A DNA stretch of 64,000 nucleotides from Acidobacteriota bacterium (GTDB taxonomy: Bacteria > Acidobacteriota > Vicinamibacteria > Vicinamibacterales > UBA2999). Made by a program: the position numbers and the translations under genes. Under the pieces are notes generated by a model, which had not been told where the DNA came from, searched no databases, and saw only the letters and a list, made by a program, of their open reading frames with translations. Each line of letters opens with the position of its first letter. The first letter of the stretch is position 1. Of the stretch, positions 1-64,000 are shown piece after piece. Where the stretch lies: NCBI GenBank assembly GCA_030650395.1, contig JAUSDY010000176.1, positions 124,001-188,000 of the forward strand. The letters are read 5' to 3'.

Positions 1-411
1 GTCGCCACCTTCGTCACCGGCTACGACATCAACAACGCCTATCAGTACATCATCGCGCGCGAGCAGACCCACCTGTCGTGGCTGCAGCATGCGCTGCTGG
101 ACCTCGGGACGCCGATTCCGGGCGACCCGCCGCGCGACACCGTGTCGGCCACCAAGGGCGCCGACGCCTGGAAGGCGCTCGCCGCCGATGACGCTCGCCT
201 GAACGCCCAGTTCGTCGACACGTGGCGCCCGCGGGTCGAGACCGTCAGCCACGCCCGGCACCGCGGCATGCTGAACGTCATCCTGGGAGAAATGCTGGAG
301 CACAAGCGCCTGTTCGATCAGGCGGCCGCGGGCAACACCGGCCTCATCGGCACCTCGCTGTCCTACAACGATCATCCCGGTGCGGTCATGGGCGCCCGCT
401 GGGTGGAGTAG
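1..411 (+). CDS. Ferritin-like protein, C-terminal part (5' end outside window)
   Basis: The reading frame is open from the first base to a TAG at 409-411, giving the last 136 residues of a protein that begins upstream of the window. The visible part is helical and carries two E-x-x-H-type patterns, REQTH near residues 21-25 and EMLEHKR near residues 99-105. These resemble the metal-binding helices of ferritin-like or rubrerythrin-type four-helix bundles. The middle has a DARLNAQF segment and the tail ([16 protein letters not shown]) is not a recognised motif. The family call rests only on helix pattern and paired E/H residues, so a DinB-like bundle is the main alternative. The gene ends just before the folK domain, suggesting co-transcription. 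Confidence 0.55.
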   Translation, partial: VATFVTGYDINNAYQYIIAREQTHLSWLQHALLDLGTPIPGDPPRDTVSATKGADAWKALAADDARLNAQFVDTWRPRVETVSHARHRGMLNVILGEMLEHKRLFDQAAAGNTGLIGTSLSYNDHPGAVMGARWVE

Positions 412-878
412 CCACGACCCCGGTCGCGATCGCCCTCGGCAGCAATCTCGGCGATCGCGAGGCCCACCTCGCCTTTGGCGTCCGTCAGCTGGCCGCCGTT
501 CTCACCAACCTCCGCCAGTCATCGTCGTTCGACACCGCGCCCGTCGGCGTGGGGGCGCAGCCGCGCTACCTGAACGGCGTGGTCGTTGGAGACACCGACC
601 TTTCGGCGCGGGCGTTACTCGATCGGCTGATGGAGGTCGAACAGGCGGACGGACGCGAGCGCCCGGGACCCGGCGCGGCGCGGACGCTCGATCTCGATTT
701 GATTTTCTACGGGGACCAACGCGTGGCGGAACCCGGGCTGGTGGTGCCGCACCCGAGGTTCCGCGAGCGGCTGTTCGTGCTCGAGCCGCTCGCAGAACTG
801 GTGCCGGACTGGATCGACCCAGTCAGCGGCGAAGCCGTTAGTGCGCTGCTTCAGCGGGCGGAACAGCGCCCTTCTTGA
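399..878 (+). CDS. folK: 2-amino-4-hydroxy-6-hydroxymethyldihydropteridine diphosphokinase (start uncertain)
   Basis: HPPK transfers pyrophosphate from ATP to 6-hydroxymethyl-7,8-dihydropterin in folate synthesis, in the cytoplasm. The frame shows the family landmarks in order: an [10 protein letters not shown] start of domain, the substrate-loop region with [10 protein letters not shown], the [10 protein letters not shown] motif carrying the magnesium-binding aspartates, and [13 protein letters not shown] near the end. About 150 residues is normal for the family. No ATG, GTG or TTG lies close to the domain start. The nearest usable codon is CTG at 399, and the next upstream ATG (222) would add about 65 unrelated residues inside the preceding gene. 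The 3' end overlaps the convergent RND gene by 41 bases. Confidence 0.85.
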
Positions 879-3800
879 AGATGCCGCGCCAGCCTTCTTC
901 GAACAACGTATACATCGCCGGCACGAACACCAGCGTGATCATGGTCGAGGTGATGAGGCCGCCGATCACGACGCGGGCGAGGGGGGCCTGTAGCTCCGCG
1001 CCTTCACCGATGCCGAGCGCCATCGGCACCAGGCCGAGGGCCGTGCACCCCGACGTCATCAGGATGGGGCGCAGGCGATGGCGTCCGGCGAGCTCGATGG
1101 CCGCGCGCAGCTCCATCTTGTCGCGGTGGCGAAGCGTGTTGGTGTAATCGACCAGCAGGATGGCGTTACTCACCACGATGCCGGCGAGCATGATGACCCC
1201 GATGTAGGCCTGCATGCTGAACGGCGTCTTCGTCAGCAGAAGAATGCCGACCACGCCGATCGCCGCCAGCGGGATCGAGAAGATGATGATGAACGGATCC
1301 TTCAGCGATTCGTACTGCGACGCCATCACCGTATAGACCAGCACGATCGCCAGGATGAGGACCAGCCGCAGCTCGTTGAACGAGCGGTTCTGTTCCTCGA
1401 CTTCGTTGCCGAAGCCGACGGCGAAGTCCTTGGGCACCGTGATCTGGCCCATGTTCGCGCGCACCGCGGCGACGGCTTCGCTCAGCGTCGTCTCGGTCTC
1501 GGCGTTGACGCGCTGCACGCGCTCCTGGTTCTTGCGCTCGATCGAGACCGGACCGGTGTCGCGGTCGATGATCATGACGTTCTTGGCGGGCAGGACCTGG
1601 CCGCTCGGCGTGTTGAGGAGCACGTCGCCGACTTCGGAGATCTCCTCGCGGTCTTCCTGGCGCAACCGGACGATGATGGGGTACTCGTTGCCCGCTTCAC
1701 GGAACATCGCGGCCTGTGTGCCGGCGACGTTGGTGCGAATCGTGTTGGCCACGCCGGTGACGGTGAGGCCGAGCATCGCCGCCTTGTCGCGATCGACGCG
1801 CACCGCGAGCTCGGGGCGTCCTTCTTCACGCTGCAGCCGCGCGTCGGCGATGCCGGGTGTGGCCTCGAGCATCGCCTTGAGGTCCTGCGCGATCCGTTTC
1901 GAGGTGTCGAGGTCGTGGCCGAGGATCTCGATCGACAGGCGGCCGTCGCCGCCGCCGCCGCCCATGCCGCGCATCATCTGGTTCTGGCCGCCTGAGGGCC
2001 GCGCCCGAATGATGACGCCGGGGATGCCGGACAGGTCGCGACGCAGCTGCATCGCAATCGCTTCATTGCTGCGGTCGCGCTCGTCGCGCGGGACCAGGCG
2101 CACGTTGACGTTGCCGCGATGCATCGAGCCGCCGCCGAAGCCGCCGCCGCCGGCCTGCGTGATCAGCATGGTCGCTTCCGGCACCGCGGCGCGAATCTTG
2201 TCCTCCAGGCCGATCAACACGGCCTCGGTGAGCTCGATGCGCGAGCCGACCGCCAGCTCGGCGTCGACCGTGATCTCGCCTTCGTCGGTCTGCGGCTGGA
2301 ACTCAAAGCCGATCCGCGGCAGCAGGAGCACCGCGACCAGGAACAAGCCGAAGCCGGTGGCAAACACCGTCGGCCGATGCACCAGTGCCTTGTGAAGCAT
2401 GCGCGCGTAGAACTCGTCGAGGTTGTTGAGCGCGCCGTCGATCTTGCGGTTGGCGCGCGCGAACACGCCCGTGCCGGCGTGCTGCAGGTGCGGCGGATCG
2501 AGCAGCCGCGAGCACAGCACCGGCACGATGGTGACCGCGACCAGCAGCGACATCGCCAGCGAGAACGACACCACGGCGGCGAGCTGGCCGAACATGATGC
2601 TCGACACGCCCGTCAGGAACAGCATTGGCACGAACACCGCGATGTGGGTCAGCGTCGACGCGAGAATCGCGGACCACACTTCTTCACTGCCGTCGATCGC
2701 CGCGGTCACGCGATCCTTGCCCATTTCGAGATGGCGATAGGTGTTTTCGAGCACGACGATTGCCGCATCGACGATCATGCCGATGCCGAGTGCCAGGCCG
2801 CCGAACGTCAGCGTGTTGAGCGTGTAGCCGCCGAAATAGAGCAGCGCGAAGGTGCCGATCACCGACACCGGAATCGAAGTGCAGATGATGAAAGTGGACT
2901 TCAGGTCGCGCAGGAACAGGAAGATGATGGAGACCACGAGGAGGCCGCCGAGCAGGGCGTGCTCGGTGACGCTGCCGATCGCGCGCGCGATGAACTTCGA
3001 CTGGTCGTCGAGGATCTGGAGCTTGATGCCGCTGACGTCGGCGTTGATGCGCTCGACTTCCTTCTTGACGCCGTCGGCGATCTGGATCGTATTGGTGCCC
3101 GACTGCTTGGTGACCTGCATGCGGATGCCGGGCGTGCCGTTGATCCGCATGAACGAGCGGCGGTCTTCGGTGGTGTCGCGCACGTTGGCGATGTCGCGCA
3201 GGTAGACCGGCACGCCGTCGCGGGTCATCACCACGAGGTTGCGGATCTCGTCGACGTTGGTGAACTGTCCGGGGCTCCGCAGTAGCAGGGTGCGGTCGGC
3301 GTCGTTGATCTCGCCGAGCGGGATATTCTGGTTCTCGGTGCGGAGAATCTGCACGATGCGATCGGGCGCGAGATTGAGCGCCGTGATCTTCTCGCGCGAC
3401 AGGTCGACACGAATCTGGCGGCGCAGCCCGCCGTTGATCGTGACGGCGGCGACGCCGGCGACGCGCTCGAGGCGGGGCGACAAGTCGTTCTGCGCCAGCT
3501 CGCGAAGCGTGACCGCGTCGAAGTCGCCCTCGACGCCGATGCCCATGATTGGCATTGCCGTCGAGTCGAACTTGAACACCGTCGGCGCGTCGGCGTCTTC
3601 CGGCATGCGGCCGCGGACGCGGTCGACGCGCGTGCGCACTTCATCGGCCGCTTCGCTCAAGTCGGTGCCCCAGGCGAAGTTGAGCCGGACGTTGGCGCTG
3701 CCTTCCGACGAGGTCGAGTCGACGCGCTCGAGGCCCGCGACGGCGCTGACCGCCTGCTCGATGGGGCGCGTCACCAGCTCCTCCATTTCGAGCGGGCCGA

Positions 3801-3960
3801 CACCCGAGTAGTTGACGCGCACCGTGATCGTGGGCATCTGCGTATCGGGCATCAGGTCGACCGGCAGCTTGGTGAGCGAGATGCCGCCCAGCAGGATGAT
3901 GACCATGCTGATCATGAACATCGTGACGGGGCGTTCGATGGCAATGCGCGGAATGCTCAT
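838..3960 (-). CDS. RND-family efflux transporter, inner-membrane pump (AcrB/MdtB-like)
   Basis: This 1040-residue protein has the length and layout of a hydrophobe/amphiphile RND pump: an N-terminal membrane helix (residues 9-30), a large periplasmic loop, a block of helices from about 335, a second loop from about 560, and a final helical block. It would use the proton gradient to drive substrates into the TolC channel. The transmembrane-4 motif reads [15 protein letters not shown], with Asp398 followed by Ala399 where AcrB has two aspartates. The second periplasmic loop has Gly/Met-rich stretches ([24 protein letters not shown]). It is the last gene of a minus-strand operon behind the outer-membrane channel and adaptor genes. 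Substrate cannot be read from sequence. Confidence 0.93.
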
Positions 3961-3975
3961 AGGCGTCTCTGGATT

Positions 3976-4006
3976 CTAAACTCTGAACTCTGCACTCTTA
4001 ACTCTG
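3976..4006. repeat. Short-period AT-rich repeat between adaptor and pump genes
   Basis: Four imperfect copies of ACTCT with flanking A/G bases recur every 8-9 bases (AAACTCTG, AACTCTG, CACTCTT, AACTCTG). The stretch is clearly AT-richer than the genes on either side. It lies in the 87-base gap upstream of the RND pump start. It belongs to the same style of junction repeat seen elsewhere in this window, though with a different unit. Confidence 0.6.
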
Positions 4007-4047
4007 CGGCGGAACTAAAGTGCCGCTCTACACCGTCGGTACAAACA

Positions 4048-5457
4048 TCACTGCGGAGGCCGTTGTCCGCCGGGAGGACGCTGGCCTTCCGCGCCTGGCG
4101 GACGCTGCCCGCCTTGAAACTTCCGCGCGCCGTCCGTCGCGCCGCCACGGCCGCCGCGGCCGGCACCGGCGGCACCACCCGCGCCACCAAATCCACTGGC
4201 GGGTGCGGCTTCGCCCGCAATCAGGAGCACATCGTTGTTGCGCACGGCGGTGGCGCCGGTCGTCACGATGCGATCGCCTTCCTTGAGGCCGCTCTTGATC
4301 TCGACGCGCTCGGCGTCCTCAATTCCCAACTCGACCGGCACAAAGCGTGCGCGCTTTTCGTCGTTGGGCATCCACACGCCGCGCTTGCTCTCGAAGTCGA
4401 TGACGGCGCTCTTCGGGGCGACGAGCGTGGCCTTGCGCTCTTCCACGACCAGGCTGACGCGCGCATACATGCCGGGCTTGAGCCGGTTGTCGCTATTCTG
4501 GATTTCGATTTCCATCGACGCCGTGCGCGTCGCCGGATCGAGCACCGGTGCGACCCGGGCAATGCGGCCGCGGAATGTCTCGCCAGGGTAAGCGTCCACT
4601 TCGACATCGCCGGTGTCGCCCGTATCCACCAGCCTGAGGTCTTTTTCGACGACGTTCACAATCAGCTTGAGGCGCGAGATCTCGACCACCGACGCGACGG
4701 GCTGGCTCTGCGACACCATCGCGCCGGGATCGACGTAGCGCTTGCCGACAAAGCCGTCGACCGGCGAGGTCACGGTGGTGTTCTGCAGGTTGATCCGCAG
4801 CTCCTGCAGGCGCGCGTCGGTCTGATTGAGCTGCGCCTTCGACAGATCGATCTGCGCTTCGGCGGCCATGTACCTGGACTCGGCATCATCGAGCGACTGC
4901 TTGGCGAGCAGCTGGCGTTGAAACAGGTTCTTCGATCGCTCGAAGTTCAGCTCCGCGACTTTGAGGTCGGCCTCGCGCTGGCGAATGGTGGCCTTCGAGA
5001 CCTCGAGCGAGGCCTCCTGCTGGTTGACCTGCTCGCGGATTTCACGATCTTCGATCTTCGCCATCACCTGGCCGCGCCGGACGCGATCGCCCAGCTGCAC
5101 CGACACGCTCATGAGACGGCCGCCGGTCTTGGGCGCGACCTCCACGGTCTGCAGGCCGATCAGATTGCCGACGACGGTGAGGTGAGCCGCGAGGTCGCCG
5201 CGCTTGACCGACGCCATTTCAACCGTCAGCGGCATGCGCGGGCCGCCGCCTCCGCCGGGCATGCCGAACCCGCCGAAACCACCAGCGCCGCCGCCCTGCT
5301 GTTGGGGACGCTGCCCGCCGGGTGCGGCCGCGCCGCCTGCTTGCTGGCCACCGCCAGGACCGGCCGCTGCCGTGTCTTCGCTCGAGAAGACGCCAAAATA
5401 CGCTGCGGCGCCGAGCCCGACAGCCACCACGATCGCGATTACCAGAAATTTACGCAT
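4048..5457 (-). CDS. RND efflux membrane-fusion (periplasmic adaptor) protein
   Basis: The protein links the inner-membrane RND pump to the outer-membrane channel. From the start at 5457 (MRKFLVIAIVV) it has one N-terminal membrane anchor. A Gly/Gln/Pro-rich linker of about 55 residues follows. Then come a lipoyl-like half motif (VEVAPKTGGRLMSVSVQLGDRVRRGQVMAKI), a coiled-coil hairpin rich in Gln, Glu and Arg, the second lipoyl half (NTTVTSPVDGFVGKRYVDPGAMV), and beta-barrel and membrane-proximal domains. The C-terminus is again Gly/Pro/Gln-rich and low complexity. An upstream in-frame ATG at 5520 would add 21 hydrophilic residues before the anchor and overlap the channel gene, so it was not chosen. 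The gap to the channel gene is 34 bases. Confidence 0.92.
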   Translation of the reverse strand: MRKFLVIAIVVAVGLGAAAYFGVFSSEDTAAAGPGGGQQAGGAAAPGGQRPQQQGGGAGGFGGFGMPGGGGGPRMPLTVEMASVKRGDLAAHLTVVGNLIGLQTVEVAPKTGGRLMSVSVQLGDRVRRGQVMAKIEDREIREQVNQQEASLEVSKATIRQREADLKVAELNFERSKNLFQRQLLAKQSLDDAESRYMAAEAQIDLSKAQLNQTDARLQELRINLQNTTVTSPVDGFVGKRYVDPGAMVSQSQPVASVVEISRLKLIVNVVEKDLRLVDTGDTGDVEVDAYPGETFRGRIARVAPVLDPATRTASMEIEIQNSDNRLKPGMYARVSLVVEERKATLVAPKSAVIDFESKRGVWMPNDEKRARFVPVELGIEDAERVEIKSGLKEGDRIVTTGATAVRNNDVLLIAGEAAPASGFGGAGGAAGAGRGGRGGATDGARKFQGGQRPPGAEGQRPPGGQRPPQ

Positions 5458-5491
5458 AACAACCCGTTGTGATCCTCGTATCGTACCCGGT

Positions 5492-7186
5492 CTATTGACC
5501 GGTGCCGCCGGTCGCCGCATTCAAGCCGCCGCCACCGCCGCCGGCGGGCGCCTGCTGGGCGCGCTCGAAGTTCACGAGCGACTTGCGGTAGTCGGCCAGC
5601 GCGCGCAGCTCGGTGTTCTGCGCATCGCGCAGGTCGCGCTGGGCCTGCACAACGAAGAAATTGGTGGTGAGACCGACCTCGAACCGGCTCTGTTCGGCCT
5701 CGAGGCGTTTTTGCGCGAGCTCGCGGGCCGCGCTGGCGGCTTCGACGCGCTTCAAGTTGCTCTGCACCGTCAGGGCCGCGTTGGCGACCTCAGCGGCGAT
5801 CTGCACTTCGAGCGCGCGCAGCCGCGTCGTCGCCTGCGAGCGCTGCACCCTCGCGCGGGCGTACTGGGCATCCGCCTGGTTGCCGCCGATCGGGTAGCTC
5901 ATCGTGACGTTGAGGTTCCAAGTGGGGTAGTCGCGGGCTCGCAGCAATGAGAGCGCGTCGAAATAGCCACCGGGGACGGTGCCCGAGATCACCTGATTGC
6001 CGAGGGGACCCGTCCGGATGATCGACGTGCCGCCCAGGCCCTGCGCGCCGTAGCTGGCGTTCAAGTCCACGGCGGGCAACGACTGGTTCTTGAAATACTG
6101 CAGGTTGATGTCGTTCGAGTCGAGGTTCTTGCGCGCCGTCTGCACGTCGGTGCGCTCGGCAAGAGCTTTGCGCACGGCACCTTCGACATCCGTTGGCGGC
6201 GGCTGCAACGACGGCAGATCGACCGGGCGAATCGTCTGACGCCACAGCGGATCGTCGGTGCCGCTCACCAGAAATCGCTTCAGCGCCAGCTCCGCAGTTT
6301 GGGCCGTCGCTTCGGCCGCCGCGAGGTTCTGACGACGCGTCGCCGCCTCAGCCTGCGCCTGCACGATATCGAGCGGCGCGAGCGTGCCGACCTCGACGCG
6401 CGCCTGGTTGTCGACGACCAGCTTGTCGGCCAGATCCTGCGCGTTCTGCGCCACTTCGACGGCGCTCTGCGCGAATACCAGGTCCCAATACGCATTGCGC
6501 ACATTCGCCAGCGTCTGCGTAACCGTGGCTCGCGCGCTTTCTTCCGAGATGTCGCGGTTGATCAAGTTGATCAGCAGCTGCTGTCGGGTGTTGTCGATGC
6601 GGAAGTCGCGGAGCAGAGGCTGCACGAACGCCGCAACCAGGTTGGTCTGGAAACTCGGGTTGAAGTTGGAGAACGTGTTCGACGTCTCGACCCGCGAGTT
6701 GCTCCAGTTGACCGTGAAGCTGCTGCCGAAGCGCGACATCTCCTTGGCCACGCCAAAGTTGTAGGTCGTCGTGCCGTTGTTGACCTTGTTGCCGCCGTTC
6801 AAACTGCTGGTCGGCAGCTGGTATTGATCGCGCAGGCCGACCGTTGACGAGAACAGCGGCTTGTACAGGTTCCGCACGCCGGCAATCTGAAGATCGACCG
6901 ACTGCGGCTCGAGGCGCGAGACCGCGATGTCGAGATTCTTCTCGAGCGCGATCGCGACCGCCTCTTCGAGCGCGAGCTCGCGAAGCGCGCCCGAGCTCGT
7001 GCCGGGCTGCGTCGAGGAGCCGGGCGCGTTCTTCAACGCGTCGAGGCCGTCCTGGTAGTCGGCGAGCGCCTGCTTGACGACCACGTCCCGCCGGGTGGCG
7101 TCGGCGGCCGACGGTTGTTGCGCCGCCACGGTGGTGCCTGCGGCAAGCAAAGCTATAGCTAAGGTCGTACTGGTCAGGGTCTTCAT
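5492..7186 (-). CDS. TolC-family outer-membrane efflux channel
   Basis: This 564-residue protein starts with a clear signal peptide (MKTLTSTTLAIALLAAGTTVAAQQ). It contains two long alpha-helical hairpin repeats separated by strand segments, the outer membrane efflux (OEP) architecture. Helical Ala/Gln/Arg-rich segments such as DIVQAQAEAATRRQNLAAAEA and RVQRSQATTRLRALEVQIAAEV mark the periplasmic tunnel. It would form a trimeric exit duct for the adaptor and pump encoded just downstream on the same strand. The C-terminus is Gly-rich (PAGGGGGGLNAATGGTGQ), which is unusual for TolC but matches the Gly-rich ends of the adaptor. Confidence 0.92.
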   Translation of the reverse strand: MKTLTSTTLAIALLAAGTTVAAQQPSAADATRRDVVVKQALADYQDGLDALKNAPGSSTQPGTSSGALRELALEEAVAIALEKNLDIAVSRLEPQSVDLQIAGVRNLYKPLFSSTVGLRDQYQLPTSSLNGGNKVNNGTTTYNFGVAKEMSRFGSSFTVNWSNSRVETSNTFSNFNPSFQTNLVAAFVQPLLRDFRIDNTRQQLLINLINRDISEESARATVTQTLANVRNAYWDLVFAQSAVEVAQNAQDLADKLVVDNQARVEVGTLAPLDIVQAQAEAATRRQNLAAAEATAQTAELALKRFLVSGTDDPLWRQTIRPVDLPSLQPPPTDVEGAVRKALAERTDVQTARKNLDSNDINLQYFKNQSLPAVDLNASYGAQGLGGTSIIRTGPLGNQVISGTVPGGYFDALSLLRARDYPTWNLNVTMSYPIGGNQADAQYARARVQRSQATTRLRALEVQIAAEVANAALTVQSNLKRVEAASAARELAQKRLEAEQSRFEVGLTTNFFVVQAQRDLRDAQNTELRALADYRKSLVNFERAQQAPAGGGGGGLNAATGGTGQ

Positions 7187-7206
7187 AGTCGTCGTCTGGA
7201 TAAAGG

Positions 7207-7695
7207 TTAGTCAGGGCAGACCGAGTCGTCGTGCGGCTTGTCGCCCTTCGGGCGCCGGTCGGGGTTCTTCTGTTCGCGTGCTTTCCGATCGCGATCGTGG
7301 ATGTCCTTCAGCTTCACGTTCTGCTCGTCGGTCAGCACGCGACGGATGCGGAACAACTGCAGCGTCCGGGTGCGGCTCAACTCGGCGCGCGCGCCTTCGA
7401 GGCGCTCGGCGGCCTGCAAGACGGTGGCTTCGTCCGACTTTGGGTCGGCGATCGCCTTGGAGAGCTTGTATTCGAGCTTGTCGAGCGCGCCCTTCTGCGC
7501 GCGCAGCGACGGCTCGTGAGTGCCGAAGATGGCTTCGATCCGCGTGATCTGTTCGGCGGTCAAGCCGAGCGCTTTCTGGAAGCGCTCGGTCTGCCACCAC
7601 TTGAAGCTGAAACCCTGCGCGCGCGCGGCGGCCGGCGTGGCCAGCACAACGACGGACAAGATCAGGCAAATGAAAGACTTACGTAGATTCTTCAT
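7207..7695 (-). CDS. Spy/CpxP-like periplasmic protein
   Basis: A 162-residue secreted protein with a signal peptide (about residues 1-27, ending AAARAQ). The mature part is helical and charged and contains an LTAEQ motif near residue 44 plus a second LTDEQ near residue 120. Paired LTxxQ motifs are the signature of the Spy/CpxP/heavy-metal-sensor group, which bind unfolded proteins or metals in the periplasm. It lies 20 bases upstream of the efflux channel gene and is probably the first gene of that operon, suggesting envelope-stress or metal-linked control. The tail is basic and ends with a single cysteine. The exact role is inferred. Confidence 0.7.
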   Translation of the reverse strand: MKNLRKSFICLILSVVVLATPAAARAQGFSFKWWQTERFQKALGLTAEQITRIEAIFGTHEPSLRAQKGALDKLEYKLSKAIADPKSDEATVLQAAERLEGARAELSRTRTLQLFRIRRVLTDEQNVKLKDIHDRDRKAREQKNPDRRPKGDKPHDDSVCPD

Positions 7696-7752
7696 GGTTC
7701 TGTAAGGGTTACGACCGGCCCTTCGCCAGCGTTTACGAAAAAACGGCTGAGC

Positions 7753-8943
7753 TTAGCCGATCGTGGAAGGTGCCGTAAATCGTTCCAGGCGGCGGACCAC
7801 CTGCTCCACCAGGTTGTCCGGGGTGGAGGCGCCGGACGTCAAGCCGACCACGACCGGGCCGTCGGGCAGCCAGCCGGTGCGGGTCAATTCCGACTTGGTG
7901 GCGACATCGCGGTGCCGGATCTCGGTTGCCGACACGATTCCCTCGGGATCCGCGACGTGGTAAGTGGGCACCTTGTCGGCGCAAATGCGGGCGAGGTTGC
8001 AGGTGTTGCTGCTGTTGTAGCCCCCGATCACGATCATCAGGTCCAGCTGCTGCTCGTCGAGCAGCTTGATGACGGCGTCCTGCCGGTCCTGCGTGGCGCT
8101 GCAAATCGTATCGAAGGCGCGGAAGCGCGACGCGAGCTCTGCCTCGCCGAAGCGTGCGCGCATCGCGGCGCGGAACATCTCGCCGATCTCCAGCGACTCG
8201 GTGCTCAACATGGTGGTCTGGTTGGCGCACCCGACGCGCTGCAGGTGTTGATTCGGATCAAAACCCGGTGACGCCGCATCCTTGAACTTCTCGAGGAGGG
8301 CGGCAGGGTCCGCCTCCGCTCGCGTAATGAACCCACACACCTCGGCCGCTTGCTTCTTGTCGAGGACGACCAGGTAATGCCCGTTGCTGGTATGCACGGC
8401 CTGCGACGCCGTGGCGCGCGTCTCTTCGTGCCAGTGCTTGCCGTGAATGATGGCGGTGAACCCCTCCTGCGCGTAGCGCTTCACGTTCTTCCAGACGTTC
8501 AGCACGGATCCGCACGTCGTGTCGACCAGCGTGCAGCCGAGCCGGTCGAGGCGCTGCAGCTCTTCGATCGTGACGCCGAAGGCCGGAAGAATCACGACAT
8601 CGCCCGCGCCAAGTCGATCCCACTGCTCGCCGGCGTCGCTCAGAAACCGGATGCCCTGCGCGCGAAGCTGATCGTTGACGTGCGGGTTATGGATGATCTC
8701 GCCGGTCAGGAACACCTGCTGCGCCGGGAAGCGCTTGCGGGCCTGGTAGGCGTCGTCGACCGCGCGGTCGACGCCGTAACAGAACCCGAATTCGCGCGCC
8801 AGGTGCACCGTGAGGCGGCCCGACTGGAATCGATAGTCAGCGGCCTTGATGGTCTGAACGAGCGCGCTGTGATAGCTGTCGGCCAGCGCGCCGGCGACTT
8901 CGTGCTTGAGGTCGAGGCCCTTGCGGAAGATCAGGGCGGGCAC
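7753..8943 (-). CDS. ispH: 4-hydroxy-3-methylbut-2-enyl diphosphate reductase, long form
   Basis: IspH (LytB) reduces HMBPP to IPP and DMAPP in the last step of the MEP isoprenoid pathway and carries a 4Fe-4S cluster. At 396 residues it is the longer cyanobacterial/plant-like type rather than the roughly 310-residue E. coli form. Cluster cysteines are visible in REFGFCYGVDRAV, LVDTTCGSV and GGYNSSNTCNLARIC, and conserved segments include IIHGKHWHEE and GCANQTTMLSTESLEI. The start is GTG at 8943, and its first base is the last base of the preceding gene's TAG, so translation is probably coupled. It is the third gene of a unit led by an ECF sigma factor. Confidence 0.93.
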   Translation of the reverse strand: MPALIFRKGLDLKHEVAGALADSYHSALVQTIKAADYRFQSGRLTVHLAREFGFCYGVDRAVDDAYQARKRFPAQQVFLTGEIIHNPHVNDQLRAQGIRFLSDAGEQWDRLGAGDVVILPAFGVTIEELQRLDRLGCTLVDTTCGSVLNVWKNVKRYAQEGFTAIIHGKHWHEETRATASQAVHTSNGHYLVVLDKKQAAEVCGFITRAEADPAALLEKFKDAASPGFDPNQHLQRVGCANQTTMLSTESLEIGEMFRAAMRARFGEAELASRFRAFDTICSATQDRQDAVIKLLDEQQLDLMIVIGGYNSSNTCNLARICADKVPTYHVADPEGIVSATEIRHRDVATKSELTRTGWLPDGPVVVGLTSGASTPDNLVEQVVRRLERFTAPSTIG

Positions 8944-9416
8944 TACCGCGGCTCGTTGAAGGGCGTCAGCTCGTCGAGCGCGCGCAGCTCAGAGGCGCTG
9001 CGCACCTGGACGGCGAAGTCCACTTCATCCAGCAAGCCGTCGTCCTGCGGAAAGCTGACGAGGGCGGGCACAAAATCGGGCCGTTCGGCACTGGGCGCGA
9101 TGGTCGACGTCATGGGCGCCAGGCGACGGGTGGGCTGCGGCACGAGGTGCACGAGCTGTCCGCCGAGCAGGCCGATGATGAGGCCGGCGGCGGCCGCCAC
9201 GCTGATCCAGCGGCGGTTGACGCCCGTGATCGGGACGTCGCCGTGGGGCACGATCGGGAAGCGAATGACCTTGGCCGTCTGGCCGAGGTGCGCCAGCCGC
9301 GCGAGAATCTTGTGGCGCTGGGTTTCGAGCGCGCGCTCGTCGAAATGCGCGTCCGCTTCGGCATGGGCAGCGGCGCGGTAGGCGTCGAGCGTGGCTTTCA
9401 GTTCTTGATCGCTCAT
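8943..9416 (-). CDS. Single-pass membrane protein, putative anti-sigma factor
   Basis: This 157-residue protein starts at the ATG at 9416, overlapping the sigma factor stop as ATGA. An N-terminal soluble region of about 60 residues is helical and charged (ELKATLDAYRAAAHAEADAHF). One membrane helix follows (ISVAAAAGLIIGLLGGQLVHLV, about residues 77-98), then a C-terminal domain outside the membrane. This topology and its position directly behind an ECF sigma gene suggest an anti-sigma factor. No zinc-binding H-x3-C-x2-C motif is visible, so it is not a standard ZAS-type protein. Sequence alone does not prove binding to the sigma factor. Confidence 0.6.
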   Translation of the reverse strand: MSDQELKATLDAYRAAAHAEADAHFDERALETQRHKILARLAHLGQTAKVIRFPIVPHGDVPITGVNRRWISVAAAAGLIIGLLGGQLVHLVPQPTRRLAPMTSTIAPSAERPDFVPALVSFPQDDGLLDEVDFAVQVRSASELRALDELTPFNEPR

Positions 9417-10078
9417 CGTGTGTCCGTTCCTGCCTTGCCTCCGAGCACGCCCCGCAACTTTCGCAACGCCCTGAACAAGTGCACGCGCACCGTCGCCGGT
9501 CTCATGCCGGTGGCGGCGCTGATCTCGGCCGGCGTCCGCTCGTCGAGGTGACAGAGCGTGAACACCAGGCGCTGGCGGTCGGGGAGCGAGGCCACCGCCT
9601 CGGTCACCTCGCTCCATCGTTCTTTCGCCAGCAGGCGCCGCTCGTGCGACACCTCGTTACCGGCGATTTGCTCGACGGGCCACCCGTTCTCTTCATCCGT
9701 CGAGTGGCTGATCCAGCGCTGCTGGCGCGCCCGCGCCTTGAGGCGATCGAGCGATGCGTTCACCAGGATGCGCGTGAACCAGACATCGAACGGCAACTCG
9801 CTCCGGTACTGCTCGATGTGCATGAACACCTTCACGAAGGCATCCTGCACCGCTTCATCGGCGTCGGCCGCGTCGCGCAAGTACTGAAACGCGACCCGCA
9901 GGGCCCGGCGCTGCAGCAGCAAGACCAGGCCGTCGAACCGCTCTCGCGCCGCGTCGCGCTCGCCGCGCCCGACGAGTCCCTTGATCTCAGCCGCAAGTAC
10001 AGACGCGGGCGAGGGGTGGGCGCTCGTCGCTGGACGAGGCGCCGGGACAACGACGTCGAGGTTGGTCTGTCCTGCCAT
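9413..10078 (-). CDS. ECF-type RNA polymerase sigma factor
   Basis: A 221-residue sigma-70 family protein. Region 2 is seen around residues 55-120 (AFQYLRDAADADEAVQDAFVKVF, then FDVWFTRILVNASLDRLKAR), matching the core-binding and -10-recognition parts. Region 4 lies near residues 155-212 (LPDRQRLVFTLCHLDERTPAEIS, then MRPATVRVHLFRALRKLR), a helix-turn-helix for -35 recognition. No region 3 lies between, which defines the ECF class. A Pro/Ala-rich 40-residue N-terminal extension is present. The gene is first in a unit with a membrane protein and ispH. A perfect 8-bp hairpin lies just upstream at 10088-10107. Confidence 0.92.
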   Translation of the reverse strand: MAGQTNLDVVVPAPRPATSAHPSPASVLAAEIKGLVGRGERDAARERFDGLVLLLQRRALRVAFQYLRDAADADEAVQDAFVKVFMHIEQYRSELPFDVWFTRILVNASLDRLKARARQQRWISHSTDEENGWPVEQIAGNEVSHERRLLAKERWSEVTEAVASLPDRQRLVFTLCHLDERTPAEISAATGMRPATVRVHLFRALRKLRGVLGGKAGTDTR

Positions 10079-10087
10079 GTGTTACAG

Positions 10088-10107
10088 AAACGGCCGTGAG
10101 GCCGTTT
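10088..10107. repeat. Perfect 8-bp inverted repeat upstream of the sigma gene
   Basis: AAACGGCC and GGCCGTTT are separated by GTGA, 10 bases upstream of the ECF sigma start. The position is in the leader or promoter region of the minus-strand unit, so it could be an operator or a leader hairpin. No run of T follows on the minus strand as a simple terminator would need. Confidence 0.4.
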
Positions 10108-10146
10108 ACCTAGTGTAGCAGGACGGGCCCAAACCCGCGTACGTTA

Positions 10147-10176
10147 TTGACTTAGCGGCTTTGCCATCTGTACCAT
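10147..10176 (+). promoter_or_regulatory. Possible sigma-70-type promoter for pckA
   Basis: TTGACT at 10147-10152 is followed after 18 bases by TACCAT at 10171-10176. These are 5/6 and 4/6 matches to the classical -35 and -10. It would give a leader of about 45 bases ending in the GGAG at 10217-10220 before the pckA ATG at 10229. Prediction from pattern only. Confidence 0.35.
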
Positions 10177-10228
10177 CAATGATTCCTATGCGGCTGGCAG
10201 AGTGGGGCCGGTTTTTGGAGTCATATTC

Positions 10229-11821
<1,593 letters not shown>

Positions 11822-11823
11822 CG

Positions 11824-13323
11824 GTGTCTGACACCGGCGACCCGCAGGGGGTGTCAAACACCTTTGAAGCTGTCATCGGGCTGGAGATTCACGCCCAGCT
11901 GATGACGGCGACCAAGATTTTTTGCGGCTGTTCGACGGCGTTCGGCGCCGCCCCCAATGCGCACACCTGCCCGGTGTGTGCCGGGCTGCCTGGCGCGCTG
12001 CCGGTCCTCAACCGCCGTGCCGTTGATCTGGCCGTGACCGCGGCGCTCGCGCTCGGTTGCGAGGTGCAGGAGCGGTCGGTCTTCGCGCGCAAGAACTACT
12101 TTTATCCGGACCTGCCGAAGGGCTACCAGATCTCCCAGTACGAACAGCCGCTTGCGACGGGCGGCGGCTTGCAGCTGCCCCGCCTCCGCCAAGGCTCCGG
12201 CGAGGCAGGCTCGATGGGTGGGAAGTTCGTGAAGCTGACCCGCATCCACATGGAAGAGGATGCCGGCAAGTCGCTGCACGAGGGCTTCGCGGATTCGGAT
12301 CGCAAGACCTACCTCGATTACAACCGCAGCGGCGTGCCGCTGGTCGAGATCGTGACCGAGCCCGACCTGCGATCGGCCGAGGAAGCGGCGGTGTTCTTCG
12401 AGACGCTCCGCCAGATCCTGGTCTGGCTCGGCGTGAACGACGGCAATATGGACGAAGGCAGCCTCCGCTGCGATGCCAACGTGTCCGTGCGCCGGCGCGG
12501 CGAGACGAAGCTCGGGACCAAGACCGAAGTCAAGAACGTCAATTCGTTCCGCTATCTCGAGAAGGCGATTCACTACGAAATCGGCCGTCACATCGACGTC
12601 ATCGATCACGGCGGCCGCATCGTGCAGGAGACGCGGTTATTCGACGCGGCACAGGGCAAGACCTATTCGATGCGCAGCAAGGAAGAGGCGCACGACTATC
12701 GCTACTTTCCCGAGCCGGACCTGCCGCCGCTCGTGGTTGACGCCGAACGCCGTCAGGTGATCGCGCGCACGCTGCCGGAGCTGCCCGAGGCGCGGAGGCG
12801 CCGGTTCATCGAGCAGTACGCGATTCCGGAATACGACGCAGCCCTGCTCACGCAGACCCGCGGCGTCGCGGAGTACTTCGAAGAGACCGCGCGCGTCTCG
12901 GGCAACGCCAAGGCGTCGAGCAATTGGGTCATGGGCGAGATCCTGCGGGCGATGAAAGACAACGGCGTCGCGATCGAGGCGGTGCCGATCACTCCAGCCG
13001 CGCTCGCGGGCCTCATCGCCATCGTCGACCGCGGCACGATCAGCTCGACCGTCGCAAAAGAGGTGTTCGCAACGATGTACGAGACCGGGCGCGAGGCCGG
13101 CGACATCGTGACCGCCGGCGGGCTCGCGCAGATCTCCGACAGCTCGAGCCTCGAGCCGATCGTGCACAAGGTCGTCGCGGCGCACCCGGATGTCGTGGCC
13201 GAGATTCGTGCCGGGAAGGATCGCAAGTTCCAGTTCCTGGTCGGGCAAGTGATGAAAGAGACCAAGGGTAAGGGCGACCCGAAGATCGTCACCGACTTGC
13301 TGCACGCCGTCATCGGCGGTTAA
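11824..13323 (+). CDS. gatB: Aspartyl/glutamyl-tRNA(Asn/Gln) amidotransferase subunit B
   Basis: GatB activates misacylated Glu-tRNA(Gln) or Asp-tRNA(Asn) and receives ammonia from GatA. The 499-residue protein has the GatB signature blocks: VIGLEIHAQL, CPVCAGLPGALPVLN, KNYFYPDLPKGYQISQYE, LTRIHMEEDAGK and DYNRSGVPLVEIVTEPD. It also has the cradle-domain motif NVSVRRRGETKLGTKTEVKN and the C-terminal YqeY-like tail. The start is GTG, two bases after pckA. Between LATGG and KLTRIHMEED a GC-rich palindrome adds roughly eight or nine residues (RLRQGSGEAGSMG) compared with the usual loop length. gatA and gatC are not in this window. Confidence 0.95.
   Translation: MSDTGDPQGVSNTFEAVIGLEIHAQLMTATKIFCGCSTAFGAAPNAHTCPVCAGLPGALPVLNRRAVDLAVTAALALGCEVQERSVFARKNYFYPDLPKGYQISQYEQPLATGGGLQLPRLRQGSGEAGSMGGKFVKLTRIHMEEDAGKSLHEGFADSDRKTYLDYNRSGVPLVEIVTEPDLRSAEEAAVFFETLRQILVWLGVNDGNMDEGSLRCDANVSVRRRGETKLGTKTEVKNVNSFRYLEKAIHYEIGRHIDVIDHGGRIVQETRLFDAAQGKTYSMRSKEEAHDYRYFPEPDLPPLVVDAERRQVIARTLPELPEARRRRFIEQYAIPEYDAALLTQTRGVAEYFEETARVSGNAKASSNWVMGEILRAMKDNGVAIEAVPITPAALAGLIAIVDRGTISSTVAKEVFATMYETGREAGDIVTAGGLAQISDSSSLEPIVHKVVAAHPDVVAEIRAGKDRKFQFLVGQVMKETKGKGDPKIVTDLLHAVIGG
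12182..12206. repeat. Intragenic GC-rich palindrome in gatB
   Basis: GCCTCCGCC and GGCGAGGC form an 8-bp stem with one bulged base around the loop AAGGCTCC. It is read in frame as part of GatB and sits in a surface loop between conserved motifs. It looks like an in-frame insertion of a REP/RIP-like element. Confidence 0.5.
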
Positions 13324-13325
13324 TC

Positions 13326-15734
13326 ATGTGGATCAGGGCGGCGGGTCTCTACCTCGTCTCCGCCGTCCTCGTGACCTGGCCGCTCGCCATTCAACTGACA
13401 TCTCGCCTCGGCGCACTCGAAGGCGCCGGCGATCCGTACCTCAACTTGTGGATTCTCGGGTGGGGCATGGACGCCTGGGTGTCGGATCCGCTCGCCATCT
13501 TGAGTGGCCGGGTGTTCGACGCCAACATTTTTCATCCCGCTGAAGGCGCGCTGACCTACTCGGATCATCTGCTGTTGCAGTCGCTGGTGATGGCGCCGCT
13601 CTATGCGATCACCGGCAACCTGGTGCTTTGCTACAACGTGTTGCTGTTGCTGTCGATCGCGGCCAGCGGGCTGGCCATGCACCTGCTCGTGCGGAGCGTG
13701 ACGGGCTCGACGGCGGCGGCATTCGCGGCCGGCCTCGCCTGGGCGTGCTGGCCGTATCGCACCGCTCACTTATTACACCTGCAATTGCAGTCGCTGTATT
13801 TCCTGCCGCTCGCGTTGTGGGCGCTGCATCGAGTGGTTGCCGCGCGTGGTTGGAGGGATGCGGTGCTCCTCGGGGTCTTCGCGGCGCTACAGGCCATCTC
13901 ATCGGTCTATTACGGCGTGATGACGGCGATCGCGCTCGCGGCTGCCGGCGGCGCGCTGGCCGTGACGACAGGGCAGTGGCGAAGCTGGCGCCTGTGGTCC
14001 CGTCTGGCCGCGAGCGCGGTAATCGGAGCGCTGCTCGTGGCGCCGGTCGCGTGGCCGTATTGGCGGACGCAGCAGCGCGAAGGGTTTGGCCGCAATCTCT
14101 TCGAAGCCGCGGCTCACGCGGCGTCGGCGCAAAGTTATACGCAAGTGCCGCCCGACAATCTTCTCTACGGGCGCACCGGAGTGATGACGCCACGCGCCCC
14201 GGTGGCAGGGGCGCGCGATCGACGCCACGTCGAGCATCAGATGTTTCCCGGCCTGATCATTTCGGGGCTCGCGTTGGTTGGACTTTGGCGCGTGCGGCGC
14301 AGCGATGCCCGCCCGCTCGCTGCGTCGGCGGCCGTGCTCGTGGTCACCGGCGTCGTGCTCTCGCTCGGGCCGGAGGGCGTCAGGACGGTCTACTCGTGGT
14401 TTGCCGGCGTCGTGTTCGGCTTCCAGGCGATTCGAGCGCCTGCGCGCTTCGCCGTGGTGGCAATGGCAGGCCTCTGCCTGCTCGCGGGGATTGCGGTGGC
14501 ACGAACGCGATTCCGGCCGTCGATCGTGACCGCGGTTGCCGCGTTGATGATGCTGGAGTACGCGAACGCCCCCTTGACGTTCGTGCCGCTCCCCGCCACG
14601 TCAACAGAGGCCGGCCGCTGGCTGCAGTCCGCGGCGTCGCCGGGCGCCGTGCTGTATCTGCCGCTCGGCGTCGATCGCGAAAACTCGCTCTTCATGGTGC
14701 AGTCGCTCGAACACAAGCGTCCGATCGTGAACGGCTACAGCGGCCAGCGCCCGTCGTTCTTCACGACATTCGTGGATGCATTTGCCGACCCGGCTTCGAT
14801 CGAGGCGCGTGCGGTCTTGAAAGACGCCGCGGTGCGCTATGTGGTGAGCCCCGGTCCGATCGCAGGCGCCGGTGATCCGTCATCGCCGTTTGTGGAACGC
14901 ACTCGCGTGGCCGACGGTGTGATTTACGAATTGGTCTGGACTCCAGAGAGCGAGGCCGCACTGGAAGTCGCCGAGGTGTCGGCGCCACCGCCACCGGGTG
15001 CGCTGCCGTTCGCGGCCGGCGAGACAGCGACATACGAGGCGGAATGGCTGAGCGGGCCGCTCGACATACCGGCCGGCACCATCACGCTTCGGGTGCGAGG
15101 CGGGTCTGCCCCAGGCGGGTCTAAAGACCCGCCTCTACATCTCGCTGATTCCGAGCGCGCTCCGGCGTGGGTGTTCGAGGCGACGATGGACACGGCCGGA
15201 TGGGTGTCGCGCTTCTTCGAGGCGCACGATCGTTTTGAAACGAGCGCCGATCCACAGCTCAAGCCCCTCACCCACGTCCGCAAGATCCGCGAAGGCGGGC
15301 GCGCCGTCGATCGCGCCTACGTCTTCGACCACGAGGCACGTCGCGTGCGCTCGGGCGGCACGCTCGCCGAAGCCGGCAGCGCCACGGCGATGGCGTTGCC
15401 GCTTTCCGCGGGGTCGCTCGATACGCTGACCGCGCTCTGGTATATCCGCGCGCTGCCGCTCGCACCGGGGCTCGAGGTCGTGCTGCCGGTCAACGACGGG
15501 CGGCGCGGACTCGTCGTGACCGTGCGCGTCGGCAACCGCGAACGCATCGAGGTGGGAGGCCGCAGCGAAGAGGCGTTCCGCGTCGAGCCGCGGATTGTCG
15601 CGCGGGTCGAGCGCCGGCAGCCGATCGAGGCAACGATCTGGGTGAGCGCCGATGCGCGGCGCCTTCCGCTCGTCGCCGAAGTCGCCGCCGGATTCGGCCG
15701 CATCCGGCTGAAGCTAGTAAACTACCGTCCGTGA
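13326..15734 (+). CDS. Polytopic membrane protein fused to a DUF3108-like periplasmic domain
   Basis: Residues 1 to about 420 are strongly hydrophobic with about ten membrane helices and resemble GT-C-type membrane glycosyltransferases, including an early acidic segment (EGAGDPYLNLW) and an FRAPARF-like loop (FQAIRAPARFAVV). A soluble domain follows, rich in LPLGVDRENSLFMVQSLEHKRPIVNGYSG. The last 230 residues, starting at FAAGETATYEAEWLSGPLDIPAG, match the pattern of DUF3108 domains: Y-E-x-x-W, an A-G-T strand, LPVNDGRRGL, and a closing EPRI segment. Such domains normally occur as separate small secreted proteins. It starts four bases after gatB and overlaps ftsE as GTGA. Function is unknown; lipid-linked sugar transfer to the envelope is a guess. 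Confidence 0.7.
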   Translation: MWIRAAGLYLVSAVLVTWPLAIQLTSRLGALEGAGDPYLNLWILGWGMDAWVSDPLAILSGRVFDANIFHPAEGALTYSDHLLLQSLVMAPLYAITGNLVLCYNVLLLLSIAASGLAMHLLVRSVTGSTAAAFAAGLAWACWPYRTAHLLHLQLQSLYFLPLALWALHRVVAARGWRDAVLLGVFAALQAISSVYYGVMTAIALAAAGGALAVTTGQWRSWRLWSRLAASAVIGALLVAPVAWPYWRTQQREGFGRNLFEAAAHAASAQSYTQVPPDNLLYGRTGVMTPRAPVAGARDRRHVEHQMFPGLIISGLALVGLWRVRRSDARPLAASAAVLVVTGVVLSLGPEGVRTVYSWFAGVVFGFQAIRAPARFAVVAMAGLCLLAGIAVARTRFRPSIVTAVAALMMLEYANAPLTFVPLPATSTEAGRWLQSAASPGAVLYLPLGVDRENSLFMVQSLEHKRPIVNGYSGQRPSFFTTFVDAFADPASIEARAVLKDAAVRYVVSPGPIAGAGDPSSPFVERTRVADGVIYELVWTPESEAALEVAEVSAPPPPGALPFAAGETATYEAEWLSGPLDIPAGTITLRVRGGSAPGGSKDPPLHLADSERAPAWVFEATMDTAGWVSRFFEAHDRFETSADPQLKPLTHVRKIREGGRAVDRAYVFDHEARRVRSGGTLAEAGSATAMALPLSAGSLDTLTALWYIRALPLAPGLEVVLPVNDGRRGLVVTVRVGNRERIEVGGRSEEAFRVEPRIVARVERRQPIEATIWVSADARRLPLVAEVAAGFGRIRLKLVNYRP
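15098..15134. repeat. Intragenic palindrome with a direct repeat
   Basis: AGGCGGGTCT occurs at 15098-15107 and again at 15113-15122. The second copy pairs with AGACCCGCCT at 15125-15134 across two bases, a perfect 10-bp stem. It is translated in frame in the DUF3108-like part as GGSAPGGSKDPPL, which looks like inserted sequence between family strands. Confidence 0.6.
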
Positions 15735-16399
15735 TCGAGACGCACGGCCTCGGCAAGGTGTACGGCCGCGGGCTCTACGCCCTGCGCGACCTCACGCTCA
15801 CGATCGACAAGGGCGAGTTCGTGTTTCTGACCGGCCCGAGCGGCGCCGGCAAGAGCACCTTACTGCGCTTGCTGCTGCTGCAGGAGCGCCCGACCGAAGG
15901 CGAGGTGATCGTCGGCGGACGCAACCTGGCGCGCCTGTCGCAAACCGAGGTGCAGGCCTACCGCCGAACCGTCGGCTTCGTGTTCCAGGACTTCAAGCTC
16001 ATTACGTCCAAGACCGTATTCGAGAACGTGTCGTTCGCGCTGCGCGTGCTCGGGCTGCCCGTCGAGCAGCAGCGCCGCCGCACCTATCAAGTGCTCAAGT
16101 GGGTGGGCCTGCAACATCGATTGAATTCGCTGCCCGAAGAGCTCTCTGGCGGCGAGCAGCAGCGCGTCGCGATCGCACGGGCGCTCGTCAACGAGCCGCA
16201 CCTGGTTCTGGCCGACGAACCGACCGGCAATCTCGATCCCGATCTGTCGCTCGAGATCATGAACCTGTTCCGCGAGATCAACGCCGGCGGCACCACGGTG
16301 GTGGTCGCCACCCACGATCGCGAGTTGATCAAGTGGGTCGGCCGCCGCGTCGTGCAGCTCGAACAGGGCCGGCTCGCCGGCGCCGAGGTTCCCCAGTGA
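15731..16399 (+). CDS. ftsE: Cell-division ATP-binding protein FtsE
   Basis: FtsE is the ATPase of the FtsEX complex, which couples divisome assembly to septal wall hydrolase activation at the inner membrane. The 222-residue protein shows the Walker A GPSGAGKSTLLRLL (about 36-49), a Q-loop region FVFQDFKLI, the ABC signature LSGGEQQRVAIARAL (about 137-151), the Walker B LVLADEPTGNLDP and the switch histidine in VVVATHDREL. Size and the adjacent ftsX identify it among ABC ATPases. Its GTG start overlaps the upstream stop (GTGA), and its own stop overlaps ftsX the same way. Confidence 0.95.
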   Translation: MIETHGLGKVYGRGLYALRDLTLTIDKGEFVFLTGPSGAGKSTLLRLLLLQERPTEGEVIVGGRNLARLSQTEVQAYRRTVGFVFQDFKLITSKTVFENVSFALRVLGLPVEQQRRRTYQVLKWVGLQHRLNSLPEELSGGEQQRVAIARALVNEPHLVLADEPTGNLDPDLSLEIMNLFREINAGGTTVVVATHDRELIKWVGRRVVQLEQGRLAGAEVPQ

Positions 16400-17283
16400 C
16401 CGTCGTCGGCTACGCCTTCGACGAAGGGTGGACGAGCGTCCGGCGGGCGGGAAAGTCGGCCGTCATTTCAATCGGGACCATCGCGATCGCGTTCGTGACG
16501 CTGGGCGGGTTCCTGCTGATCTCCGTGAACGTGCAGCGCGCGCTGGATCGTTGGCTCGAGGCCGCCGAGTTGTCGGTGTATCTGCAGGATGCGATCACGG
16601 ACGATGCGCGTGCCGCGCTGGAATCGTACCTCGCGTCGCAACCTGCCGTGCTGGCCGTGGAATTCATGTCGAAGTCACACGCGCTGGAACGGTTTCAGAA
16701 TGACTTTCCCGAGCTGGCCGATGTGACGGCGTCGCTGTCGGATAACCCGTTCCCGGCCGCGTTGGAGGTGCGCCTGCAAACCGGGCAGTTCGCCACGGAC
16801 ATGGCCGACGAGTTAGCGCGCACCGTTGCCGAACGGGAGGGCGTGGCCGACGTGCGCTACGACCGCCGATGGCTCGCGCGGCTGCTGGCCATCGTGACCG
16901 GAGCGCGCGTCGCCGGCGCGATCGCCGCCGCGGTGCTGATGCTGGGCGCCGCGTTCACGGTGGCGTCGGTTGTTCGCCAGTCGCTTCACGCGCGGCGTGA
17001 CGAGCTCGAGATCATGCAACTGGTCGGCCCGCCGTTCAGCTACATCCGGGGGCCATCGATTGTCGAAGGCCTGTTGCTTGGGGGCATTGGCGCAGCGGTG
17101 GCCCTCGCCGCCATCGCGCTGGTATTCACCATGGCCGGCCGATCGCTCGAGGCCGACCTGGCCGGCCTTACCGGTGGCGCCCAACTGAGGTTCCTCGGGG
17201 TCAGGGAGAGCGCCATTTTGCTGTTCGGCGGCTTGGCGGTCGGCGCCGGGGCGGGGGCGCTGGCGTCGCGGGCGGTCAAATAG
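16396..17283 (+). CDS. ftsX: Cell-division protein FtsX, membrane permease subunit
   Basis: FtsX partners FtsE; its extracytoplasmic domain activates peptidoglycan hydrolase regulators. The 295-residue protein has a first membrane helix (ISIGTIAIAFVTLGGFLLISV, about 25-45). An extracytoplasmic domain of about 120 residues follows (SVYLQDAITDDARAALESYL to LLAIVTGARV). Three further helices in the FtsX permease domain include the conserved RRDELEIMQLVGPPFSYIRGP loop. The start is the GTG at 16396 overlapping the ftsE TGA. A much longer open frame extends upstream inside ftsE but carries no FtsX homology, so it was ignored. Confidence 0.94.
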   Translation: MTVVGYAFDEGWTSVRRAGKSAVISIGTIAIAFVTLGGFLLISVNVQRALDRWLEAAELSVYLQDAITDDARAALESYLASQPAVLAVEFMSKSHALERFQNDFPELADVTASLSDNPFPAALEVRLQTGQFATDMADELARTVAEREGVADVRYDRRWLARLLAIVTGARVAGAIAAAVLMLGAAFTVASVVRQSLHARRDELEIMQLVGPPFSYIRGPSIVEGLLLGGIGAAVALAAIALVFTMAGRSLEADLAGLTGGAQLRFLGVRESAILLFGGLAVGAGAGALASRAVK

Positions 17284-17365
17284 GCCCTCCTTGGCGAAGG
17301 TGGCTGCCTCAAGCCCTACACTACGTGCGGACTCCGTCACCGGGTGCCACTGTTTGTCGCCCCGT

Positions 17366-17395
17366 TTGACACATGTACGCGAACCCTTCTACACT
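17366..17395 (+). promoter_or_regulatory. Strong-looking sigma-70-type promoter
   Basis: TTGACA (17366-17371, a perfect -35) is followed after 18 bases by TACACT (17390-17395). Transcription would begin near 17402, ten bases ahead of the ATG at 17412. This supports expression of the small gene downstream and its choice of start. Confidence 0.5.
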
Positions 17396-17411
17396 GGCTG
17401 TTAATCCAACT

Positions 17412-17717
17412 ATGTCGAGGGCGAGGAACCGCATCCCGCGCTTGCTATTACACAACGCCGTACCGCCAGGTACGTCGGCCCTCTCTTCGTTCTATCGCGA
17501 AGAGTTTATCAAGCATCACAAATGCTTGCAGGCCCAGCGTGAGTACTACAGCGACCAGGCGATCAACAGCGCAGAAACCGCCCTCCTCAAAATCATCTCC
17601 GAAATGGACCGCCTCTCCGAAACCGCCAACGCCGATCAATTAGTTGCCAGGCTGCTTCGGGAGTTCGACATCGTGACCGGCCTGTCCGGCTGGTCTGAGC
17701 CCGAGCAAGTCCACTAA
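17412..17717 (+). CDS. Hypothetical small protein
   Basis: A 101-residue protein with no family that I recognise. It begins with a basic stretch (MSRARNRIPRLLLHNAVPPG). It continues with an amphipathic helical part rich in Glu, Lys and Gln, including YREEFIKHHKCLQAQREYYS and NSAETALLKIISEMDRLSE, and ends acidic. The codon usage is less GC-biased than that of its neighbours. Two things support a real gene: a good promoter pattern whose predicted start lies ten bases before the ATG, and non-random helical composition. A longer start at 17373 would fall inside that promoter. It lies alone between ftsX and a glycerate kinase. Confidence 0.45.
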   Translation: MSRARNRIPRLLLHNAVPPGTSALSSFYREEFIKHHKCLQAQREYYSDQAINSAETALLKIISEMDRLSETANADQLVARLLREFDIVTGLSGWSEPEQVH

Positions 17718-17798
17718 GCAAGGCATACTAAGTAGTAATTTCTGGCCCGCACGCTCCCGACACTAAGACAAGACCTCCAACAAATCATCCGCAGCGGC

Positions 17799-19049
17799 GT
17801 GGCTGCCGTCAGTGCGCGCCGCGTCGTCGAGCGCGCGATGGCCGACACCGCCTTGTCAGATCTTCTGACGAGCCGGCCGTTGCACGTCATCGCGGTAGGG
17901 AAGGCGGCAGCCGGTATGGCCGCCGCATTTGTGGTGGTGCCGCACCTCTCTATCAGGCAGGCGTTGGCGATCGGCACTCACAAGCACGAGCCGATGCCGC
18001 CTCAGATGGAGTGGCTGGCGTCCAGCCATCCACTTCCTGACGATCGCAGCGAGGTTGCGGCCGAACGCGCCCTGGCGGTGGTCCACGGCGTGCATTCGGG
18101 CGAGGTCCTTCTCATCCTTCTCTCAGGAGGCGCGTCGGCGTTGATGGCGTCGCCGATCGACGGGATGACGCTCGCCGACAAGATCGGCACCACCCGCATC
18201 ATGATGAACGCCGGCGCTGAGATCCACGCGCTGAATACCGTGCGTCGTCACTTGTCGAAGGTCAAAGGCGGCCGGCTCGCCGCCGCGTGCGTGGGTACCA
18301 CGGTGACCCTCGCGATTTCGGATGTCGTCGGAGACGATCTCAATGCGATTGGCTCAGGGCCGGGCGTGCCCGATCCGACGACGTGGCAAGACGCTGCTGT
18401 CGCGCTCGAACGCTTTGGCGGCGCCGCACACCCCGACCACGTGCGCGCGCTCGTTCGCAAAGGCGTGACTGGAGAGATCGCCGACACGCCGAAGCCCGGC
18501 CATGCGTCTCTGGCCCGTGCCACGGCCCGCGTGATCGGCAGCCGGCGTGATGCCATGGCCGGGGCGGAAGCGGCAGCGGCCGAGCGGGGCTATCATCCGA
18601 TCGTGGTCACAGATCCGGTTATCGGCGAAGCGCGAGACGCCGCACCGAGATGGCTCGAGCACGTGCGGACTGCCGCCGCCGCCGTCGGGCGGCCGGCTTG
18701 CGTGATTTCGAGCGGCGAAACCACGGTGCGCGTCACGGGGCGCGGCACGGGCGGACGGAATCTCGAGTTTGCTCTGGCCATCGCCGGGCTGGTGTCGAGC
18801 ATGCCGGAAACGACGGCTGCCTCGAGCATCGGCACCGATGGCATCGACGGAACCGCTGGTGTCGCCGGCGCGATCGTCGATTCGACGACCATGTCGCGGG
18901 CGACAGCCGCCGGGCTTGAAACGCCAAGCCACTATTTAGCTGCGAACGACTCGTTCGCGTTTTTCGCGTCCCTCGACGATGTGGTTCGACTGGGGCGCAC
19001 CGAGACCAACGTCGGTGATTTACAGGTGATATTGATTGAACAAGGATGA
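17799..19049 (+). CDS. Glycerate 2-kinase (GckA/MOFRL family)
   Basis: The enzyme phosphorylates D-glycerate to 2-phosphoglycerate using ATP, linking glyoxylate or serine breakdown to glycolysis. Family blocks are visible: VIAVGKAAAGMA near residue 30, LLILLSGGASALM near 105, NTVRRHLSKVKGGRLA near 148, ISDVVGDDLNAIGSGP near 173, and the C-terminal MOFRL domain with SSGETTVRVTGRGTGGRNLEFAL and SIGTDGIDGT. The GTG at 17799 is the first canonical start. However, family-like sequence (LRQDLQQIIRSG) continues about 19 codons upstream to a CTG at 17742, just after an in-frame TAA, so the true start may be non-canonical. The stop overlaps the RNase R start. Confidence 0.88.
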   Translation: MAAVSARRVVERAMADTALSDLLTSRPLHVIAVGKAAAGMAAAFVVVPHLSIRQALAIGTHKHEPMPPQMEWLASSHPLPDDRSEVAAERALAVVHGVHSGEVLLILLSGGASALMASPIDGMTLADKIGTTRIMMNAGAEIHALNTVRRHLSKVKGGRLAAACVGTTVTLAISDVVGDDLNAIGSGPGVPDPTTWQDAAVALERFGGAAHPDHVRALVRKGVTGEIADTPKPGHASLARATARVIGSRRDAMAGAEAAAAERGYHPIVVTDPVIGEARDAAPRWLEHVRTAAAAVGRPACVISSGETTVRVTGRGTGGRNLEFALAIAGLVSSMPETTAASSIGTDGIDGTAGVAGAIVDSTTMSRATAAGLETPSHYLAANDSFAFFASLDDVVRLGRTETNVGDLQVILIEQG

Positions 19050-21315
19050 ACTACTTCGACAGATGCGGACCCGCGTCCAGCATCCGGCGACCTCGCGTGA
19101 ATTGGTCGGGGTGCTTCGGATTTCGAAGGAAGACCGGGTCGCGTTCACGCGGCTGCTTCGCACGCTCGTCAACGACGGCTCGCTGGTCGAGATCAAAGGC
19201 AATCGCTACGGCCTGGCCGACCAGATGGATCTGGTCGTCGGCAAACTCGATGGCCACCCGTCCGGGTTTGGATTTGTCACGCCCGAGCGTCCCATCGAAG
19301 GCCTGACGCGCGACATCTACGTCGCTGCCCATAATCTGCAAGACGCCCTGCACGGCGATCGCGTCGTCGTGCGCATCGAACGCTATCGCGAAGACGGACG
19401 CGCCGAGGGGCGCATCGTGCGGGTTCTCGAGCGCGCGACCAGCACCATCGTCGGACGCTTCGAGATGGACTCGTCGGGGTTGGGTTTCGTCGCGCCATTC
19501 GACAAGCGGTTGCTGGCGGAGGTGCAGATTCCGAAGGCCGACGCCAGGGGCGCCGAGCCCGGACAGATGGTGACCGTGGAGATCACGCGCTGGCCGTCGC
19601 CGACGCGCCCGCCCATCGGCCTCATCATCGAGATTCTGGGCGACCTCAACGATCCCGGCGTCGACACCGAGATCATCCTTCGCAAACACAACATTGCGGA
19701 TGAGCACAGCGCCGAAGCAATCGAAGAGGCGCGGCGGATCGGCAGCGCGATTCGTGACAAGGACCTCAAGGGCCGCACCGATTTTCGCGACCGCCTGGTC
19801 GTGACCATCGACGGCGAAACAGCGAGGGACTTCGACGACGCGATCTCGATTGAGAAGCTCAAGAACGGCAACTTCTGGCTCGGCGTGCATATCGCCGACG
19901 TCGCGCATTACGTGCATGACGGCGGCGCGCTCGATACCGAGGCCTACGAGCGGGGCACTTCCGTCTACTTTCCGGAACGCGCCGTGCACATGTTCCCGTC
20001 GGAGCTGGCGACCGGCCTCTGCAGCCTGAACCCGCACGTCGATCGGCTGGTGCAGTCGTGCCTGATGGAAGTATCGCCGCGCGGCGAGGTCGTGCGCCAC
20101 GAGATGCACGACGGCATCATCCGCAGCGACGAGCGCATGACCTACACCGCCGTCAACGCGATCCTGACCGACCGCGATCCGGACACGATCGCCAGGTACC
20201 AGCCGCTCGTGCCGATGTGCGAGCTGATGGGCGGGCTGTTCCAGGTGCTGCACGCCCGGCGCAGGCGGCGAGGCTCGGTGGACTTCGACCTTCCTGAAGC
20301 GCAAGTCGTGCTCGACGAGAAGGGCTTCATCGAAAACATCATCGCGTCCGAGCGCAACGTCGCGCATCGGCTGATCGAGGAGTTCATGCTCCTTGCCAAC
20401 GAGACGGTGGCCGGGCATCTGGAGTCGCGCGGCATGCCCGCGCTCTATCGCATCCACGAGCCGCCCGATCCGCTCAAGGTGATGCAATTCGAGGAGTTCG
20501 TCAGCGCGTTTGGCTTCAGCCTCGGCACGTCCGAGGGCTCCGTCAAGCCGATGCACTTCCAGAAGCTGGTCGACAAGATCCGCGGCGTGCCGGCCGAACG
20601 GCCGATCGCGTTTCTCATGCTGCGGACGATGCAGAAGGCCCGTTACGACGCGATCAACGTCGGCCACTTCGGGCTGGCGGCCGAAACCTATACGCACTTC
20701 ACGTCGCCGATTCGCCGCTACCCCGACCTGGTCGTGCATCGCCTGCTGCGCGAACTGCGCCACACCAAGGTCAGCGACGACCGGAAGGCCGAGCTCGAGG
20801 AAGACCTGCCGGAAGTCGGGCGCCACACCTCAGAGCGCGAGCGCCGCGCCGCCGAAGCCGAGCGTGAAATTCTGCAGTGGAAGAAGGTCCGCTTCATGGC
20901 CGACAAGGTCGGCGATGTGTTCGACGGCTACATCACCGGCGTCGCCGCGTTCGGCATGTTCGTCGAGCTGATCGATCACTACGTCGAAGGCCTCGTTCAC
21001 GTCACGACGATGGCGGATGACTACTACCGGTTCCGCGAGCAATCGCATGCGCTGTTCGGCGAGAACACCAAGAAGACGTATGCGCTCGGCGATCGCGTGA
21101 CGGTCCAGATCATCCGCGTCGACATGGAACGCCGGCAGATCGATCTCGGGCTCGCAGACGTCCTGGAGAAAGTCCGCAGGGACGAGCGCAGCCGCGGGCC
21201 GATGCGCAGCTCGGCGCGGCCGAAGAAAGAGCAGCGCAAGGAAACGCCGGAGCAGCGCCGCCGCGGGAAGAAGCAACGGATGGGCAGGAACGAGCGGAAG
21301 AGAAAGAAGAAATAA
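19036..21315 (+). CDS. rnr: Ribonuclease R
   Basis: RNase R is a 3'-5' exoribonuclease that degrades structured RNA. The 759-residue protein has an N-terminal winged-helix domain (about 1-75), cold-shock-like OB folds, and the RNB catalytic domain with the acidic motif ARDFDDAISIEKL near residue 265. It also has the downstream TSPIRRYPDLVVHRLL motif, an S1 domain near 635-715 (VFDGYITGVAAFGMFVEL), and a Lys/Arg-rich tail that in the family helps unwind duplex RNA. The start is a TTG at 19036, six bases after AGGTGA, overlapping the glycerate kinase stop by 14 bases. Confidence 0.95.
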   Translation: MNKDELLRQMRTRVQHPATSRELVGVLRISKEDRVAFTRLLRTLVNDGSLVEIKGNRYGLADQMDLVVGKLDGHPSGFGFVTPERPIEGLTRDIYVAAHNLQDALHGDRVVVRIERYREDGRAEGRIVRVLERATSTIVGRFEMDSSGLGFVAPFDKRLLAEVQIPKADARGAEPGQMVTVEITRWPSPTRPPIGLIIEILGDLNDPGVDTEIILRKHNIADEHSAEAIEEARRIGSAIRDKDLKGRTDFRDRLVVTIDGETARDFDDAISIEKLKNGNFWLGVHIADVAHYVHDGGALDTEAYERGTSVYFPERAVHMFPSELATGLCSLNPHVDRLVQSCLMEVSPRGEVVRHEMHDGIIRSDERMTYTAVNAILTDRDPDTIARYQPLVPMCELMGGLFQVLHARRRRRGSVDFDLPEAQVVLDEKGFIENIIASERNVAHRLIEEFMLLANETVAGHLESRGMPALYRIHEPPDPLKVMQFEEFVSAFGFSLGTSEGSVKPMHFQKLVDKIRGVPAERPIAFLMLRTMQKARYDAINVGHFGLAAETYTHFTSPIRRYPDLVVHRLLRELRHTKVSDDRKAELEEDLPEVGRHTSERERRAAEAEREILQWKKVRFMADKVGDVFDGYITGVAAFGMFVELIDHYVEGLVHVTTMADDYYRFREQSHALFGENTKKTYALGDRVTVQIIRVDMERRQIDLGLADVLEKVRRDERSRGPMRSSARPKKEQRKETPEQRRRGKKQRMGRNERKRKKK

Positions 21316-21330
21316 CCAATTACGAATAAC
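21315..21330. repeat. Junction repeat, single copy of a 16-mer
   Basis: ACCAATTACGAATAAC lies between the rnr stop and the selB start. The identical 16-mer occurs twice more at 41030-41045 and 41051-41066, about 20 kb away, also in a gap between two genes. Its base composition is about 30% GC in a GC-rich genome. Confidence 0.75.
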
Positions 21331-21339
21331 GAAACAGAT

Positions 21340-23298
21340 TTGACACAGAACTTGGTTGTCGGCACCGCCGGGCACATCGATCACGGCAAGAGCACGCTCG
21401 TTCATGCGCTGACCGGCATCGATCCCGACCGCCTCAAGGAAGAGAAGGCGCGCGGCATCACCATTGAACTCGGGTTTGCGCACGCCACCATCGGCGACGT
21501 GCGGGTCGCCTTCGTGGATGTGCCCGGCCACGAGAAGTTCGTGCGCACCATGCTCGCCGGTGTCGGCGGCATCGATTGCGTGATGCTGATCGTCGCGTCC
21601 GACGAGTCGGTCATGCCGCAGACGCGCGAACACTTCGACATCTGCCGGCTGCTGCACATCCCGCGCGGCATCGTCGTGCTGACGAAGGCAGACGCCTCGG
21701 ACGAAGACACGCGTGCGCTGGTTCGGCAGGATGTCGCCGATCTGGTGAAAGGGTCGTTCCTGGAACAGGCGCCGGTCGTCGAGGTGTCGGCGAACACGGG
21801 TGAAGGACTCGATGCGCTGCGATCGGCCATCGCCGCCAACGCCGCGCTGATCGGCCGCCGCCCGCTCGACGGTGCCGCGCGCCTGCCGATCGATCGCGCG
21901 TTTTCGATAAAGGGGTTCGGCACCGTGGTCACCGGCACGCTCGTGTCGGGCCGCATCCGGGTTGACGACGGCCTGGCGCTGCTGCCCGGAGACCGCGTCG
22001 TGAAGGTTCGCGGCATCCAGGTGCACGGCACATCGGCCACCGAAGCCGTGGCCGGCCAGCGGACGGCGATTAACCTCGGCGGCGTCGAGGTCGCAGACAT
22101 CTCGCGCGGTCAGACGCTCGCCACCCCGAAGAGCGTCAGCGTCACCAGGCGCGTCGACGCCCTGGTGGATCTGCTGCCGTCATCGAAGCCCCTTCGGCAC
22201 GGCGCGCGCGTCCGCATGCACAACGGCACGAGCGAGATTCTGGGGCGCGTGTCGATTGCCGGACCCTCGGCCACAGCGATTGCGCCGGGAGGGCGAGCGT
22301 TGGTACGGCTGCGGCTCGAGCAGCCTGCCGTGCTGACGCGGGGCGATCGCTTCATCATCCGCGCCTACTCGCCGCCGATCACGATCGGCGGCGGCCGTGT
22401 GCTTGACCCCGCGCCGACACGCCCAGGGGTGCGCTCCGCGGAGGGCGCGGCCAGTCTCGAGCGCCTTCAGCCATTCGACTCGCGGCCTTCGACAACTTCA
22501 GCCGAAGGCCACTCGCTCAAACCAGGGGCAGAAGACGAGCTTCAGGCGATCGCGTCCATGGTCGTCGCGGCCGGCCTGGCCGGCGTTGCTGCCGCGTCAC
22601 TCGTCTCTCGCGCCGGTGTGTCGCCGAAGCAACTCGGCGCCACGATTGACGCGTTGGGACGACGAAGCTTCGTCGTGGCCGGCGATCGCGTGGTGGATGG
22701 CGCCAGCCTCACGCGCGCGGGCCAGGCGTTGATCAAGATCGTGACCGCGTTCCACGGCTCGCATCCACTGAGCGAAGGCCTGCCGCGGGAAGAGGCCAGG
22801 GAGAAGGTGTTTGCGCGATCGGCGCCCGCCATTTTCGAGAAGGTGATCGACGACCTGAAAGCGGCGAAGGCACTCGCGGGCACCGATCGGCTGGCGCTGG
22901 CAAGTCACCGCGTGACGGTGTCGGGCGAAGACGCGAGGGTGAAGACCGCGGTCGCGGAGGCGTACCGGCGCGCGGGGCTCAAGCCGCCCGACGCGGCCGC
23001 CGTGGCCGCCGAAGCGGGCTCACCGGGCGCCGTCGTCGAGAAGATCACGGCGCTCCTGCTCAGGGAAAAGGCGCTGGTGCGCCTCGACACGTTGATCTTT
23101 CACGCCGAGGTGTTGGGACAACTGAAGGACGACGTGCGCGCGCTCAAAGCCAGCGCGCCGGACGGCCGCGCCACGGTGGACGTGGCGGCCTTCAAGGATC
23201 GTTACGGTGTGACCAGAAAGTTCGCGATTCCGCTGCTCGAGTATCTCGATCGGGAGCGCGTGACGAGACGAACGGGAGACGTCCGCCTCGTCCTCTAA
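21340..23298 (+). CDS. selB: Selenocysteine-specific elongation factor SelB
   Basis: SelB is the GTPase that delivers Sec-tRNA to UGA codons marked by a SECIS hairpin. The 652-residue protein has the EF-Tu-like G domain with [17 protein letters not shown] (about 8-24), a G2 region [10 protein letters not shown]3 DVPGHEKFV and G4 TKAD. Domains II and III follow ([18 protein letters not shown] and a GGGRVLDP end), then C-terminal winged helices for SECIS binding. The start is TTG at 21340, embedded in the octamer CAGATTTG. Between the GTPase body and the winged helices is a spacer of roughly 35 residues encoded by a palindromic insertion. selA, selC and selD are not in the window. Confidence 0.93.
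22484..22510. repeat. Intragenic palindrome in the selB linker
   Basis: GGCCTTCG (22484-22491) pairs with CGAAGGCC (22503-22510) around an 11-base loop. It is translated in frame as part of a low-complexity linker between SelB domain III and the winged helices. It is probably a tolerated repetitive insertion. Confidence 0.5.
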
Positions 23299-23311
23299 TG
23301 GAGCCTGAAGG

Positions 23312-23470
23312 CTACTTGTCGTCGCCCTTTATTCCACTCTTGAAATTCTTGATGCCGGCGCCGATGCCCTTGCCAAGCTCGGGCAAACGGTTCGCGCCGA
23401 AAATGAGGATCACAATTGCCAGAATGATGAGCATTTCCGGCATACCGATGGGCCCGAACAGACCAAGCAT
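23312..23470 (-). CDS. tatA: Twin-arginine translocase subunit TatA/TatE
   Basis: This 52-residue protein exports folded proteins as the pore-forming part of the Tat system. It shows the complete TatA pattern. A short periplasmic end (MLGLFGPIG) comes first. The membrane helix [20 protein letters not shown] carries the conserved Phe-Gly at the hinge. The amphipathic helix [19 protein letters not shown] and a short charged tail follow. The start is ATG at 23470 with AGGAGA four bases upstream. It lies convergent to selB with a 13-base gap. No tatC or tatB is visible here. Confidence 0.9.
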
Positions 23471-23534
23471 GAAATCTCCTTGGGACCGCGAAAAGCTGCG
23501 GCCGTGGGGTCGATTGTAGCACCCCTGTTAGTAG

Positions 23535-23555
23535 GGCACCCCTCTTAGGGGTGCC
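23535..23555. repeat. Intergenic 9-bp hairpin, REP-like
   Basis: GGCACCCCT and AGGGGTGCC are separated by CTT in the 202-base gap between tatA and tonB. A partial copy (GCACCCCTGTTAG) begins at 23519, so the element looks repetitive rather than a simple terminator. No T tract follows on either strand. Confidence 0.45.
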
Positions 23556-23622
23556 GAAGGGGTCTGAGGCTATTCGTCCCCAAACGCCGTCAAACAGGTA
23601 TGGCGCTGGCTTTGCACTTGTC

Positions 23623-23657
23623 AGCCCATAACCCGTCGGTCACAATGACCGTGGGCT
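23623..23657 (+). promoter_or_regulatory. Nested hairpin in the tonB leader
   Basis: The inner stem is CGGTCA/TGACCG (23637-23642 with 23646-23651) around CAA; the outer stem is AGCCCA/TGGGCT (23623-23628 with 23652-23657). The structure ends 15 bases before the tonB ATG, so it could be an operator or a leader structure. No known riboswitch consensus was recognised. Confidence 0.3.
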
Positions 23658-23672
23658 GGCTGTGTAGGCCGC

Positions 23673-24560
23673 ATGGCAGATCTAACGTCCAAAACGAAGC
23701 AGGTAGAGTCGCGATCGGCGCCGTTACAATTGACGGACCATCCGGTCGAGTTGCGCTTCGGCTTTGAAAGCCGCCAGTCAAATGTGGGCGTCGGTGCCTC
23801 CGTGGCCGCGCATCTGGGCTTTGCTTTGCTGTTCCTGCTGGCTCTCCGGCTCGCACCACAGCCGGGCCCGCCGACCGTCTTCGATACGCCCGATATTACA
23901 TCCCTGATTTTCCTGCCCATTCCTGGTCCGGGCGGCGGTGGCGGCGGTGGTGGCAACAAGGCACCGGAGCCGCCGCGTAAGGCCGAGGTCAAGGGCGTCG
24001 AGGCGGTGTCCATCCCGGTCGAGAAAAAGGTCGACCTGAAGCCAGACCCGCCGAAGGAAACACCTCCGGAGGAGCTCGTGCTCCCCGTGAAGCCGATGGC
24101 GGCGGCGGAGCAGCCGTTGCCCGGCATCATTCAGCCGACGGCGCCGACAACCGAGTCGCAGGGCGCGGGCGCTGGAGGCGGAGCGGGCACCGGCACGGGA
24201 ACGGGCGCAGGGTCGGGCCAGGGGTCGGGCATCGGCCCCGGCTTTGGCGGCGGCATCGGCGGGGGAGCGTATCGACCTGGCTCGGGAATCACCCTGCCGC
24301 GGGTGCTGAGAGAAGTGAAGCCGGCCTACACCGCCGACGCCATGCGCGCCAAGGTGCAGGGCTCGGTCTGGCTCGAATGCATCGTGATGCTGGACGGCTC
24401 GGTGGGCGACGTCAAGGTCACGCGGTCGCTCGATCCGATTTTTGGCCTCGATCAGGAAGCGATCAAGGCCGCCAAGCAGTGGAAGTTCGCCCCGGGCATG
24501 CGCCAGGGCGAGCCGGTGCCGGTCATCATCACGATTGAGCTCACCTTCACGCTCCGCTGA
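23673..24560 (+). CDS. TonB-family energy-transducing protein
   Basis: TonB spans the periplasm and passes proton-motive force from ExbB/ExbD to outer-membrane receptors. The 295-residue protein has one membrane helix (VAAHLGFALLFLLALRLA, about residues 45-62). A long Pro/Lys/Glu-rich part follows with KKVDLKPDPPKETPPEE, then a Gly/Thr/Ser-rich spacer (about 155-200). The C-terminal TonB fold contains LREVKPAYTADAMRAKVQGSVWLECIVMLDGSVGDVKV and ends in a beta-strand ITIELTFTLR. No exbB or exbD is adjacent and no receptor gene is in the window, so the partner receptor is unknown. Confidence 0.88.
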   Translation: MADLTSKTKQVESRSAPLQLTDHPVELRFGFESRQSNVGVGASVAAHLGFALLFLLALRLAPQPGPPTVFDTPDITSLIFLPIPGPGGGGGGGGNKAPEPPRKAEVKGVEAVSIPVEKKVDLKPDPPKETPPEELVLPVKPMAAAEQPLPGIIQPTAPTTESQGAGAGGGAGTGTGTGAGSGQGSGIGPGFGGGIGGGAYRPGSGITLPRVLREVKPAYTADAMRAKVQGSVWLECIVMLDGSVGDVKVTRSLDPIFGLDQEAIKAAKQWKFAPGMRQGEPVPVIITIELTFTLR

Positions 24561-24597
24561 TTTTTCAAGCCACCGGCCGTCGCTCGTTGAGGCGAAC

Positions 24598-24740
24598 GTT
24601 CCTCACGGGGGTTCCTCGCAGGGGTTCCCACGGCGGTTCCATACGAGGGTTCTAACGAAGGTGCTACCGCGGTTCCGCGAACCTCCGTGAAGAACCGTCG
24701 TTTGGAACCGCGGTGGGGAACCTTCGTGGGGAACCGTCGT
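24598..24740. repeat. Inverted array of 12-13 bp repeats
   Basis: The left half is a run of units beginning GTTCC: GTTCCTCACGGGG (24598-24610), GTTCCTCGCAGGG (24611-24623), GTTCCCACGGCG, GTTCCATACGAGG, GTTCTAACGAAG and GTGCTACCGCG. After a centre near 24672-24685 the pattern inverts and units end in GAACC: GTGAAGAACC, GTCGTTTGGAACC, GCGGTGGGGAACC, TTCGTGGGGAACC. The whole can fold back as several alternative hairpins. It fills the gap after tonB and forms the N-terminal codons of the truncated hydrolase frame. Confidence 0.75.
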
Positions 24741-25166
24741 CAGTCCGAGCAACCGCGCGGGCTGGCGAGTGCGATTGGCTTTCTGATGATGGCGACGAGC
24801 GTGCCGCTGCAATGGCAGAAGCAGTTTCCGACGATCGAGGCGTCCGACAAGTGGCTGGCCGATCAGATCGCGTCGCGCTCGAAGGCCACCGACGCCAACG
24901 ATATGTTGTATTACTTCCGCGCGATCGAAGACTACAACCCCGCGCCGCACCTGGCGAAGATCACGGCGCCGCTGCTGGCGATCAACTCCGCGGACGACTT
25001 CGTGAACCCGCCTGAGCTGCCGATGATGCAGGACCTGATCAGGCAGGTGAAGAACGGCCGCTTCGTCCTGCTGCCGATCACCGATGCGACCCGTGGCCAC
25101 GGCAGCCACTCGCTGCCGGCGATCTGGGGGCCGGAGCTGGTAAAATTCATGGCGGAGCTTAAGTAG
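24687..25166 (+). pseudogene. Truncated alpha/beta-hydrolase (homoserine acetyltransferase-like), C-terminal fragment
   Basis: The open frame of 159 codons begins inside the repeat array; recognisable protein sequence begins at about 24756 (RGLASAIGFLMMATSVPLQW). From there it matches the C-terminal part of MetX-like alpha/beta hydrolases. It includes YNPAPHLAKITAPLLAINSADDFVNPPEL, which carries the catalytic-acid region, and ITDATRGHGSH, which carries the catalytic histidine. The nucleophile elbow (G-x-S-x-G), the oxyanion region and the whole N-terminal half are missing. It is therefore most likely a gene remnant, probably without enzymatic activity. The 5' break coincides with the inverted 13-bp array, suggesting that the array arose at or caused the deletion point. 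The stop lies inside the next junction repeat. Confidence 0.7.
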
Positions 25167-25199
25167 ATCTCAGATTGCAGATCTCAGATTGCAGATTTG
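25165..25199. repeat. Junction repeat, two perfect 14-bp units plus a part unit
   Basis: AGATCTCAGATTGC occurs at 25165-25178 and 25179-25192, followed by the partial unit AGATTTG (25193-25199). The first unit holds two bases of the upstream TAG, and the last holds the TTG start of prfC, so the whole gap between two reading frames is repeat. GC content is well below that of the genes. Confidence 0.8.
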
Positions 25200-26798
25200 T
25201 CAGAAACCGTTATTACGAATCCAGCGCTGAAAGCCGAAGTCGATCGACGACGGACCTTCGCGATCATTTCTCACCCGGACGCCGGCAAGACGACGCTGAC
25301 TGAGAAGCTCCTGCTGTACGCGGGAGCCATCGAGCTGGCGGGCGCGGTGCGCGGCCGCAAGACCGAGCGCGCGGTGGTGTCGGACTGGATGGACATCGAG
25401 CGTGAGCGCGGCATCTCGGTGACGTCGGCCGCGGTCGAGTTCGACATCGGCGCGCATCGCCTCACGCTGCTCGACACGCCGGGCCACAAGGATTTCAGCG
25501 AAGACACTTACCGCACGCTGTTCGCCGTCGACGGCGTCGTGATGGTGATCGACGCCGCCAAGGGCATCGAGTCGCAGACCCGCAAGCTGTTCGAAGTCTG
25601 CAAGCTCCGGCGCCTGCCGGTGCTCACGTTCATCAACAAGCTCGATCAGCCGAGCCGCGACCCGTTCGATCTGCTCGACGAGATCGAGCGCGTGCTCGGC
25701 ATCCATGCCGTGCCGATGAACTGGCCGATCGGCAGCGGCGATCGCTTCCGCGGCGTGTTCGACCTTCAGGGCTCCAACATTGTCCATTTCTACGAGCGCA
25801 AGGGGCGGGCGCAGGAAGCGCCCGTGCAGGTATCGTCGGCCCAGGACCCGCGTCTGGCCGAGTTGCTCGGGCAAGAGGCATGGCAGCACCTGATCGACGA
25901 GACGTCGCTCGTCAGCGGCGCCGGCACGGCGTTCGATCACCAGGCCTACCTGGAATTCCGCCACACGCCGGTCTTCTTCGGCAGCGCGCTGTCGAACTTT
26001 GGCCTGGAGCCGTTCCTGAAGGCGTTGACCGAGCTGGCGCCGTCGCCCAGGGCGCGCATCAGCGACCAGGGCCTGATCCTGCCCGAGTCACCGAACTTCA
26101 GCGCGTTCGTGTTCAAGATCCAGGCGAACATGAACCGCCGCCATCGCGACCGCGTGGCGTTTCTCCGCGTCTGTTCGGGGCTGTTCGAAAAGGACATGGT
26201 GATCACCAACGCGAGGCAGGGCGCCGAGATCCGGGCCGCCCGGCCATACCGGTTCTTCGGCGGCAAGCGGGAGACCATCGATCGTGCCTATCCGGGTGAT
26301 GTGGTCGGCCTGGTGAATCCCGGCCAGTTCGCGATCGGCGACACGCTGTATGCGGGTGTGCCGCTGAAGTATCCGCCGATCCCGCGGTTCCCCGCCGAGC
26401 ACTTCGGCATTGCGCGCCTGCGCGACGTGCGGTTCAAGCAGTTTGACGATGGCATCAGGCAGCTGGAGGAGGAAGGCCTGATGCAGGTCCTCTATCCGAC
26501 GGTCGGCCGGCGCGAGCCGATTCTCGGCACCGTGGGCCCGCTGCAACTGGAAGTGCTGGCAGCGCGGCTGCAGGATGAATACAACGTGTCGGCCGACGTC
26601 GATTCGTTGCCCTACACGGCGGCACGCTGGGTGGTCGGTCCGCCCTTGAAGATTGCGGCGATGGCGGCGTCGACCTCAGGGACGCGGAGCGCGACGGATC
26701 GCGAAGGCCGGCCGGTGATGTTGTTCGAATCGGAATGGGCCTTGGACTACTGCGCGCGCAACAATCCGGACGTGCAGTTGCTCGCGGTGATGCCTTAG
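25197..26798 (+). CDS. prfC: Peptide chain release factor 3
   Basis: RF3 is a translational GTPase that recycles RF1/RF2 from the ribosome after termination. The 533-residue protein has the G1 loop ISHPDAGKTTLTEKLL (about residues 24-39), the RF3-typical switch region TERAVVSDWMDIERERGISVTS, G3 LLDTPGHKDFSEDTYR, G4 FINKLDQ, and the C-terminal RF3 domain ending in ARNNPDVQLLAVMP. SDWM-x-IE-x-ERGIS distinguishes it from EF-G and TypA. The start is TTG at 25197, directly abutting the 14-bp junction repeat, and no clear Shine-Dalgarno sequence is visible. Expression may depend on read-through from upstream. Confidence 0.95.
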   Translation: MSETVITNPALKAEVDRRRTFAIISHPDAGKTTLTEKLLLYAGAIELAGAVRGRKTERAVVSDWMDIERERGISVTSAAVEFDIGAHRLTLLDTPGHKDFSEDTYRTLFAVDGVVMVIDAAKGIESQTRKLFEVCKLRRLPVLTFINKLDQPSRDPFDLLDEIERVLGIHAVPMNWPIGSGDRFRGVFDLQGSNIVHFYERKGRAQEAPVQVSSAQDPRLAELLGQEAWQHLIDETSLVSGAGTAFDHQAYLEFRHTPVFFGSALSNFGLEPFLKALTELAPSPRARISDQGLILPESPNFSAFVFKIQANMNRRHRDRVAFLRVCSGLFEKDMVITNARQGAEIRAARPYRFFGGKRETIDRAYPGDVVGLVNPGQFAIGDTLYAGVPLKYPPIPRFPAEHFGIARLRDVRFKQFDDGIRQLEEEGLMQVLYPTVGRREPILGTVGPLQLEVLAARLQDEYNVSADVDSLPYTAARWVVGPPLKIAAMAASTSGTRSATDREGRPVMLFESEWALDYCARNNPDVQLLAVMP

Positions 26799-26806
26799 GG
26801 GAGGCT

Positions 26807-26930
26807 TGTTAGTTGAAAGTTGTTAGTTGAAAGTTGGCAGTTTCAGTTGCAAGTTCCCAAAAGAAAAAGCCCGGCGGGGAAGTCCCACCGGGCCAACTTT
26901 CAACTGACAACTTTCAACTTCCAACTAACT
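26807..26930. repeat. Inverted pair of 14-bp tandem repeats flanking the groL terminator
   Basis: TGTTAGTTGAAAGT occurs twice in tandem at 26807-26820 and 26821-26834 with degenerate copies to about 26855. After the terminator hairpin, complementary units (ACTTTCAACTGACA and ACTTTCAACT) follow from about 26897 to 26930. The whole 124-base gap between prfC and groL is thus one large imperfect inverted repeat with the terminator at its centre. The stretch is strikingly AT-rich for this genome. Confidence 0.75.
26859..26893 (-). terminator. Rho-independent terminator of the groS-groL operon
   Basis: Read on the minus strand, GCCCGG-T-GGG pairs with CCC-G-CCGGGC around a five-base loop. TTTTTCTTTT follows immediately (complement of 26859-26868). 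It lies about 45 bases beyond the groL stop, the expected place. On the plus strand the hairpin is followed only by a short T run, so it may act weakly for prfC too. Confidence 0.8.
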
Positions 26931-26937
26931 GGGTCTT

Positions 26938-28584
<1,647 letters not shown>

Positions 28585-28592
28585 TCAGCTGG

Positions 28593-28895
28593 TTACTTCT
28601 TCTTCTTCGCCTCGATCACTGCGAGCACTTCGTCTTCGCGCATGATGAGGTAATCCTCGCCATCGACCCGGACTTCCTGCCCGGAGTATTTGCCGAACAG
28701 AATGGTGTCGCCGTCCTTGACGTCCAGCGGGATGCGCTTTCCGTCCTTGTCGGCCTTGCCATTGCCGACGGCGACCACCTTGCCCTGCTGCGGCTTTTCC
28801 TTGGCCGAGTCGGGAATGATGATGCCGCCAACTTTCTGCTCTTCTTCCTCCGTGCGCTGCACGAGGATACGGTCGTGGAGCGGTCTTAAAGCCAT
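28593..28895 (-). CDS. groS: Co-chaperonin GroES (10 kDa)
   Basis: GroES caps the GroEL ring. The 100-residue protein has the family blocks [36 protein letters not shown], the mobile loop segment between residues 18 and 33, and [34 protein letters not shown]. It ends in a Lys-rich tail. Length is normal. GGAG lies about eight bases ahead of the ATG. It is the first gene of a two-gene operon with groL and is probably controlled by HrcA through the inverted repeat at 28969-28995. Confidence 0.97.
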
Positions 28896-28945
28896 GTGTT
28901 GCTCTCCGTCTCTACGTTACTGGTTAGGTGAAGCGTGATGGTTCT

Positions 28946-28995
28946 TTAGCAGTCGGCTACCCTTGAAGCTAGCAGTCGATGCGCACGACTGCTAA
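28946..28995 (-). promoter_or_regulatory. CIRCE-like HrcA operator with an extra half-site
   Basis: CTAGCAGTC (28969-28977), nine bases, then GACTGCTAA (28987-28995) has the half-site length and 9-base spacing of CIRCE. The half-site core is TAGCAGTC rather than the usual TAGCACTC. A third half-site TTAGCAGTC lies at 28946-28954 in the same direction as the left arm. The block is 51-100 bases upstream of groS. HrcA control is inferred from the pattern; no hrcA gene is in the window. Confidence 0.75.
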
Positions 28996-29101
28996 TGATA
29001 GCGGAGGGCCAGAATGGAGTCAACTGGCGCCGGCGGCGCGCCTGGAACAGAGCCCGCCGGGCCTCATCGGGCTGGCGCGCGCGGTCGCGAGCCCTCCTTG
29101 C

Positions 29102-29341
29102 TTACGACCCACGGAGCGAGTCGACGACCCGACGCCATTTCCTGGCATCGATGCTGGTGGGATCCAGTTCGAATCCGCACCAGTACGATTGTGGATTGGC
29201 AGCGGACCGCGACCAGCAGAAGGCGCCCTTCACGACCATTCCAACCGTAGGGAGTCTGAAGTACCCTGCCTGTACGAGCGCCTGCTCGATAGCAGCGGAG
29301 TGCTGCAAGTCGGACTCGACCAGGAGGATTCGGCTCGGCAT
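29102..29341 (-). CDS. Small unknown protein with receiver-like N-terminus
   Basis: A 79-residue frame starting MPSRILLVESDLQHSAAIEQALVQAGY, which resembles the first strand and helix of a response-regulator receiver domain (xxRILLVxxD). It then departs from that fold. The rest (VVKGAFCWSRS, YWCGFELD, DARKWRRVVDSL) is faintly like a PilZ domain, but this is weak. It lies between the Fis-type gene and groS on the same strand. A longer GTG start at 29404 adds an AT-rich stretch with poor codon use and was not chosen. It may be a degenerate regulator or a real small protein. Confidence 0.4.
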   Translation of the reverse strand: MPSRILLVESDLQHSAAIEQALVQAGYFRLPTVGMVVKGAFCWSRSAANPQSYWCGFELDPTSIDARKWRRVVDSLRGS

Positions 29342-29413
29342 GACGAGGGACCTACCCCGAACAAGTCTGTTGTTTCTGAGCAGCGTAACATTATCAAATT
29401 CCACGCCAAGGCG

Positions 29414-29617
29414 TCACCGGCGAATCTTCAGCTCCTTGATCCGGCGGGCGAGGGTATTGCGGTGAACGCCCAAGGTCTCTGCGGCCCGACAGAGATTGCC
29501 CGCGGCATCGTCAATGACCTTGGTGATAAACCGCTTCTCGAACTCCATTCGCGCGTCTTCGTAATGGACGCCTTTCTCGACCATCTCGATGATCAGCTTG
29601 TCGAGCAAGTCACGCAC
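29414..29617 (-). CDS. Fis-type helix-turn-helix DNA-binding protein
   Basis: A 67-residue protein with an N-terminal helix (RDLLDKLIIEMVEKGVHYEDARMEFEKRFI). A C-terminal Fis-like helix-turn-helix follows (GNLCRAAETLGVHRNTLARRIKELKI, about residues 40-65), the same fold as in the end of NtrC-type regulators. The arrangement without receiver or AAA+ domain suggests a stand-alone nucleoid or gene regulator. The GTG start at 29617 overlaps the end of purC by eight bases, so the two are co-transcribed. Target genes are unknown. Confidence 0.75.
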   Translation of the reverse strand: MRDLLDKLIIEMVEKGVHYEDARMEFEKRFITKVIDDAAGNLCRAAETLGVHRNTLARRIKELKIRR

Positions 29618-30518
29618 GGCCGACTTCCAGTTCCCGGCCGGTGAGCCGATGAAACGCGTCGAGATACTTGCGGCGTGTGCCCTCCACGACGTCAGGCGGC
29701 AGCGAGGGCACAGGGGGCTGCTTGTTCCACTTGATCGACTCGAGATAGTCGCGGACGTACTGCTTGTCGAAGCTCGGTTGCGCTCCGCCGGGTGCGTAGT
29801 GATCCTTCGGCCAGTAGCGCGACGAGTCCGGCGTCATCATCTCGTCGATCAGCAGCAGCTCGCCCTCGTCTGTCAGGCCGAACTCGAACTTGGTGTCGGC
29901 CAGGATGATGCCCTTGGATTCGGCGTGCGCGACGCCGTGCGCATACAACGCGAGCGTCAGCCGCTTGAGCCGCGCCAGCAGATCGGCACCGACGACCTGG
30001 GCCGCGGCGTCTTCGCTGATGTTCTCGTCGTGCCCGGAATCGGCCTTGGTCGCGGGCGTGAAGATCGGCTCCGGCAAGCGGTCCGATTCGCGAAGGCCTT
30101 TCGGCAACGCGATGCCGCAGACCTCGCCCGTGGCCTTGTAGTCCTTCCAACCTGACCCCGAGAGGTATCCCCGCGCGACGCACTCGACCTGCAACGGCGT
30201 CGTCTTGCGTCCCAGCATCGATCGCCCTTCGAGGACGGCGGCGTGCGCCTTCGCCGCCCCGGGAAAGGCCGCGGCGTCGATGGAAATCAGGTGATTGGGA
30301 ACGATATGGCGGGTCCGCTCGAACCAGAACGCCGACAGCTGGTTGAGCACGCGGCCCTTGTCTGGAATCCCGGAGCCCAGCACGTAATCGAAGGCCGAAA
30401 TGCGATCGGTCGCGACGAGCACGAGCGCATCGTCAACCGCGTAGACGTCGCGGACTTTTCCCCGGCGAACCAGAGAAAGGCCATCCAGATTGGTATCTAA
30501 GAGAGGTTGTGAAGGCAC
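29610..30518 (-). CDS. purC: Phosphoribosylaminoimidazole-succinocarboxamide synthase
   Basis: PurC joins aspartate to CAIR in purine biosynthesis, using ATP. From the GTG at 30518 the 302-residue protein shows the N-terminal VRRGKVRDVYAVDDALVLVATDRISAFDYVLGSGIPDKG block. It also has PLQVECVARGYLSGSGWKDYK, the substrate region ADTKFEFGL and LIDEMMTPDSSRYWP, all SAICAR synthetase signatures. The length is that of the longer PurC subtype. A further upstream ATG at 30614 would add 32 poorly conserved residues and leave only five bases to the divergent gene, so it is less likely. A Fis-type gene follows, overlapping. Confidence 0.93.
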   Translation of the reverse strand: MPSQPLLDTNLDGLSLVRRGKVRDVYAVDDALVLVATDRISAFDYVLGSGIPDKGRVLNQLSAFWFERTRHIVPNHLISIDAAAFPGAAKAHAAVLEGRSMLGRKTTPLQVECVARGYLSGSGWKDYKATGEVCGIALPKGLRESDRLPEPIFTPATKADSGHDENISEDAAAQVVGADLLARLKRLTLALYAHGVAHAESKGIILADTKFEFGLTDEGELLLIDEMMTPDSSRYWPKDHYAPGGAQPSFDKQYVRDYLESIKWNKQPPVPSLPPDVVEGTRRKYLDAFHRLTGRELEVGRA

Positions 30519-30619
30519 GGGCGCTCGCGCAGAGGCCCCAACATGGTAACGGCGTGTCACGCTTGTGTGCAAGACGCCAACCGCCGGGGGTGCCGCCGGC
30601 GAGCGATACCTCATGTAGT

Positions 30620-31639
30620 ATGGACCTTGGTTTGCGCACCGTTATCCGTACGCTGGCAGTCGTTGGTCTGGCCGTCGGGCTTCTCGCGATCTTTCTCCGC
30701 AACGCTGATTTGACGCGGGTCTGGACGTCGGTCAAAGCGGCACAGGTGAGCTACCTGCTGGCATCGCTGGCGCTGACCTCGAGCAGTTTTTTTATCAGGG
30801 CCGAACGCTGGCAGTACTTGCTCGGCCCGCTGGGACCGACACGGTTCTGGGTCGTCTTCAAGACGACCGTGATCGGGTTCGGGGCGTCGGCGGTGTTGCC
30901 GGCGCGCGCGGGAGAAGTGATTCGGCCGTACCTGCTCGCGCGCCGCGAAGGCCTCAGCGCGACGGCGACGTTCGCCACGATTCTGGTGGAGCGAATTCTG
31001 GATCTCGTGGCCGTGCTGCTATTGCTGGCGAGCTATCTGTTGTGGTTCGACCCCGGGATGGAGGCGCGCGACTCGGCGGTCTTCAGCGCGATTCGGTTCG
31101 GGGGACTCGTGATGGCGCCGGTCGCGATCGGGATTCTCGCGGTGATGTTCTTCATGGCCGGGCATCCCGAGAACCTGCACGCGTGGCTGATCAAGGCCGA
31201 GCGGATCCTGCCGGCGCGGCTCGCGGCGCTGATCGCGAAGATGGCCCAGACGTTTGCCGAAGGCTTCGCGGTGGTGCGCAGGCCGGAGCGTTTGGCGGCG
31301 GCCCTGGCGTGGTCGCTGGTGCTGTGGGTGACGATCGCGGCCGGCATTTGGGCGGTCGCGGTCGCCTTCGACATTGCGATGCCATTCACGGGTGGCTGGT
31401 TGATGCTGGCGCCGCTGGTGGTGGGGGTGGCGGTGCCGACGCCGGGCGGCGTGGGCGGCTTCCACGAGGCGTTCCGGCTTGGCGCGACGTCGTTTTTCGG
31501 CGCCGATAACGACACGGCGGTCGGTGCGGCGATCGTGCTGCATGCGATCTCGGTCGTGCCCGTGGTGATCGTGGGCCTGTGGTTCACGATCCAGGACGGG
31601 TTGAAGATTGGCGGCATGGCGAGAGGAGACCTCGGGTGA
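30620..31639 (+). CDS. Flippase-like membrane protein (LPG synthase TM/UPF0104 family)
   Basis: A 339-residue integral membrane protein with about eight helices. It has the family features of the lysylphosphatidylglycerol synthase transmembrane (AglD-like) group: RAERWQYLLGPLG, the FGASAVLPARAGEVIRPYLLARREG block, TILVERILDLVAVLLLL, and VAVPTPGGVGGFHEAF near the C-terminus. Members flip or modify lipids; no catalytic aminoacyl-transfer domain is attached here. ATG at 30620 was chosen because the first helix begins right after it. It overlaps nrdR as GTGA and is divergent from purC with about 100 bases between. Substrate is unknown. Confidence 0.85.
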   Translation: MDLGLRTVIRTLAVVGLAVGLLAIFLRNADLTRVWTSVKAAQVSYLLASLALTSSSFFIRAERWQYLLGPLGPTRFWVVFKTTVIGFGASAVLPARAGEVIRPYLLARREGLSATATFATILVERILDLVAVLLLLASYLLWFDPGMEARDSAVFSAIRFGGLVMAPVAIGILAVMFFMAGHPENLHAWLIKAERILPARLAALIAKMAQTFAEGFAVVRRPERLAAALAWSLVLWVTIAAGIWAVAVAFDIAMPFTGGWLMLAPLVVGVAVPTPGGVGGFHEAFRLGATSFFGADNDTAVGAAIVLHAISVVPVVIVGLWFTIQDGLKIGGMARGDLG

Positions 31640-32100
31640 AGTGTCCGTTTTGCGGCGAGCTCGGCGACAAGGTGGTCGATTCGCGCGAGAGCCGCGAAGG
31701 CGACTCGATCCGGCGCCGCCGCCAGTGTCTCAACGAGCACTGCCGCAAGCGCTTCACCAGCTACGAGCGGATCGACGAGATTCCGTACATGGTGGTGAAG
31801 AAAGACGGCACGCGCGAGCGCTTCGAGCGCCAGAAGCTGATCGGCGGCCTGCTCAAGGCGTGCGAGAAGCGGCCGGTCAAGGTCGTCGACATCGAAGAGA
31901 TCGCCGACATGGCCGAGGCGCTGCTCATCGAAAAGCCGGAGCGTGAAATCGCCGGCAAGGATCTGGGCGCGCTGGTGATGCAGGAGCTGAAGCGGCTCGA
32001 CCAGGTCGCCTACGTGCGTTTTGCGTCGGTCTATCGCGATTTCCGCGACGTCGACGACTTTGTCCAGGAAGCCCGGGCCCTGCGAGGGCATAAAGAGTAA
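31636..32100 (+). CDS. nrdR: Transcriptional repressor NrdR
   Basis: NrdR represses ribonucleotide reductase genes in response to dATP/ATP. The 154-residue protein has an N-terminal zinc ribbon and a C-terminal ATP-cone (RFERQKLIGGLLKACEKRPV to VRFASVYRDF). The first cysteine pair is CPFC (residues 3 and 6). The second is C31 and C36 in RRRRQCLNEHCRKRFTSYER, with four residues between the cysteines rather than the two usual in NrdR. The start is GTG at 31636, overlapping the upstream stop as GTGA, with GGAG nearby. No nrd gene or NrdR box was seen in the window. Confidence 0.94.
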   Translation: MKCPFCGELGDKVVDSRESREGDSIRRRRQCLNEHCRKRFTSYERIDEIPYMVVKKDGTRERFERQKLIGGLLKACEKRPVKVVDIEEIADMAEALLIEKPEREIAGKDLGALVMQELKRLDQVAYVRFASVYRDFRDVDDFVQEARALRGHKE

Positions 32101-32106
32101 TCACGC

Positions 32107-34388
32107 GTGGCCACCGCCAAGCCCCTGAGTTCGATGTCGAGGCCGGCCGTCAAGCCGCCGCCGGCGTCACGCGCCCGGCGGCCGTGGCGCGACAACCCGC
32201 CGCTCATTCTTGCGGGCATCGTCATCCTGCTCGCGGCCCTGGCCGGCATGATCTGGCTGGCGGGCCGCACCTCGACGCTCTCGCCCGACTTCCTGACCGA
32301 GGTCGTGCTGTTCGCGTTGTACGGCACCAACATCACGATGCTGATCGCGCTGGTGTTCGTGCTGGCGCGCAACGTGATCAAAGCCGTGTTCGAAGGGCGG
32401 CGCGGGCTGCCGTTCGGCCGCTTCCGCGCCAAGCTCGTGCTCGCGCTGCTCAGCATGACCGTCATTCCGGCGGTGCTCGTGTTGATCGTCGGCAGCCGCG
32501 TGGTGCTGACCGCCGTCGATCGCTGGTTCAATACGCCGATGGAAGAGATTCTGTCGGGCGCCAACAGCATTGCCGGCGATTACTACCAGGAGCGCCAGCG
32601 GCTGGTGGCCGATCAGGCCGCGCGATTGGCGCGCCAGTTGGGACGCGTCGATCTCTCCACCGCCGACGTCACCTCAATCCAGAACATCGTCGCGCCGGAA
32701 GTCACCGGTGAGAGCACCGGCATGGTGCTGGTGTACCGAGCGGTCCGACAACCGGCAGGACCGCCGGAGGTCGTGTCGGTGGTTGACGTGGCGTCACCGT
32801 CGGTGCCGCAAGGCTGGGCGCGGGCGTCGGCCGATCGGCTGGCCGCACGCGTGGCCTCGGGCAACGAGGAGGAGCCGCGCATGATCGAGCCGCTGGCGGG
32901 CGGTGGCGATCTGGTGCACGTGGCACGGTCCGTCAAGAATGCCGCCGGCCAAGTGACCGGCGTGGTGGTGGCGAGCCAGTACTTGTCGGGCGACCTCGCG
33001 GATCTCTCGATGCGCATGACCAAGGCGTACGAAGACTACACGCAGCTGCGGGTCTTGAAGCAGCCGCTCGCCGGCGTCTACGTATCGTTCTTCGTGATGG
33101 TGACGCTGCTGATTCTCGTCGGCTCGACGTGGATGGGGCTGTATCTCGCCAAGCGCATCACGCGGCCGGTGCAAATGCTGTCGGAGGCCGCCCGCGAAAT
33201 CGGTGCGGGCCATTACGACCATCGCATCGAGCACGAAGCGACCGATGAATTCGGTTCGATGGTCGAGGCTTTCAACGCGATGGCGGCGGAGGTCGCGTCA
33301 AGCCGCAGGCGGATCGAGCGTGCGACGGCCGATGTCGAGCGCAAGCACGAGGAAGGCGAGGGCCGGCGGCGCTACATCGAGGCCATTCTCGAGCGCATCG
33401 CGACCGGTGTCGTGTCGATCGATCGATCCGGACGCATCGGCACGATTAATCCCTCAGCGCTGCGACTGCTCGAGCTCGACCCGTCCGTGGTTGGCAGCGC
33501 GGCCGTGGATGTGTTCGCGCGGCCCGACCTGGCCGCGATCAACGAGGTGCTCGACCAGGCGGCGCGCGCCAAGATGGATTCGTTCGCACAGGAAGTCGCG
33601 CTGGTGAAGGACGGCCGCGAGCGTCACGTCGCCGCCGCCGCGACGCGGATCGCCGGCGCCGACGGCAGTTTCGACGGCACGGTCCTCGTCGTCGACGATG
33701 TGACGCCGTTGATCAGGGCGCAGAAGGTCGCCGCGTGGCGCGAGGTGGCCCGCCGGCTGGCGCACGAGATCAAGAACCCGCTCACCCCCATCCAGCTGTC
33801 GGCCGAACGCCTGCGGCGCAAGCTGAGCGACATCGCGCCGCCGCTGCAGGACCTGGTGCAGGAGTGTACGTCGACGATCATCGGCGAGGTCGAGTCGCTC
33901 AAGGGATTGGTCGACGAGTTCTCGCAGTTCGCGCGCATGCCGGCGCCGCGCGCGGTCCCGACCGACCTGCATGAACTCCTGCAAGACACGCTGACGCTCT
34001 ACAACGGGCTGTTCGCCGCCGTGGTGATCGAGCGGCACTTCGACCCGGACGTCAGCCAGGTGCGGGTCGACCCGGAACAGATGAAGCGCGTCATCATCAA
34101 CCTCGTCGACAACGCCATCGAAGCGATGGGCCGCCAGGGCACCCTGGTGCTCGAGACCGCCCGTGACATCCCGAACAGCCTGGTGCGCGTCGTCGTCGCC
34201 GACACCGGCCCGGGCATTCCCATGGCCGAGCGCGACAAGCTGTTCCTGCCGTATTACTCGACGAAGGGCCGGGGCAGCGGGCTCGGCCTGGCGATCGTGC
34301 GGCGCATCGTCGCCGAGCACGGCGGCAGCATCGACGTGACCGACAACGTGCCGACCGGCACCCGGTTTATCATCGAGTTACCTGCCTG

Positions 34389-34389
<1 letters not shown>
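32107..34389 (+). CDS. NtrY-type sensor histidine kinase
   Basis: A 760-residue membrane kinase. Three helices lie in the first 140 residues, followed by a periplasmic sensing region (about 145-315). A fourth helix (VSFFVMVTLLILVGSTWMGLYLAK), a HAMP linker (about 345-400) and a PAS-like part (ERIATGVVSIDRSGRIGTINPSALRLLELD) come next. The HisKA helix carries the phospho-acceptor His553 in RRLAHEIKNPLTPIQLSAERL, and the ATPase domain has VDNAIEAM, DTGPGIP and GRGSGLGLAIVRRI. This layout is that of NtrY, often tied to nitrogen or redox control. The next gene is its response regulator, overlapping by one base. Confidence 0.9.
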
Positions 34390-35756
<1,367 letters not shown>

Positions 35757-35760
35757 CTGT

Positions 35761-35786
35761 GAGGGCTTGAGGTCCTTTAAGCCCTC
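35761..35786. terminator. Hairpin between convergent ntrX-like gene and ftcD
   Basis: GAGGGCTT (35761-35768) pairs with AAGCCCTC (35779-35786) around a 10-base loop containing CCTTT. It lies right after the regulator stop and partly overlaps the stop codon of convergent ftcD. It could terminate both genes, but it lacks a strong T tract, and further GAGG/CCTC repeats flank it, so it may be another junction repeat. Confidence 0.35.
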
Positions 35787-36678
35787 AAGTCCTCAGCTTC
35801 ACTTCAAGTACCTGATCCGGTGAAAACCCTTCGAGCTGCAGGAAGTACTCGGCGGTCTGCGTGAGCGCGGCCGCAGGCACGAATCCGACGATCTCGCTTT
35901 CCAGCACGTCCACGCCGTAACGCGCGGCTTCGCGCTTGACGAGATCGAAGACGCGGAACATCGGCGTCTTCTCGTAGTTGGTCAGGTTGATCGACACCTG
36001 GACGATGCCGCGGTCTTCGAGCGCAATGCCCATCGCTTTCACATAGCGCAGGCCTCCGCTGCTGATGCGAATCGCCGACGCGATCTTCTTCGCCACGTCG
36101 AGCCGGTTGGTGGCGAGGTTGATGTTGTACGCAATCAGCGGCATGCGCGCGCCGATCGCCGTCGCGCCCGCGGACGGGTGCGGTGAGGCCGGGCCGTAGT
36201 CTGGCGCCCATGCGGGCTGCGCCATTTTCGCGGCGAGCCCTTCGAACTCACCTCGGCGGATGTCCTCGAGGTTCTGCCTGGCCGGGTTCGCCGATGCTTC
36301 TTCGTACAGAAACATCGGCACGGCGAAGCGCGCGGCCACGTCGGCGGCAACGGCTTTTGCCAGCGCGACGCACTCTGCCATCGTCACGCCTTCGATTGGA
36401 ATGAAGGGAACCACGTCGATGGCGCCGATGCGCGGATGTTCTCCGGTGTGCGTGCGCAGGTCGATGGCGGCGAGCGCGCCCTCGAAGAGCTTCGGCACGC
36501 CTGCAGCGAGGGCGGCGGCGTCGCCGGCCAGCGTGAAGACGGAGCGGTTATGCGCGCCGTCCGACTGGACGCCCAGCACGCGCAGTCCGGGCACCGACCG
36601 CAAGGAGTCGGCGAGGCCATTGATGACGTCGGCGCGACGTCCCTCGCTGACGTTGGGAACGCATTCGATAGTGACCAT
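35785..36678 (-). CDS. ftcD: Glutamate formimidoyltransferase
   Basis: This enzyme transfers the formimino group from formiminoglutamate to tetrahydrofolate at the end of histidine degradation. The 297-residue protein matches the transferase part only: ECVPNVSEGRR at the start, then NRSVFTLAGDAAALAAG, THTGEHPRIGAIDVVPFIP, FLYEEASANPARQNLEDIRRGEFEGL and NINLATNRLDVAKKIA. The cyclodeaminase domain of the bifunctional enzyme is absent and no separate fchA gene is seen nearby. No other hut gene is adjacent. The stop codon falls within a small repeat at the convergent junction. Confidence 0.92.
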   Translation of the reverse strand: MVTIECVPNVSEGRRADVINGLADSLRSVPGLRVLGVQSDGAHNRSVFTLAGDAAALAAGVPKLFEGALAAIDLRTHTGEHPRIGAIDVVPFIPIEGVTMAECVALAKAVAADVAARFAVPMFLYEEASANPARQNLEDIRRGEFEGLAAKMAQPAWAPDYGPASPHPSAGATAIGARMPLIAYNINLATNRLDVAKKIASAIRISSGGLRYVKAMGIALEDRGIVQVSINLTNYEKTPMFRVFDLVKREAARYGVDVLESEIVGFVPAAALTQTAEYFLQLEGFSPDQVLEVKLRT

Positions 36679-36699
36679 GTTGGTACCCTGATTGTAGGT

Positions 36700-36724
36700 T
36701 AAGTGCTATAATCGCTGACACTTA
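36700..36724 (+). promoter_or_regulatory. Extended -10 promoter inside an inverted repeat
   Basis: TGCTATAAT ends at 36712 and is a perfect extended -10 (TGnTATAAT). It is framed by TAAGTG (36700-36705) and CACTTA (36719-36724), an inverted repeat with 13 bases between. Transcription would start near 36719, about eight bases before the ATG of the TPR gene at 36727. Operator function is inferred from symmetry only. Confidence 0.55.
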
Positions 36725-36726
36725 CC

Positions 36727-37584
36727 ATGACAGACTCGCTTCCGTCAGGTCCGCGCCGCGAGGCGCAGACAGGCGCCGAAGACGACGCGAGGATCGAGCA
36801 TCTCCTCGTGACGGGGCTCGATCACTATTTCGCCGGCGAGTTCGAAGCGGCCATCAACCTGTGGACCCGCGTGCTGTTCCTCGATCGCAACCACGATCGG
36901 GCCCGCGCCTACATCGATCGGGCGCGCAGCGCGCAAGCCGAACAACACCGCGTCTCGGAAGCGCTGGTGCATCAGGGTCTCGAGGCCTTCGATCGCGGCG
37001 AGGTCGCGCGCGCCCGCACGCTGTTGAGCGACGCGCTCGACCAGGGCGCCTCTCACGATCTGGCGCTTGGCGTCCTGGGACGCATCGATCGTCTTGACGT
37101 CGGCCCAACGCGATCACCGGCGGAGCCGGCGCCGATCACCAGGCGGCGCTCGTTGCCGAGAAGGCGTCCGTCGGAAACACCTGGTGCGGATCGTCGCCTG
37201 GGCCTCGGCACGTGGATCGGCCTCGTGTCGGTGGTGACGCTGATCGGTGCGGTCGCGCTCTACTACGACACACCGTTGAACCTCGCGGGCTTCTGGCCCG
37301 CGCCGCCGGTGGCCGATCGGCCGTTCGCCGCGACCGTGACGCCGGCGCCGCTGCCAATACCGCTGCCCGCGGAAACCTACCTCACGCAAGGCCGCGCGTT
37401 ATTTGCGAACGGCAAGCTGCGCGATGCGCTGCGCGCCGTCGATCGCGTGCCGGTCGGTGATTCGCTGCGGCCCGACGCCGACCGGCTGCGCGGCGAGATT
37501 CAGCGCGAACTTCTGGCGGTCGCTGGTGCCGAAGAGTCGTCGCCGGCCATCCCTGCCAGTCCACCCGGACCACCCCCCGAATGA
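36727..37584 (+). CDS. TPR-like protein with one membrane helix
   Basis: A 285-residue protein with a TPR-like helical start (LLVTGLDHYFAGEFEAAINLWTRVLFLDRNHDRARAYIDRAR, then EALVHQGLEAFDRGEVARARTLLSDAL). An Arg/Pro-rich linker follows, then one membrane helix (WIGLVSVVTLIGAVALYY, about 164-181) and a short C-terminal TPR-like part (YLTQGRALFANGKLRDALRAVD). The cytoplasmic TPR end probably binds a partner. It begins a run of overlapping genes (ATGA junction to the RDD gene). No function can be named. Confidence 0.7.
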   Translation: MTDSLPSGPRREAQTGAEDDARIEHLLVTGLDHYFAGEFEAAINLWTRVLFLDRNHDRARAYIDRARSAQAEQHRVSEALVHQGLEAFDRGEVARARTLLSDALDQGASHDLALGVLGRIDRLDVGPTRSPAEPAPITRRRSLPRRRPSETPGADRRLGLGTWIGLVSVVTLIGAVALYYDTPLNLAGFWPAPPVADRPFAATVTPAPLPIPLPAETYLTQGRALFANGKLRDALRAVDRVPVGDSLRPDADRLRGEIQRELLAVAGAEESSPAIPASPPGPPPE

Positions 37585-38612
37585 AGTGTCCGAAGTGCGG
37601 CTATCTCGGTTTTGAGACCACCGACCGCTGCCGGAACTGTCAGTACGATTTTTCGCTCGCGCCGTTTGCCATTGAGCCCGAGCTCGCCCTCCAGAACAGC
37701 GATCGCATGCCCGACCCGACCGCCGATTTCGACCTGCCGGGCATGTCGCGCACGCCAGACAATCTAAGCCCGGCGTCGCTCGACCTCGATCGATTGTTCG
37801 GCGGCGAAGCGGAGCCGCCGCGACAGCCCCCGGGGCCGCCCAGAAGTAGCGCCCCTCTGCCGTCAGCCGCATTCGTACCGGCCGACCCTGCGCCGCCCAT
37901 CGAAGAGGCTTCTCGCCAGGTCGTGGACGAAGTCGGCGCTCCGCTGGATTCGATGCATGAGTCTTCGGATCCGTCGGTGCTACCGTTTGATGACGGACCG
38001 CTGCCGGCGGCGCCGCGGGCAGCGCGCCCGCCGCTCGCGGTCCGAAGGACGACACCGGAGATCCCGAAGAATCGCCCGCGCACCACTCGTCCCGTCAAGG
38101 CCGAATCGGCGCTGGCGTTTGAGGGCGATGCGCCCGCGACCCCCAAATCCGCCGCAGGGCAGCCGCCAGCCGTCGACACCGTCGCCTCGCTGATGGAGCC
38201 GCCGACGCTTGGCACGCGCCTCGGCGCGGGTGCGATCGATCTTGCGCTGCTGGGAGCGATCGACGCAATCGTCGTGATCCTCACGCTGCGGATCGCGGGC
38301 TTGCAGACCACGACCGACGATCTGCGGGTGCTGCCGCCGATTCCGTTCCTCGGCTTCCTCGCGCTGCTGGCTTTTGGCTACGTCGCGTCGTTTACGGTTG
38401 CCGGCGGGCAGACGATCGGCAAGATGCTTCTGAAGCTCCGCGTGATTGGCGACGATGGCCGGCCGGTGGATGCCGCGGGCGGCGTGTTGCGCGCGCTTGG
38501 GTGCATGCTCGTGCCAATCACGCTCGGGTTGTCCTACGTGCCCGCGCTCTTTACCAGTGACCACCGCGCGCTGCACGATCGGCTCGCCGGCACGCGCGTG
38601 GTTCACGAATGA
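37581..38612 (+). CDS. RDD-family membrane protein with N-terminal zinc ribbon
   Basis: A 343-residue protein. It starts with a zinc-ribbon motif (MKCPKCGYLGFETTDRCRNCQYDF, residues 1-24, two CxxC pairs). A long disordered Pro/Ala/Asp-rich region of about 170 residues follows, then a C-terminal RDD domain with TLGTRLGAGAIDLALLGAIDAIVVILTLR and GQTIGKMLLKLRVIGDDGRPVDAAGGVLRALG, and two or three membrane helices. RDD proteins are of unclear function, some linked to ion transport. It overlaps both neighbours by four bases. The zinc ribbon plus RDD arrangement may be a sensor or assembly factor; that is inference. Confidence 0.8.
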   Translation: MKCPKCGYLGFETTDRCRNCQYDFSLAPFAIEPELALQNSDRMPDPTADFDLPGMSRTPDNLSPASLDLDRLFGGEAEPPRQPPGPPRSSAPLPSAAFVPADPAPPIEEASRQVVDEVGAPLDSMHESSDPSVLPFDDGPLPAAPRAARPPLAVRRTTPEIPKNRPRTTRPVKAESALAFEGDAPATPKSAAGQPPAVDTVASLMEPPTLGTRLGAGAIDLALLGAIDAIVVILTLRIAGLQTTTDDLRVLPPIPFLGFLALLAFGYVASFTVAGGQTIGKMLLKLRVIGDDGRPVDAAGGVLRALGCMLVPITLGLSYVPALFTSDHRALHDRLAGTRVVHE

Positions 38613-39076
38613 ACCAGCTGGCGCTCGTCTTCGCCACCTTTGGCTACGTCGGTTATTTCCCCATCGCGCCAGGGACCGCGGGCTCTCTGGCGGCGCTCGT
38701 TCTCTTTGCGTTGGTGCGCTGGCTCGGGATGCCTGCGTTCGAAATCGCCACCATCGTTGTCGTCTTCGTGGGCGGCCTCTGGGCGGCGAATGCGACCGAA
38801 CATGTGCTCGGCCGGAAAGATCCTGGCGCGATCGTGATCGACGAAGTACTGGGCATGTTGATGACGCTCGCGCTCTTGCCGGTGTCGACGCTCGGTATCT
38901 TCGTCGGGTTCGTGCTGTTTCGTCTCTTCGACGTCGTCAAGCCATTCCCGGCCGGCCGCATGGAACACCTCAAGGGCGGCCCCGGCGTGATGCTGGATGA
39001 CGTCGTCGCCGGCATCTACGCGCACATTTCGCTGCGCTTGCTTGCCCTGCTGGTGCCGTCGTGGCTGATGGCCTGA
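38609..39076 (+). CDS. pgpA: Phosphatidylglycerophosphatase A
   Basis: PgpA removes the phosphate from phosphatidylglycerol phosphate in phospholipid synthesis, at the inner membrane. The 155-residue protein has the conserved YFPIAPGTAGSLAAL start, the acidic DPGAIVIDEVLGMLMTL motif that forms the metal site, FRLFDVVKPFPAGRMEHLKGGPGVMLDDVVAGI and about four hydrophobic segments. It overlaps the RDD gene (ATGA) and the cinA GTG start by 16 bases. Confidence 0.92.
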   Translation: MNQLALVFATFGYVGYFPIAPGTAGSLAALVLFALVRWLGMPAFEIATIVVVFVGGLWAANATEHVLGRKDPGAIVIDEVLGMLMTLALLPVSTLGIFVGFVLFRLFDVVKPFPAGRMEHLKGGPGVMLDDVVAGIYAHISLRLLALLVPSWLMA

Positions 39077-40407
39077 CCAAATCTGGTGGCGACAAACCTG
39101 GTGGCGACAAACCTTCCCTGTCCGCCGAAGCGCTTCGCGCGAAGGCGGAAGGTTTGTCGATCGACGCCGCCATCATCGCCGTCGGCAGCGAGCTGCTGAC
39201 CCCGCACAAAGTCGACACTAACTCGCTGTTTATCACGCAGGTCTTGAACGACCTCGGAATCGCCGTGGCGCACAAGGCGATCGTCGGCGACAACCGCGCG
39301 GAGCTCGCCGCGCAGGTCGCGCATGGCCTTGCCCGGCATCAGGTTCTGATCCTGACCGGAGGCCTTGGGCCGACCGATGACGACCTCACACGAGAAGTCG
39401 TCGCGGGCCATCTGGGCCTCACGATGGACGAAGATCCCGCGATTGTCGACGCGATCGAACGCCGGTTTGCCGCGCGCGGGTGGAAGATGCCCGCCGTGAA
39501 CCGGCGGCAGGCCCTCGTGCCGCGTGGCGCGACGGTGCTGGCCAATCCGAACGGCACCGCGCCGGGCCTGTGGATCGAGCATGACGGCGCCGCGATTGCA
39601 TTGCTGCCCGGACCGCCGCGCGAGATGAAGCCGATGATGGACGGCGAGGTGCGGACACGCCTCGCACCCTTCGCCGGTCTCGTGCGCTTGCACCGCCGCG
39701 TGATTCGCGTGTCGGGCCGCGGAGAATCGGCTGTCGAAGAAATGGTGCAGCCGATTTATTCCGGCTGGCTCAATCAATCGCCGCCGATCGAAACAACGAT
39801 CCTGGCGGGGTTGGGCCAGGTTGAACTGCACCTGCTGACTCAGGCGACCGACGTGGACGGTGCCGCGATCGCGCTGGATGCGGCGGTCAACCAAATCACC
39901 ACGGTGATGGGAGCGGACGTCGTGAGCGTCGACGGCCGTGAACTGGAGGCGGTCGTCGGCGATCTGCTGCGGCAGCGGCGCTGGCACGTCGCCCTGGCCG
40001 AGTCGTGCACGGGCGGCCTGGCGACATCGCGACTGACCGACATCCCGGGCAGCTCCGATTATGTCGAGCGCAGTGTCGTCGCCTACAGCAACCGATCGAA
40101 GGTCGAGCTGCTCGGGGTCGGCGAAGCGTTGATTGCCGAGCACGGCGCGGTCAGCGAGCCGGTGGCCGTCGCCATGGCGACGGGCATCCGCGATCGCGCG
40201 GGCGCCGCTGTCGGCGTTGGCATCACCGGCATCGCGGGCCCGGGTGGCGGCAGCGAACACAAACCGGTTGGCACCGTCTGCATTGCCGTCGCGGGACGTG
40301 ACACGCGGGTGCGGACCTTCCGCTTCCCGGGCGGGCGCGAGATGGTGAAGGCGTTGTCGGCGAACACCGCGATCGACATGCTCCGGCGCTTGCTGCTGGA
40401 GGTGTGA
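39061..40407 (+). CDS. cinA: CinA-like protein (competence/damage-inducible, NMN amidohydrolase)
   Basis: CinA has an N-terminal molybdopterin-binding-like domain (AIIAVGSELLTPHKVDTNSLFI; LTGGLGPTDDDLTREVVAGHL) and a C-terminal nicotinamide-nucleotide amidase domain (ALAESCTGGLATSRLTDIPGSSDYVERSVVAYSN; VGVGITGIAGPGGGSEHKPVGTV). It recycles NMN released by ligase activity. The 448-residue product has about 28 extra N-terminal residues (KSGGDKPGGDKPSLSAEALRAKAEG). These are encoded entirely by a repeat and hairpin element, and family homology begins only after it. GTG at 39061 lies inside pgpA. A start nearer IDAAIIAVG is possible, but no good codon was seen there. Confidence 0.92.
   Translation: MADGLTKSGGDKPGGDKPSLSAEALRAKAEGLSIDAAIIAVGSELLTPHKVDTNSLFITQVLNDLGIAVAHKAIVGDNRAELAAQVAHGLARHQVLILTGGLGPTDDDLTREVVAGHLGLTMDEDPAIVDAIERRFAARGWKMPAVNRRQALVPRGATVLANPNGTAPGLWIEHDGAAIALLPGPPREMKPMMDGEVRTRLAPFAGLVRLHRRVIRVSGRGESAVEEMVQPIYSGWLNQSPPIETTILAGLGQVELHLLTQATDVDGAAIALDAAVNQITTVMGADVVSVDGRELEAVVGDLLRQRRWHVALAESCTGGLATSRLTDIPGSSDYVERSVVAYSNRSKVELLGVGEALIAEHGAVSEPVAVAMATGIRDRAGAAVGVGITGIAGPGGGSEHKPVGTVCIAVAGRDTRVRTFRFPGGREMVKALSANTAIDMLRRLLLEV
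39083..39158. repeat. Direct repeat plus 53-base palindrome at the cinA start
   Basis: CTGGTGGCGACAAAC occurs twice in tandem (39083-39097, 39098-39112). GACAAACCTTCC (39106-39117) pairs with GGAAGGTTTGTC (39147-39158), with an inner pair TCCGCC/GGCGGA and self-complementary GAAGCGCTTC and CTTCGCGCGAAG. The central part, 39119-39152, recurs nearly unchanged in reverse orientation at 41634-41667. It is translated in frame. Confidence 0.75.
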
Positions 40408-41030
40408 TGGCCTTTACCCCGCCGAAGCTCATGCGCGACAAGAATGAGAGCGCAGGGGGGCGGCTCTTCATCGCGATCGATGTCGGCGATGCCGTCCGCG
40501 CCGAAGTCACTCGTGTCGTCGCCCAGCTCGGCGCCAAGCTGGAGGCAGTCAAGACCCCTCCGAAAGTCATCTGGGTCAAGCCTGCAGCGCTTCATATGAC
40601 GCTGCGATTTCTCGGAGAGACCGACGAGGCCGAAGCCGAGCGGGTGCGTGATGCCTTGACGCCGGCGATTGAGATTCCGCCGTTTGATGTTGAGTGGCGC
40701 GGGCTCGGCGCGTTTCCGTCGCCTCGCCATCCGCGCGCGCTCTGGATGGGCGTGGTCCGCGGCGCGGCGCAGCTGGGCGCGGTCGAGGCAGAGATCGCGC
40801 AGCGGTTGGGCGCCGTCGACCCGGAGGCGCGGCCGTTTCTCCCGCACCTCACGATTGGCCGGATCAAGATGGCCGGTCAGGGCGTCGACTGGCCCAAGGT
40901 TCTCAAAGCGGTTGAGGTGCGTGGCGTGACGTCACGCGCCGATCGCGTGACGCTCTACCGCAGCGAATTGTCTCAACGAGGGCCGCACTATACTGGACTG
41001 ATCAGCGCGCCTCTTGCGAATAACCAATAA
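40407..41030 (+). CDS. thpR: RNA 2',3'-cyclic phosphodiesterase (ThpR/LigT family)
   Basis: The enzyme opens 2',3'-cyclic phosphates on RNA ends (2H phosphoesterase). Both catalytic HxTx motifs are present: LHMTLRFLGE near residue 58 and PHLTIGRIK near residue 143. The spacing fits the family. The start may be ATG at 40407 or the GTG one codon earlier; the latter gives a GTGA overlap with cinA. The last five residues (LANNQ) are encoded by the start of the junction repeat, so the gene end has been set by that element. Confidence 0.9.
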   Translation: MAFTPPKLMRDKNESAGGRLFIAIDVGDAVRAEVTRVVAQLGAKLEAVKTPPKVIWVKPAALHMTLRFLGETDEAEAERVRDALTPAIEIPPFDVEWRGLGAFPSPRHPRALWMGVVRGAAQLGAVEAEIAQRLGAVDPEARPFLPHLTIGRIKMAGQGVDWPKVLKAVEVRGVTSRADRVTLYRSELSQRGPHYTGLISAPLANNQ

Positions 41031-41066
41031 CCAATTACGAATAACCAAGAACCAATTACGAATAAC
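41017..41066. repeat. Junction repeat with two copies of the 16-mer
   Basis: ACCAATTACGAATAAC occurs at 41030-41045 and 41051-41066, with a degenerate copy (AATAACCAATAACC) before it. The repeat contains the thpR stop and ends six bases before the plsY GTG. It is identical to the copy upstream of selB at 21315-21330. Confidence 0.8.
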
Positions 41067-41072
41067 AAAACT

Positions 41073-41678
41073 GTGGACGTGTTCCCCGCTATTGTTCTCG
41101 GCTATGCGATCGGCTCACTGCCGATCGGGTTTCTCGTCGCACAGAATACGCGCGGCATTGACCTGCGACGTGCCGGCAGCGGCAATGTCGGCGCGGCCAA
41201 CGTGTATCGCACGAGCGGGCTTGGCATGGCGATCGCCGTGATGATCGCCGACATGGCGAAAGGGGCCGCCGCGGTAGTCATCGCCGGCGGCGGCGCGGGT
41301 GCGGTCGCCGCAGGTGTCGCGGCAGTCGTCGGGCATGTCTACCCGGTGTGGCTTGGCTTTCACGGTGGAAAGGGTGTGGCAACCGCCAGTGGGGTGTTCG
41401 GCGTGCTCTCACCATGGCCGACCGCGATCGCCGCTGCGGCCTTTGGTTTGACGGTCGCGCGAACGCGTTACGTGTCCCTTGGATCGGTTGTCGCCACCGT
41501 CATGCTCCCGGTTGCCGGGTGGCTCATGCCGGGGCTGCGCGCCGTGGACATCGCCGCGACCGTCGTCGCGATGCTGATCCTGTTTCGTCACCGCGGCAAC
41601 ATCGCGCGCCTGTGGTCCCGGACCGAACGCGCGCTTCCACCTTCGCGCAAAGCGCTTCGGCGGACAAGCGGCACATGA
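41073..41678 (+). CDS. plsY: Glycerol-3-phosphate acyltransferase PlsY
   Basis: PlsY transfers an acyl group from acyl-phosphate to glycerol-3-phosphate, starting phospholipid synthesis in the inner membrane. The 201-residue protein has the PlsY signatures: LGYAIGSLPIGFLVAQ, the RRAGSGNVGAANVYRTSG motif (about residues 33-50), GHVYPVWLGFHGGKGVATASG and a multi-helix membrane layout. The C-terminal end (LPPSRKALRRTSGT) is encoded by a palindromic repeat also seen in cinA. The stop overlaps the gpsA ATG as ATGA. The GTG start is preceded by the AT-rich 16-mer repeat rather than an obvious ribosome-binding site. Confidence 0.95.
   Translation: MDVFPAIVLGYAIGSLPIGFLVAQNTRGIDLRRAGSGNVGAANVYRTSGLGMAIAVMIADMAKGAAAVVIAGGGAGAVAAGVAAVVGHVYPVWLGFHGGKGVATASGVFGVLSPWPTAIAAAAFGLTVARTRYVSLGSVVATVMLPVAGWLMPGLRAVDIAATVVAMLILFRHRGNIARLWSRTERALPPSRKALRRTSGT
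41634..41667. repeat. Reverse-oriented copy of the cinA palindrome at the end of plsY
   Basis: The reverse complement of this stretch matches 39119-39152 at all but about two or three positions (shared blocks GTCCGCCGAAGCGCTT and GCGCGAAGG). It forms the last codons of plsY and ends just before the gpsA start. Confidence 0.75.
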
Positions 41679-42676
41679 CGCACACGATTGGCGTCCTGGG
41701 CTCCGGCAGCTGGGGATCCGCGCTGGCCGTGCATCTTGCGCGGACCGGCCACGACGTCCGGCTCTGGGCGAGGGACGCCGGGCTGGCCGCAACGATGGCG
41801 ACGCTCAGAGAGAATCCGGCGTACCTGCCCGGCCTGGCCTTCCCGTCGGAATTGACGCCGACGGCGTCGCTTGCCGACGCCGTCACCGGCGCCAAAATCG
41901 TCGTCATGGCGGTGCCGTCGCACGGCCTGCGAGCGGTGTCGCGCGCGGCCGCGCCGCTGATGCCCGCGGGCGTGACCCTGGTCAGCGCCGCAAAGGGACT
42001 CGAAGAAACCACATTGCTTCGAATGTCCGAAGTCTTGCGGGCCGAACTGCCCGGCGTCGGCCCAATCGTGGTGCTCTCCGGTCCGAGTTTCGCAATCGAG
42101 CTGGCGCGCGCGCTGCCCACGGCAGTGGTCGCGGCGGGTGACGCAGCGAGTGCGGTGGAGATGGTGCAGGCTCACTTCCGATCGTCTGCACTGCGTTTGT
42201 ACGGCAGCGCCGATGTCGTGGGCGTGGAGATTGGCGGCGCGCTGAAGAACACCATTGCGATCGCCGCCGGCGTCGTCGAGGGCCTCGGGCTGGGGCACAA
42301 CGCGCTCGCCGCGTTGATCACGCGCGGTCTGGCGGAGCTGTCGAGACTGGCGGTCGGCCTGGGCGCGCAGCGCGAGACGTTGTCGGGCCTCGCCGGGCTC
42401 GGCGATCTCGTCCTGACGTGCACGAGCGATCTGAGCCGCAACCGGCAAGTCGGGATCGCGCTGGCGCGCGGGCAATCGCTGCAAGAAATCCTGTCGCGCA
42501 CGAAGATGGTCGCCGAGGGCGTGACGACCACCGAAGCGGCGCTCGCGCTCGGCGCGCGGCAGGGCATCGAGCTGCCGATCGCGCAGGAGATGTCGGAAGT
42601 ACTGGCGGGACGCAAGGCCCCGCAAGACGCCATCCGTGACCTGATGGGCCGTCGTCAAAAGTTGGAACACGCGTAG
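41675..42676 (+). CDS. gpsA: Glycerol-3-phosphate dehydrogenase [NAD(P)+]
   Basis: GpsA makes glycerol-3-phosphate from DHAP for phospholipid synthesis, supplying the PlsY substrate. The 333-residue protein has the Rossmann motif GVLGSGSWGSALAVHLA (residues 6-22), VPSHGLRAV, SAAKGLE, LSGPSFAIELA, the catalytic-lysine region EIGGALKNTIAIAAG and GLAGLGDLVLTCTSDLSRNR. ATG at 41675 is the start; a longer open frame upstream lies in plsY and is not homologous. It overlaps plsY (ATGA) and is followed directly by ftsY, whose ATG comes right after the TAG. Confidence 0.96.
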   Translation: MTHTIGVLGSGSWGSALAVHLARTGHDVRLWARDAGLAATMATLRENPAYLPGLAFPSELTPTASLADAVTGAKIVVMAVPSHGLRAVSRAAAPLMPAGVTLVSAAKGLEETTLLRMSEVLRAELPGVGPIVVLSGPSFAIELARALPTAVVAAGDAASAVEMVQAHFRSSALRLYGSADVVGVEIGGALKNTIAIAAGVVEGLGLGHNALAALITRGLAELSRLAVGLGAQRETLSGLAGLGDLVLTCTSDLSRNRQVGIALARGQSLQEILSRTKMVAEGVTTTEAALALGARQGIELPIAQEMSEVLAGRKAPQDAIRDLMGRRQKLEHA

Positions 42677-43612
42677 ATGGGATTCTTAGATAAGTTAAAG
42701 CAAGGGCTGCAGCGCACCACGCAGCAATTCGTCGACAAGTTCGAGGATATCGTCCAGCGCGCCGATGCGCCGGAGGCGCGCACGCGCGACGTCGATGTCG
42801 AAACCGCCGAAGCGCTCGAAGAGATCCTGCTGATGGCCGACGTCGGCGTCGCGGCCACCGATCAGATCGTCACGGCCGTGACCAAGCGATCGCGGCGCGG
42901 CGAGAGCCTGCGCGAGCTCGTCAAGCAGGAGATTCTCAGAGTGCTCATGGCTGTTCCCCGCGAGCCGCATTCTCAGATCGTCATGCGGGGCAAGCCTCAA
43001 GTGGTGCTGGTCGTCGGCGTCAACGGCGTCGGAAAAACGACGACGATTGGAAAGCTGGCCAATCAGCTCCGGGTCCAGGGCAAGTCGCCGCTGGTCTGCG
43101 CGGCGGACACGTTTCGCGCGGCGGCCGTCGATCAGCTGCAGATCTGGGCTGACCGCGCCGGTGTCGACATCGTGCGCGCACGCGAAGGCGCGGATCCCGC
43201 CGCGGTGGTGTTCGATGCGATCACGGCCGCCAAGGCGCGCCATCGCGACGTCGTGCTGATCGACACGGCCGGCCGGCTCCATACCCGTACCAATCTGATG
43301 AGCGAGCTCGACAAGATCCGGCGCGTGGCATCGAAAGAGGTCGCCGGCGCGCCGCACGAGGTGTTGCTCGTGCTCGACGCCACGGTGGGCCAGAACGGCC
43401 TCGCACAGGCGCGCGAGTTCACGAGCGTCGCCGGGGTTACCGGCATCGTGCTCACCAAGCTGGATGGCACGGCCAAAGGCGGCATCGCGGTGGCGATTGC
43501 CCACGAGCTCGCGCTCCCGATCCGTTACGTCGGCGTCGGCGAAGGCGTCGACGATCTGCTGCCATTCTCGCCGTACGAGTACGTGGATGCGATCTTCCAG
43601 GAAAAGTGGTGA
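42677..43612 (+). CDS. ftsY: Signal recognition particle receptor FtsY
   Basis: FtsY docks SRP-ribosome complexes at the membrane. The 311-residue protein has only a short N-terminal membrane-targeting part (no long acidic A domain), then the N domain and the SRP GTPase G domain. GTPase motifs: GVNGVGKTTTIGKLA (about residues 114-128), DTFRAAAVDQLQIW, DTAGRLHTRTNLM and TKLDGTAKGG, ending with the closing GVGEGVDDLLPF. It starts directly after gpsA and its TGA overlaps ribD. Confidence 0.95.
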   Translation: MGFLDKLKQGLQRTTQQFVDKFEDIVQRADAPEARTRDVDVETAEALEEILLMADVGVAATDQIVTAVTKRSRRGESLRELVKQEILRVLMAVPREPHSQIVMRGKPQVVLVVGVNGVGKTTTIGKLANQLRVQGKSPLVCAADTFRAAAVDQLQIWADRAGVDIVRAREGADPAAVVFDAITAAKARHRDVVLIDTAGRLHTRTNLMSELDKIRRVASKEVAGAPHEVLLVLDATVGQNGLAQAREFTSVAGVTGIVLTKLDGTAKGGIAVAIAHELALPIRYVGVGEGVDDLLPFSPYEYVDAIFQEKW

Positions 43613-44691
43613 CCGACAGCGACTACATGCGGCGCGCGCTGTTCCATGCACGACGCGGCGAGGGTGCCACGACGCCGAATCCGCTGGTCGGCGCCGTGGT
43701 CGTGAGCCCCACTGGCGTGGTGGTGGGGCAGGGCCGCCATCCGCGCGCCGGCGATCCGCACGCCGAAGTGTTCGCGCTGGATGAAGCAGGAGAACGCGCA
43801 CGCGGCGCGACGTTGTACGTGACGCTCGAGCCATGCAATCACCAGGGCAGAACCGGCCCCTGCACGCGCCGCATCATTCAAGCCGGAGTGGCGCGCGTCG
43901 TCGCGGCGATGGCGGATCCGAATCCGCGCGTGAATGGCGGCGGCTTCGCCGAGCTGCGCGAACACGGCATCGCGGTGGTGACCGGCGTGCTCGGGCCCGA
44001 GGCCGCCCGCCTCAATCGCGCGTTTGTGACCGTGCAGACGCTGGCGCGGCCGATGGTGATCGTGAAGGCCGCGACCAGCCTCGATTCCCGGATCGCCGCG
44101 GGCCCGGGCGAACGCACCCAACTGACCTCGGCACCAGCGAATCGGCGCACCCAGCGGCTGCGCGCCTCGGTCGATGCGATCGGCGTCGGCTCAGGTACTC
44201 TGCTCGCCGACGACCCCATTTTGACCGTGCGCGACTGCTACCGGGAGCGGCCGCTCGCGCGCGTGATCTTCGACCGGCGCCTGCGGACCCCCGCGACCGC
44301 CCGGGTCTTCTCAACCCGCGACCGGGGACCGATAATAATAGTGACGACGGCGGCCTCGATCGGCCGTCAACCCGAACAGGCTCACTCACTCGAGGCGGCG
44401 GGCGCTACGCTCCTCGCAGGCTCTGGCGACCTGGACGCCGACGTGCGCCGGCTTCTGTCGTGGGACATTTCGACCGTGCTGCTCGAAGGCGGCGGGGCCA
44501 TCCACGCGGCAGCCTGGACGGCCGGCGTGGTCGATCGCGTGCACGTCATCGTCGCGCCCACGGTACTTGGAGAGCGCGGCGTCAAGTTTTTCGACGGGTT
44601 ACCGGTGCCGCTGTCTCAATTGATCCCGGTGCGGGTCGAGACGCTCGGCCCTGATGCATGGATGGAGGCGGATGTTTACGGGCATTGTTGA
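43609..44691 (+). CDS. ribD: Bifunctional riboflavin deaminase/reductase RibD
   Basis: RibD deaminates and then reduces the pyrimidine intermediate of riboflavin synthesis. The 360-residue protein has the deaminase zinc site HAEVFAL near residue 49 and the cysteine motif EPCNHQGRTGPCTRRI (about 74-89). The reductase domain (MVIVKAATSLDSRIA; VLLEGGGAIHAAAW) follows. The GTG at 43609 overlaps the ftsY stop (GTGA); a further GTG one codon earlier is also possible. The stop is 20 bases inside ribE. No FMN riboswitch consensus is visible upstream. Confidence 0.94.
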   Translation: MTDSDYMRRALFHARRGEGATTPNPLVGAVVVSPTGVVVGQGRHPRAGDPHAEVFALDEAGERARGATLYVTLEPCNHQGRTGPCTRRIIQAGVARVVAAMADPNPRVNGGGFAELREHGIAVVTGVLGPEAARLNRAFVTVQTLARPMVIVKAATSLDSRIAAGPGERTQLTSAPANRRTQRLRASVDAIGVGSGTLLADDPILTVRDCYRERPLARVIFDRRLRTPATARVFSTRDRGPIIIVTTAASIGRQPEQAHSLEAAGATLLAGSGDLDADVRRLLSWDISTVLLEGGGAIHAAAWTAGVVDRVHVIVAPTVLGERGVKFFDGLPVPLSQLIPVRVETLGPDAWMEADVYGHC

Positions 44692-45265
44692 AGCAATCGG
44701 GAGTCTTGCCGAGGTCAAGGGCATGGGCGGCGGGTTCCGCGTGCGGATCCATACCGTGCTCGCCCCCGAGATGAAGCCGGGCGACAGCCTCGCTGTGAAT
44801 GGCGTGTGCCTCACCGTCGTCCTGCTCGATGGCGAACACGTCTTTGCCGACGTCGCGCCCGAGACGGCGCGCGTCACGACCCTTGGCGCGCTGCGCCGCG
44901 GGCAGAATGTCAACCTCGAACGGCCGATGCGGCTCGACGGCCGCGTCGACGGGCACCTGGTGCTCGGCCACGTCGACGGCGTGGGCACGGTCGATGAGAT
45001 TCGGCCCGAAGGCGATTCGCAGTGGCTGACGATCGGGTTTCAGCCCGCGCTGGCGCCGTTCTTCATCCGGAAGGGCTCGGTCACCGTCGACGGCGTCAGC
45101 CTGACGATTGCGGGGCTGGGCGAGCGGCAGCTCGACGTGCAGGTCATTCCCTACACGTGGGCGAACACCTCGCTGAAAGAGGTGAAGAAGAGTGACAAGG
45201 TCAACCTCGAGTGCGACATGATCGGCAAGTACGTCGTGCGCGCACTGGAACTCAGAAAGCAATGA
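44672..45265 (+). CDS. ribE: Riboflavin synthase, alpha chain
   Basis: Riboflavin synthase dismutates two molecules of 6,7-dimethyl-8-ribityllumazine. The 197-residue protein has the two-fold repeated lumazine-binding barrel: MFTGIVEAIGSL and NGVCLTVVLLDG in the first half, and LGHVDGVGTVDE and VDGVSLTIAGLG in the second. ATG at 44672 has GGAGG upstream and starts at the conserved MFTG; an ATG six codons earlier is less likely. It overlaps ribBA as ATGA. Confidence 0.96.
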   Translation: MFTGIVEAIGSLAEVKGMGGGFRVRIHTVLAPEMKPGDSLAVNGVCLTVVLLDGEHVFADVAPETARVTTLGALRRGQNVNLERPMRLDGRVDGHLVLGHVDGVGTVDEIRPEGDSQWLTIGFQPALAPFFIRKGSVTVDGVSLTIAGLGERQLDVQVIPYTWANTSLKEVKKSDKVNLECDMIGKYVVRALELRKQ

Positions 45266-46503
45266 CGCAGATCAAGATCGCCAAGGGCGCCCGATCGAAG
45301 AGCCCGTTTGCCCCCGTCGAGGCCGCCGTGGAAGCGATCCGCCGCGGCGAGATGGTGATCGTCGTCGACGACGAGGATCGCGAGAACGAAGGCGACCTCA
45401 CCATGGCGGCGGAGAAGGTCACGCCGGCGGCAATCAACTTCATGGCGAAGCACGGCCGCGGGTTGGTCTGCCTGCCGATGACCGGCGAGCGGCTCGACAC
45501 GCTCGAGATCCCGTTGATGGTCACGCAGAATTCCACCAGATTCGAAACCGCGTTCTGCGTGCCGATCGAAGCCAAGCGCGGCACGAGCACGGGCATCTCC
45601 GCGGCGGACCGCGCCGCCACCGTGCTGGCGGCGATCAACCCGAAGACCAAGCCGTCCGATCTCGCGCGGCCCGGCCACATGTTTCCGCTCCGTGCGCGGG
45701 ACGGCGGCGTCCTGGTGCGCGCGGGGCAGACCGAAGCCGCCGTCGATTTGTCGCGCATCGCGGGGCTCAGTGCTGCCGGCGTGATCTGCGAGATCATGAA
45801 CGAAGATGGCACGATGGCGCGGGTGCCGGCCCTCGCGAAGTTCGCGAAGAAGCACCAGCTGCTGTTGATCACGATCGCGGATCTCATCCGCTACCGGATG
45901 CAGACCGAAGGCCTGGTCAAGAAAGTGGCGGAGGCCGATCTCCCGACCGATCACGGCCAGTTCCGCATCCACGGATTCGAAAGCCTGATCAATCACGAGA
46001 CGCACGTCGCGCTCGTCTGCGGCGACATTGGCAAGGGCGACGATGTGCTGGTTCGCGTGCACTCGAAGTGCCTCACCGGCGACGTCTTTCATTCGGCGCG
46101 GTGCGATTGCGGTGCGCAGCTCGACAGCGCACTGCGCCAGATCGCCCTCGCGGGCCGCGGCGTGCTCCTCTATCTGAATCAGGAAGGCCGCGGGATCGGC
46201 CTCGCCAACAAGCTGCGGGCCTACCAGCTGCAGGACCAGGGCTTGGACACCGTCGAGGCCAACGAGCACCTGGGATTCAAGGCCGACCAGCGCGATTACG
46301 GCATCGGCGCACAGATCCTGCGCAACCTCGGCGTCCGCAGCATGCGGCTGCTCACGAACAACCCGCGGAAATTTGTCGGGTTACAGGGTTATGGCCTGGC
46401 CGTCTCCGAAACCCTGCCGCTCGAAATGCCGGCGTCGGCCACGACCCGCAAATACCTGAAAACAAAGAAAGATAAGCTCGGACACAGCCTCAAGTCGGTT
46501 TGA
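45262..46503 (+). CDS. ribBA: RibBA: DHBP synthase and GTP cyclohydrolase II
   Basis: The bifunctional enzyme makes both riboflavin precursors, from ribulose 5-phosphate and from GTP. The 413-residue protein carries the DHBP synthase acidic loop VVDDEDRENEGDLTMAAEKV (about 34-53). It then has the GTP cyclohydrolase II zinc site CLTGDVFHSARCDCGAQLD and the NQEGRGIGLANKL motif. In the DHBP half, the segment usually read as G-H-T-E reads RAGQTEAAVDL, with Gln156 where E. coli RibB has the metal-binding histidine. ribH (lumazine synthase) does not follow; ffh is next. Whether the first half is active is uncertain. Confidence 0.93.
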   Translation: MTQIKIAKGARSKSPFAPVEAAVEAIRRGEMVIVVDDEDRENEGDLTMAAEKVTPAAINFMAKHGRGLVCLPMTGERLDTLEIPLMVTQNSTRFETAFCVPIEAKRGTSTGISAADRAATVLAAINPKTKPSDLARPGHMFPLRARDGGVLVRAGQTEAAVDLSRIAGLSAAGVICEIMNEDGTMARVPALAKFAKKHQLLLITIADLIRYRMQTEGLVKKVAEADLPTDHGQFRIHGFESLINHETHVALVCGDIGKGDDVLVRVHSKCLTGDVFHSARCDCGAQLDSALRQIALAGRGVLLYLNQEGRGIGLANKLRAYQLQDQGLDTVEANEHLGFKADQRDYGIGAQILRNLGVRSMRLLTNNPRKFVGLQGYGLAVSETLPLEMPASATTRKYLKTKKDKLGHSLKSV

Positions 46504-46553
46504 CCGTCTCTCTGAAGTTCATGTAGCATAAGGGTTTGCGCGGCGGAGCTTAA

Positions 46554-46630
46554 CGCCTGAAGAGAGGTTAGGTTCAGGCGCCTGCCCGCCGGAGGCGGGC
46601 AAGAGCACGCTGCCCGCCGGAGGCGGGGCA
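46554..46630. repeat. Hairpin followed by two palindromic units
   Basis: CGCCTGAA (46554-46561) pairs with TTCAGGCG (46573-46580). Then come two near-identical palindromes, TGCCCGCC-GGA-GGCGGGCA (46583-46601) and TGCCCGCC-GGA-GGCGGGGCA (46611-46630), as direct repeats 28 bases apart. They fill most of the 157-base gap between ribBA and ffh. They look REP-like; terminator function is possible but there is no T tract. Confidence 0.65.
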
Positions 46631-46660
46631 AGACAACGCTGCTTCGCCGTGATGGCCCCA

Positions 46661-48022
46661 ATGTTCGACGCGCTCAGTAACCGGCTCCAGGACGTCTTCC
46701 AGTCAATTCGGGGAGAAACACGTCTCACGGAGACCACGGTCGAGAACGCCCTCCGGGAAATCCGGCTGGCGCTGCTCGAAGCCGACGTCAACTTTAAGGT
46801 CGTCAAGGCATTCGTCGATCGCGTGCGCGATCGCGCGATGGATCAGGCGGTACTCAAGAGCCTGACCCCGAGCCAGCAGGTCGTGAAGATCGTTCGCGAC
46901 GAGCTGCTGGCGTTGTTTGGCGACGCCAAGGGCGGGCTGACCGAAAGCTCGGCCCGGCCGCGCGTGATTTTGATGCTCGGGCTGCAGGGCTCGGGCAAGA
47001 CGACGACCACGGGCAAGCTCGCGAAGTGGCTGGTGAAACAGGGCCGCCACCCGATCGTCGTCTCGACGGACGTGCGGCGGCCGGCCGCGATCCAGCAGCT
47101 GGCGATCGTCGCCGCGCAGGCCGGGGTGCGGGTGCACGACCCGGCGGGTGAGATGGACCCGGTGGTGCGCGCCAAGGGCGCGCTCGCCGAGGCCAGGGCG
47201 GTCGGCAACGACATCGTGATCGTCGACACGGCGGGCCGGCTGCACATCGACGACGAGCTGATGCGGGAGCTGGTCGCGATCAAGGACGTGTCGGGACCGG
47301 CCGACCTGCTCTACGTCGCGGATGCGATGACGGGGCAGGACGCGATCAAGAGCGCGGGCGAGTTCAACGCGCAGGTCGGCGTGACCGGCGTGGTCCTGAC
47401 GAAGATCGACGGCGACGCGCGCGGCGGCGCGGCGCTCTCGGTGGTGTCGGTCGTCGGCGTGCCGATCGCGTTTGTCGGCAGCGGCGAGAAGCTGGAAGAC
47501 TTCGAGCCGTTCCACGCCGATCGGTTCGTGTCGCGCATGCTCGGCATGGGCGACGTGCTGTCGCTCATCGAGAAGGCCGAAGAGGTCATCGACGCAGGCG
47601 ACGCGCAGAAGCTGGAAGCGAAGATCCGCAAGGGCGGGTTCACGCTCGAGGACTTCCGCGATCAGCTGCGGATGCTGCGGCGGATGGGCCCGCTCGAGAA
47701 GATCATGGGCATGCTGCCCGGCATGGGCGGCATGAAGGAGCTGGCGGGGCAGAAGCCCGACGAGAAGCAGCTCTCGCGCATCGAGGCGATCATCAATTCG
47801 ATGACGCCGGCCGAGCGCAAGCAGGCCGACATTCTCGACGGCAGCCGCCGCAAGCGGGTGGCGAAGGGCAGCGGCACGACGGTGGAAGACGTCAACCGGC
47901 TGTTGAAGCAGTTCGTGGAAATGCAGCGCATGCTGAAGATGGTGGGGCAGATGACGGGCGAACCCATCGCGGCACCGCTGAAGAAGAAAAAGAAGAAGAG
48001 CCCGTTCAGTTTGATGAAGTAA
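46661..48022 (+). CDS. ffh: Signal recognition particle protein Ffh
   Basis: Ffh binds SRP RNA and signal peptides of nascent membrane proteins. From ATG at 46661 (MFDALSNRLQDVF) the 453-residue protein has the N domain, and the G domain with GLQGSGKTTTTGKLA (about residues 106-120), STDVRRPAAIQQL, DTAGRLHIDDELM and TKIDGDARGG. The Met-rich M domain follows with LRMLRRMGPLEKIMGMLPGMGG and MQRMLKMVGQM, and a Lys-rich end. Two earlier start codons (46649, 46652) add three or four residues; 46661 fits the family best. It begins the SRP/ribosome maturation cluster that runs to rnhB. Confidence 0.96.
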   Translation: MFDALSNRLQDVFQSIRGETRLTETTVENALREIRLALLEADVNFKVVKAFVDRVRDRAMDQAVLKSLTPSQQVVKIVRDELLALFGDAKGGLTESSARPRVILMLGLQGSGKTTTTGKLAKWLVKQGRHPIVVSTDVRRPAAIQQLAIVAAQAGVRVHDPAGEMDPVVRAKGALAEARAVGNDIVIVDTAGRLHIDDELMRELVAIKDVSGPADLLYVADAMTGQDAIKSAGEFNAQVGVTGVVLTKIDGDARGGAALSVVSVVGVPIAFVGSGEKLEDFEPFHADRFVSRMLGMGDVLSLIEKAEEVIDAGDAQKLEAKIRKGGFTLEDFRDQLRMLRRMGPLEKIMGMLPGMGGMKELAGQKPDEKQLSRIEAIINSMTPAERKQADILDGSRRKRVAKGSGTTVEDVNRLLKQFVEMQRMLKMVGQMTGEPIAAPLKKKKKKSPFSLMK

Positions 48023-48073
48023 GGCGTTAACCAGAAGCGCGGCCTCGTAGTGCCGCAGTGAGAAGAGTTCAAA

Positions 48074-48367
48074 ATGTTGTCGATTCGCATGCGTCGCACC
48101 GGCTCCAAGAAGCGTCCATTCTTCCGCGTCGTCGTGTCGGAAGCCCGTTCGAAGAAGGAGGGCGAGTTCATCGAGGTGCTCGGCTTCTACAACCCGCGGA
48201 CCAAGCCGGCGGTGGTCGAAATCAACAAGGACCGTGTGACCTACTGGATTTCCAAGGGCGCGCGCCCATCGGATTCGGTGCGCACGCTTCTGAGCAAGCA
48301 CCTGACGCGTGATCGCGGCGCGGTGGTTGCGCCGGCGACGGCCGAAGCCGCCGCCCCCACGGCATAA
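48074..48367 (+). CDS. rpsP: 30S ribosomal protein S16
   Basis: S16 is a small-subunit assembly protein. The 97-residue protein has the family core MLSIRMRRTGSKKRPFFRVVVSEARSKKEGEFIEVLGFYNP and the ISKGARPSDSVRTLL segment. It has an Ala-rich C-terminal tail (APATAEAAAPTA) longer than in E. coli. It lies 51 bases after ffh and just before khpA, the conserved order in this cluster. Confidence 0.97.
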   Translation: MLSIRMRRTGSKKRPFFRVVVSEARSKKEGEFIEVLGFYNPRTKPAVVEINKDRVTYWISKGARPSDSVRTLLSKHLTRDRGAVVAPATAEAAAPTA

Positions 48368-48371
48368 GGAC

Positions 48372-48626
48372 GTGGCGGATCTCAAGGGCCTCGTCGAAGC
48401 TGTTGCGCGCGCGCTGGCCGATCAACCCGATGCCGTGAGCGTGCGGGAGTCCGAGCGGCGCGGGCAGACGGTGTATGAACTGCAGGTCGCGTCGAGCGAC
48501 TTGGGCCGCGTGATCGGACGACAGGGCCGAACCGCTGCCGCGTTACGAACGTTGTTGTCGAGCGCTGCCGAAGAAGACGACAAGCGCGTCAGCCTCGACA
48601 TCCGGGACCAGACCGGACGGAGTTAG
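48372..48626 (+). CDS. khpA: KH-domain RNA-binding protein KhpA
   Basis: KhpA is a small KH protein that binds many transcripts, in some species together with KhpB. The 84-residue protein starts at the GTG 48372 (ADLKGLVEAVARALADQPDAVSV) and has the KH signature DLGRVIGRQGRTAAALRTLLSSAA. The GRQG form replaces the more common GKQG. It lies between rpsP and rimM, the usual place. The gap to rpsP is four bases, so translation is likely coupled. Confidence 0.93.
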   Translation: MADLKGLVEAVARALADQPDAVSVRESERRGQTVYELQVASSDLGRVIGRQGRTAAALRTLLSSAAEEDDKRVSLDIRDQTGRS

Positions 48627-48631
48627 GCCCC

Positions 48632-49168
48632 GTGGGTGAGTGGGACGACGCGATTGTGGTTGGCGTCGTTGCCCGGACCCACGGCAACCGCGGCGAGGTG
48701 ATCGTCAACAGCGAAACCGACTTCCCTGAAGATCGGTTTCACGAAGGCGCTCAGCTGATGACGCGGTGGAAGGACGGGACGCCGGCCACGCTCGAAGTGG
48801 CCACGATGCGGATGCATCAGGGCCGCCCGGTGGTGGGGTTCAAGGGCTACGCGTCGATCAACGATGCCGAGCCGCTCGCGGGCCTCGAGCTTCGGGTCGA
48901 AGAAGTCGAAACCGAGCCGCTGCCGGAAGGCGAGTATTACCACCGCGACTTGATCGGGTGCACGGTGGTGACCGACGGCGGCGAGACGATCGGACGGGTG
49001 ACGGCGGTGCAGGGTGATCGCGCCGCGAGCCGCCTGGTGGTGACGAGCCCGCGGAATGAAATCATGATTCCGCTGGCCGAAGAGATTTGCACCGTGGACC
49101 TGGCGGCGAAGCGTATCACCGTGCGGCCGCCGCAAGGCCTGCTGGAGCTGAACGGAGCATGGCGGTGA
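48632..49168 (+). CDS. rimM: Ribosome maturation factor RimM
   Basis: RimM helps mature the 30S head by binding S19. The 178-residue protein has the N-terminal RimM barrel (VVGVVARTHGNRGEVIVNSETDFPEDRF, VVGFKGYASINDAEPLAG) and a PRC-barrel domain (YYHRDLIGCTVVTDGGETIGRVTAV, then PRNEIMIPLAEEICTVDLAAKRITV). The GTG start lies five bases after khpA. It overlaps trmD by ten bases. Confidence 0.95.
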   Translation: MGEWDDAIVVGVVARTHGNRGEVIVNSETDFPEDRFHEGAQLMTRWKDGTPATLEVATMRMHQGRPVVGFKGYASINDAEPLAGLELRVEEVETEPLPEGEYYHRDLIGCTVVTDGGETIGRVTAVQGDRAASRLVVTSPRNEIMIPLAEEICTVDLAAKRITVRPPQGLLELNGAWR

Positions 49169-49935
49169 AGATCGACATCGTGACGATCTTCCCGAAGATG
49201 GTGGAGGCCGGCCTCGCCGAAGGCGTGGTCGGCCGCGCGAGAACGAGCGGGCTGCTCGATATCGTCGTCCATCACCTCCGCGACTTTACGACGGACAAAC
49301 ATCACGTCGTCGACGATGTGCCGTTCGGCGGCGGGCCGGGCATGGTGATGAAGCCCGAGCCGTTCTTCGCCGCGCTGGCCGCGATTGGCCAGCGGCGCGG
49401 GACGCCAGACGCGGTGGTGTTGATGTCGCCGGCCGGCGCGCGTTTTACGCAGGCGGGCGCGCGGCGGCTGGTGGCGCTGAACCATCTCGTGGTGCTGTGC
49501 GGGCGCTACGAAGGCATCGACGAGCGCGTTCGCGAGGCGCTCGCGACGGAAGAGATTTCGATCGGCGACTACGTGCTCTCGGGCGGGGAAGTGCCGGCGC
49601 TGGCGGTGGTCGACGCGGTCGCGCGGCTGGTGCCGGGAGTGGTCGGCGATGATCAATCGGTGGCAGCGGATTCGTTTACGCGCGGGCTGCTCGATTACCC
49701 GCACTACACGAGGCCGGCGGAATTCGAGGGGCGCCGGGTGCCCGACGTGCTGCTGTCGGGGCACCACGAAGAGATTCGCAAGTGGCGGCGCGACACGGCG
49801 CTCAAGCGCACCGCCGAACGCCGGCCGGAATTACTGCACGACGCGGCGCTCGATGCCGATGAACGGAAGTTGCTGCGGGCCTGGGACGATGCGGGCGTGC
49901 CGGCGGGACGAGACAGAGAAGGGAGCAAGTCATGA
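49159..49935 (+). CDS. trmD: tRNA (guanine-37-N1)-methyltransferase TrmD
   Basis: TrmD methylates G37 of tRNAs to prevent frameshifting, using S-adenosylmethionine. The 258-residue protein has the SPOUT-fold trefoil-knot motifs: [16 protein letters not shown] (about residues 57-72), [12 protein letters not shown] (about 113-124), [29 protein letters not shown] and [10 protein letters not shown]. The ATG at 49159 with GGAG upstream starts the conserved KIDIVTIFP. Its TGA overlaps rplS as ATGA. Confidence 0.96.
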
Positions 49936-50279
49936 CGACGATGGAGCTGGTAGAGAAGGCGCAACTGACCGAACGGCCGCGGATGAAGGCCGGCGACACG
50001 GTGAAGGTGCACGTCCGCGTGAAGGAAGGCGACAAGGAACGCATCCAGGTGTTCGAGGGTGTGGTGATTGGCCTGCGCCGCGGCGGCAATCGCGCCACGT
50101 TCACCGTGCGCAAGGTGTCGTTCAGCCAGGGCGTGGAGCGTATTTTTCCGCTGCACTCGCCGACCATTTCCAAGATCGAGGTGCTGCGCTCCGCCAAGGT
50201 CCGCCGCGCGAAGCTGTACTTCCTGCGCGACTTGAAGGGCAAAGCGGCTCGCATGAAAGAAGTCAAAAAATCGTCGTAA
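49932..50279 (+). CDS. rplS: 50S ribosomal protein L19
   Basis: L19 lies at the subunit interface. The 115-residue protein has the family blocks [13 protein letters not shown]-like [62 protein letters not shown] and [22 protein letters not shown]. It starts within the trmD stop (ATGA) and is followed by a 9-bp tandem repeat before rnhB. Confidence 0.97.
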
Positions 50280-50290
50280 GCGAGCGTTAG

Positions 50291-50326
50291 AGTGCGTACA
50301 GTGCGTACGGTGCCTTAAGTGCCAAA
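50291..50326. repeat. Four 9-bp tandem units spanning the rnhB start
   Basis: AGTGCGTAC (50291-50299), AGTGCGTAC (50300-50308), GGTGCCTTA (50309-50317) and AGTGCCAAA (50318-50326) form a strict 9-base period. The GTG start of rnhB is inside the fourth unit. Because the period is a multiple of three, other GTGs at the same unit position (50301, 50310) are also in frame. Confidence 0.75.
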
Positions 50327-50942
50327 GGTTTCCGCACGCCGAACAATTGAAAACGCCCTCCGCCGCTACGGCTTTGTGTGTGTGGCGGGGGTCGATGAAG
50401 TCGGACGGGGGTGCCTGGCCGGGCCGGTGATGGCCGGCGCGGTGATTCTCGACCCGGATCGGCGAATTGACGGGCTGGCGGACTCGAAGGCGCTCACCTC
50501 GGCGGCGCGCGACCGGTTGCACGATGAAATCTGCGCCAAGTGCGTCGCCTGGGCGGTGATCGCCATCGACCCGGAAGAGATTGATCGCATCAACATCCAC
50601 CAAGCCACGCTGCAAGCGATGCGGCGTGCGGTTCTGGCCCTCGCCCCCCTGCCAGATGCAGTTTTGGTAGATGCCTTCCGAATTCCGTCATTGCCGATGG
50701 CCCAGCGCGGGGTGATTGGCGGCGATCGCCGCTCTGCCGCCATAGCGGCGGCCTCAATTGTCGCCAAGGTGACGCGGGATCGGTTGATGCATGAGCTGCA
50801 CGATGCCGATCCGCGGTACGGGTTCGACCGACATAAAGGGTACGCCACCGCCGATCACCTGGCGGCCGTGGCAAGGTTCGGATATTCGCCGCAGCACCGG
50901 CGCACGTTCAGACCCGCGACGCTGTTTGATACCATTGCCTGA
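50319..50942 (+). CDS. rnhB: Ribonuclease HII
   Basis: RNase HII cuts RNA in RNA-DNA hybrids and removes single ribonucleotides from DNA. The 207-residue protein has the catalytic start VAGVDEVGRGCLAGPVMAGAVILD (first Asp and Glu near residues 25-26), DSKALTSAARDRL, VLVDAFRIP and GGDRRSAAIAAASIVAKVTRDRLM, ending near HRRTFRP. The most likely start is the GTG at 50319 within the tandem repeat. It closes the ffh-to-rnhB cluster. Confidence 0.94.
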   Translation: MPKVSARRTIENALRRYGFVCVAGVDEVGRGCLAGPVMAGAVILDPDRRIDGLADSKALTSAARDRLHDEICAKCVAWAVIAIDPEEIDRINIHQATLQAMRRAVLALAPLPDAVLVDAFRIPSLPMAQRGVIGGDRRSAAIAAASIVAKVTRDRLMHELHDADPRYGFDRHKGYATADHLAAVARFGYSPQHRRTFRPATLFDTIA

Positions 50943-50954
50943 GGGCCCGTAACT

Positions 50955-53012
50955 GTGCCGCCGTTCGATCGTGAAGGGGCGCTCAAGAGCGCAGACAAAG
51001 CCCTCAAGCAGGGCCGTATCGACGTTGCCATCGCAGAGTATGTGAAGGTCGTCGAGGCGCAGCCGCGCGACTGGAATAGCGCCAACGCGCTGGGCGATCT
51101 CTACGTCCGTGCCAACCAGCTCGACATTGGACTGACGCAGTACACGCGGATCGCCGACCACCTCGCCACCGAGGGGTTCTATCCAAAGGCCGCCGCGCTC
51201 TTCAAGAAGATCATCAAGCTCAAGCCCGAGGACGAATACTCGTTGCTGCAATTGGCCGACCTGGCGACCAAGCAGGGCACGCTGGCGGATGCCAAGAAGC
51301 TGCTGCAGACCGTTGCCGAGCTGCGCAACAAGCGCGGCGACAAGAAGGGTGCCGCGGAGATCAGCGTCCGCCTCGGCACGCTCGATCCCGAGGATCTGGA
51401 CGCGCGCCTGCGTGCCGCCAAGGCCGCCGCCGACATGGGCGACAAAGCCACCGCGCTGCGCGAGTTGCGCGACGTCGCGGCCCGGCTCGAGAAGAAAGAC
51501 AAGGCCGCCGAGGCGCTGGAGGTGTGGCAGGCGGCGTTCGACATCGATCAGTCGGACGAAGAGGCCCGCGCCCGCCTGCTGGCGGCATGCGTGGCGGCAG
51601 GCGCGCCCGATCGTGCGCGACAGGTGGCGCGCGGTGCAGCCGAGCTCAAGCAGATCGCGCAGGCGTACGAAAAAGCCGGCAAGGCCGACGCGGTGCTCGA
51701 GGTCCTGGGCGAGGTCGCGGCGCTCGATCCGTCCGATCTCGACGTGCGCGCGGGCCTGGCGCTCGCTTACGTGTCGCGCGGCGACCTCGCGCGCGCGCGC
51801 GCCTATCTCTCGGCGGAAACCGCCGGAGATCATCCCTCGCTCTGGCTGACGCTGGCGGAAATCGAATTGCTGGGCGGCCGTACCGACGAAGGCCGGGCGG
51901 CGGTCGTCCAGGCGCTCAAGCTCGATCGCGACCAGGCGCAAAACGCGGTGGCGGCCGGCTGCCGTCTCGCTGAATCCAATTCGGAAGCGGGCTACCAATT
52001 CATCGACGCCGTGGCCGACGCCGCGCTGGCCGAAGGCGACTATGCAGCGGCCGCGGTTGGCCTGCACGAGTTTACGATCCGCGTGCCGTCCCACCTCGTG
52101 GCCCTGATGCGCCTGGTCGAGATCTGCGTGGACGGCGGACTCGAATCCACGATGTACGAAGCGCAGGCGCAGCTGGCCGATGCCTATCTCGCATCGGGCC
52201 GCGGCCTCGAAGCGCGCATCATCAGTGAAGATCTCGTCGCCCGCGAACCGTGGAACCGCGCCAACCTCGATCGGTTCCGCCGGGCCCTGGTCATGCTGGG
52301 CGAGTCCGATCCGGATGCGATCACCGCCGATCGCCTGAGCGGCGACAGTCCGTTCCTCGCCACCGACAAACTCGACTTGAACGAGGGCGTGTCGTTCGAC
52401 CCGGCCCCGCCGCCGGCCCCTCCGAAAGCGGCGCCCGCGGCTGAGGCGGCGGCCAAGAAGAAGAAGGAAAAAGGCGCTGAGCCTCCCGCCGGCTCGATCG
52501 AGCTCGATCTCGCCGACGCCCTGGCTGCCTTGGAAGCCCCGCCAACGCCGCCTCCGCCCACCGCGCCGCCGCCGCGCTCGCTCGATCAGGTGTTCCGCGG
52601 GCTGCGCGACGAAGCCGGCCGTCAGTCGTCCGAAGAGGGCGCGGCGGAGCAGTATCAGCTCGCGCTGACCTACCAGGAAATGGGGATGATCGAGGACGCG
52701 TTCAAGGCGCTGGAGCTGGCGTCGCAGTCGCCGCGGCAGCGCTTCGACGCGGCGTCGATGCTTGGCCGGTTGTATCTCGATCGCAAAGACACCGTGCACG
52801 CCATCGAATGGCTCGAGCGCGCCGCCGAGGCCCCGTCCCCAACCCCCGACGCAGGGCGCTCGCTGTTGTACGACCTCGCCCAGACGCTGGAGGGGGCCGG
52901 CGAAAGCGCCCGTGCCCTGGCGGTCTTTGTCGAGCTCGAGTCCGAGTCGGGCGGCTTCAAAGACGTCGCCGGGCGCATCGACCGTCTTTCCAAAGTCCAG
53001 GCGCGAGGCTAG
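50955..53012 (+). CDS. Large TPR-repeat protein
   Basis: A 685-residue soluble protein made of tetratricopeptide-type helical repeats, for example ALKQGRIDVAIAEYVKVVEAQPRDWNSANALGDLYVRANQLDIGL and EYSLLQLADLATKQGTLADAKKLL. It has two repeat blocks (about 1-450 and 555-680). A disordered Pro/Ala/Lys-rich linker (about 475-545) with a KKKKEKG stretch separates them. No catalytic domain or signal peptide is seen. The role may be as a scaffold or assembly factor, as often in this phylum. GTG start 12 bases after rnhB. Confidence 0.8.
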   Translation: MPPFDREGALKSADKALKQGRIDVAIAEYVKVVEAQPRDWNSANALGDLYVRANQLDIGLTQYTRIADHLATEGFYPKAAALFKKIIKLKPEDEYSLLQLADLATKQGTLADAKKLLQTVAELRNKRGDKKGAAEISVRLGTLDPEDLDARLRAAKAAADMGDKATALRELRDVAARLEKKDKAAEALEVWQAAFDIDQSDEEARARLLAACVAAGAPDRARQVARGAAELKQIAQAYEKAGKADAVLEVLGEVAALDPSDLDVRAGLALAYVSRGDLARARAYLSAETAGDHPSLWLTLAEIELLGGRTDEGRAAVVQALKLDRDQAQNAVAAGCRLAESNSEAGYQFIDAVADAALAEGDYAAAAVGLHEFTIRVPSHLVALMRLVEICVDGGLESTMYEAQAQLADAYLASGRGLEARIISEDLVAREPWNRANLDRFRRALVMLGESDPDAITADRLSGDSPFLATDKLDLNEGVSFDPAPPPAPPKAAPAAEAAAKKKKEKGAEPPAGSIELDLADALAALEAPPTPPPPTAPPPRSLDQVFRGLRDEAGRQSSEEGAAEQYQLALTYQEMGMIEDAFKALELASQSPRQRFDAASMLGRLYLDRKDTVHAIEWLERAAEAPSPTPDAGRSLLYDLAQTLEGAGESARALAVFVELESESGGFKDVAGRIDRLSKVQARG

Positions 53013-53035
53013 CCCTGTTCCGGCGGCTTCTCTTC

Positions 53036-53260
53036 GTGGCGCTGCTGCTTGAATCCGGACTGCTGCTGGTGCTGATCCCCTGGTCCGCGTTCTGGGACCG
53101 CAATTACTTCGTCGGCTGGTCGCCCGCCCTGGGCGCGCTGTTCACCAGCAACTACTTCCGCGGTGCGATCACCGGCCTGGGCCTGGTCAACGTCTGGTCC
53201 GCCCTGGCCGAGCTCGGGGACCTGTTCGGGTCGCGGGCGCCCGGAGACGGGCCGGCATGA
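53036..53260 (+). CDS. Small two-helix membrane protein
   Basis: A 74-residue hydrophobic protein with two membrane helices (VALLLESGLLLVLIPWSAF and the part around YFRGAITGLGLVNVWSALAEL) joined by WDRNYFVGWSPALGALFTSN. GTG at 53036 is the only canonical start; a CTG at 53015 would add seven residues (LFRRLLF). No function is known. It overlaps the next gene (ATGA), which supports that it is real. Confidence 0.65.
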   Translation: MALLLESGLLLVLIPWSAFWDRNYFVGWSPALGALFTSNYFRGAITGLGLVNVWSALAELGDLFGSRAPGDGPA

Positions 53261-53925
53261 CCATTTGCCTGGTGACCGACCGCCGCCGTCTTGGCGCTGC
53301 CGTCGGTGCCGGGCCGGCGGGTTGGGCCGACGCACTCGAGCAGCAGGTCAGGGCCGCTGCGGCGGGGGGCGTCGACTTTGTACAAGTGCGTGAGCCCGAC
53401 GTCGAGGCCGCTGAGCTGGTGGTGCTGGTCGAGCGGCTCGTGGCGGCGTCGGCGGGGACCGGCACCCGCGTGGTGGTCAATGACCGGATGGACGTGGCGT
53501 TGGCCGCCGGAGCGGCGGGGGTCCACCTGAAGGAACGTTCCTACCGGCCGTCCGATGCCCGGGCGCTGGCGCCCCACGGGTTCCTGATCGGGTGCTCGAT
53601 CCATAGCGCCGCGGCTGCCGTTGAAAAACGGGGCGCGCAGTACCTCATGGCTGGGACGGTTCTGCCGACAATGTCTAAACCGGAAGGCAAGTTACTTGGT
53701 TGGGAGGGTCTTGCGGCCGTGGTAGCGGCCGCGGCGGGCACACCGGTGCTCGCGATTGGGGGCATCGACCTCCCGTCGATGAGCTTACTGGCGAAAAGTG
53801 GCGCGGCCGGGCTGGCGGCGATTGGGGCATTCATCCCACCGGCCGGTCAGGATATTTACGAGTTTGTGCAGAAACGAGTCATTGACATGCGTTTAGGCTT
53901 TGACTATGTGCGTGCCGTTTTCTAA
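53257..53925 (+). CDS. Thiamine-phosphate synthase/TenI-like protein
   Basis: A 222-residue TIM-barrel of the ThiE/TenI family. Typical segments: LVTDRRRL at the start, VVVNDRMDVALAAGAAGVHL, IGCSIHSAAAAVEKRGAQYLMAGTVLPTMSKPE, and VLAIGGID. The usual QxREK motif is replaced by QVREPD (residues 43-48, Pro47), and the ligand region reads GVHLKERS rather than GVHLGQ. These changes remove the lysine that holds pyrophosphate in ThiE, so a TenI-like or other barrel function is as likely as thiamine-phosphate synthesis. It overlaps the upstream small membrane gene by four bases. Confidence 0.75.
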   Translation: MTICLVTDRRRLGAAVGAGPAGWADALEQQVRAAAAGGVDFVQVREPDVEAAELVVLVERLVAASAGTGTRVVVNDRMDVALAAGAAGVHLKERSYRPSDARALAPHGFLIGCSIHSAAAAVEKRGAQYLMAGTVLPTMSKPEGKLLGWEGLAAVVAAAAGTPVLAIGGIDLPSMSLLAKSGAAGLAAIGAFIPPAGQDIYEFVQKRVIDMRLGFDYVRAVF

Positions 53926-53983
53926 TATTGCGCTCTGCCCCCTTGAAAGATAGGCAGTTCTGGCAAACACCCAACGTTCGATC

Positions 53984-54754
53984 GTGTTCACGGCGGTAGG
54001 TCCGCCGCTTGATCCCGCTACTCGTCTGAGGCTCGCGCGCGAAGCCAAGGGCGTCTCGACCCGACAGGTCGCGGAGTCAACGAAGCTATCGGTGCGCGCG
54101 ATCGAAGCGCTCGAAAGCGGCCGGGTGTCGGCACTGCCCGAAGGGATCTATCGCCGCTCGATCATCCGCTCGGTGGCCAGCGAAGTGGGCCTCGACCCCG
54201 AACAACTGCTGCGCGACTTTTCGATCTCGCATCCCGTCGATCTGCCGGCGCCGTCCGGTCCGTGCGCCGTCGTCGCGGTGCCGCAAGGCCGTCACGCCTT
54301 ACAAGGCGCGCTCGCGTTCATCGGCGCCATCCTGCCGCTCGTGGCCGGCGTGGCGTACTTTGGCTGGCCGTCCGCGAAAGCCGCCGGTGTTGCGCGGATC
54401 ACCACCACGCGCGCGCGTGCCACTGAGGCGTGGCGCCCCGAGATTGTGCCGGCCGGCGGATTCACGGAAGCGCCCGCGGCGCTGCCACGTCCGGTCGTCG
54501 TGACGTTGACCATCTCGTCGAAATGCCAGCTGCGGATCGTGGCCGATGGCCGCGAGGTGCTTGGCCGCACGGTGGAGCAGGGCGAGTCGGTGCCGATCGA
54601 GCTCGGCGACGAGCTGCTGCTGCTCGGCGACAACGCCGCCGCCGTGCAGTTCAGCATCAACGGCCAGGCCGGGCGCCTGCTCGGCGCGCCGGGTGATGTC
54701 CTGTCGGTGCGGATCGGGCGCGACGACTACGAAGATTTCCTGGCCAGATACTGA
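53984..54754 (+). CDS. RodZ-like protein (helix-turn-helix, membrane helix, DUF4115-like domain)
   Basis: A 256-residue single-pass protein. The N-terminal Xre-type helix-turn-helix (LRLAREAKGVSTRQVAESTKLSVRAIEALESGRVSALPEGIYRRSIIRSVA, about residues 13-65) binds partners such as MreB in RodZ rather than DNA. A membrane helix (LAFIGAILPLVAGVAYFGW) comes next. The C-terminal domain (CQLRIVADGREVLGRTVEQGESVPIELGDELLLL) resembles DUF4115. It probably supports cell shape. GTG start at 53984 chosen; no better start was seen. The stop shares one base with the next ATG. Confidence 0.82.
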   Translation: MFTAVGPPLDPATRLRLAREAKGVSTRQVAESTKLSVRAIEALESGRVSALPEGIYRRSIIRSVASEVGLDPEQLLRDFSISHPVDLPAPSGPCAVVAVPQGRHALQGALAFIGAILPLVAGVAYFGWPSAKAAGVARITTTRARATEAWRPEIVPAGGFTEAPAALPRPVVVTLTISSKCQLRIVADGREVLGRTVEQGESVPIELGDELLLLGDNAAAVQFSINGQAGRLLGAPGDVLSVRIGRDDYEDFLARY

Positions 54755-55530
54755 TGGCGGAGGGGCTGCGAACGCCGCTGCTGGATTTCTTCCGGCGCGG
54801 TGAAGTCGCGCGGGACGTGCGCCTGATGGCGGCGCAGGGCGCCCTTGCGACCCGGCCCCTCGAACAACTCGGCGTCCTGATGATCCTCACGTCGGATTCC
54901 GACAGTGAGATTCGGGCCACCGCCGAAGCCACCCTGCAATTGCTCCCGACCGAGGTGCTCGCCGGCTTCATTGCGCGCTCGGATGTGCCGACCGAGCTGC
55001 GCGAGTTCTTCCTCAAGCGCGGCGTCCCGGGTGATGCGGCGCCCGCTCCCGACGTTGACGAGCCCCTGCTCGACACCGATGAAACCGGCCTGGCCATGGA
55101 GATGCAGGAGGGTGAGACGAACCTGACCTTCACCCAGCGACTGGCCAACATGGGCGTGCCGGAAAAAATGAAATGCGCGACGAAGGGCACGCGTGAGATG
55201 CGATCGATCCTGATTCGCGACCCCAACCGCATGGTCGCGGCCGCCGTTCTCAGTTGCCCGAAAGTCAATGATGCGGAAGTCGAGGCCTACGCCAAGATGG
55301 GGAACGTCTCGGAAGAAATCCTCCGCACCATCGCGAAGTCGAGGGCGTGGACCAAAAATTACGGGGTGACGCTCAGCCTGGTGAAGAACTCCAAGACCCC
55401 GGTGGCGCTGTCGATGAACCTGATGAATCGCCTCAACGAGGCCGACGTGAAGAGGATCTCGACGGACCGGAACGTTCCCGAGGCGCTGCGCGTGGCGGCG
55501 CGGAAGAAGGTGACCCAGCACCTCCGCTAG
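54754..55530 (+). CDS. HEAT-like conserved protein of unknown function
   Basis: A 258-residue all-helical protein with two parts separated by an acidic linker (APAPDVDEPLLDTDETG). The second half contains MKCATKGTREMRSILIRDPNRMVAAAVLSCPKVNDAEVEAYAKMGNVSEEILRTI, a block that looks HEAT-like, and RISTDRNVPEALRVAARKKV near the end. No membrane helix, signal peptide or catalytic motif is seen. It is translationally coupled to the RodZ-like gene, which suggests a linked task in the envelope or shape machinery. Its last 98 bases overlap a minus-strand gene. Confidence 0.7.
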   Translation: MAEGLRTPLLDFFRRGEVARDVRLMAAQGALATRPLEQLGVLMILTSDSDSEIRATAEATLQLLPTEVLAGFIARSDVPTELREFFLKRGVPGDAAPAPDVDEPLLDTDETGLAMEMQEGETNLTFTQRLANMGVPEKMKCATKGTREMRSILIRDPNRMVAAAVLSCPKVNDAEVEAYAKMGNVSEEILRTIAKSRAWTKNYGVTLSLVKNSKTPVALSMNLMNRLNEADVKRISTDRNVPEALRVAARKKVTQHLR

Positions 55531-55708
55531 CGGCCTGGGCCCACTCCGAGCGCATCTGCGCGAGGCCGTCCATATACACCGCCGCGCGCTCGCGCTCTTG
55601 GTCGCTCGGCAGCGTCTTCAGCAGATCAATCGCGCGATTGACATCCTGCCTGATGGTCGCCTTGGTCGCGCTGTAATACAGTTTTTTGATCTCGGCTACC
55701 GGGTCCAC
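55433..55708 (-). CDS. Small unknown protein
   Basis: A 91-residue frame with an N-terminal helical part (PVAEIKKLYYSATKATIRQDVNRAIDLLKTLPSDQERERAAVYMDGLAQMRSEWAQ) of good coding style. The final 32 residues (rich in Ser, Pro and Arg) lie antisense to the HEAT-like gene and look like tail read-through. The start is GTG at 55708, 33 bases downstream of the polX stop on the same strand, so it is probably in that operon. No function is known. Confidence 0.55.
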   Translation of the reverse strand: MDPVAEIKKLYYSATKATIRQDVNRAIDLLKTLPSDQERERAAVYMDGLAQMRSEWAQAASGGAGSPSSAPPRAAPRERSGPSRSSSRRPR

Positions 55709-55741
55709 GCCGCATTAGAGTGCCCGAAATCCGCAGCGCGC

Positions 55742-57487
55742 TCAAGCGCCAACGCGGTTGCGGCGCAGCGCCCTCCGGAAGGCCGCCACCGGCAGCGTGT
55801 TGAGCACGTCGTCCTTGCCAAGCCACGCCCGCCGCGCGGTGAGCACGCCCCAGCGTGCATAACCTAACGCGTGGATCTCGTGCGCGTCGGTGTCGATCAC
55901 CAGCTTGACGCCGCGATCGCGCGCGAGCCGCGCATGGCTGTCGCACAGGTCGAGGCGGTGCGGCTGCGAGTTGATCTCCATCGCCACCCCGTTGGCCTTC
56001 GCGGCATCGATCACTTTCTCGATATTCACGCGCGAGGCGTCGCGACGGAGCAGCATGCGGCCCGTCAGGTGCCCGATGATGTCGACCGACGGGTGTTCGA
56101 TCGCCTTGATGACCCGTTTGGTCATGTCGGCTTCGTCCTGCTGCAGCGCCGAATGCACGGAGGCGACCACGATATCGAGGGCTTCGAGACAGTCGTCCGA
56201 CAGATCCATCGAGCCGTCGGGCAGGATGTCGCACTCGACGCCGGCCAGCACGGTGAACCCCTTCAAGGTCTTCGACAGCGCGCGCGCCTTTGCGGCGTTT
56301 TCGAGCGTCCGCGTTTCATCCAGGCCGTTGGCCATGGCCAGCGACTTTGAATGATCGGTGATCGCGATGTATTCGAGCCCGCGTTCCTGCGCGGCCCGGA
56401 CCATGGTCTCGAGACTCTCGCGGCCGTCCGATTCGGTCGTGTGCATGTGGAGATCGCCACGCAAGTCGCTTCGCTCGATCAGAGACGGCAGTGCGCCGCT
56501 CGCCGCGGCCTCGAGCTCGCCGCGGTTCTCGCGGAGCTCGGGGGGAATCCACGCGAGCCCGAGGGCTCTGTAGATGCTTTCCTCGGTCGTGCCGGCGATC
56601 GGCTGTTCCTTCGGATCGAAGAGGCCGTACTCATTGAGCTTCCAGCCGCGCTCGAGCGCCTTGTCCCGGAGCGCGATGTTGTGGGCCTTCGAACCGGTGA
56701 AGTACTGCAGGGCCGCGCCGCGTTGATCGGGGGTGACGCAGCGCAGGTCGGCTTGAAAGCCGCCCTGCAACAGGATGCTCGCCTTGGTGTCGCCGTGCCC
56801 GAGCACGCGCTCGACGCCCGGGTAGGCGACGAAGGCGTCGGTCAGCGAGCGATCGGCCCCGGCGGCGAGAATATCGAGGTCGCCGCAGGTGTCCGTGCCG
56901 CGCCGGACGCTCCCGACGGCCGCGACCTCCGCACCCGGAGCATGCTGCTTCAGGTACGCGACCAGCGAGTCCGCAACTTCGGTGGCGCGATCGAGTTTGT
57001 GCCGGCCGGCGTGGCGTTGTCGTTCTTCGAGCGCGCGGAGGATCAGCTCCTCTTTCTTCGCGCCCATCCCTTTCAGAGCGCGAATGCGGCCCGACCTGGC
57101 GGCGAGCGCGAGGTCCTCGAGGCTCGTGATCCGCAGCTCCTTATGGAGCATCGCGACGGTTTTGGGTCCGAGCCCCTGGATCCGCATCACGTCCAGTAGT
57201 GTCGCGGGAAACTCGGTGAGAAGCTCCCGCTTGATGCCGCAGTCGCCGGTGAGGGCGATCTCGCGGATGCGGCCGGCCAGGTCCTTGCCGATGCCCGGCC
57301 ACGCGCGCAGCCCCGCATCGTCCAGGCTCGCGACCGCCTCCGCCGCGTTGGCCACGACGTCTGCCCCGTTTCGATATGCGCGGATCTTGAAAGGGTTGTC
57401 GCCCTTCAGCTCGAGCAGCATCGCGATCTCGGTCAGCACGCGCGCGATCGCCCGGTTATCGAGCGGCGTTGGAAGATTCGCGGTCAT
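55742..57487 (-). CDS. polX: DNA polymerase/3'-5' exonuclease PolX (PHP domain)
   Basis: PolX fills small gaps in DNA repair. The 581-residue protein has HhH and finger parts (about 1-170; [45 protein letters not shown]). It has the pol-beta nucleotidyltransferase motif [19 protein letters not shown] with its two metal aspartates, and a C-terminal PHP phosphoesterase ([59 protein letters not shown]). ATG at 57487 was chosen; further upstream the frame is shadow of the kinase gene. It overlaps the kinase stop as ATGA. Confidence 0.94.
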
Positions 57488-58476
57488 TGCTCGTCGACGT
57501 GCAGCCCGGTTGTCTCGATCCGGAAGTCGAGCAGCCGCGCGCCCGCCACGCCCAGCGCTTCGCGGACCGCCGGGACATTGTCCGGAAGCGCAAGGCAGAA
57601 CAAGCACCCGCCGCCACCGGCGCCGCAGACCTTCGCAGCCGAGGCGCCTGCAGCCATCGCGCGCGCGATCAACCCGTCGATCGCCGGCGTGGTCACGCCG
57701 GGCGCCAGCCGCTTGCGGTTCTCCCACTCGGTGGCAAGGCACTGCGCGGTCGCCGCCCAGTCGCCTCTCGTCAACGCTTCACGCATTGCCGCCGCGGTGT
57801 CGCGAATGCGCTCGAAGCACTCGAAGATGTGCGGATCGCCGTCGATGTGGCGCTTGGTGATCTCCCAATTGTTCGTGCCGGAATTACGCGGCTCCCCGGT
57901 GTAGCAGAGCACCAGGCGGCTCTCGAGGTCCTGGTGATCGATCGCCAGCGGCACACGCCGGGGCTGGCCGGCTTCGAGCTCGATCGCGGCGACGCCTCCG
58001 TACATCGCGGGCCGGTAGTCCTGCAGGCCGGTCGGCACTTTGATCACCTGCGCTTCGACGTCTTTGGCGATGTCGAGCAGCGCCTCGGGCTCGATCTCCT
58101 GTTCGGTGAAGCGGGCGAGGGCGCCACACACGGCGACGTTCAAGGCCGACGATCCCGCAATGCCCGCCCCGGCCGGCGATTCGCCGCGGGTCGTCAGCCG
58201 CAACCCGCGCGCCCCAAACCGGTGCGCCAGCCGGCCGAGCAGCGGCAGCGTGTCGTCGGCGAGCAGCTGATCGGCCGACAGGTTGACGAGCCGGTCGGTG
58301 TCTTCCGACACCAGCTCGATGCGCTCGTCCGGACGGGGCTCGATGAAGGCGTGGGCCCGCAGGCTGATTGCCACGTTCAGCGTTTGCGCGCCGGGATGGA
58401 AAAGGTAAAGCGGCCAGATGTCGATCGTCCCGCCGGCCAGATCAATTCGTGTAGGAGCCGACGCAGAGATACGCAC
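57484..58476 (-). CDS. GHMP-family sugar kinase
   Basis: A 330-residue kinase of the GHMP superfamily. Seen: the start RISASAPTRIDLAGGTIDIW, the ATP loop ESPAGAGIAGSSALNVAV (the P-x-x-x-G-x-x-S-S-A form), and the C-terminal KVCGAGGGGCLFCLAL. It resembles heptose-, fucose- or galactose-type kinases but carries no decisive substrate motif. The position, divergent from nagZ and beside ldcA and mpl, suggests a cell-wall or sugar salvage substrate; this is inference. The GTG at 58476 lies seven bases from a TATAAT on the minus strand, so the mRNA may be leaderless. polX follows, overlapping. Confidence 0.85.
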   Translation of the reverse strand: MRISASAPTRIDLAGGTIDIWPLYLFHPGAQTLNVAISLRAHAFIEPRPDERIELVSEDTDRLVNLSADQLLADDTLPLLGRLAHRFGARGLRLTTRGESPAGAGIAGSSALNVAVCGALARFTEQEIEPEALLDIAKDVEAQVIKVPTGLQDYRPAMYGGVAAIELEAGQPRRVPLAIDHQDLESRLVLCYTGEPRNSGTNNWEITKRHIDGDPHIFECFERIRDTAAAMREALTRGDWAATAQCLATEWENRKRLAPGVTTPAIDGLIARAMAAGASAAKVCGAGGGGCLFCLALPDNVPAVREALGVAGARLLDFRIETTGLHVDEQ

Positions 58477-58482
58477 GCCGCA

Positions 58483-58490
58483 ATTATAAT
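58483..58490. promoter_or_regulatory. Bidirectional -10 element between the GHMP kinase and nagZ
   Basis: ATTATAAT holds TATAAT on the plus strand (58485-58490) and on the minus strand (58488-58483). In each direction the TATAAT end is six bases before a GTG start (58497 plus, 58476 minus), so transcripts could begin at the start codon itself. No good -35 was seen in either direction. Confidence 0.6.
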
Positions 58491-58496
58491 TTGTAG

Positions 58497-59597
58497 GTGC
58501 CTCTTGCCACACGACGCGACATCGGACAGTTCCTGATCGGCAGCATCCCGGGCACGTCGATCCCGGTTGAGATGCGCGCGCTGGCGAAGGAATTCGACCT
58601 CGGCGGGCTGATCTTCTTCAGCCGCAATATCGAAGTTCCCGAGCAGGTGGCCGAGCTGGCCGTCGAAAGCGAGGCCCTCGGCCGGACCGCGCCTGCCTGG
58701 GTCAGCGTGGACCAGGAAGGCGGGCGTGTCGCACGCCTGAAGGAGCCCTTCACCAAGTGGCCGCCGATGGCGACGCTCGGGCGCGCCGGTTCAGAAGCCG
58801 ACGCGCTGGCTGAACGGTTTGCCACCGCCCTGGCCCGGGAGCTCCGCGCCGTCGGCATCACGCTCGATTACGCGCCGGTGCTGGATATTCATACCAATCC
58901 GAAGAACCCCGTGATCGGCGATCGTGCCCTGGCCGAGCGCGCCGAGGACGTGGCCCGGCTGGGCCGCGTCATCATCAAGACCCTTCAAGGCGCGGGCCTT
59001 GCGGCGTGCGGGAAGCACTTCCCGGGGCACGGCGACACCAGCACCGATTCCCACCATGAATTGCCGGTGGTCGAGCATGCGCCGGATCGCCTGCGCGCGA
59101 TCGAGTTCGAGCCGTTCCGCGCGGCCATTGCTGAACGGGTGGCATTCATCATGACGGCGCACGTCCTGGTGCCGTCGCTCGACGAGAACCGGCCGGCGAC
59201 GCTGTCGCCGAAGGTGGTGCAGGCGCTGCTGCGCGACGAGCTGAAGTACGACGGCGTGATCCTGAGCGACGATCTGGAAATGAAGGCGGTGAGCGCAAAG
59301 TACGCCGTGCCAGATGCCGCAGTCGACGCCATCCGTGCCGGCTGCGACGGCGTGCTCGTGTGCAGTGGCGACATCGATCTGCAGGGCCGCACGCTCGAAG
59401 CGCTGGTGCGGGCGATGGAGAGCGGCCACATCCCGCCCGCGCGCGTGGACGATGCGCTTGGCAGGCTGAAGAAGGCGAAGGAGCGGTTCCTGCTCGGTCC
59501 CCGCACGGGTGCGGCTGCGCGGATTCGCGAGCTGCGCGGGTTGCTGGGGCGCGAAGAACATCAGATGGTGGCGGCTGAAATGGCGGCCTATCTGTGA
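58497..59597 (+). CDS. nagZ: Beta-N-acetylhexosaminidase (glycoside hydrolase family 3)
   Basis: NagZ cuts N-acetylglucosamine from muropeptides in peptidoglycan recycling. The 366-residue protein has the GH3 start DLGGLIFFSRNIEVPEQ, VSVDQEGGRVARLKEPFTKWP (about residues 75-95), TLDYAPVLDIHTNPKNPVIGDRA-like segments and the catalytic loop KHFPGHGDTSTDSHHELP, in which the His/Asp dyad sits. The Asp nucleophile region reads VILSDDLEMKAVS. No signal peptide is present, so it is cytoplasmic as in enteric NagZ. GTG start; overlaps ldcA as GTGA. Confidence 0.93.
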   Translation: MPLATRRDIGQFLIGSIPGTSIPVEMRALAKEFDLGGLIFFSRNIEVPEQVAELAVESEALGRTAPAWVSVDQEGGRVARLKEPFTKWPPMATLGRAGSEADALAERFATALARELRAVGITLDYAPVLDIHTNPKNPVIGDRALAERAEDVARLGRVIIKTLQGAGLAACGKHFPGHGDTSTDSHHELPVVEHAPDRLRAIEFEPFRAAIAERVAFIMTAHVLVPSLDENRPATLSPKVVQALLRDELKYDGVILSDDLEMKAVSAKYAVPDAAVDAIRAGCDGVLVCSGDIDLQGRTLEALVRAMESGHIPPARVDDALGRLKKAKERFLLGPRTGAAARIRELRGLLGREEHQMVAAEMAAYL

Positions 59598-60514
59598 TCA
59601 AGCTGCGGCGGCTGGCGCCGGGCGACCGCGTTGCGCTCGTGGCGCCGGCCAGCCCGTTTGCCCCCGAGGAGGTTGAGGGCGGCGTCGCCGAGCTCCAGCG
59701 GCTGGGGCTGGAAGCGGTCTACGACGACTCGCTCTTCGCGCGCGATCGGTTTGTGGCCGGTTTGGCCGAAGGCCGCGCCCAGGCCATTCATCGGGCGTGG
59801 GCGGATCCGTCGATCGCCGCGCTGGTGTGCATGCGCGGCGGCTACGGCAGCGCACAGGTGCTGCCGCTGCTCAACCCGGTCCTGATGCGCGAATCGCGCA
59901 AGGCGCTCATCGGGTACAGCGACATCACGGCGCTGCTGGCGTACTACCTGCAGCATGGCTTGACGGCCATTCACGGACCGATGATCGACAAGCGGATGTC
60001 GAAGGGGACGGACGGGTATGACGAGGCCTCCTTCCGGCACGTGATGATGAGCGGGGAACCCGCCGGCGAAATGCGGCCGGCACAACTCGAAACGCTGCGC
60101 TCGGGCGAGGCCTCAGGAGTGTTGGCCGGTGGCACCCTGACGCAGATGGTCGCGTTGCTCGGTACGCCGTGGGCGGTCAACGTCCCCGAAGGCTGCATCC
60201 TGTTTCTCGAAGACGTCGGTGAGCGTCCCTATCGCATCCACCGGATGCTGACGCAGCTCGATCAGTCGGGCATGCTCGCGCGGGCCGGCGCCGTGGTCTT
60301 CGGCGAATTTCCCGGGTGTGACGAGCCGGGCGGTGAGCCGGCGATTCGAGACGTGCTGCGCGATTTCACGGCAAAGTTCGGCGGACCGGTGCTGTTCGGA
60401 TTTCCCTCCGGCCATAGCAGCGGCCCGACGTGGACGCTGCCGCTTGGCGTGTCCGCGCGTGTGCTGGCCGGAAAATCACCCGCGCTCGTAATTACCGAGG
60501 CAGCGGTTTCATAG
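59594..60514 (+). CDS. ldcA: L,D-carboxypeptidase (peptidase family S66)
   Basis: LdcA removes the terminal D-Ala from recycled tetrapeptide. The 306-residue protein has the S66 features: LRRLAPGDRVALVAPASPF at the start, VCMRGGYGSAQVLPLL with the region before the nucleophile serine in LIGYSDITALL, GPMIDKRM, and the C-terminal EDVGERPYRIHRMLTQL and GHSSGPTWTLPLG, where the Glu/His of the catalytic triad lie. It overlaps nagZ by four bases. mpl lies about 1.2 kb downstream behind a minus-strand pair. Confidence 0.93.
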   Translation: MIKLRRLAPGDRVALVAPASPFAPEEVEGGVAELQRLGLEAVYDDSLFARDRFVAGLAEGRAQAIHRAWADPSIAALVCMRGGYGSAQVLPLLNPVLMRESRKALIGYSDITALLAYYLQHGLTAIHGPMIDKRMSKGTDGYDEASFRHVMMSGEPAGEMRPAQLETLRSGEASGVLAGGTLTQMVALLGTPWAVNVPEGCILFLEDVGERPYRIHRMLTQLDQSGMLARAGAVVFGEFPGCDEPGGEPAIRDVLRDFTAKFGGPVLFGFPSGHSSGPTWTLPLGVSARVLAGKSPALVITEAAVS

Positions 60515-60810
60515 CGGCAAACTGCATAGATGGGTCGCCAATCGACGTAGCCCCGCAGTTCAAGGCCGCGAATCAGTCGCGCTGGTCTCGCGCGCCCGAC
60601 TTCCTGGATCCGTCGTCGAAGATGACCTCTGTAGCTGAGCCCGGGCCAAAGAGCTCAAGCACGGGTCGTGGCCTCGGTCCACGAAGCGCGGCGCACAATT
60701 GATCGTAGACGACTTGAAATGACGCTGCCACGTACTCGGTGCCGCTCAGCACCAAGAGCGGAGACTCGTACTCCTGCCCGGATCTGCTTGTGCCCTTGCT
60801 CGCAAGGCGG
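60515..60810. other. Gap without a confident gene
   Basis: This 296-base stretch between ldcA and the DUF2442-type gene has no frame of clear coding quality. A minus-strand open frame that ends at 60573 (…YVAASFQVVYDQLCAALRG…) runs on from inside the neighbouring gene in another frame. It has no good start after 60811, so it may be a remnant or chance. No repeats, tRNA or terminator were seen. Confidence 0.4.
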
Positions 60811-61119
60811 TTAGCCAGCCTTCCGAGTTTCGAACCACCGGCGTAACGATGCCTGGGTTTCGCCAGACCGCCGGCCGGCCAGCAGGCCCTCGACACTGAT
60901 GTCCTCATCGAGATCAGCCCAGTGGATTCCCTCGCCTTCACCAATGAATCGCCAATTCGCACGTTCAGCTTGGCTTCCGTGTGCGAGCCGGGGGTACCAA
61001 GTCACGGGCACCGAGATCGTCCGACCATCGACGAGATTCACGATGAGCGTGTCCTCAGTGACCGAGACATGTTGCGCGCGCGCTTCGCCGACTTCAATCG
61101 GTAATGGTGAAGTACTCAT
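60811..61119 (-). CDS. DUF2442-family protein
   Basis: A 102-residue protein with the DUF2442 pattern: VSVTEDTLIVNLVDGRTISVPVTWYPRLAHGSQAERANW (about residues 18-56) and GEGIHWADLDEDISVEGLLAGR (about 60-82), ending in a basic helix. Members occur next to DUF4160 proteins, and the pair has been suggested to act as a toxin-antitoxin-like module. Here it follows a DUF4160 gene with 26 bases of overlap. No experimental function is known to me. Confidence 0.85.
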   Translation of the reverse strand: MSTSPLPIEVGEARAQHVSVTEDTLIVNLVDGRTISVPVTWYPRLAHGSQAERANWRFIGEGEGIHWADLDEDISVEGLLAGRRSGETQASLRRWFETRKAG

Positions 61120-61336
61120 GCCACGTCCTCAGAAGGTGTTGTTCCTGCGTCCTGATTAGCCGTTCGATCTGCTGGAGTTCTGTTGCACCATACCCGCCGC
61201 TGCGAGCCAGCCTAACGGGATCGAGCCAGAACTTCGCGCGATTCGCATCTCGTTCCACGTGAACGTGTCGGGGTTCGGTCCGGTCCGCCGAATAAAAGAA
61301 GAACCGATACGGGCCTTCTCGGTGAACGGTCGGCAC
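61094..61336 (-). CDS. DUF4160-family protein
   Basis: An 80-residue protein with the DUF4160 pattern: PTVHREGPYRFFFYSADRTEPRHVHVERDANRAKFWLDPVRLA (about residues 2-44), including the conserved FFYS, EPxHVHV and KFWL elements. A helical C-terminus ends in LRTWHEYF. The GTG at 61336 matches the usual N-terminus. It is upstream of and overlaps the DUF2442 gene. The two form a likely small operon on the strand opposite to the wall-recycling genes around it. Confidence 0.85.
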   Translation of the reverse strand: MPTVHREGPYRFFFYSADRTEPRHVHVERDANRAKFWLDPVRLARSGGYGATELQQIERLIRTQEQHLLRTWHEYFTITD

Positions 61337-61717
61337 ATGATGAGTCTACCGCTTTCGCGGGCCGCTCTGAATCGCGCCGGTCCTCGCCTGGCTAACCGTC
61401 TATGGAGTAGACCGGAACGGAGCACTCGCGGCCTAGCACGGACGGGTGCTCACCGTGTCCGATCACTCACATGTGCAACGAGGCCCGGATGATAGCACGA
61501 TGATAATGCCCTTCGGCGGTGCCGCGTTGACCCGCGAGCTTAGCAGGCTAACAACAACGTTCCACGCCGAATCACCGAACACCCTTGTCGGGCTCAGAAA
61601 GAAGGATGTTCTTCCGGGCCTCCAAGTTTCAATGATTCCGTGTCATGCATTTACACTCCGAACTCTTCCGCCCTTGCTCGACGGTCTGGACCTTCGTCGG
61701 CTATAGACTAGTCAAGA
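61337..61717. other. Gap of 381 bases without a confident gene
   Basis: Upstream region shared by the minus-strand DUF4160 gene and mpl. Open frames here (for instance a plus-strand one at 61446-61706) have mixed composition and no recognisable family. The promoter of mpl must lie near its end: a -10-like TAGACT at 61704-61709 would start transcription close to the GTG at 61718. No repeats were noticed. Confidence 0.4.
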
Positions 61718-63112
61718 GTGGAGCGCGTTCATTTGATCGGCATCTGCGGCTCCGCAATGGCGACCCTGGCGGCGCTGTTGAAGCACCGGGGATTCGACGT
61801 GAGCGGATCGGACGAGCACGTCTATCCGCCGATGAGCGACTTTCTGGCGGCGGAAGGCATTCCGGTGCTCGAAGGCTACAAGCCGGATCATGTCAGCGGC
61901 GCGATCGACCTCGTCGTGGTCGGCAACGCGATCTCGCGGGGCAACATGGAGCTGGAGGCGGTGCTCGATCGCAACTTGCGCTACACGTCGTTGCCTGAGG
62001 CGATTCGCGACACGTGGCTGTGGAACGCGCATTCAATCGTCATTGCCGGCACCCACGGCAAGACCACGACGACGTCGCTGGCGGGATGGCTGCTGACCGC
62101 GGCCGGTGCGGATCCGATGGTGCTCGTCGGCGGCATCGCGCGCAACTTCGGCACGGATGGCGCCAGTTACCGGGTCGGGAAGGGCCGCGCGTTTGTGATC
62201 GAAGGCGATGAGTACGACAGCGCCTACTTCGACAAGACGGCGAAGTTCCTGAAATACCTCCCCGACATCGCCGTTGTCGCCAACATCGAGTTCGATCATG
62301 CGGACATCTATCCGGATCTCGATGCGGTGCGGCTCGCCTTCCGGCGGCTGGTGAATCTGGTGCCGCAGTCGGGGCTGACCCTGCTCGGCGCCGACAGTCC
62401 CGATGCCGCGGCGCTCGTGCCGCTGGCGCGCAGCCGCGCGCAGACATTTGGATTGTCGGACGGGGCCGACTGGCGAGCCGTTGACATCCGATCGTCGGCC
62501 ACTGAGACCACCTTCGGCGTGAGGCACGGCCAACAGAACCACGGCCTGTTCATCATGACACTGCTTGGCGATCACAATGTCCGCAACGCACTGGCGGCCA
62601 TCGCGATTGGCGCCGACCTCGGACTCGCGATCGACGCCCTCAGGGACGGCCTTCTCCAATTCAAAGGGGTGAAGAGGCGGCTGGAAGTCGTGGGGCAGGT
62701 TCGGGGCGTGACCGTCTACGACGATTTCGCACATCATCCGACGGCGGTGGAAGAAACGCTTCGTGCGGTCCGCCGTGCCTCACCCGGCAAGCGGATCTGG
62801 GCCGTCTTCGAGCCTCGCTCGGCGTCATCCTGCCGGCGCGTCTTCCAGGAAGACTTTGCGCGGGCGTTTGCCGGCGCCGACCAGGTGGTGGTCGCCTCGG
62901 TGTTCCGGTCGTCGCTGCCGGAGGAAGAGCGCTTGTCCGAGAGCCAGCTCGTGTCCGATCTGCGCGCGCGGAACGTCGACGCACGGCACCTGCCGACGGT
63001 GGATGCGATCGTCGACGACGTCGCCGGCGGCGCGCGCGACGGCGACCTCGTCGTGATCATGTCCAACGGCGGGTTCGGCGGCATTCATCAGAAACTGTTG
63101 AGCGCGCTCTAG
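61718..63112 (+). CDS. mpl: UDP-N-acetylmuramate: L-Ala-gamma-D-Glu-meso-DAP ligase (Mpl)
   Basis: Mpl reattaches the recycled tripeptide to UDP-MurNAc. The 464-residue protein has the Mur-ligase layout: an N-terminal Rossmann-like domain (VHLIGICGSAMATLAALLKHRGFDVSGSDEHVYPPMSDFL), the ATP loop GTHGKTTTTSLAGWLL at residues 111-126, FVIEGDEYDSAYFDKTAKFLKY, FDHADIYPD and the C-terminal VYDDFAHHPTAVEETL. The GDEYDSAYFD and YPPMSDFL segments separate Mpl from MurC. The start is GTG at 61718. It completes the set nagZ-ldcA-mpl for murein recycling. Confidence 0.94.
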   Translation: MERVHLIGICGSAMATLAALLKHRGFDVSGSDEHVYPPMSDFLAAEGIPVLEGYKPDHVSGAIDLVVVGNAISRGNMELEAVLDRNLRYTSLPEAIRDTWLWNAHSIVIAGTHGKTTTTSLAGWLLTAAGADPMVLVGGIARNFGTDGASYRVGKGRAFVIEGDEYDSAYFDKTAKFLKYLPDIAVVANIEFDHADIYPDLDAVRLAFRRLVNLVPQSGLTLLGADSPDAAALVPLARSRAQTFGLSDGADWRAVDIRSSATETTFGVRHGQQNHGLFIMTLLGDHNVRNALAAIAIGADLGLAIDALRDGLLQFKGVKRRLEVVGQVRGVTVYDDFAHHPTAVEETLRAVRRASPGKRIWAVFEPRSASSCRRVFQEDFARAFAGADQVVVASVFRSSLPEEERLSESQLVSDLRARNVDARHLPTVDAIVDDVAGGARDGDLVVIMSNGGFGGIHQKLLSAL

Positions 63113-63138
63113 TGGCGTGTACGCTCGATACCTACAGA

Positions 63139-63161
63139 GGGCCGTTCCGACGGAACGGCCC
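63139..63161. terminator. Perfect 10-bp hairpin after mpl
   Basis: GGGCCGTTCC and GGAACGGCCC are separated by GAC, starting 27 bases after the mpl stop. The position is right for a terminator, but no T run follows on the plus strand, so it may instead stabilise the 3' end or be a repeat. Confidence 0.4.
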
Positions 63162-63221
63162 CAGTACCTTCGATGAGCAATGATCTTCGATACGTCCCAT
63201 TTCGTTGATACGCTCCACTAG

Positions 63222-63881
63222 ATGCGAATCCGGTCTTGCGGTGATGCCATGCTGCTGGTCGAGTTCGAGGCGGTGATCGATCCGCTGATCAACGAGCAGG
63301 TCATCGCCCTCGCCGCGCGCATCCGCGACCGCCGCGCCTTCGGCGTCCAGGACGTCGTGCCTGGCTACTGCACCATCGGCGTTCATTTCAATCCGCTTCA
63401 CACCGATCTGTCGGCGCTCGAGCACGCGATCGAAGACGAAGCGCGCACGCTCGGCCCAATCGAGCAGTTGCCCGATCGCGCCGCGATTGAAATTGGCGTT
63501 CGGTACGGAGGGCAATGGGGGCCGGACCTCGACGCGGTGGCCGCGCATGCGGGGTGTTCGGCAGACGAGGTGATCGCGCGCCATAGCGGCCGAACCTACC
63601 GGGTCTACATGCTGGGATTCGTGCCGGGGTTCGCCTACATGGGCCGCGTCGACCCGTCGATCGCGATCGCGCGCCACCGCGTTCCGCGCGAGCGGGTGTC
63701 GGCGGGGTCGGTCGGCATCGCCGGAGAACAGACCGGGGTCTATCCGATCGAAAGTCCTGGCGGATGGCATTTGATTGGCCGCACCGGCACGACGATGTTC
63801 GACGCGGAGCGAACGCCGCCGAATCTCGTGGCCCCGGGTGACTTCGTTCGCTTCGTGCCGCTGCCTGAAGGTGCGGCGTGA
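63222..63881 (+). CDS. pxpB: 5-oxoprolinase subunit B (KipI-like)
   Basis: PxpB, with PxpA and PxpC, opens 5-oxoproline to glutamate using ATP. The 219-residue protein has the allophanate-hydrolase subunit 1 fold: [13 protein letters not shown] at the start, [62 protein letters not shown] (about residues 93-141), [38 protein letters not shown] and PGDFVRFVP near the end. The ATG start is 109 bases after mpl. It overlaps the next gene (GTGA). Confidence 0.93.
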
Positions 63882-64000
63882 CGCGAGGATCGCTGGTCGT
63901 GATCAAGCCGGGGCTGCTCACGACGGTGCAGGACCTCGGACGGTTCGGACACCAGGCCGCCGGGGTTCCGGTCGCGGGTCCGATGGATGCGTTCTCGCAT
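63878..64000 (+). CDS. pxpC: 5-oxoprolinase subunit C (KipA-like), N-terminal part
   Basis: The gene runs off the window after 41 codons. It starts with GTG at 63878, overlapping pxpB by four bases. The visible [37 protein letters not shown] is the standard N-terminus of the biotin-dependent carboxyltransferase-like subunit C, as expected beside pxpB. Confidence 0.93.

Follow-up and report, generated by a model that had tools for sequence, protein, structure and literature searches.

The array at positions 24598-24740 of the window, i.e., of the whole 64,000-nucleotide stretch of DNA analysed, is probably a copy of a dispersed, non-coding, lineage-specific and sequence-recognised fold-back family, which overwrites unconstrained DNA and whose mode of movement we infer. 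Arrays of this family are dispersed over the source genome of the window (G000), keep a strict order of their arms, consist of a constrained unit with arms that vary independently of each other and lie in DNA that is free to vary; at 24598-24740 the array replaces DNA. In one lineage a good part of the intergenic space would be occupied by fold-back arrays with a precise orientation and a fast turnover, and a gene loss otherwise resembling a plain deletion is placed in a genome-wide context. At some sites related species bear a different unit at the same place, which turns the rewriting of bacterial non-coding DNA into a testable question.

Structure of the array and its surroundings

The inverted repeat structure of roughly 140 bases described in the original prediction is real, as seen in the sequence and with a repeat finder, and lies far beyond chance. 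The two-way arrangement held, but the count of about six forward and four inverted units did not, and was replaced by about seven forward and about five inverted copies of the 13-bp unit GGTTCCnCACGnn with a 3-base centre between them. Forward units start with GTTCC or GTTCT at 24598, 24611, 24624, 24636, 24649, 24661 (degenerate) and 24672 at a spacing of 11-13 bp, and the GAACC of the inverted units is found at 24679, 24692, 24705, 24718 and 24731 at a spacing of 13 bp (sequence and repeat finder for both arms). The units are contiguous, in agreement with the earlier remark that unique spacers are lacking. The following features were distinguished:

23673..24560, forward strand: complete tonB-type gene, 295 aa (Pfam TonB_C, E 2.6e-16), conserved in relatives; conservation on the left ends with its stop codon
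24561..24597, no strand: 37 bp from the tonB stop codon to the first unit (sequence), without alignment to relatives
24598..24675, forward strand: forward arm of about seven units GGTTCCnCACGnn, including the degenerate one at 24661 (sequence, repeat finder)
24676..24678, no strand: centre CGC between the innermost GGTTC and GAACC (sequence)
24679..24740, reverse strand: inverted arm of five units at 13-bp spacing (sequence, repeat finder)
24687..25166, forward strand: ORF of the hydrolase remnant, 159 aa, with homology from about 24747; the first ~18 codons are array sequence
25165..25196, forward strand: second, unrelated array, 14-bp unit AGATCTCAGATTGC in 2.3 copies, spanning from the hydrolase stop codon to the next start codon
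25197..26798, forward strand: peptide chain release factor 3-type gene (Pfam RF3_C, E 7.5e-36)

A folding prediction, which had been proposed as a check, gave a strong fold for the array, with -95.1 kcal/mol and z -7.0 as RNA and z -5.3 as DNA. No Rfam family matched it at gathering score (the best of three weak matches reached 24.6 bits vs. 55), and neither a terminator-like (GC stem plus T run) nor a promoter-like site was found in 24450-25300. Close matches to the 14-bp array at 25165-25196 occur elsewhere in G000 and also in the relatives G001 and G007.

Dispersal in the source genome and range across genomes

BLAST with the array yielded at least 75 matches in G000, among which no near-identical copy was found, the best match reaching 81% (40 of 80 candidates scored). 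The pair pattern GGTTCCN{6,9}GGTTCC occurred 138 + 124 times vs. 6 + 2 in a reversed-pattern control, and a strict three-unit pattern 64 + 63 times vs. 0 + 0. Altogether 48 arrays with at least one arm of three or more units were located in G000, in a set drawn from stretches matching the 13-bp family plus samples and tallied after removal of arms with fewer than three units. With dozens of similar arrays elsewhere in G000, mostly between called genes, the alternative that the array is a one-off was refuted. The same holds for a local slippage scar of a deletion, unrelated to other loci, as the original prediction had considered: it would account for the coincidence with the hydrolase deletion described below, but the recurrence of the unit leaves it extremely improbable, and the link with the deletion is one case of a genome-wide family.

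In Neisseria, DNA-uptake signal sequences often form inverted pairs after genes, and the short motif, inverted pairs and position at gene ends recall such signals. However, only two isolated unit cores were counted in a 464-kb sample of G000 (the window plus two contig samples) vs. 0-3 in five Markov simulations, with 12 cores in arrays. Since isolated cores are thus at chance level, the uptake-signal reading is refuted and retains a negligible probability.

The strict three-unit pattern was positive in two of 162 genomes of the order. Among wider genome contigs, where records near the window may be absent, it matched six stretches, all of Acidobacteria bacterium RIFCSPLOWO2_12_FULL_67_14b, and viral contigs gave 0 stretches with the 13-bp array pattern. 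A looser pattern was positive in 10 of 40 relatives, mostly owing to other repeats, but with one short unit-like run in G003 and another in G035, and BLAST with the 13-bp array gave weak matches in G003 and G004 (G001-G008 and G035 are relatives of G000). These short runs and weak matches may be sparse traces of the family outside G000 and G001. A literature search revealed no published description of the 13-bp unit or of such an architecture in Acidobacteriota.

Unit, polarity and independence of the arms

The unit follows the motif GGTTCC-n-CACG-nn, which has 13 bp and is non-palindromic. In 323 units, picked by GTTC at 13-bp spacing alone, positions 1-6 and 9-11 were strongly constrained (C6 85%, A9 96%, C10 99.7%, G11 92%), position 8 was C in 79%, and positions 7, 12 and 13 were variable, so that the earlier statement of unit bases partly differing and partly conserved proved true in this form. 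In two-armed arrays, nearly all outer units have C at position 6, and T occupies it in 20 of the 56 units standing one step from the centre vs. 6 of 55 two steps away (two arrays double-counted).

With regard to arm order, 24 of the 48 arrays run forward-then-inverted, one does likewise with a split forward arm (++-), 15 are forward-only and eight inverted-only, and none is inverted-then-forward. All 25 two-armed arrays hence have the same order, and 23 of 48 arrays are one-armed. This polarity reads identically from either strand, which means that the unit itself, and in no case its complement, makes up the 5' arm. In 16 of the 25 arrays the loop that separates the innermost GTTC from the innermost GAAC measures at most 5 nt, and no conserved centre was found among two-armed arrays.

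Opposite arms of the same array differed at 3.38 of 7 positions and randomly paired arms at 3.24 (26 arrays or pairs), with 1973 of 2000 permutations at or below the observed value after removal of repeat-read arrays; an earlier run with two arrays double-counted had given 3.39 and 1990, and the main test was redone without duplicates. Pooled over units there was a slight excess likeness, 3.25 mismatches between opposite arms vs. 3.47 between units of different loci (two arrays double-counted), whereas the per-array permutation showed no such excess. Arms copied from each other or kept complementary were rejected, no compensatory likeness being present in the 26 arrays. Since the unit is conserved while the arms show no likeness where it varies, it is better read as a recognised sequence than as a stem maintained by pairing, and the 13-bp motif would accordingly be a target for some factor. 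Within arms, adjacent units differed by 2.36 mismatches vs. 2.74 for non-adjacent ones (two arrays double-counted), which argues for local slippage; arms may lengthen, shorten and homogenise locally through replication slippage.

Truncation of the hydrolase after tonB

The relatives G003, G004, G006 and G007, compared as had originally been suggested, possess an intact hydrolase (ORFs of 359-382 aa) directly after tonB, and none of the four has a 13-bp array between the two genes, so that the condition set earlier for separating the array from the deletion did not occur. Between matched flanks they hold 662-734 bp vs. ~190 bp with the array in G000; in this four-relative comparison the array replaces DNA rather than forming a clean insertion. 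Compared with the 360-residue protein of G004, the remnant is short of residues 1-221 and with them of GTSMG (residue 162), which we take to be the nucleophile elbow, and the claim that the array lies exactly where the N-terminal half is missing was thus confirmed as an N-terminal truncation at the array. While the G004 hydrolase matches Pfam Abhydrolase_1 (E 1.7e-14), no Pfam match was obtained for the 159-aa remnant. Its dN/dS against relatives, 0.13-0.19, is within the range among relatives, 0.08-0.21, which means either a recent loss or continuing constraint on the remnant; decay of the remnant was not supported.

In the remaining relatives the locus was less complete. In G005 the hydrolase extends as far as the stretch was read, up to 120 bp before the end of the contig, with tonB on another contig; G002 and G008 showed tonB without hydrolase in the stretch read; and the best tonB match of G001 (56% aa), which may be a paralogue, lies 619 bp from the end of its contig, with no hydrolase or array in between. 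The tonB-hydrolase junction of G003 carries a different small hairpin repeat. The 221 N-terminal codons of a dispensable alpha/beta-hydrolase would have been lost with the array event or with an adjoining deletion, so that what remains of the gene no longer encodes the presumed nucleophile.

Placement in gaps, at stop codons and in protein linkers

Most arrays (44 of 48) lie outside called ORFs, and four lie inside ORFs, in frame in linkers. Of the outer array ends, 30 of 41 facing a stop codon but 3 of 27 facing a start codon came within 8 bp of it (hand-counted), the distances to starts being rough because genes were called with a home-made hexamer model. The four in-frame arrays are:

L009:3695-3822: two-armed, in the MutL linker between the N-terminal domains and MutL_C (ORF translation, Pfam)
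GT4 glycosyltransferase: between its two domains (ORF, Pfam; position by arithmetic)
One protein with beta-lactamase and NamZ domains: between the two (ORF, Pfam; position by arithmetic)
One protein with multihaem cytochrome-like and HEAT parts: between the two (ORF, Pfam; position by arithmetic)

MutL of seven relatives has a different linker sequence at the array site, repetitive in G003 (by eye), in a comparison in which the sequences of G006 and G008 end near or inside the linker; a G001 row for GT4 was excluded as a paralogue. Arrays in gaps as well as in protein linkers indicate that they occupy DNA free to vary, coding or not. The array at L009:3695-3822 is translated within MutL, a mismatch-repair protein that would itself limit repeat slippage.

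The same sites in relatives

Most stretches shared between G000 and G001 show a DNA likeness of 80-87%. At L015, L016, L022 and L038 both genomes carry 13-bp arrays with conserved flanks but differing unit numbers and sequences, and the family consequently predates the split of G000 and G001 and turns over internally; counts of such shared sites are enriched, as several G001 stretches were chosen for carrying arrays. In the linker at L128:1937, forward units in G000 correspond to inverted units in G001.

Elsewhere the relatives bear other sequences at the site of the G000 array, with unit lengths read by eye and confirmed by TRF for 7, 7, 8 and 12 bp. At L012:3656 a 7-bp inverted array (TTTCGGC) is present in G001 and 13.9 copies of TCAGGGA in G004, and all three arrays, including that of G000, begin at the stop codon of the same gene. 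A long unrelated hairpin takes the place of the array in G001 at L012:7732, and a plain hairpin does so at L042:2206. At L012:12898, G001 has 33 bp without array and G007 a 9-bp GGTTCCAnn inverted array (by eye, outside the TRF stretch); G001 shows an inverted array of ~8-bp units (CAATCG core) at L042:1595, and G003 a 12-bp array in the linker at L128:4740. Few sites allowed a replacement to be read, and for most arrays no clean empty site was found.

Taken together, unconstrained location, replacement and arrays in linkers speak for a repeat that spreads and whose copies survive where they are harmless. Copies might arrive in a process resembling break repair or transposition, at the expense of unconstrained DNA nearby, and purifying selection would remove those harming needed genes.

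Short-unit arrays of other families

In the 464-kb sample of G000, 67 of 227 gaps of at least 30 bp contained a short-period array vs. two after shuffling. The corresponding numbers in 200 kb each were 22 of 96 gaps in G004 (control 0) and 14 of 98 in G007 (control 3). Array-bearing gaps in G000 were commonest between convergent genes (17 of 39), followed by tandem (40 of 140) and divergent ones (10 of 48). Ends within 8 bp of a stop codon numbered 38 of 74 in this census vs. 24 of 74 under random placement within the same gaps, and start-facing ends 11 of 60 vs. 9; part of the closeness to stop codons hence results from arrays filling short gaps. Other units in G000 are AATAACC, AAGGCAG, GAGTGCAGAGTTAA, GGGATCA, GGTGCCTAA and an 18-bp GGGAGG...CTTGTC. 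Over eight motif families, limited to those hand-named from the short-array census, 14 of 14 two-armed arrays were forward-then-inverted, and one-armed arrays between tandem genes were sense in 18 and antisense in eight cases, a trend only. That the architecture is common to other unit families suggests a common process rather than the machinery of one element. In the window, other-family short-unit arrays occur near gene ends at 3967-4006, 26806-26836 with 26892-26926, and 41017-41066, and the pair at 26.8-26.9 kb looks inverted.

The position at gene ends raises the question whether the arrays are terminators or mRNA-stabilising 3' hairpins under RNA-level selection, with the unit as mere stem material. 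The strong predicted RNA fold of 24598-24740 (z -7.0), the closeness of 30 of 41 stop-facing ends to stop codons, the prevalence of convergent gaps and the lean of one-armed arrays towards sense would fit, and hairpin clusters without U tracts were reported to terminate transcription, without sequence conservation according to the authors (PMC8355165). Like these clusters as there described, the arrays form hairpins just after stop codons, where no U tract is needed, but they differ in their constrained 13-bp motif, in one-armed arrays and in arrays inside ORFs. Selection on RNA is further opposed by the lack of compensatory pairing between arms, the lack of a terminator-like site with a T run in 24450-25300, the 23 of 48 one-armed arrays, the four arrays in coding linkers, and a strand difference in folding energy without consistent sign by transcription direction in 26 arrays. 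We therefore regard it as unlikely, although terminator use of many copies as a by-product is possible.

Strict polarity together with arm independence would also be expected from telomere-like break healing, in which a common template supplies the same repeats to the 3' strand at both ends of a double-strand break, before the two tails are joined. Expected from this model are two independent inverted arms, sometimes with filler, plus a deletion at the site. Variable arm lengths and the deletion at the hydrolase locus agree with it, as do the polarity shared by several unit families (14 of 14) and the neighbouring arm pairs of at least three units each and 0.4-1.8 kb apart, which were forward-then-inverted in four of four cases (L029, L035, L040, L042). 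By eye, the DNA between opposed arms ~430-530 bp apart (L035:3419-4111, L029:3552-4133, L121 ~3512-4184) resembles a small gene or fragment and is possibly filler captured at the centre of the array. At L042, however, G001 shares the gene enclosed by the arms, which shows that the DNA in the middle need not be filler, and the tight centres (loops of at most 5 nt in 16 of 25 arrays) exceed what random joining needs. For RVT_1, a single match close to the start of a contig was obtained in G000 and none in five relatives, among which G001 also bears the 13-bp family. Polarity, arm independence and deletion would all follow from break healing in which both ends receive identical repeats, but no enzyme in its support was found with the RVT_1 search, and we consider it rather improbable. 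Similarly doubtful is its extension to a genus-wide process that writes inverted arrays of many units (7, 8, 9, 12, 13 and 18 bp) into unconstrained DNA, often by stop codons and overwriting older arrays, e.g., by template-directed repeat addition to both break ends followed by joining; if true, it would be a bacterial counterpart of fused telomere repeats and an undescribed process.

Comparison with known systems

The architecture of the dispersed family is close to that of fold-back elements. Eukaryotic fold-back transposons have inverted termini of tandem sub-repeats with variable arms, with or without a middle, and produce target duplications on insertion. The 13-bp arrays likewise consist of inverted arms of tandem sub-repeats, but were found without target duplications, without an element body and in a bacterial host.

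The nearest described case found for the 13-bp family is that of the TAACTGA-type heptamer arrays of Beggiatoaceae, Cyanobacteria and Bacteroidetes (PMC4679880). These are mostly intergenic and in most cases closely precede a start codon; one genome has 169 direct sets, a single case among 170 sets is inverted, and no mechanism of spread was evident to the author. Both are tandem sets of short units, mostly intergenic and many per genome; the heptamers are direct and stand before starts, whereas the 13-bp units form two inverted arms with outer ends mostly at stops.

The original prediction had set the array apart from CRISPR and REP elements, and both exclusions stood. CRISPR, with near-identical repeats and unique spacers, was rejected because the units of 24598-24740 are contiguous at 11-13 bp and arranged in two inverted arms. 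REP and REPIN elements are palindromes of 20-40 bp with a GTAG/CGTC-type head, whereas the 13-bp unit GGTTCCnCACGnn is non-palindromic and has no tagged head. With REP/BIME/REPIN elements and their RAYT (PMC2817692), the arrays share dispersed extragenic repeats able to form hairpins, but the units of the arrays do not alternate.

A non-autonomous transposon of REP/REPIN or MITE type, driven by a known transposase family, would nevertheless suit dispersed, mostly intergenic, inverted and hairpin-forming arrays, and G000 has one Y1_Tnp gene. Inverted termini as in MITEs are present in all 25 two-armed arrays (forward-then-inverted), but no target-site duplication was detected in the 24 of them tested, the split-arm (++-) array having been left out, and 923 of 2000 permutations reached the observed flank similarity; the MITE reading was rejected on this ground. 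Together with the unit itself, the lack of a conserved centre also weakens the transposon reading. A REP-type transposase should be flanked by its own repeats, but no 13-bp array was found at the 12 Y1_Tnp loci fetched of 35 matches, including the single one of G000, and three Y1_Tnp genes viewed with their flanks carry other palindromes. Moreover, Y1_Tnp genes are fewest in G000, where arrays are most numerous (one such gene vs. 5-13 in five relatives). This reading is therefore very unlikely, and among the Y1_Tnp and RVT_1 matches no mobilising enzyme for the 13-bp arrays was identified. The Y1_Tnp loci L130 and L131 bear separate, GGTGTCAGACACC-like palindromes, and L133 a 26-bp repeat with GGACAAACC...GGTTTGTCC.
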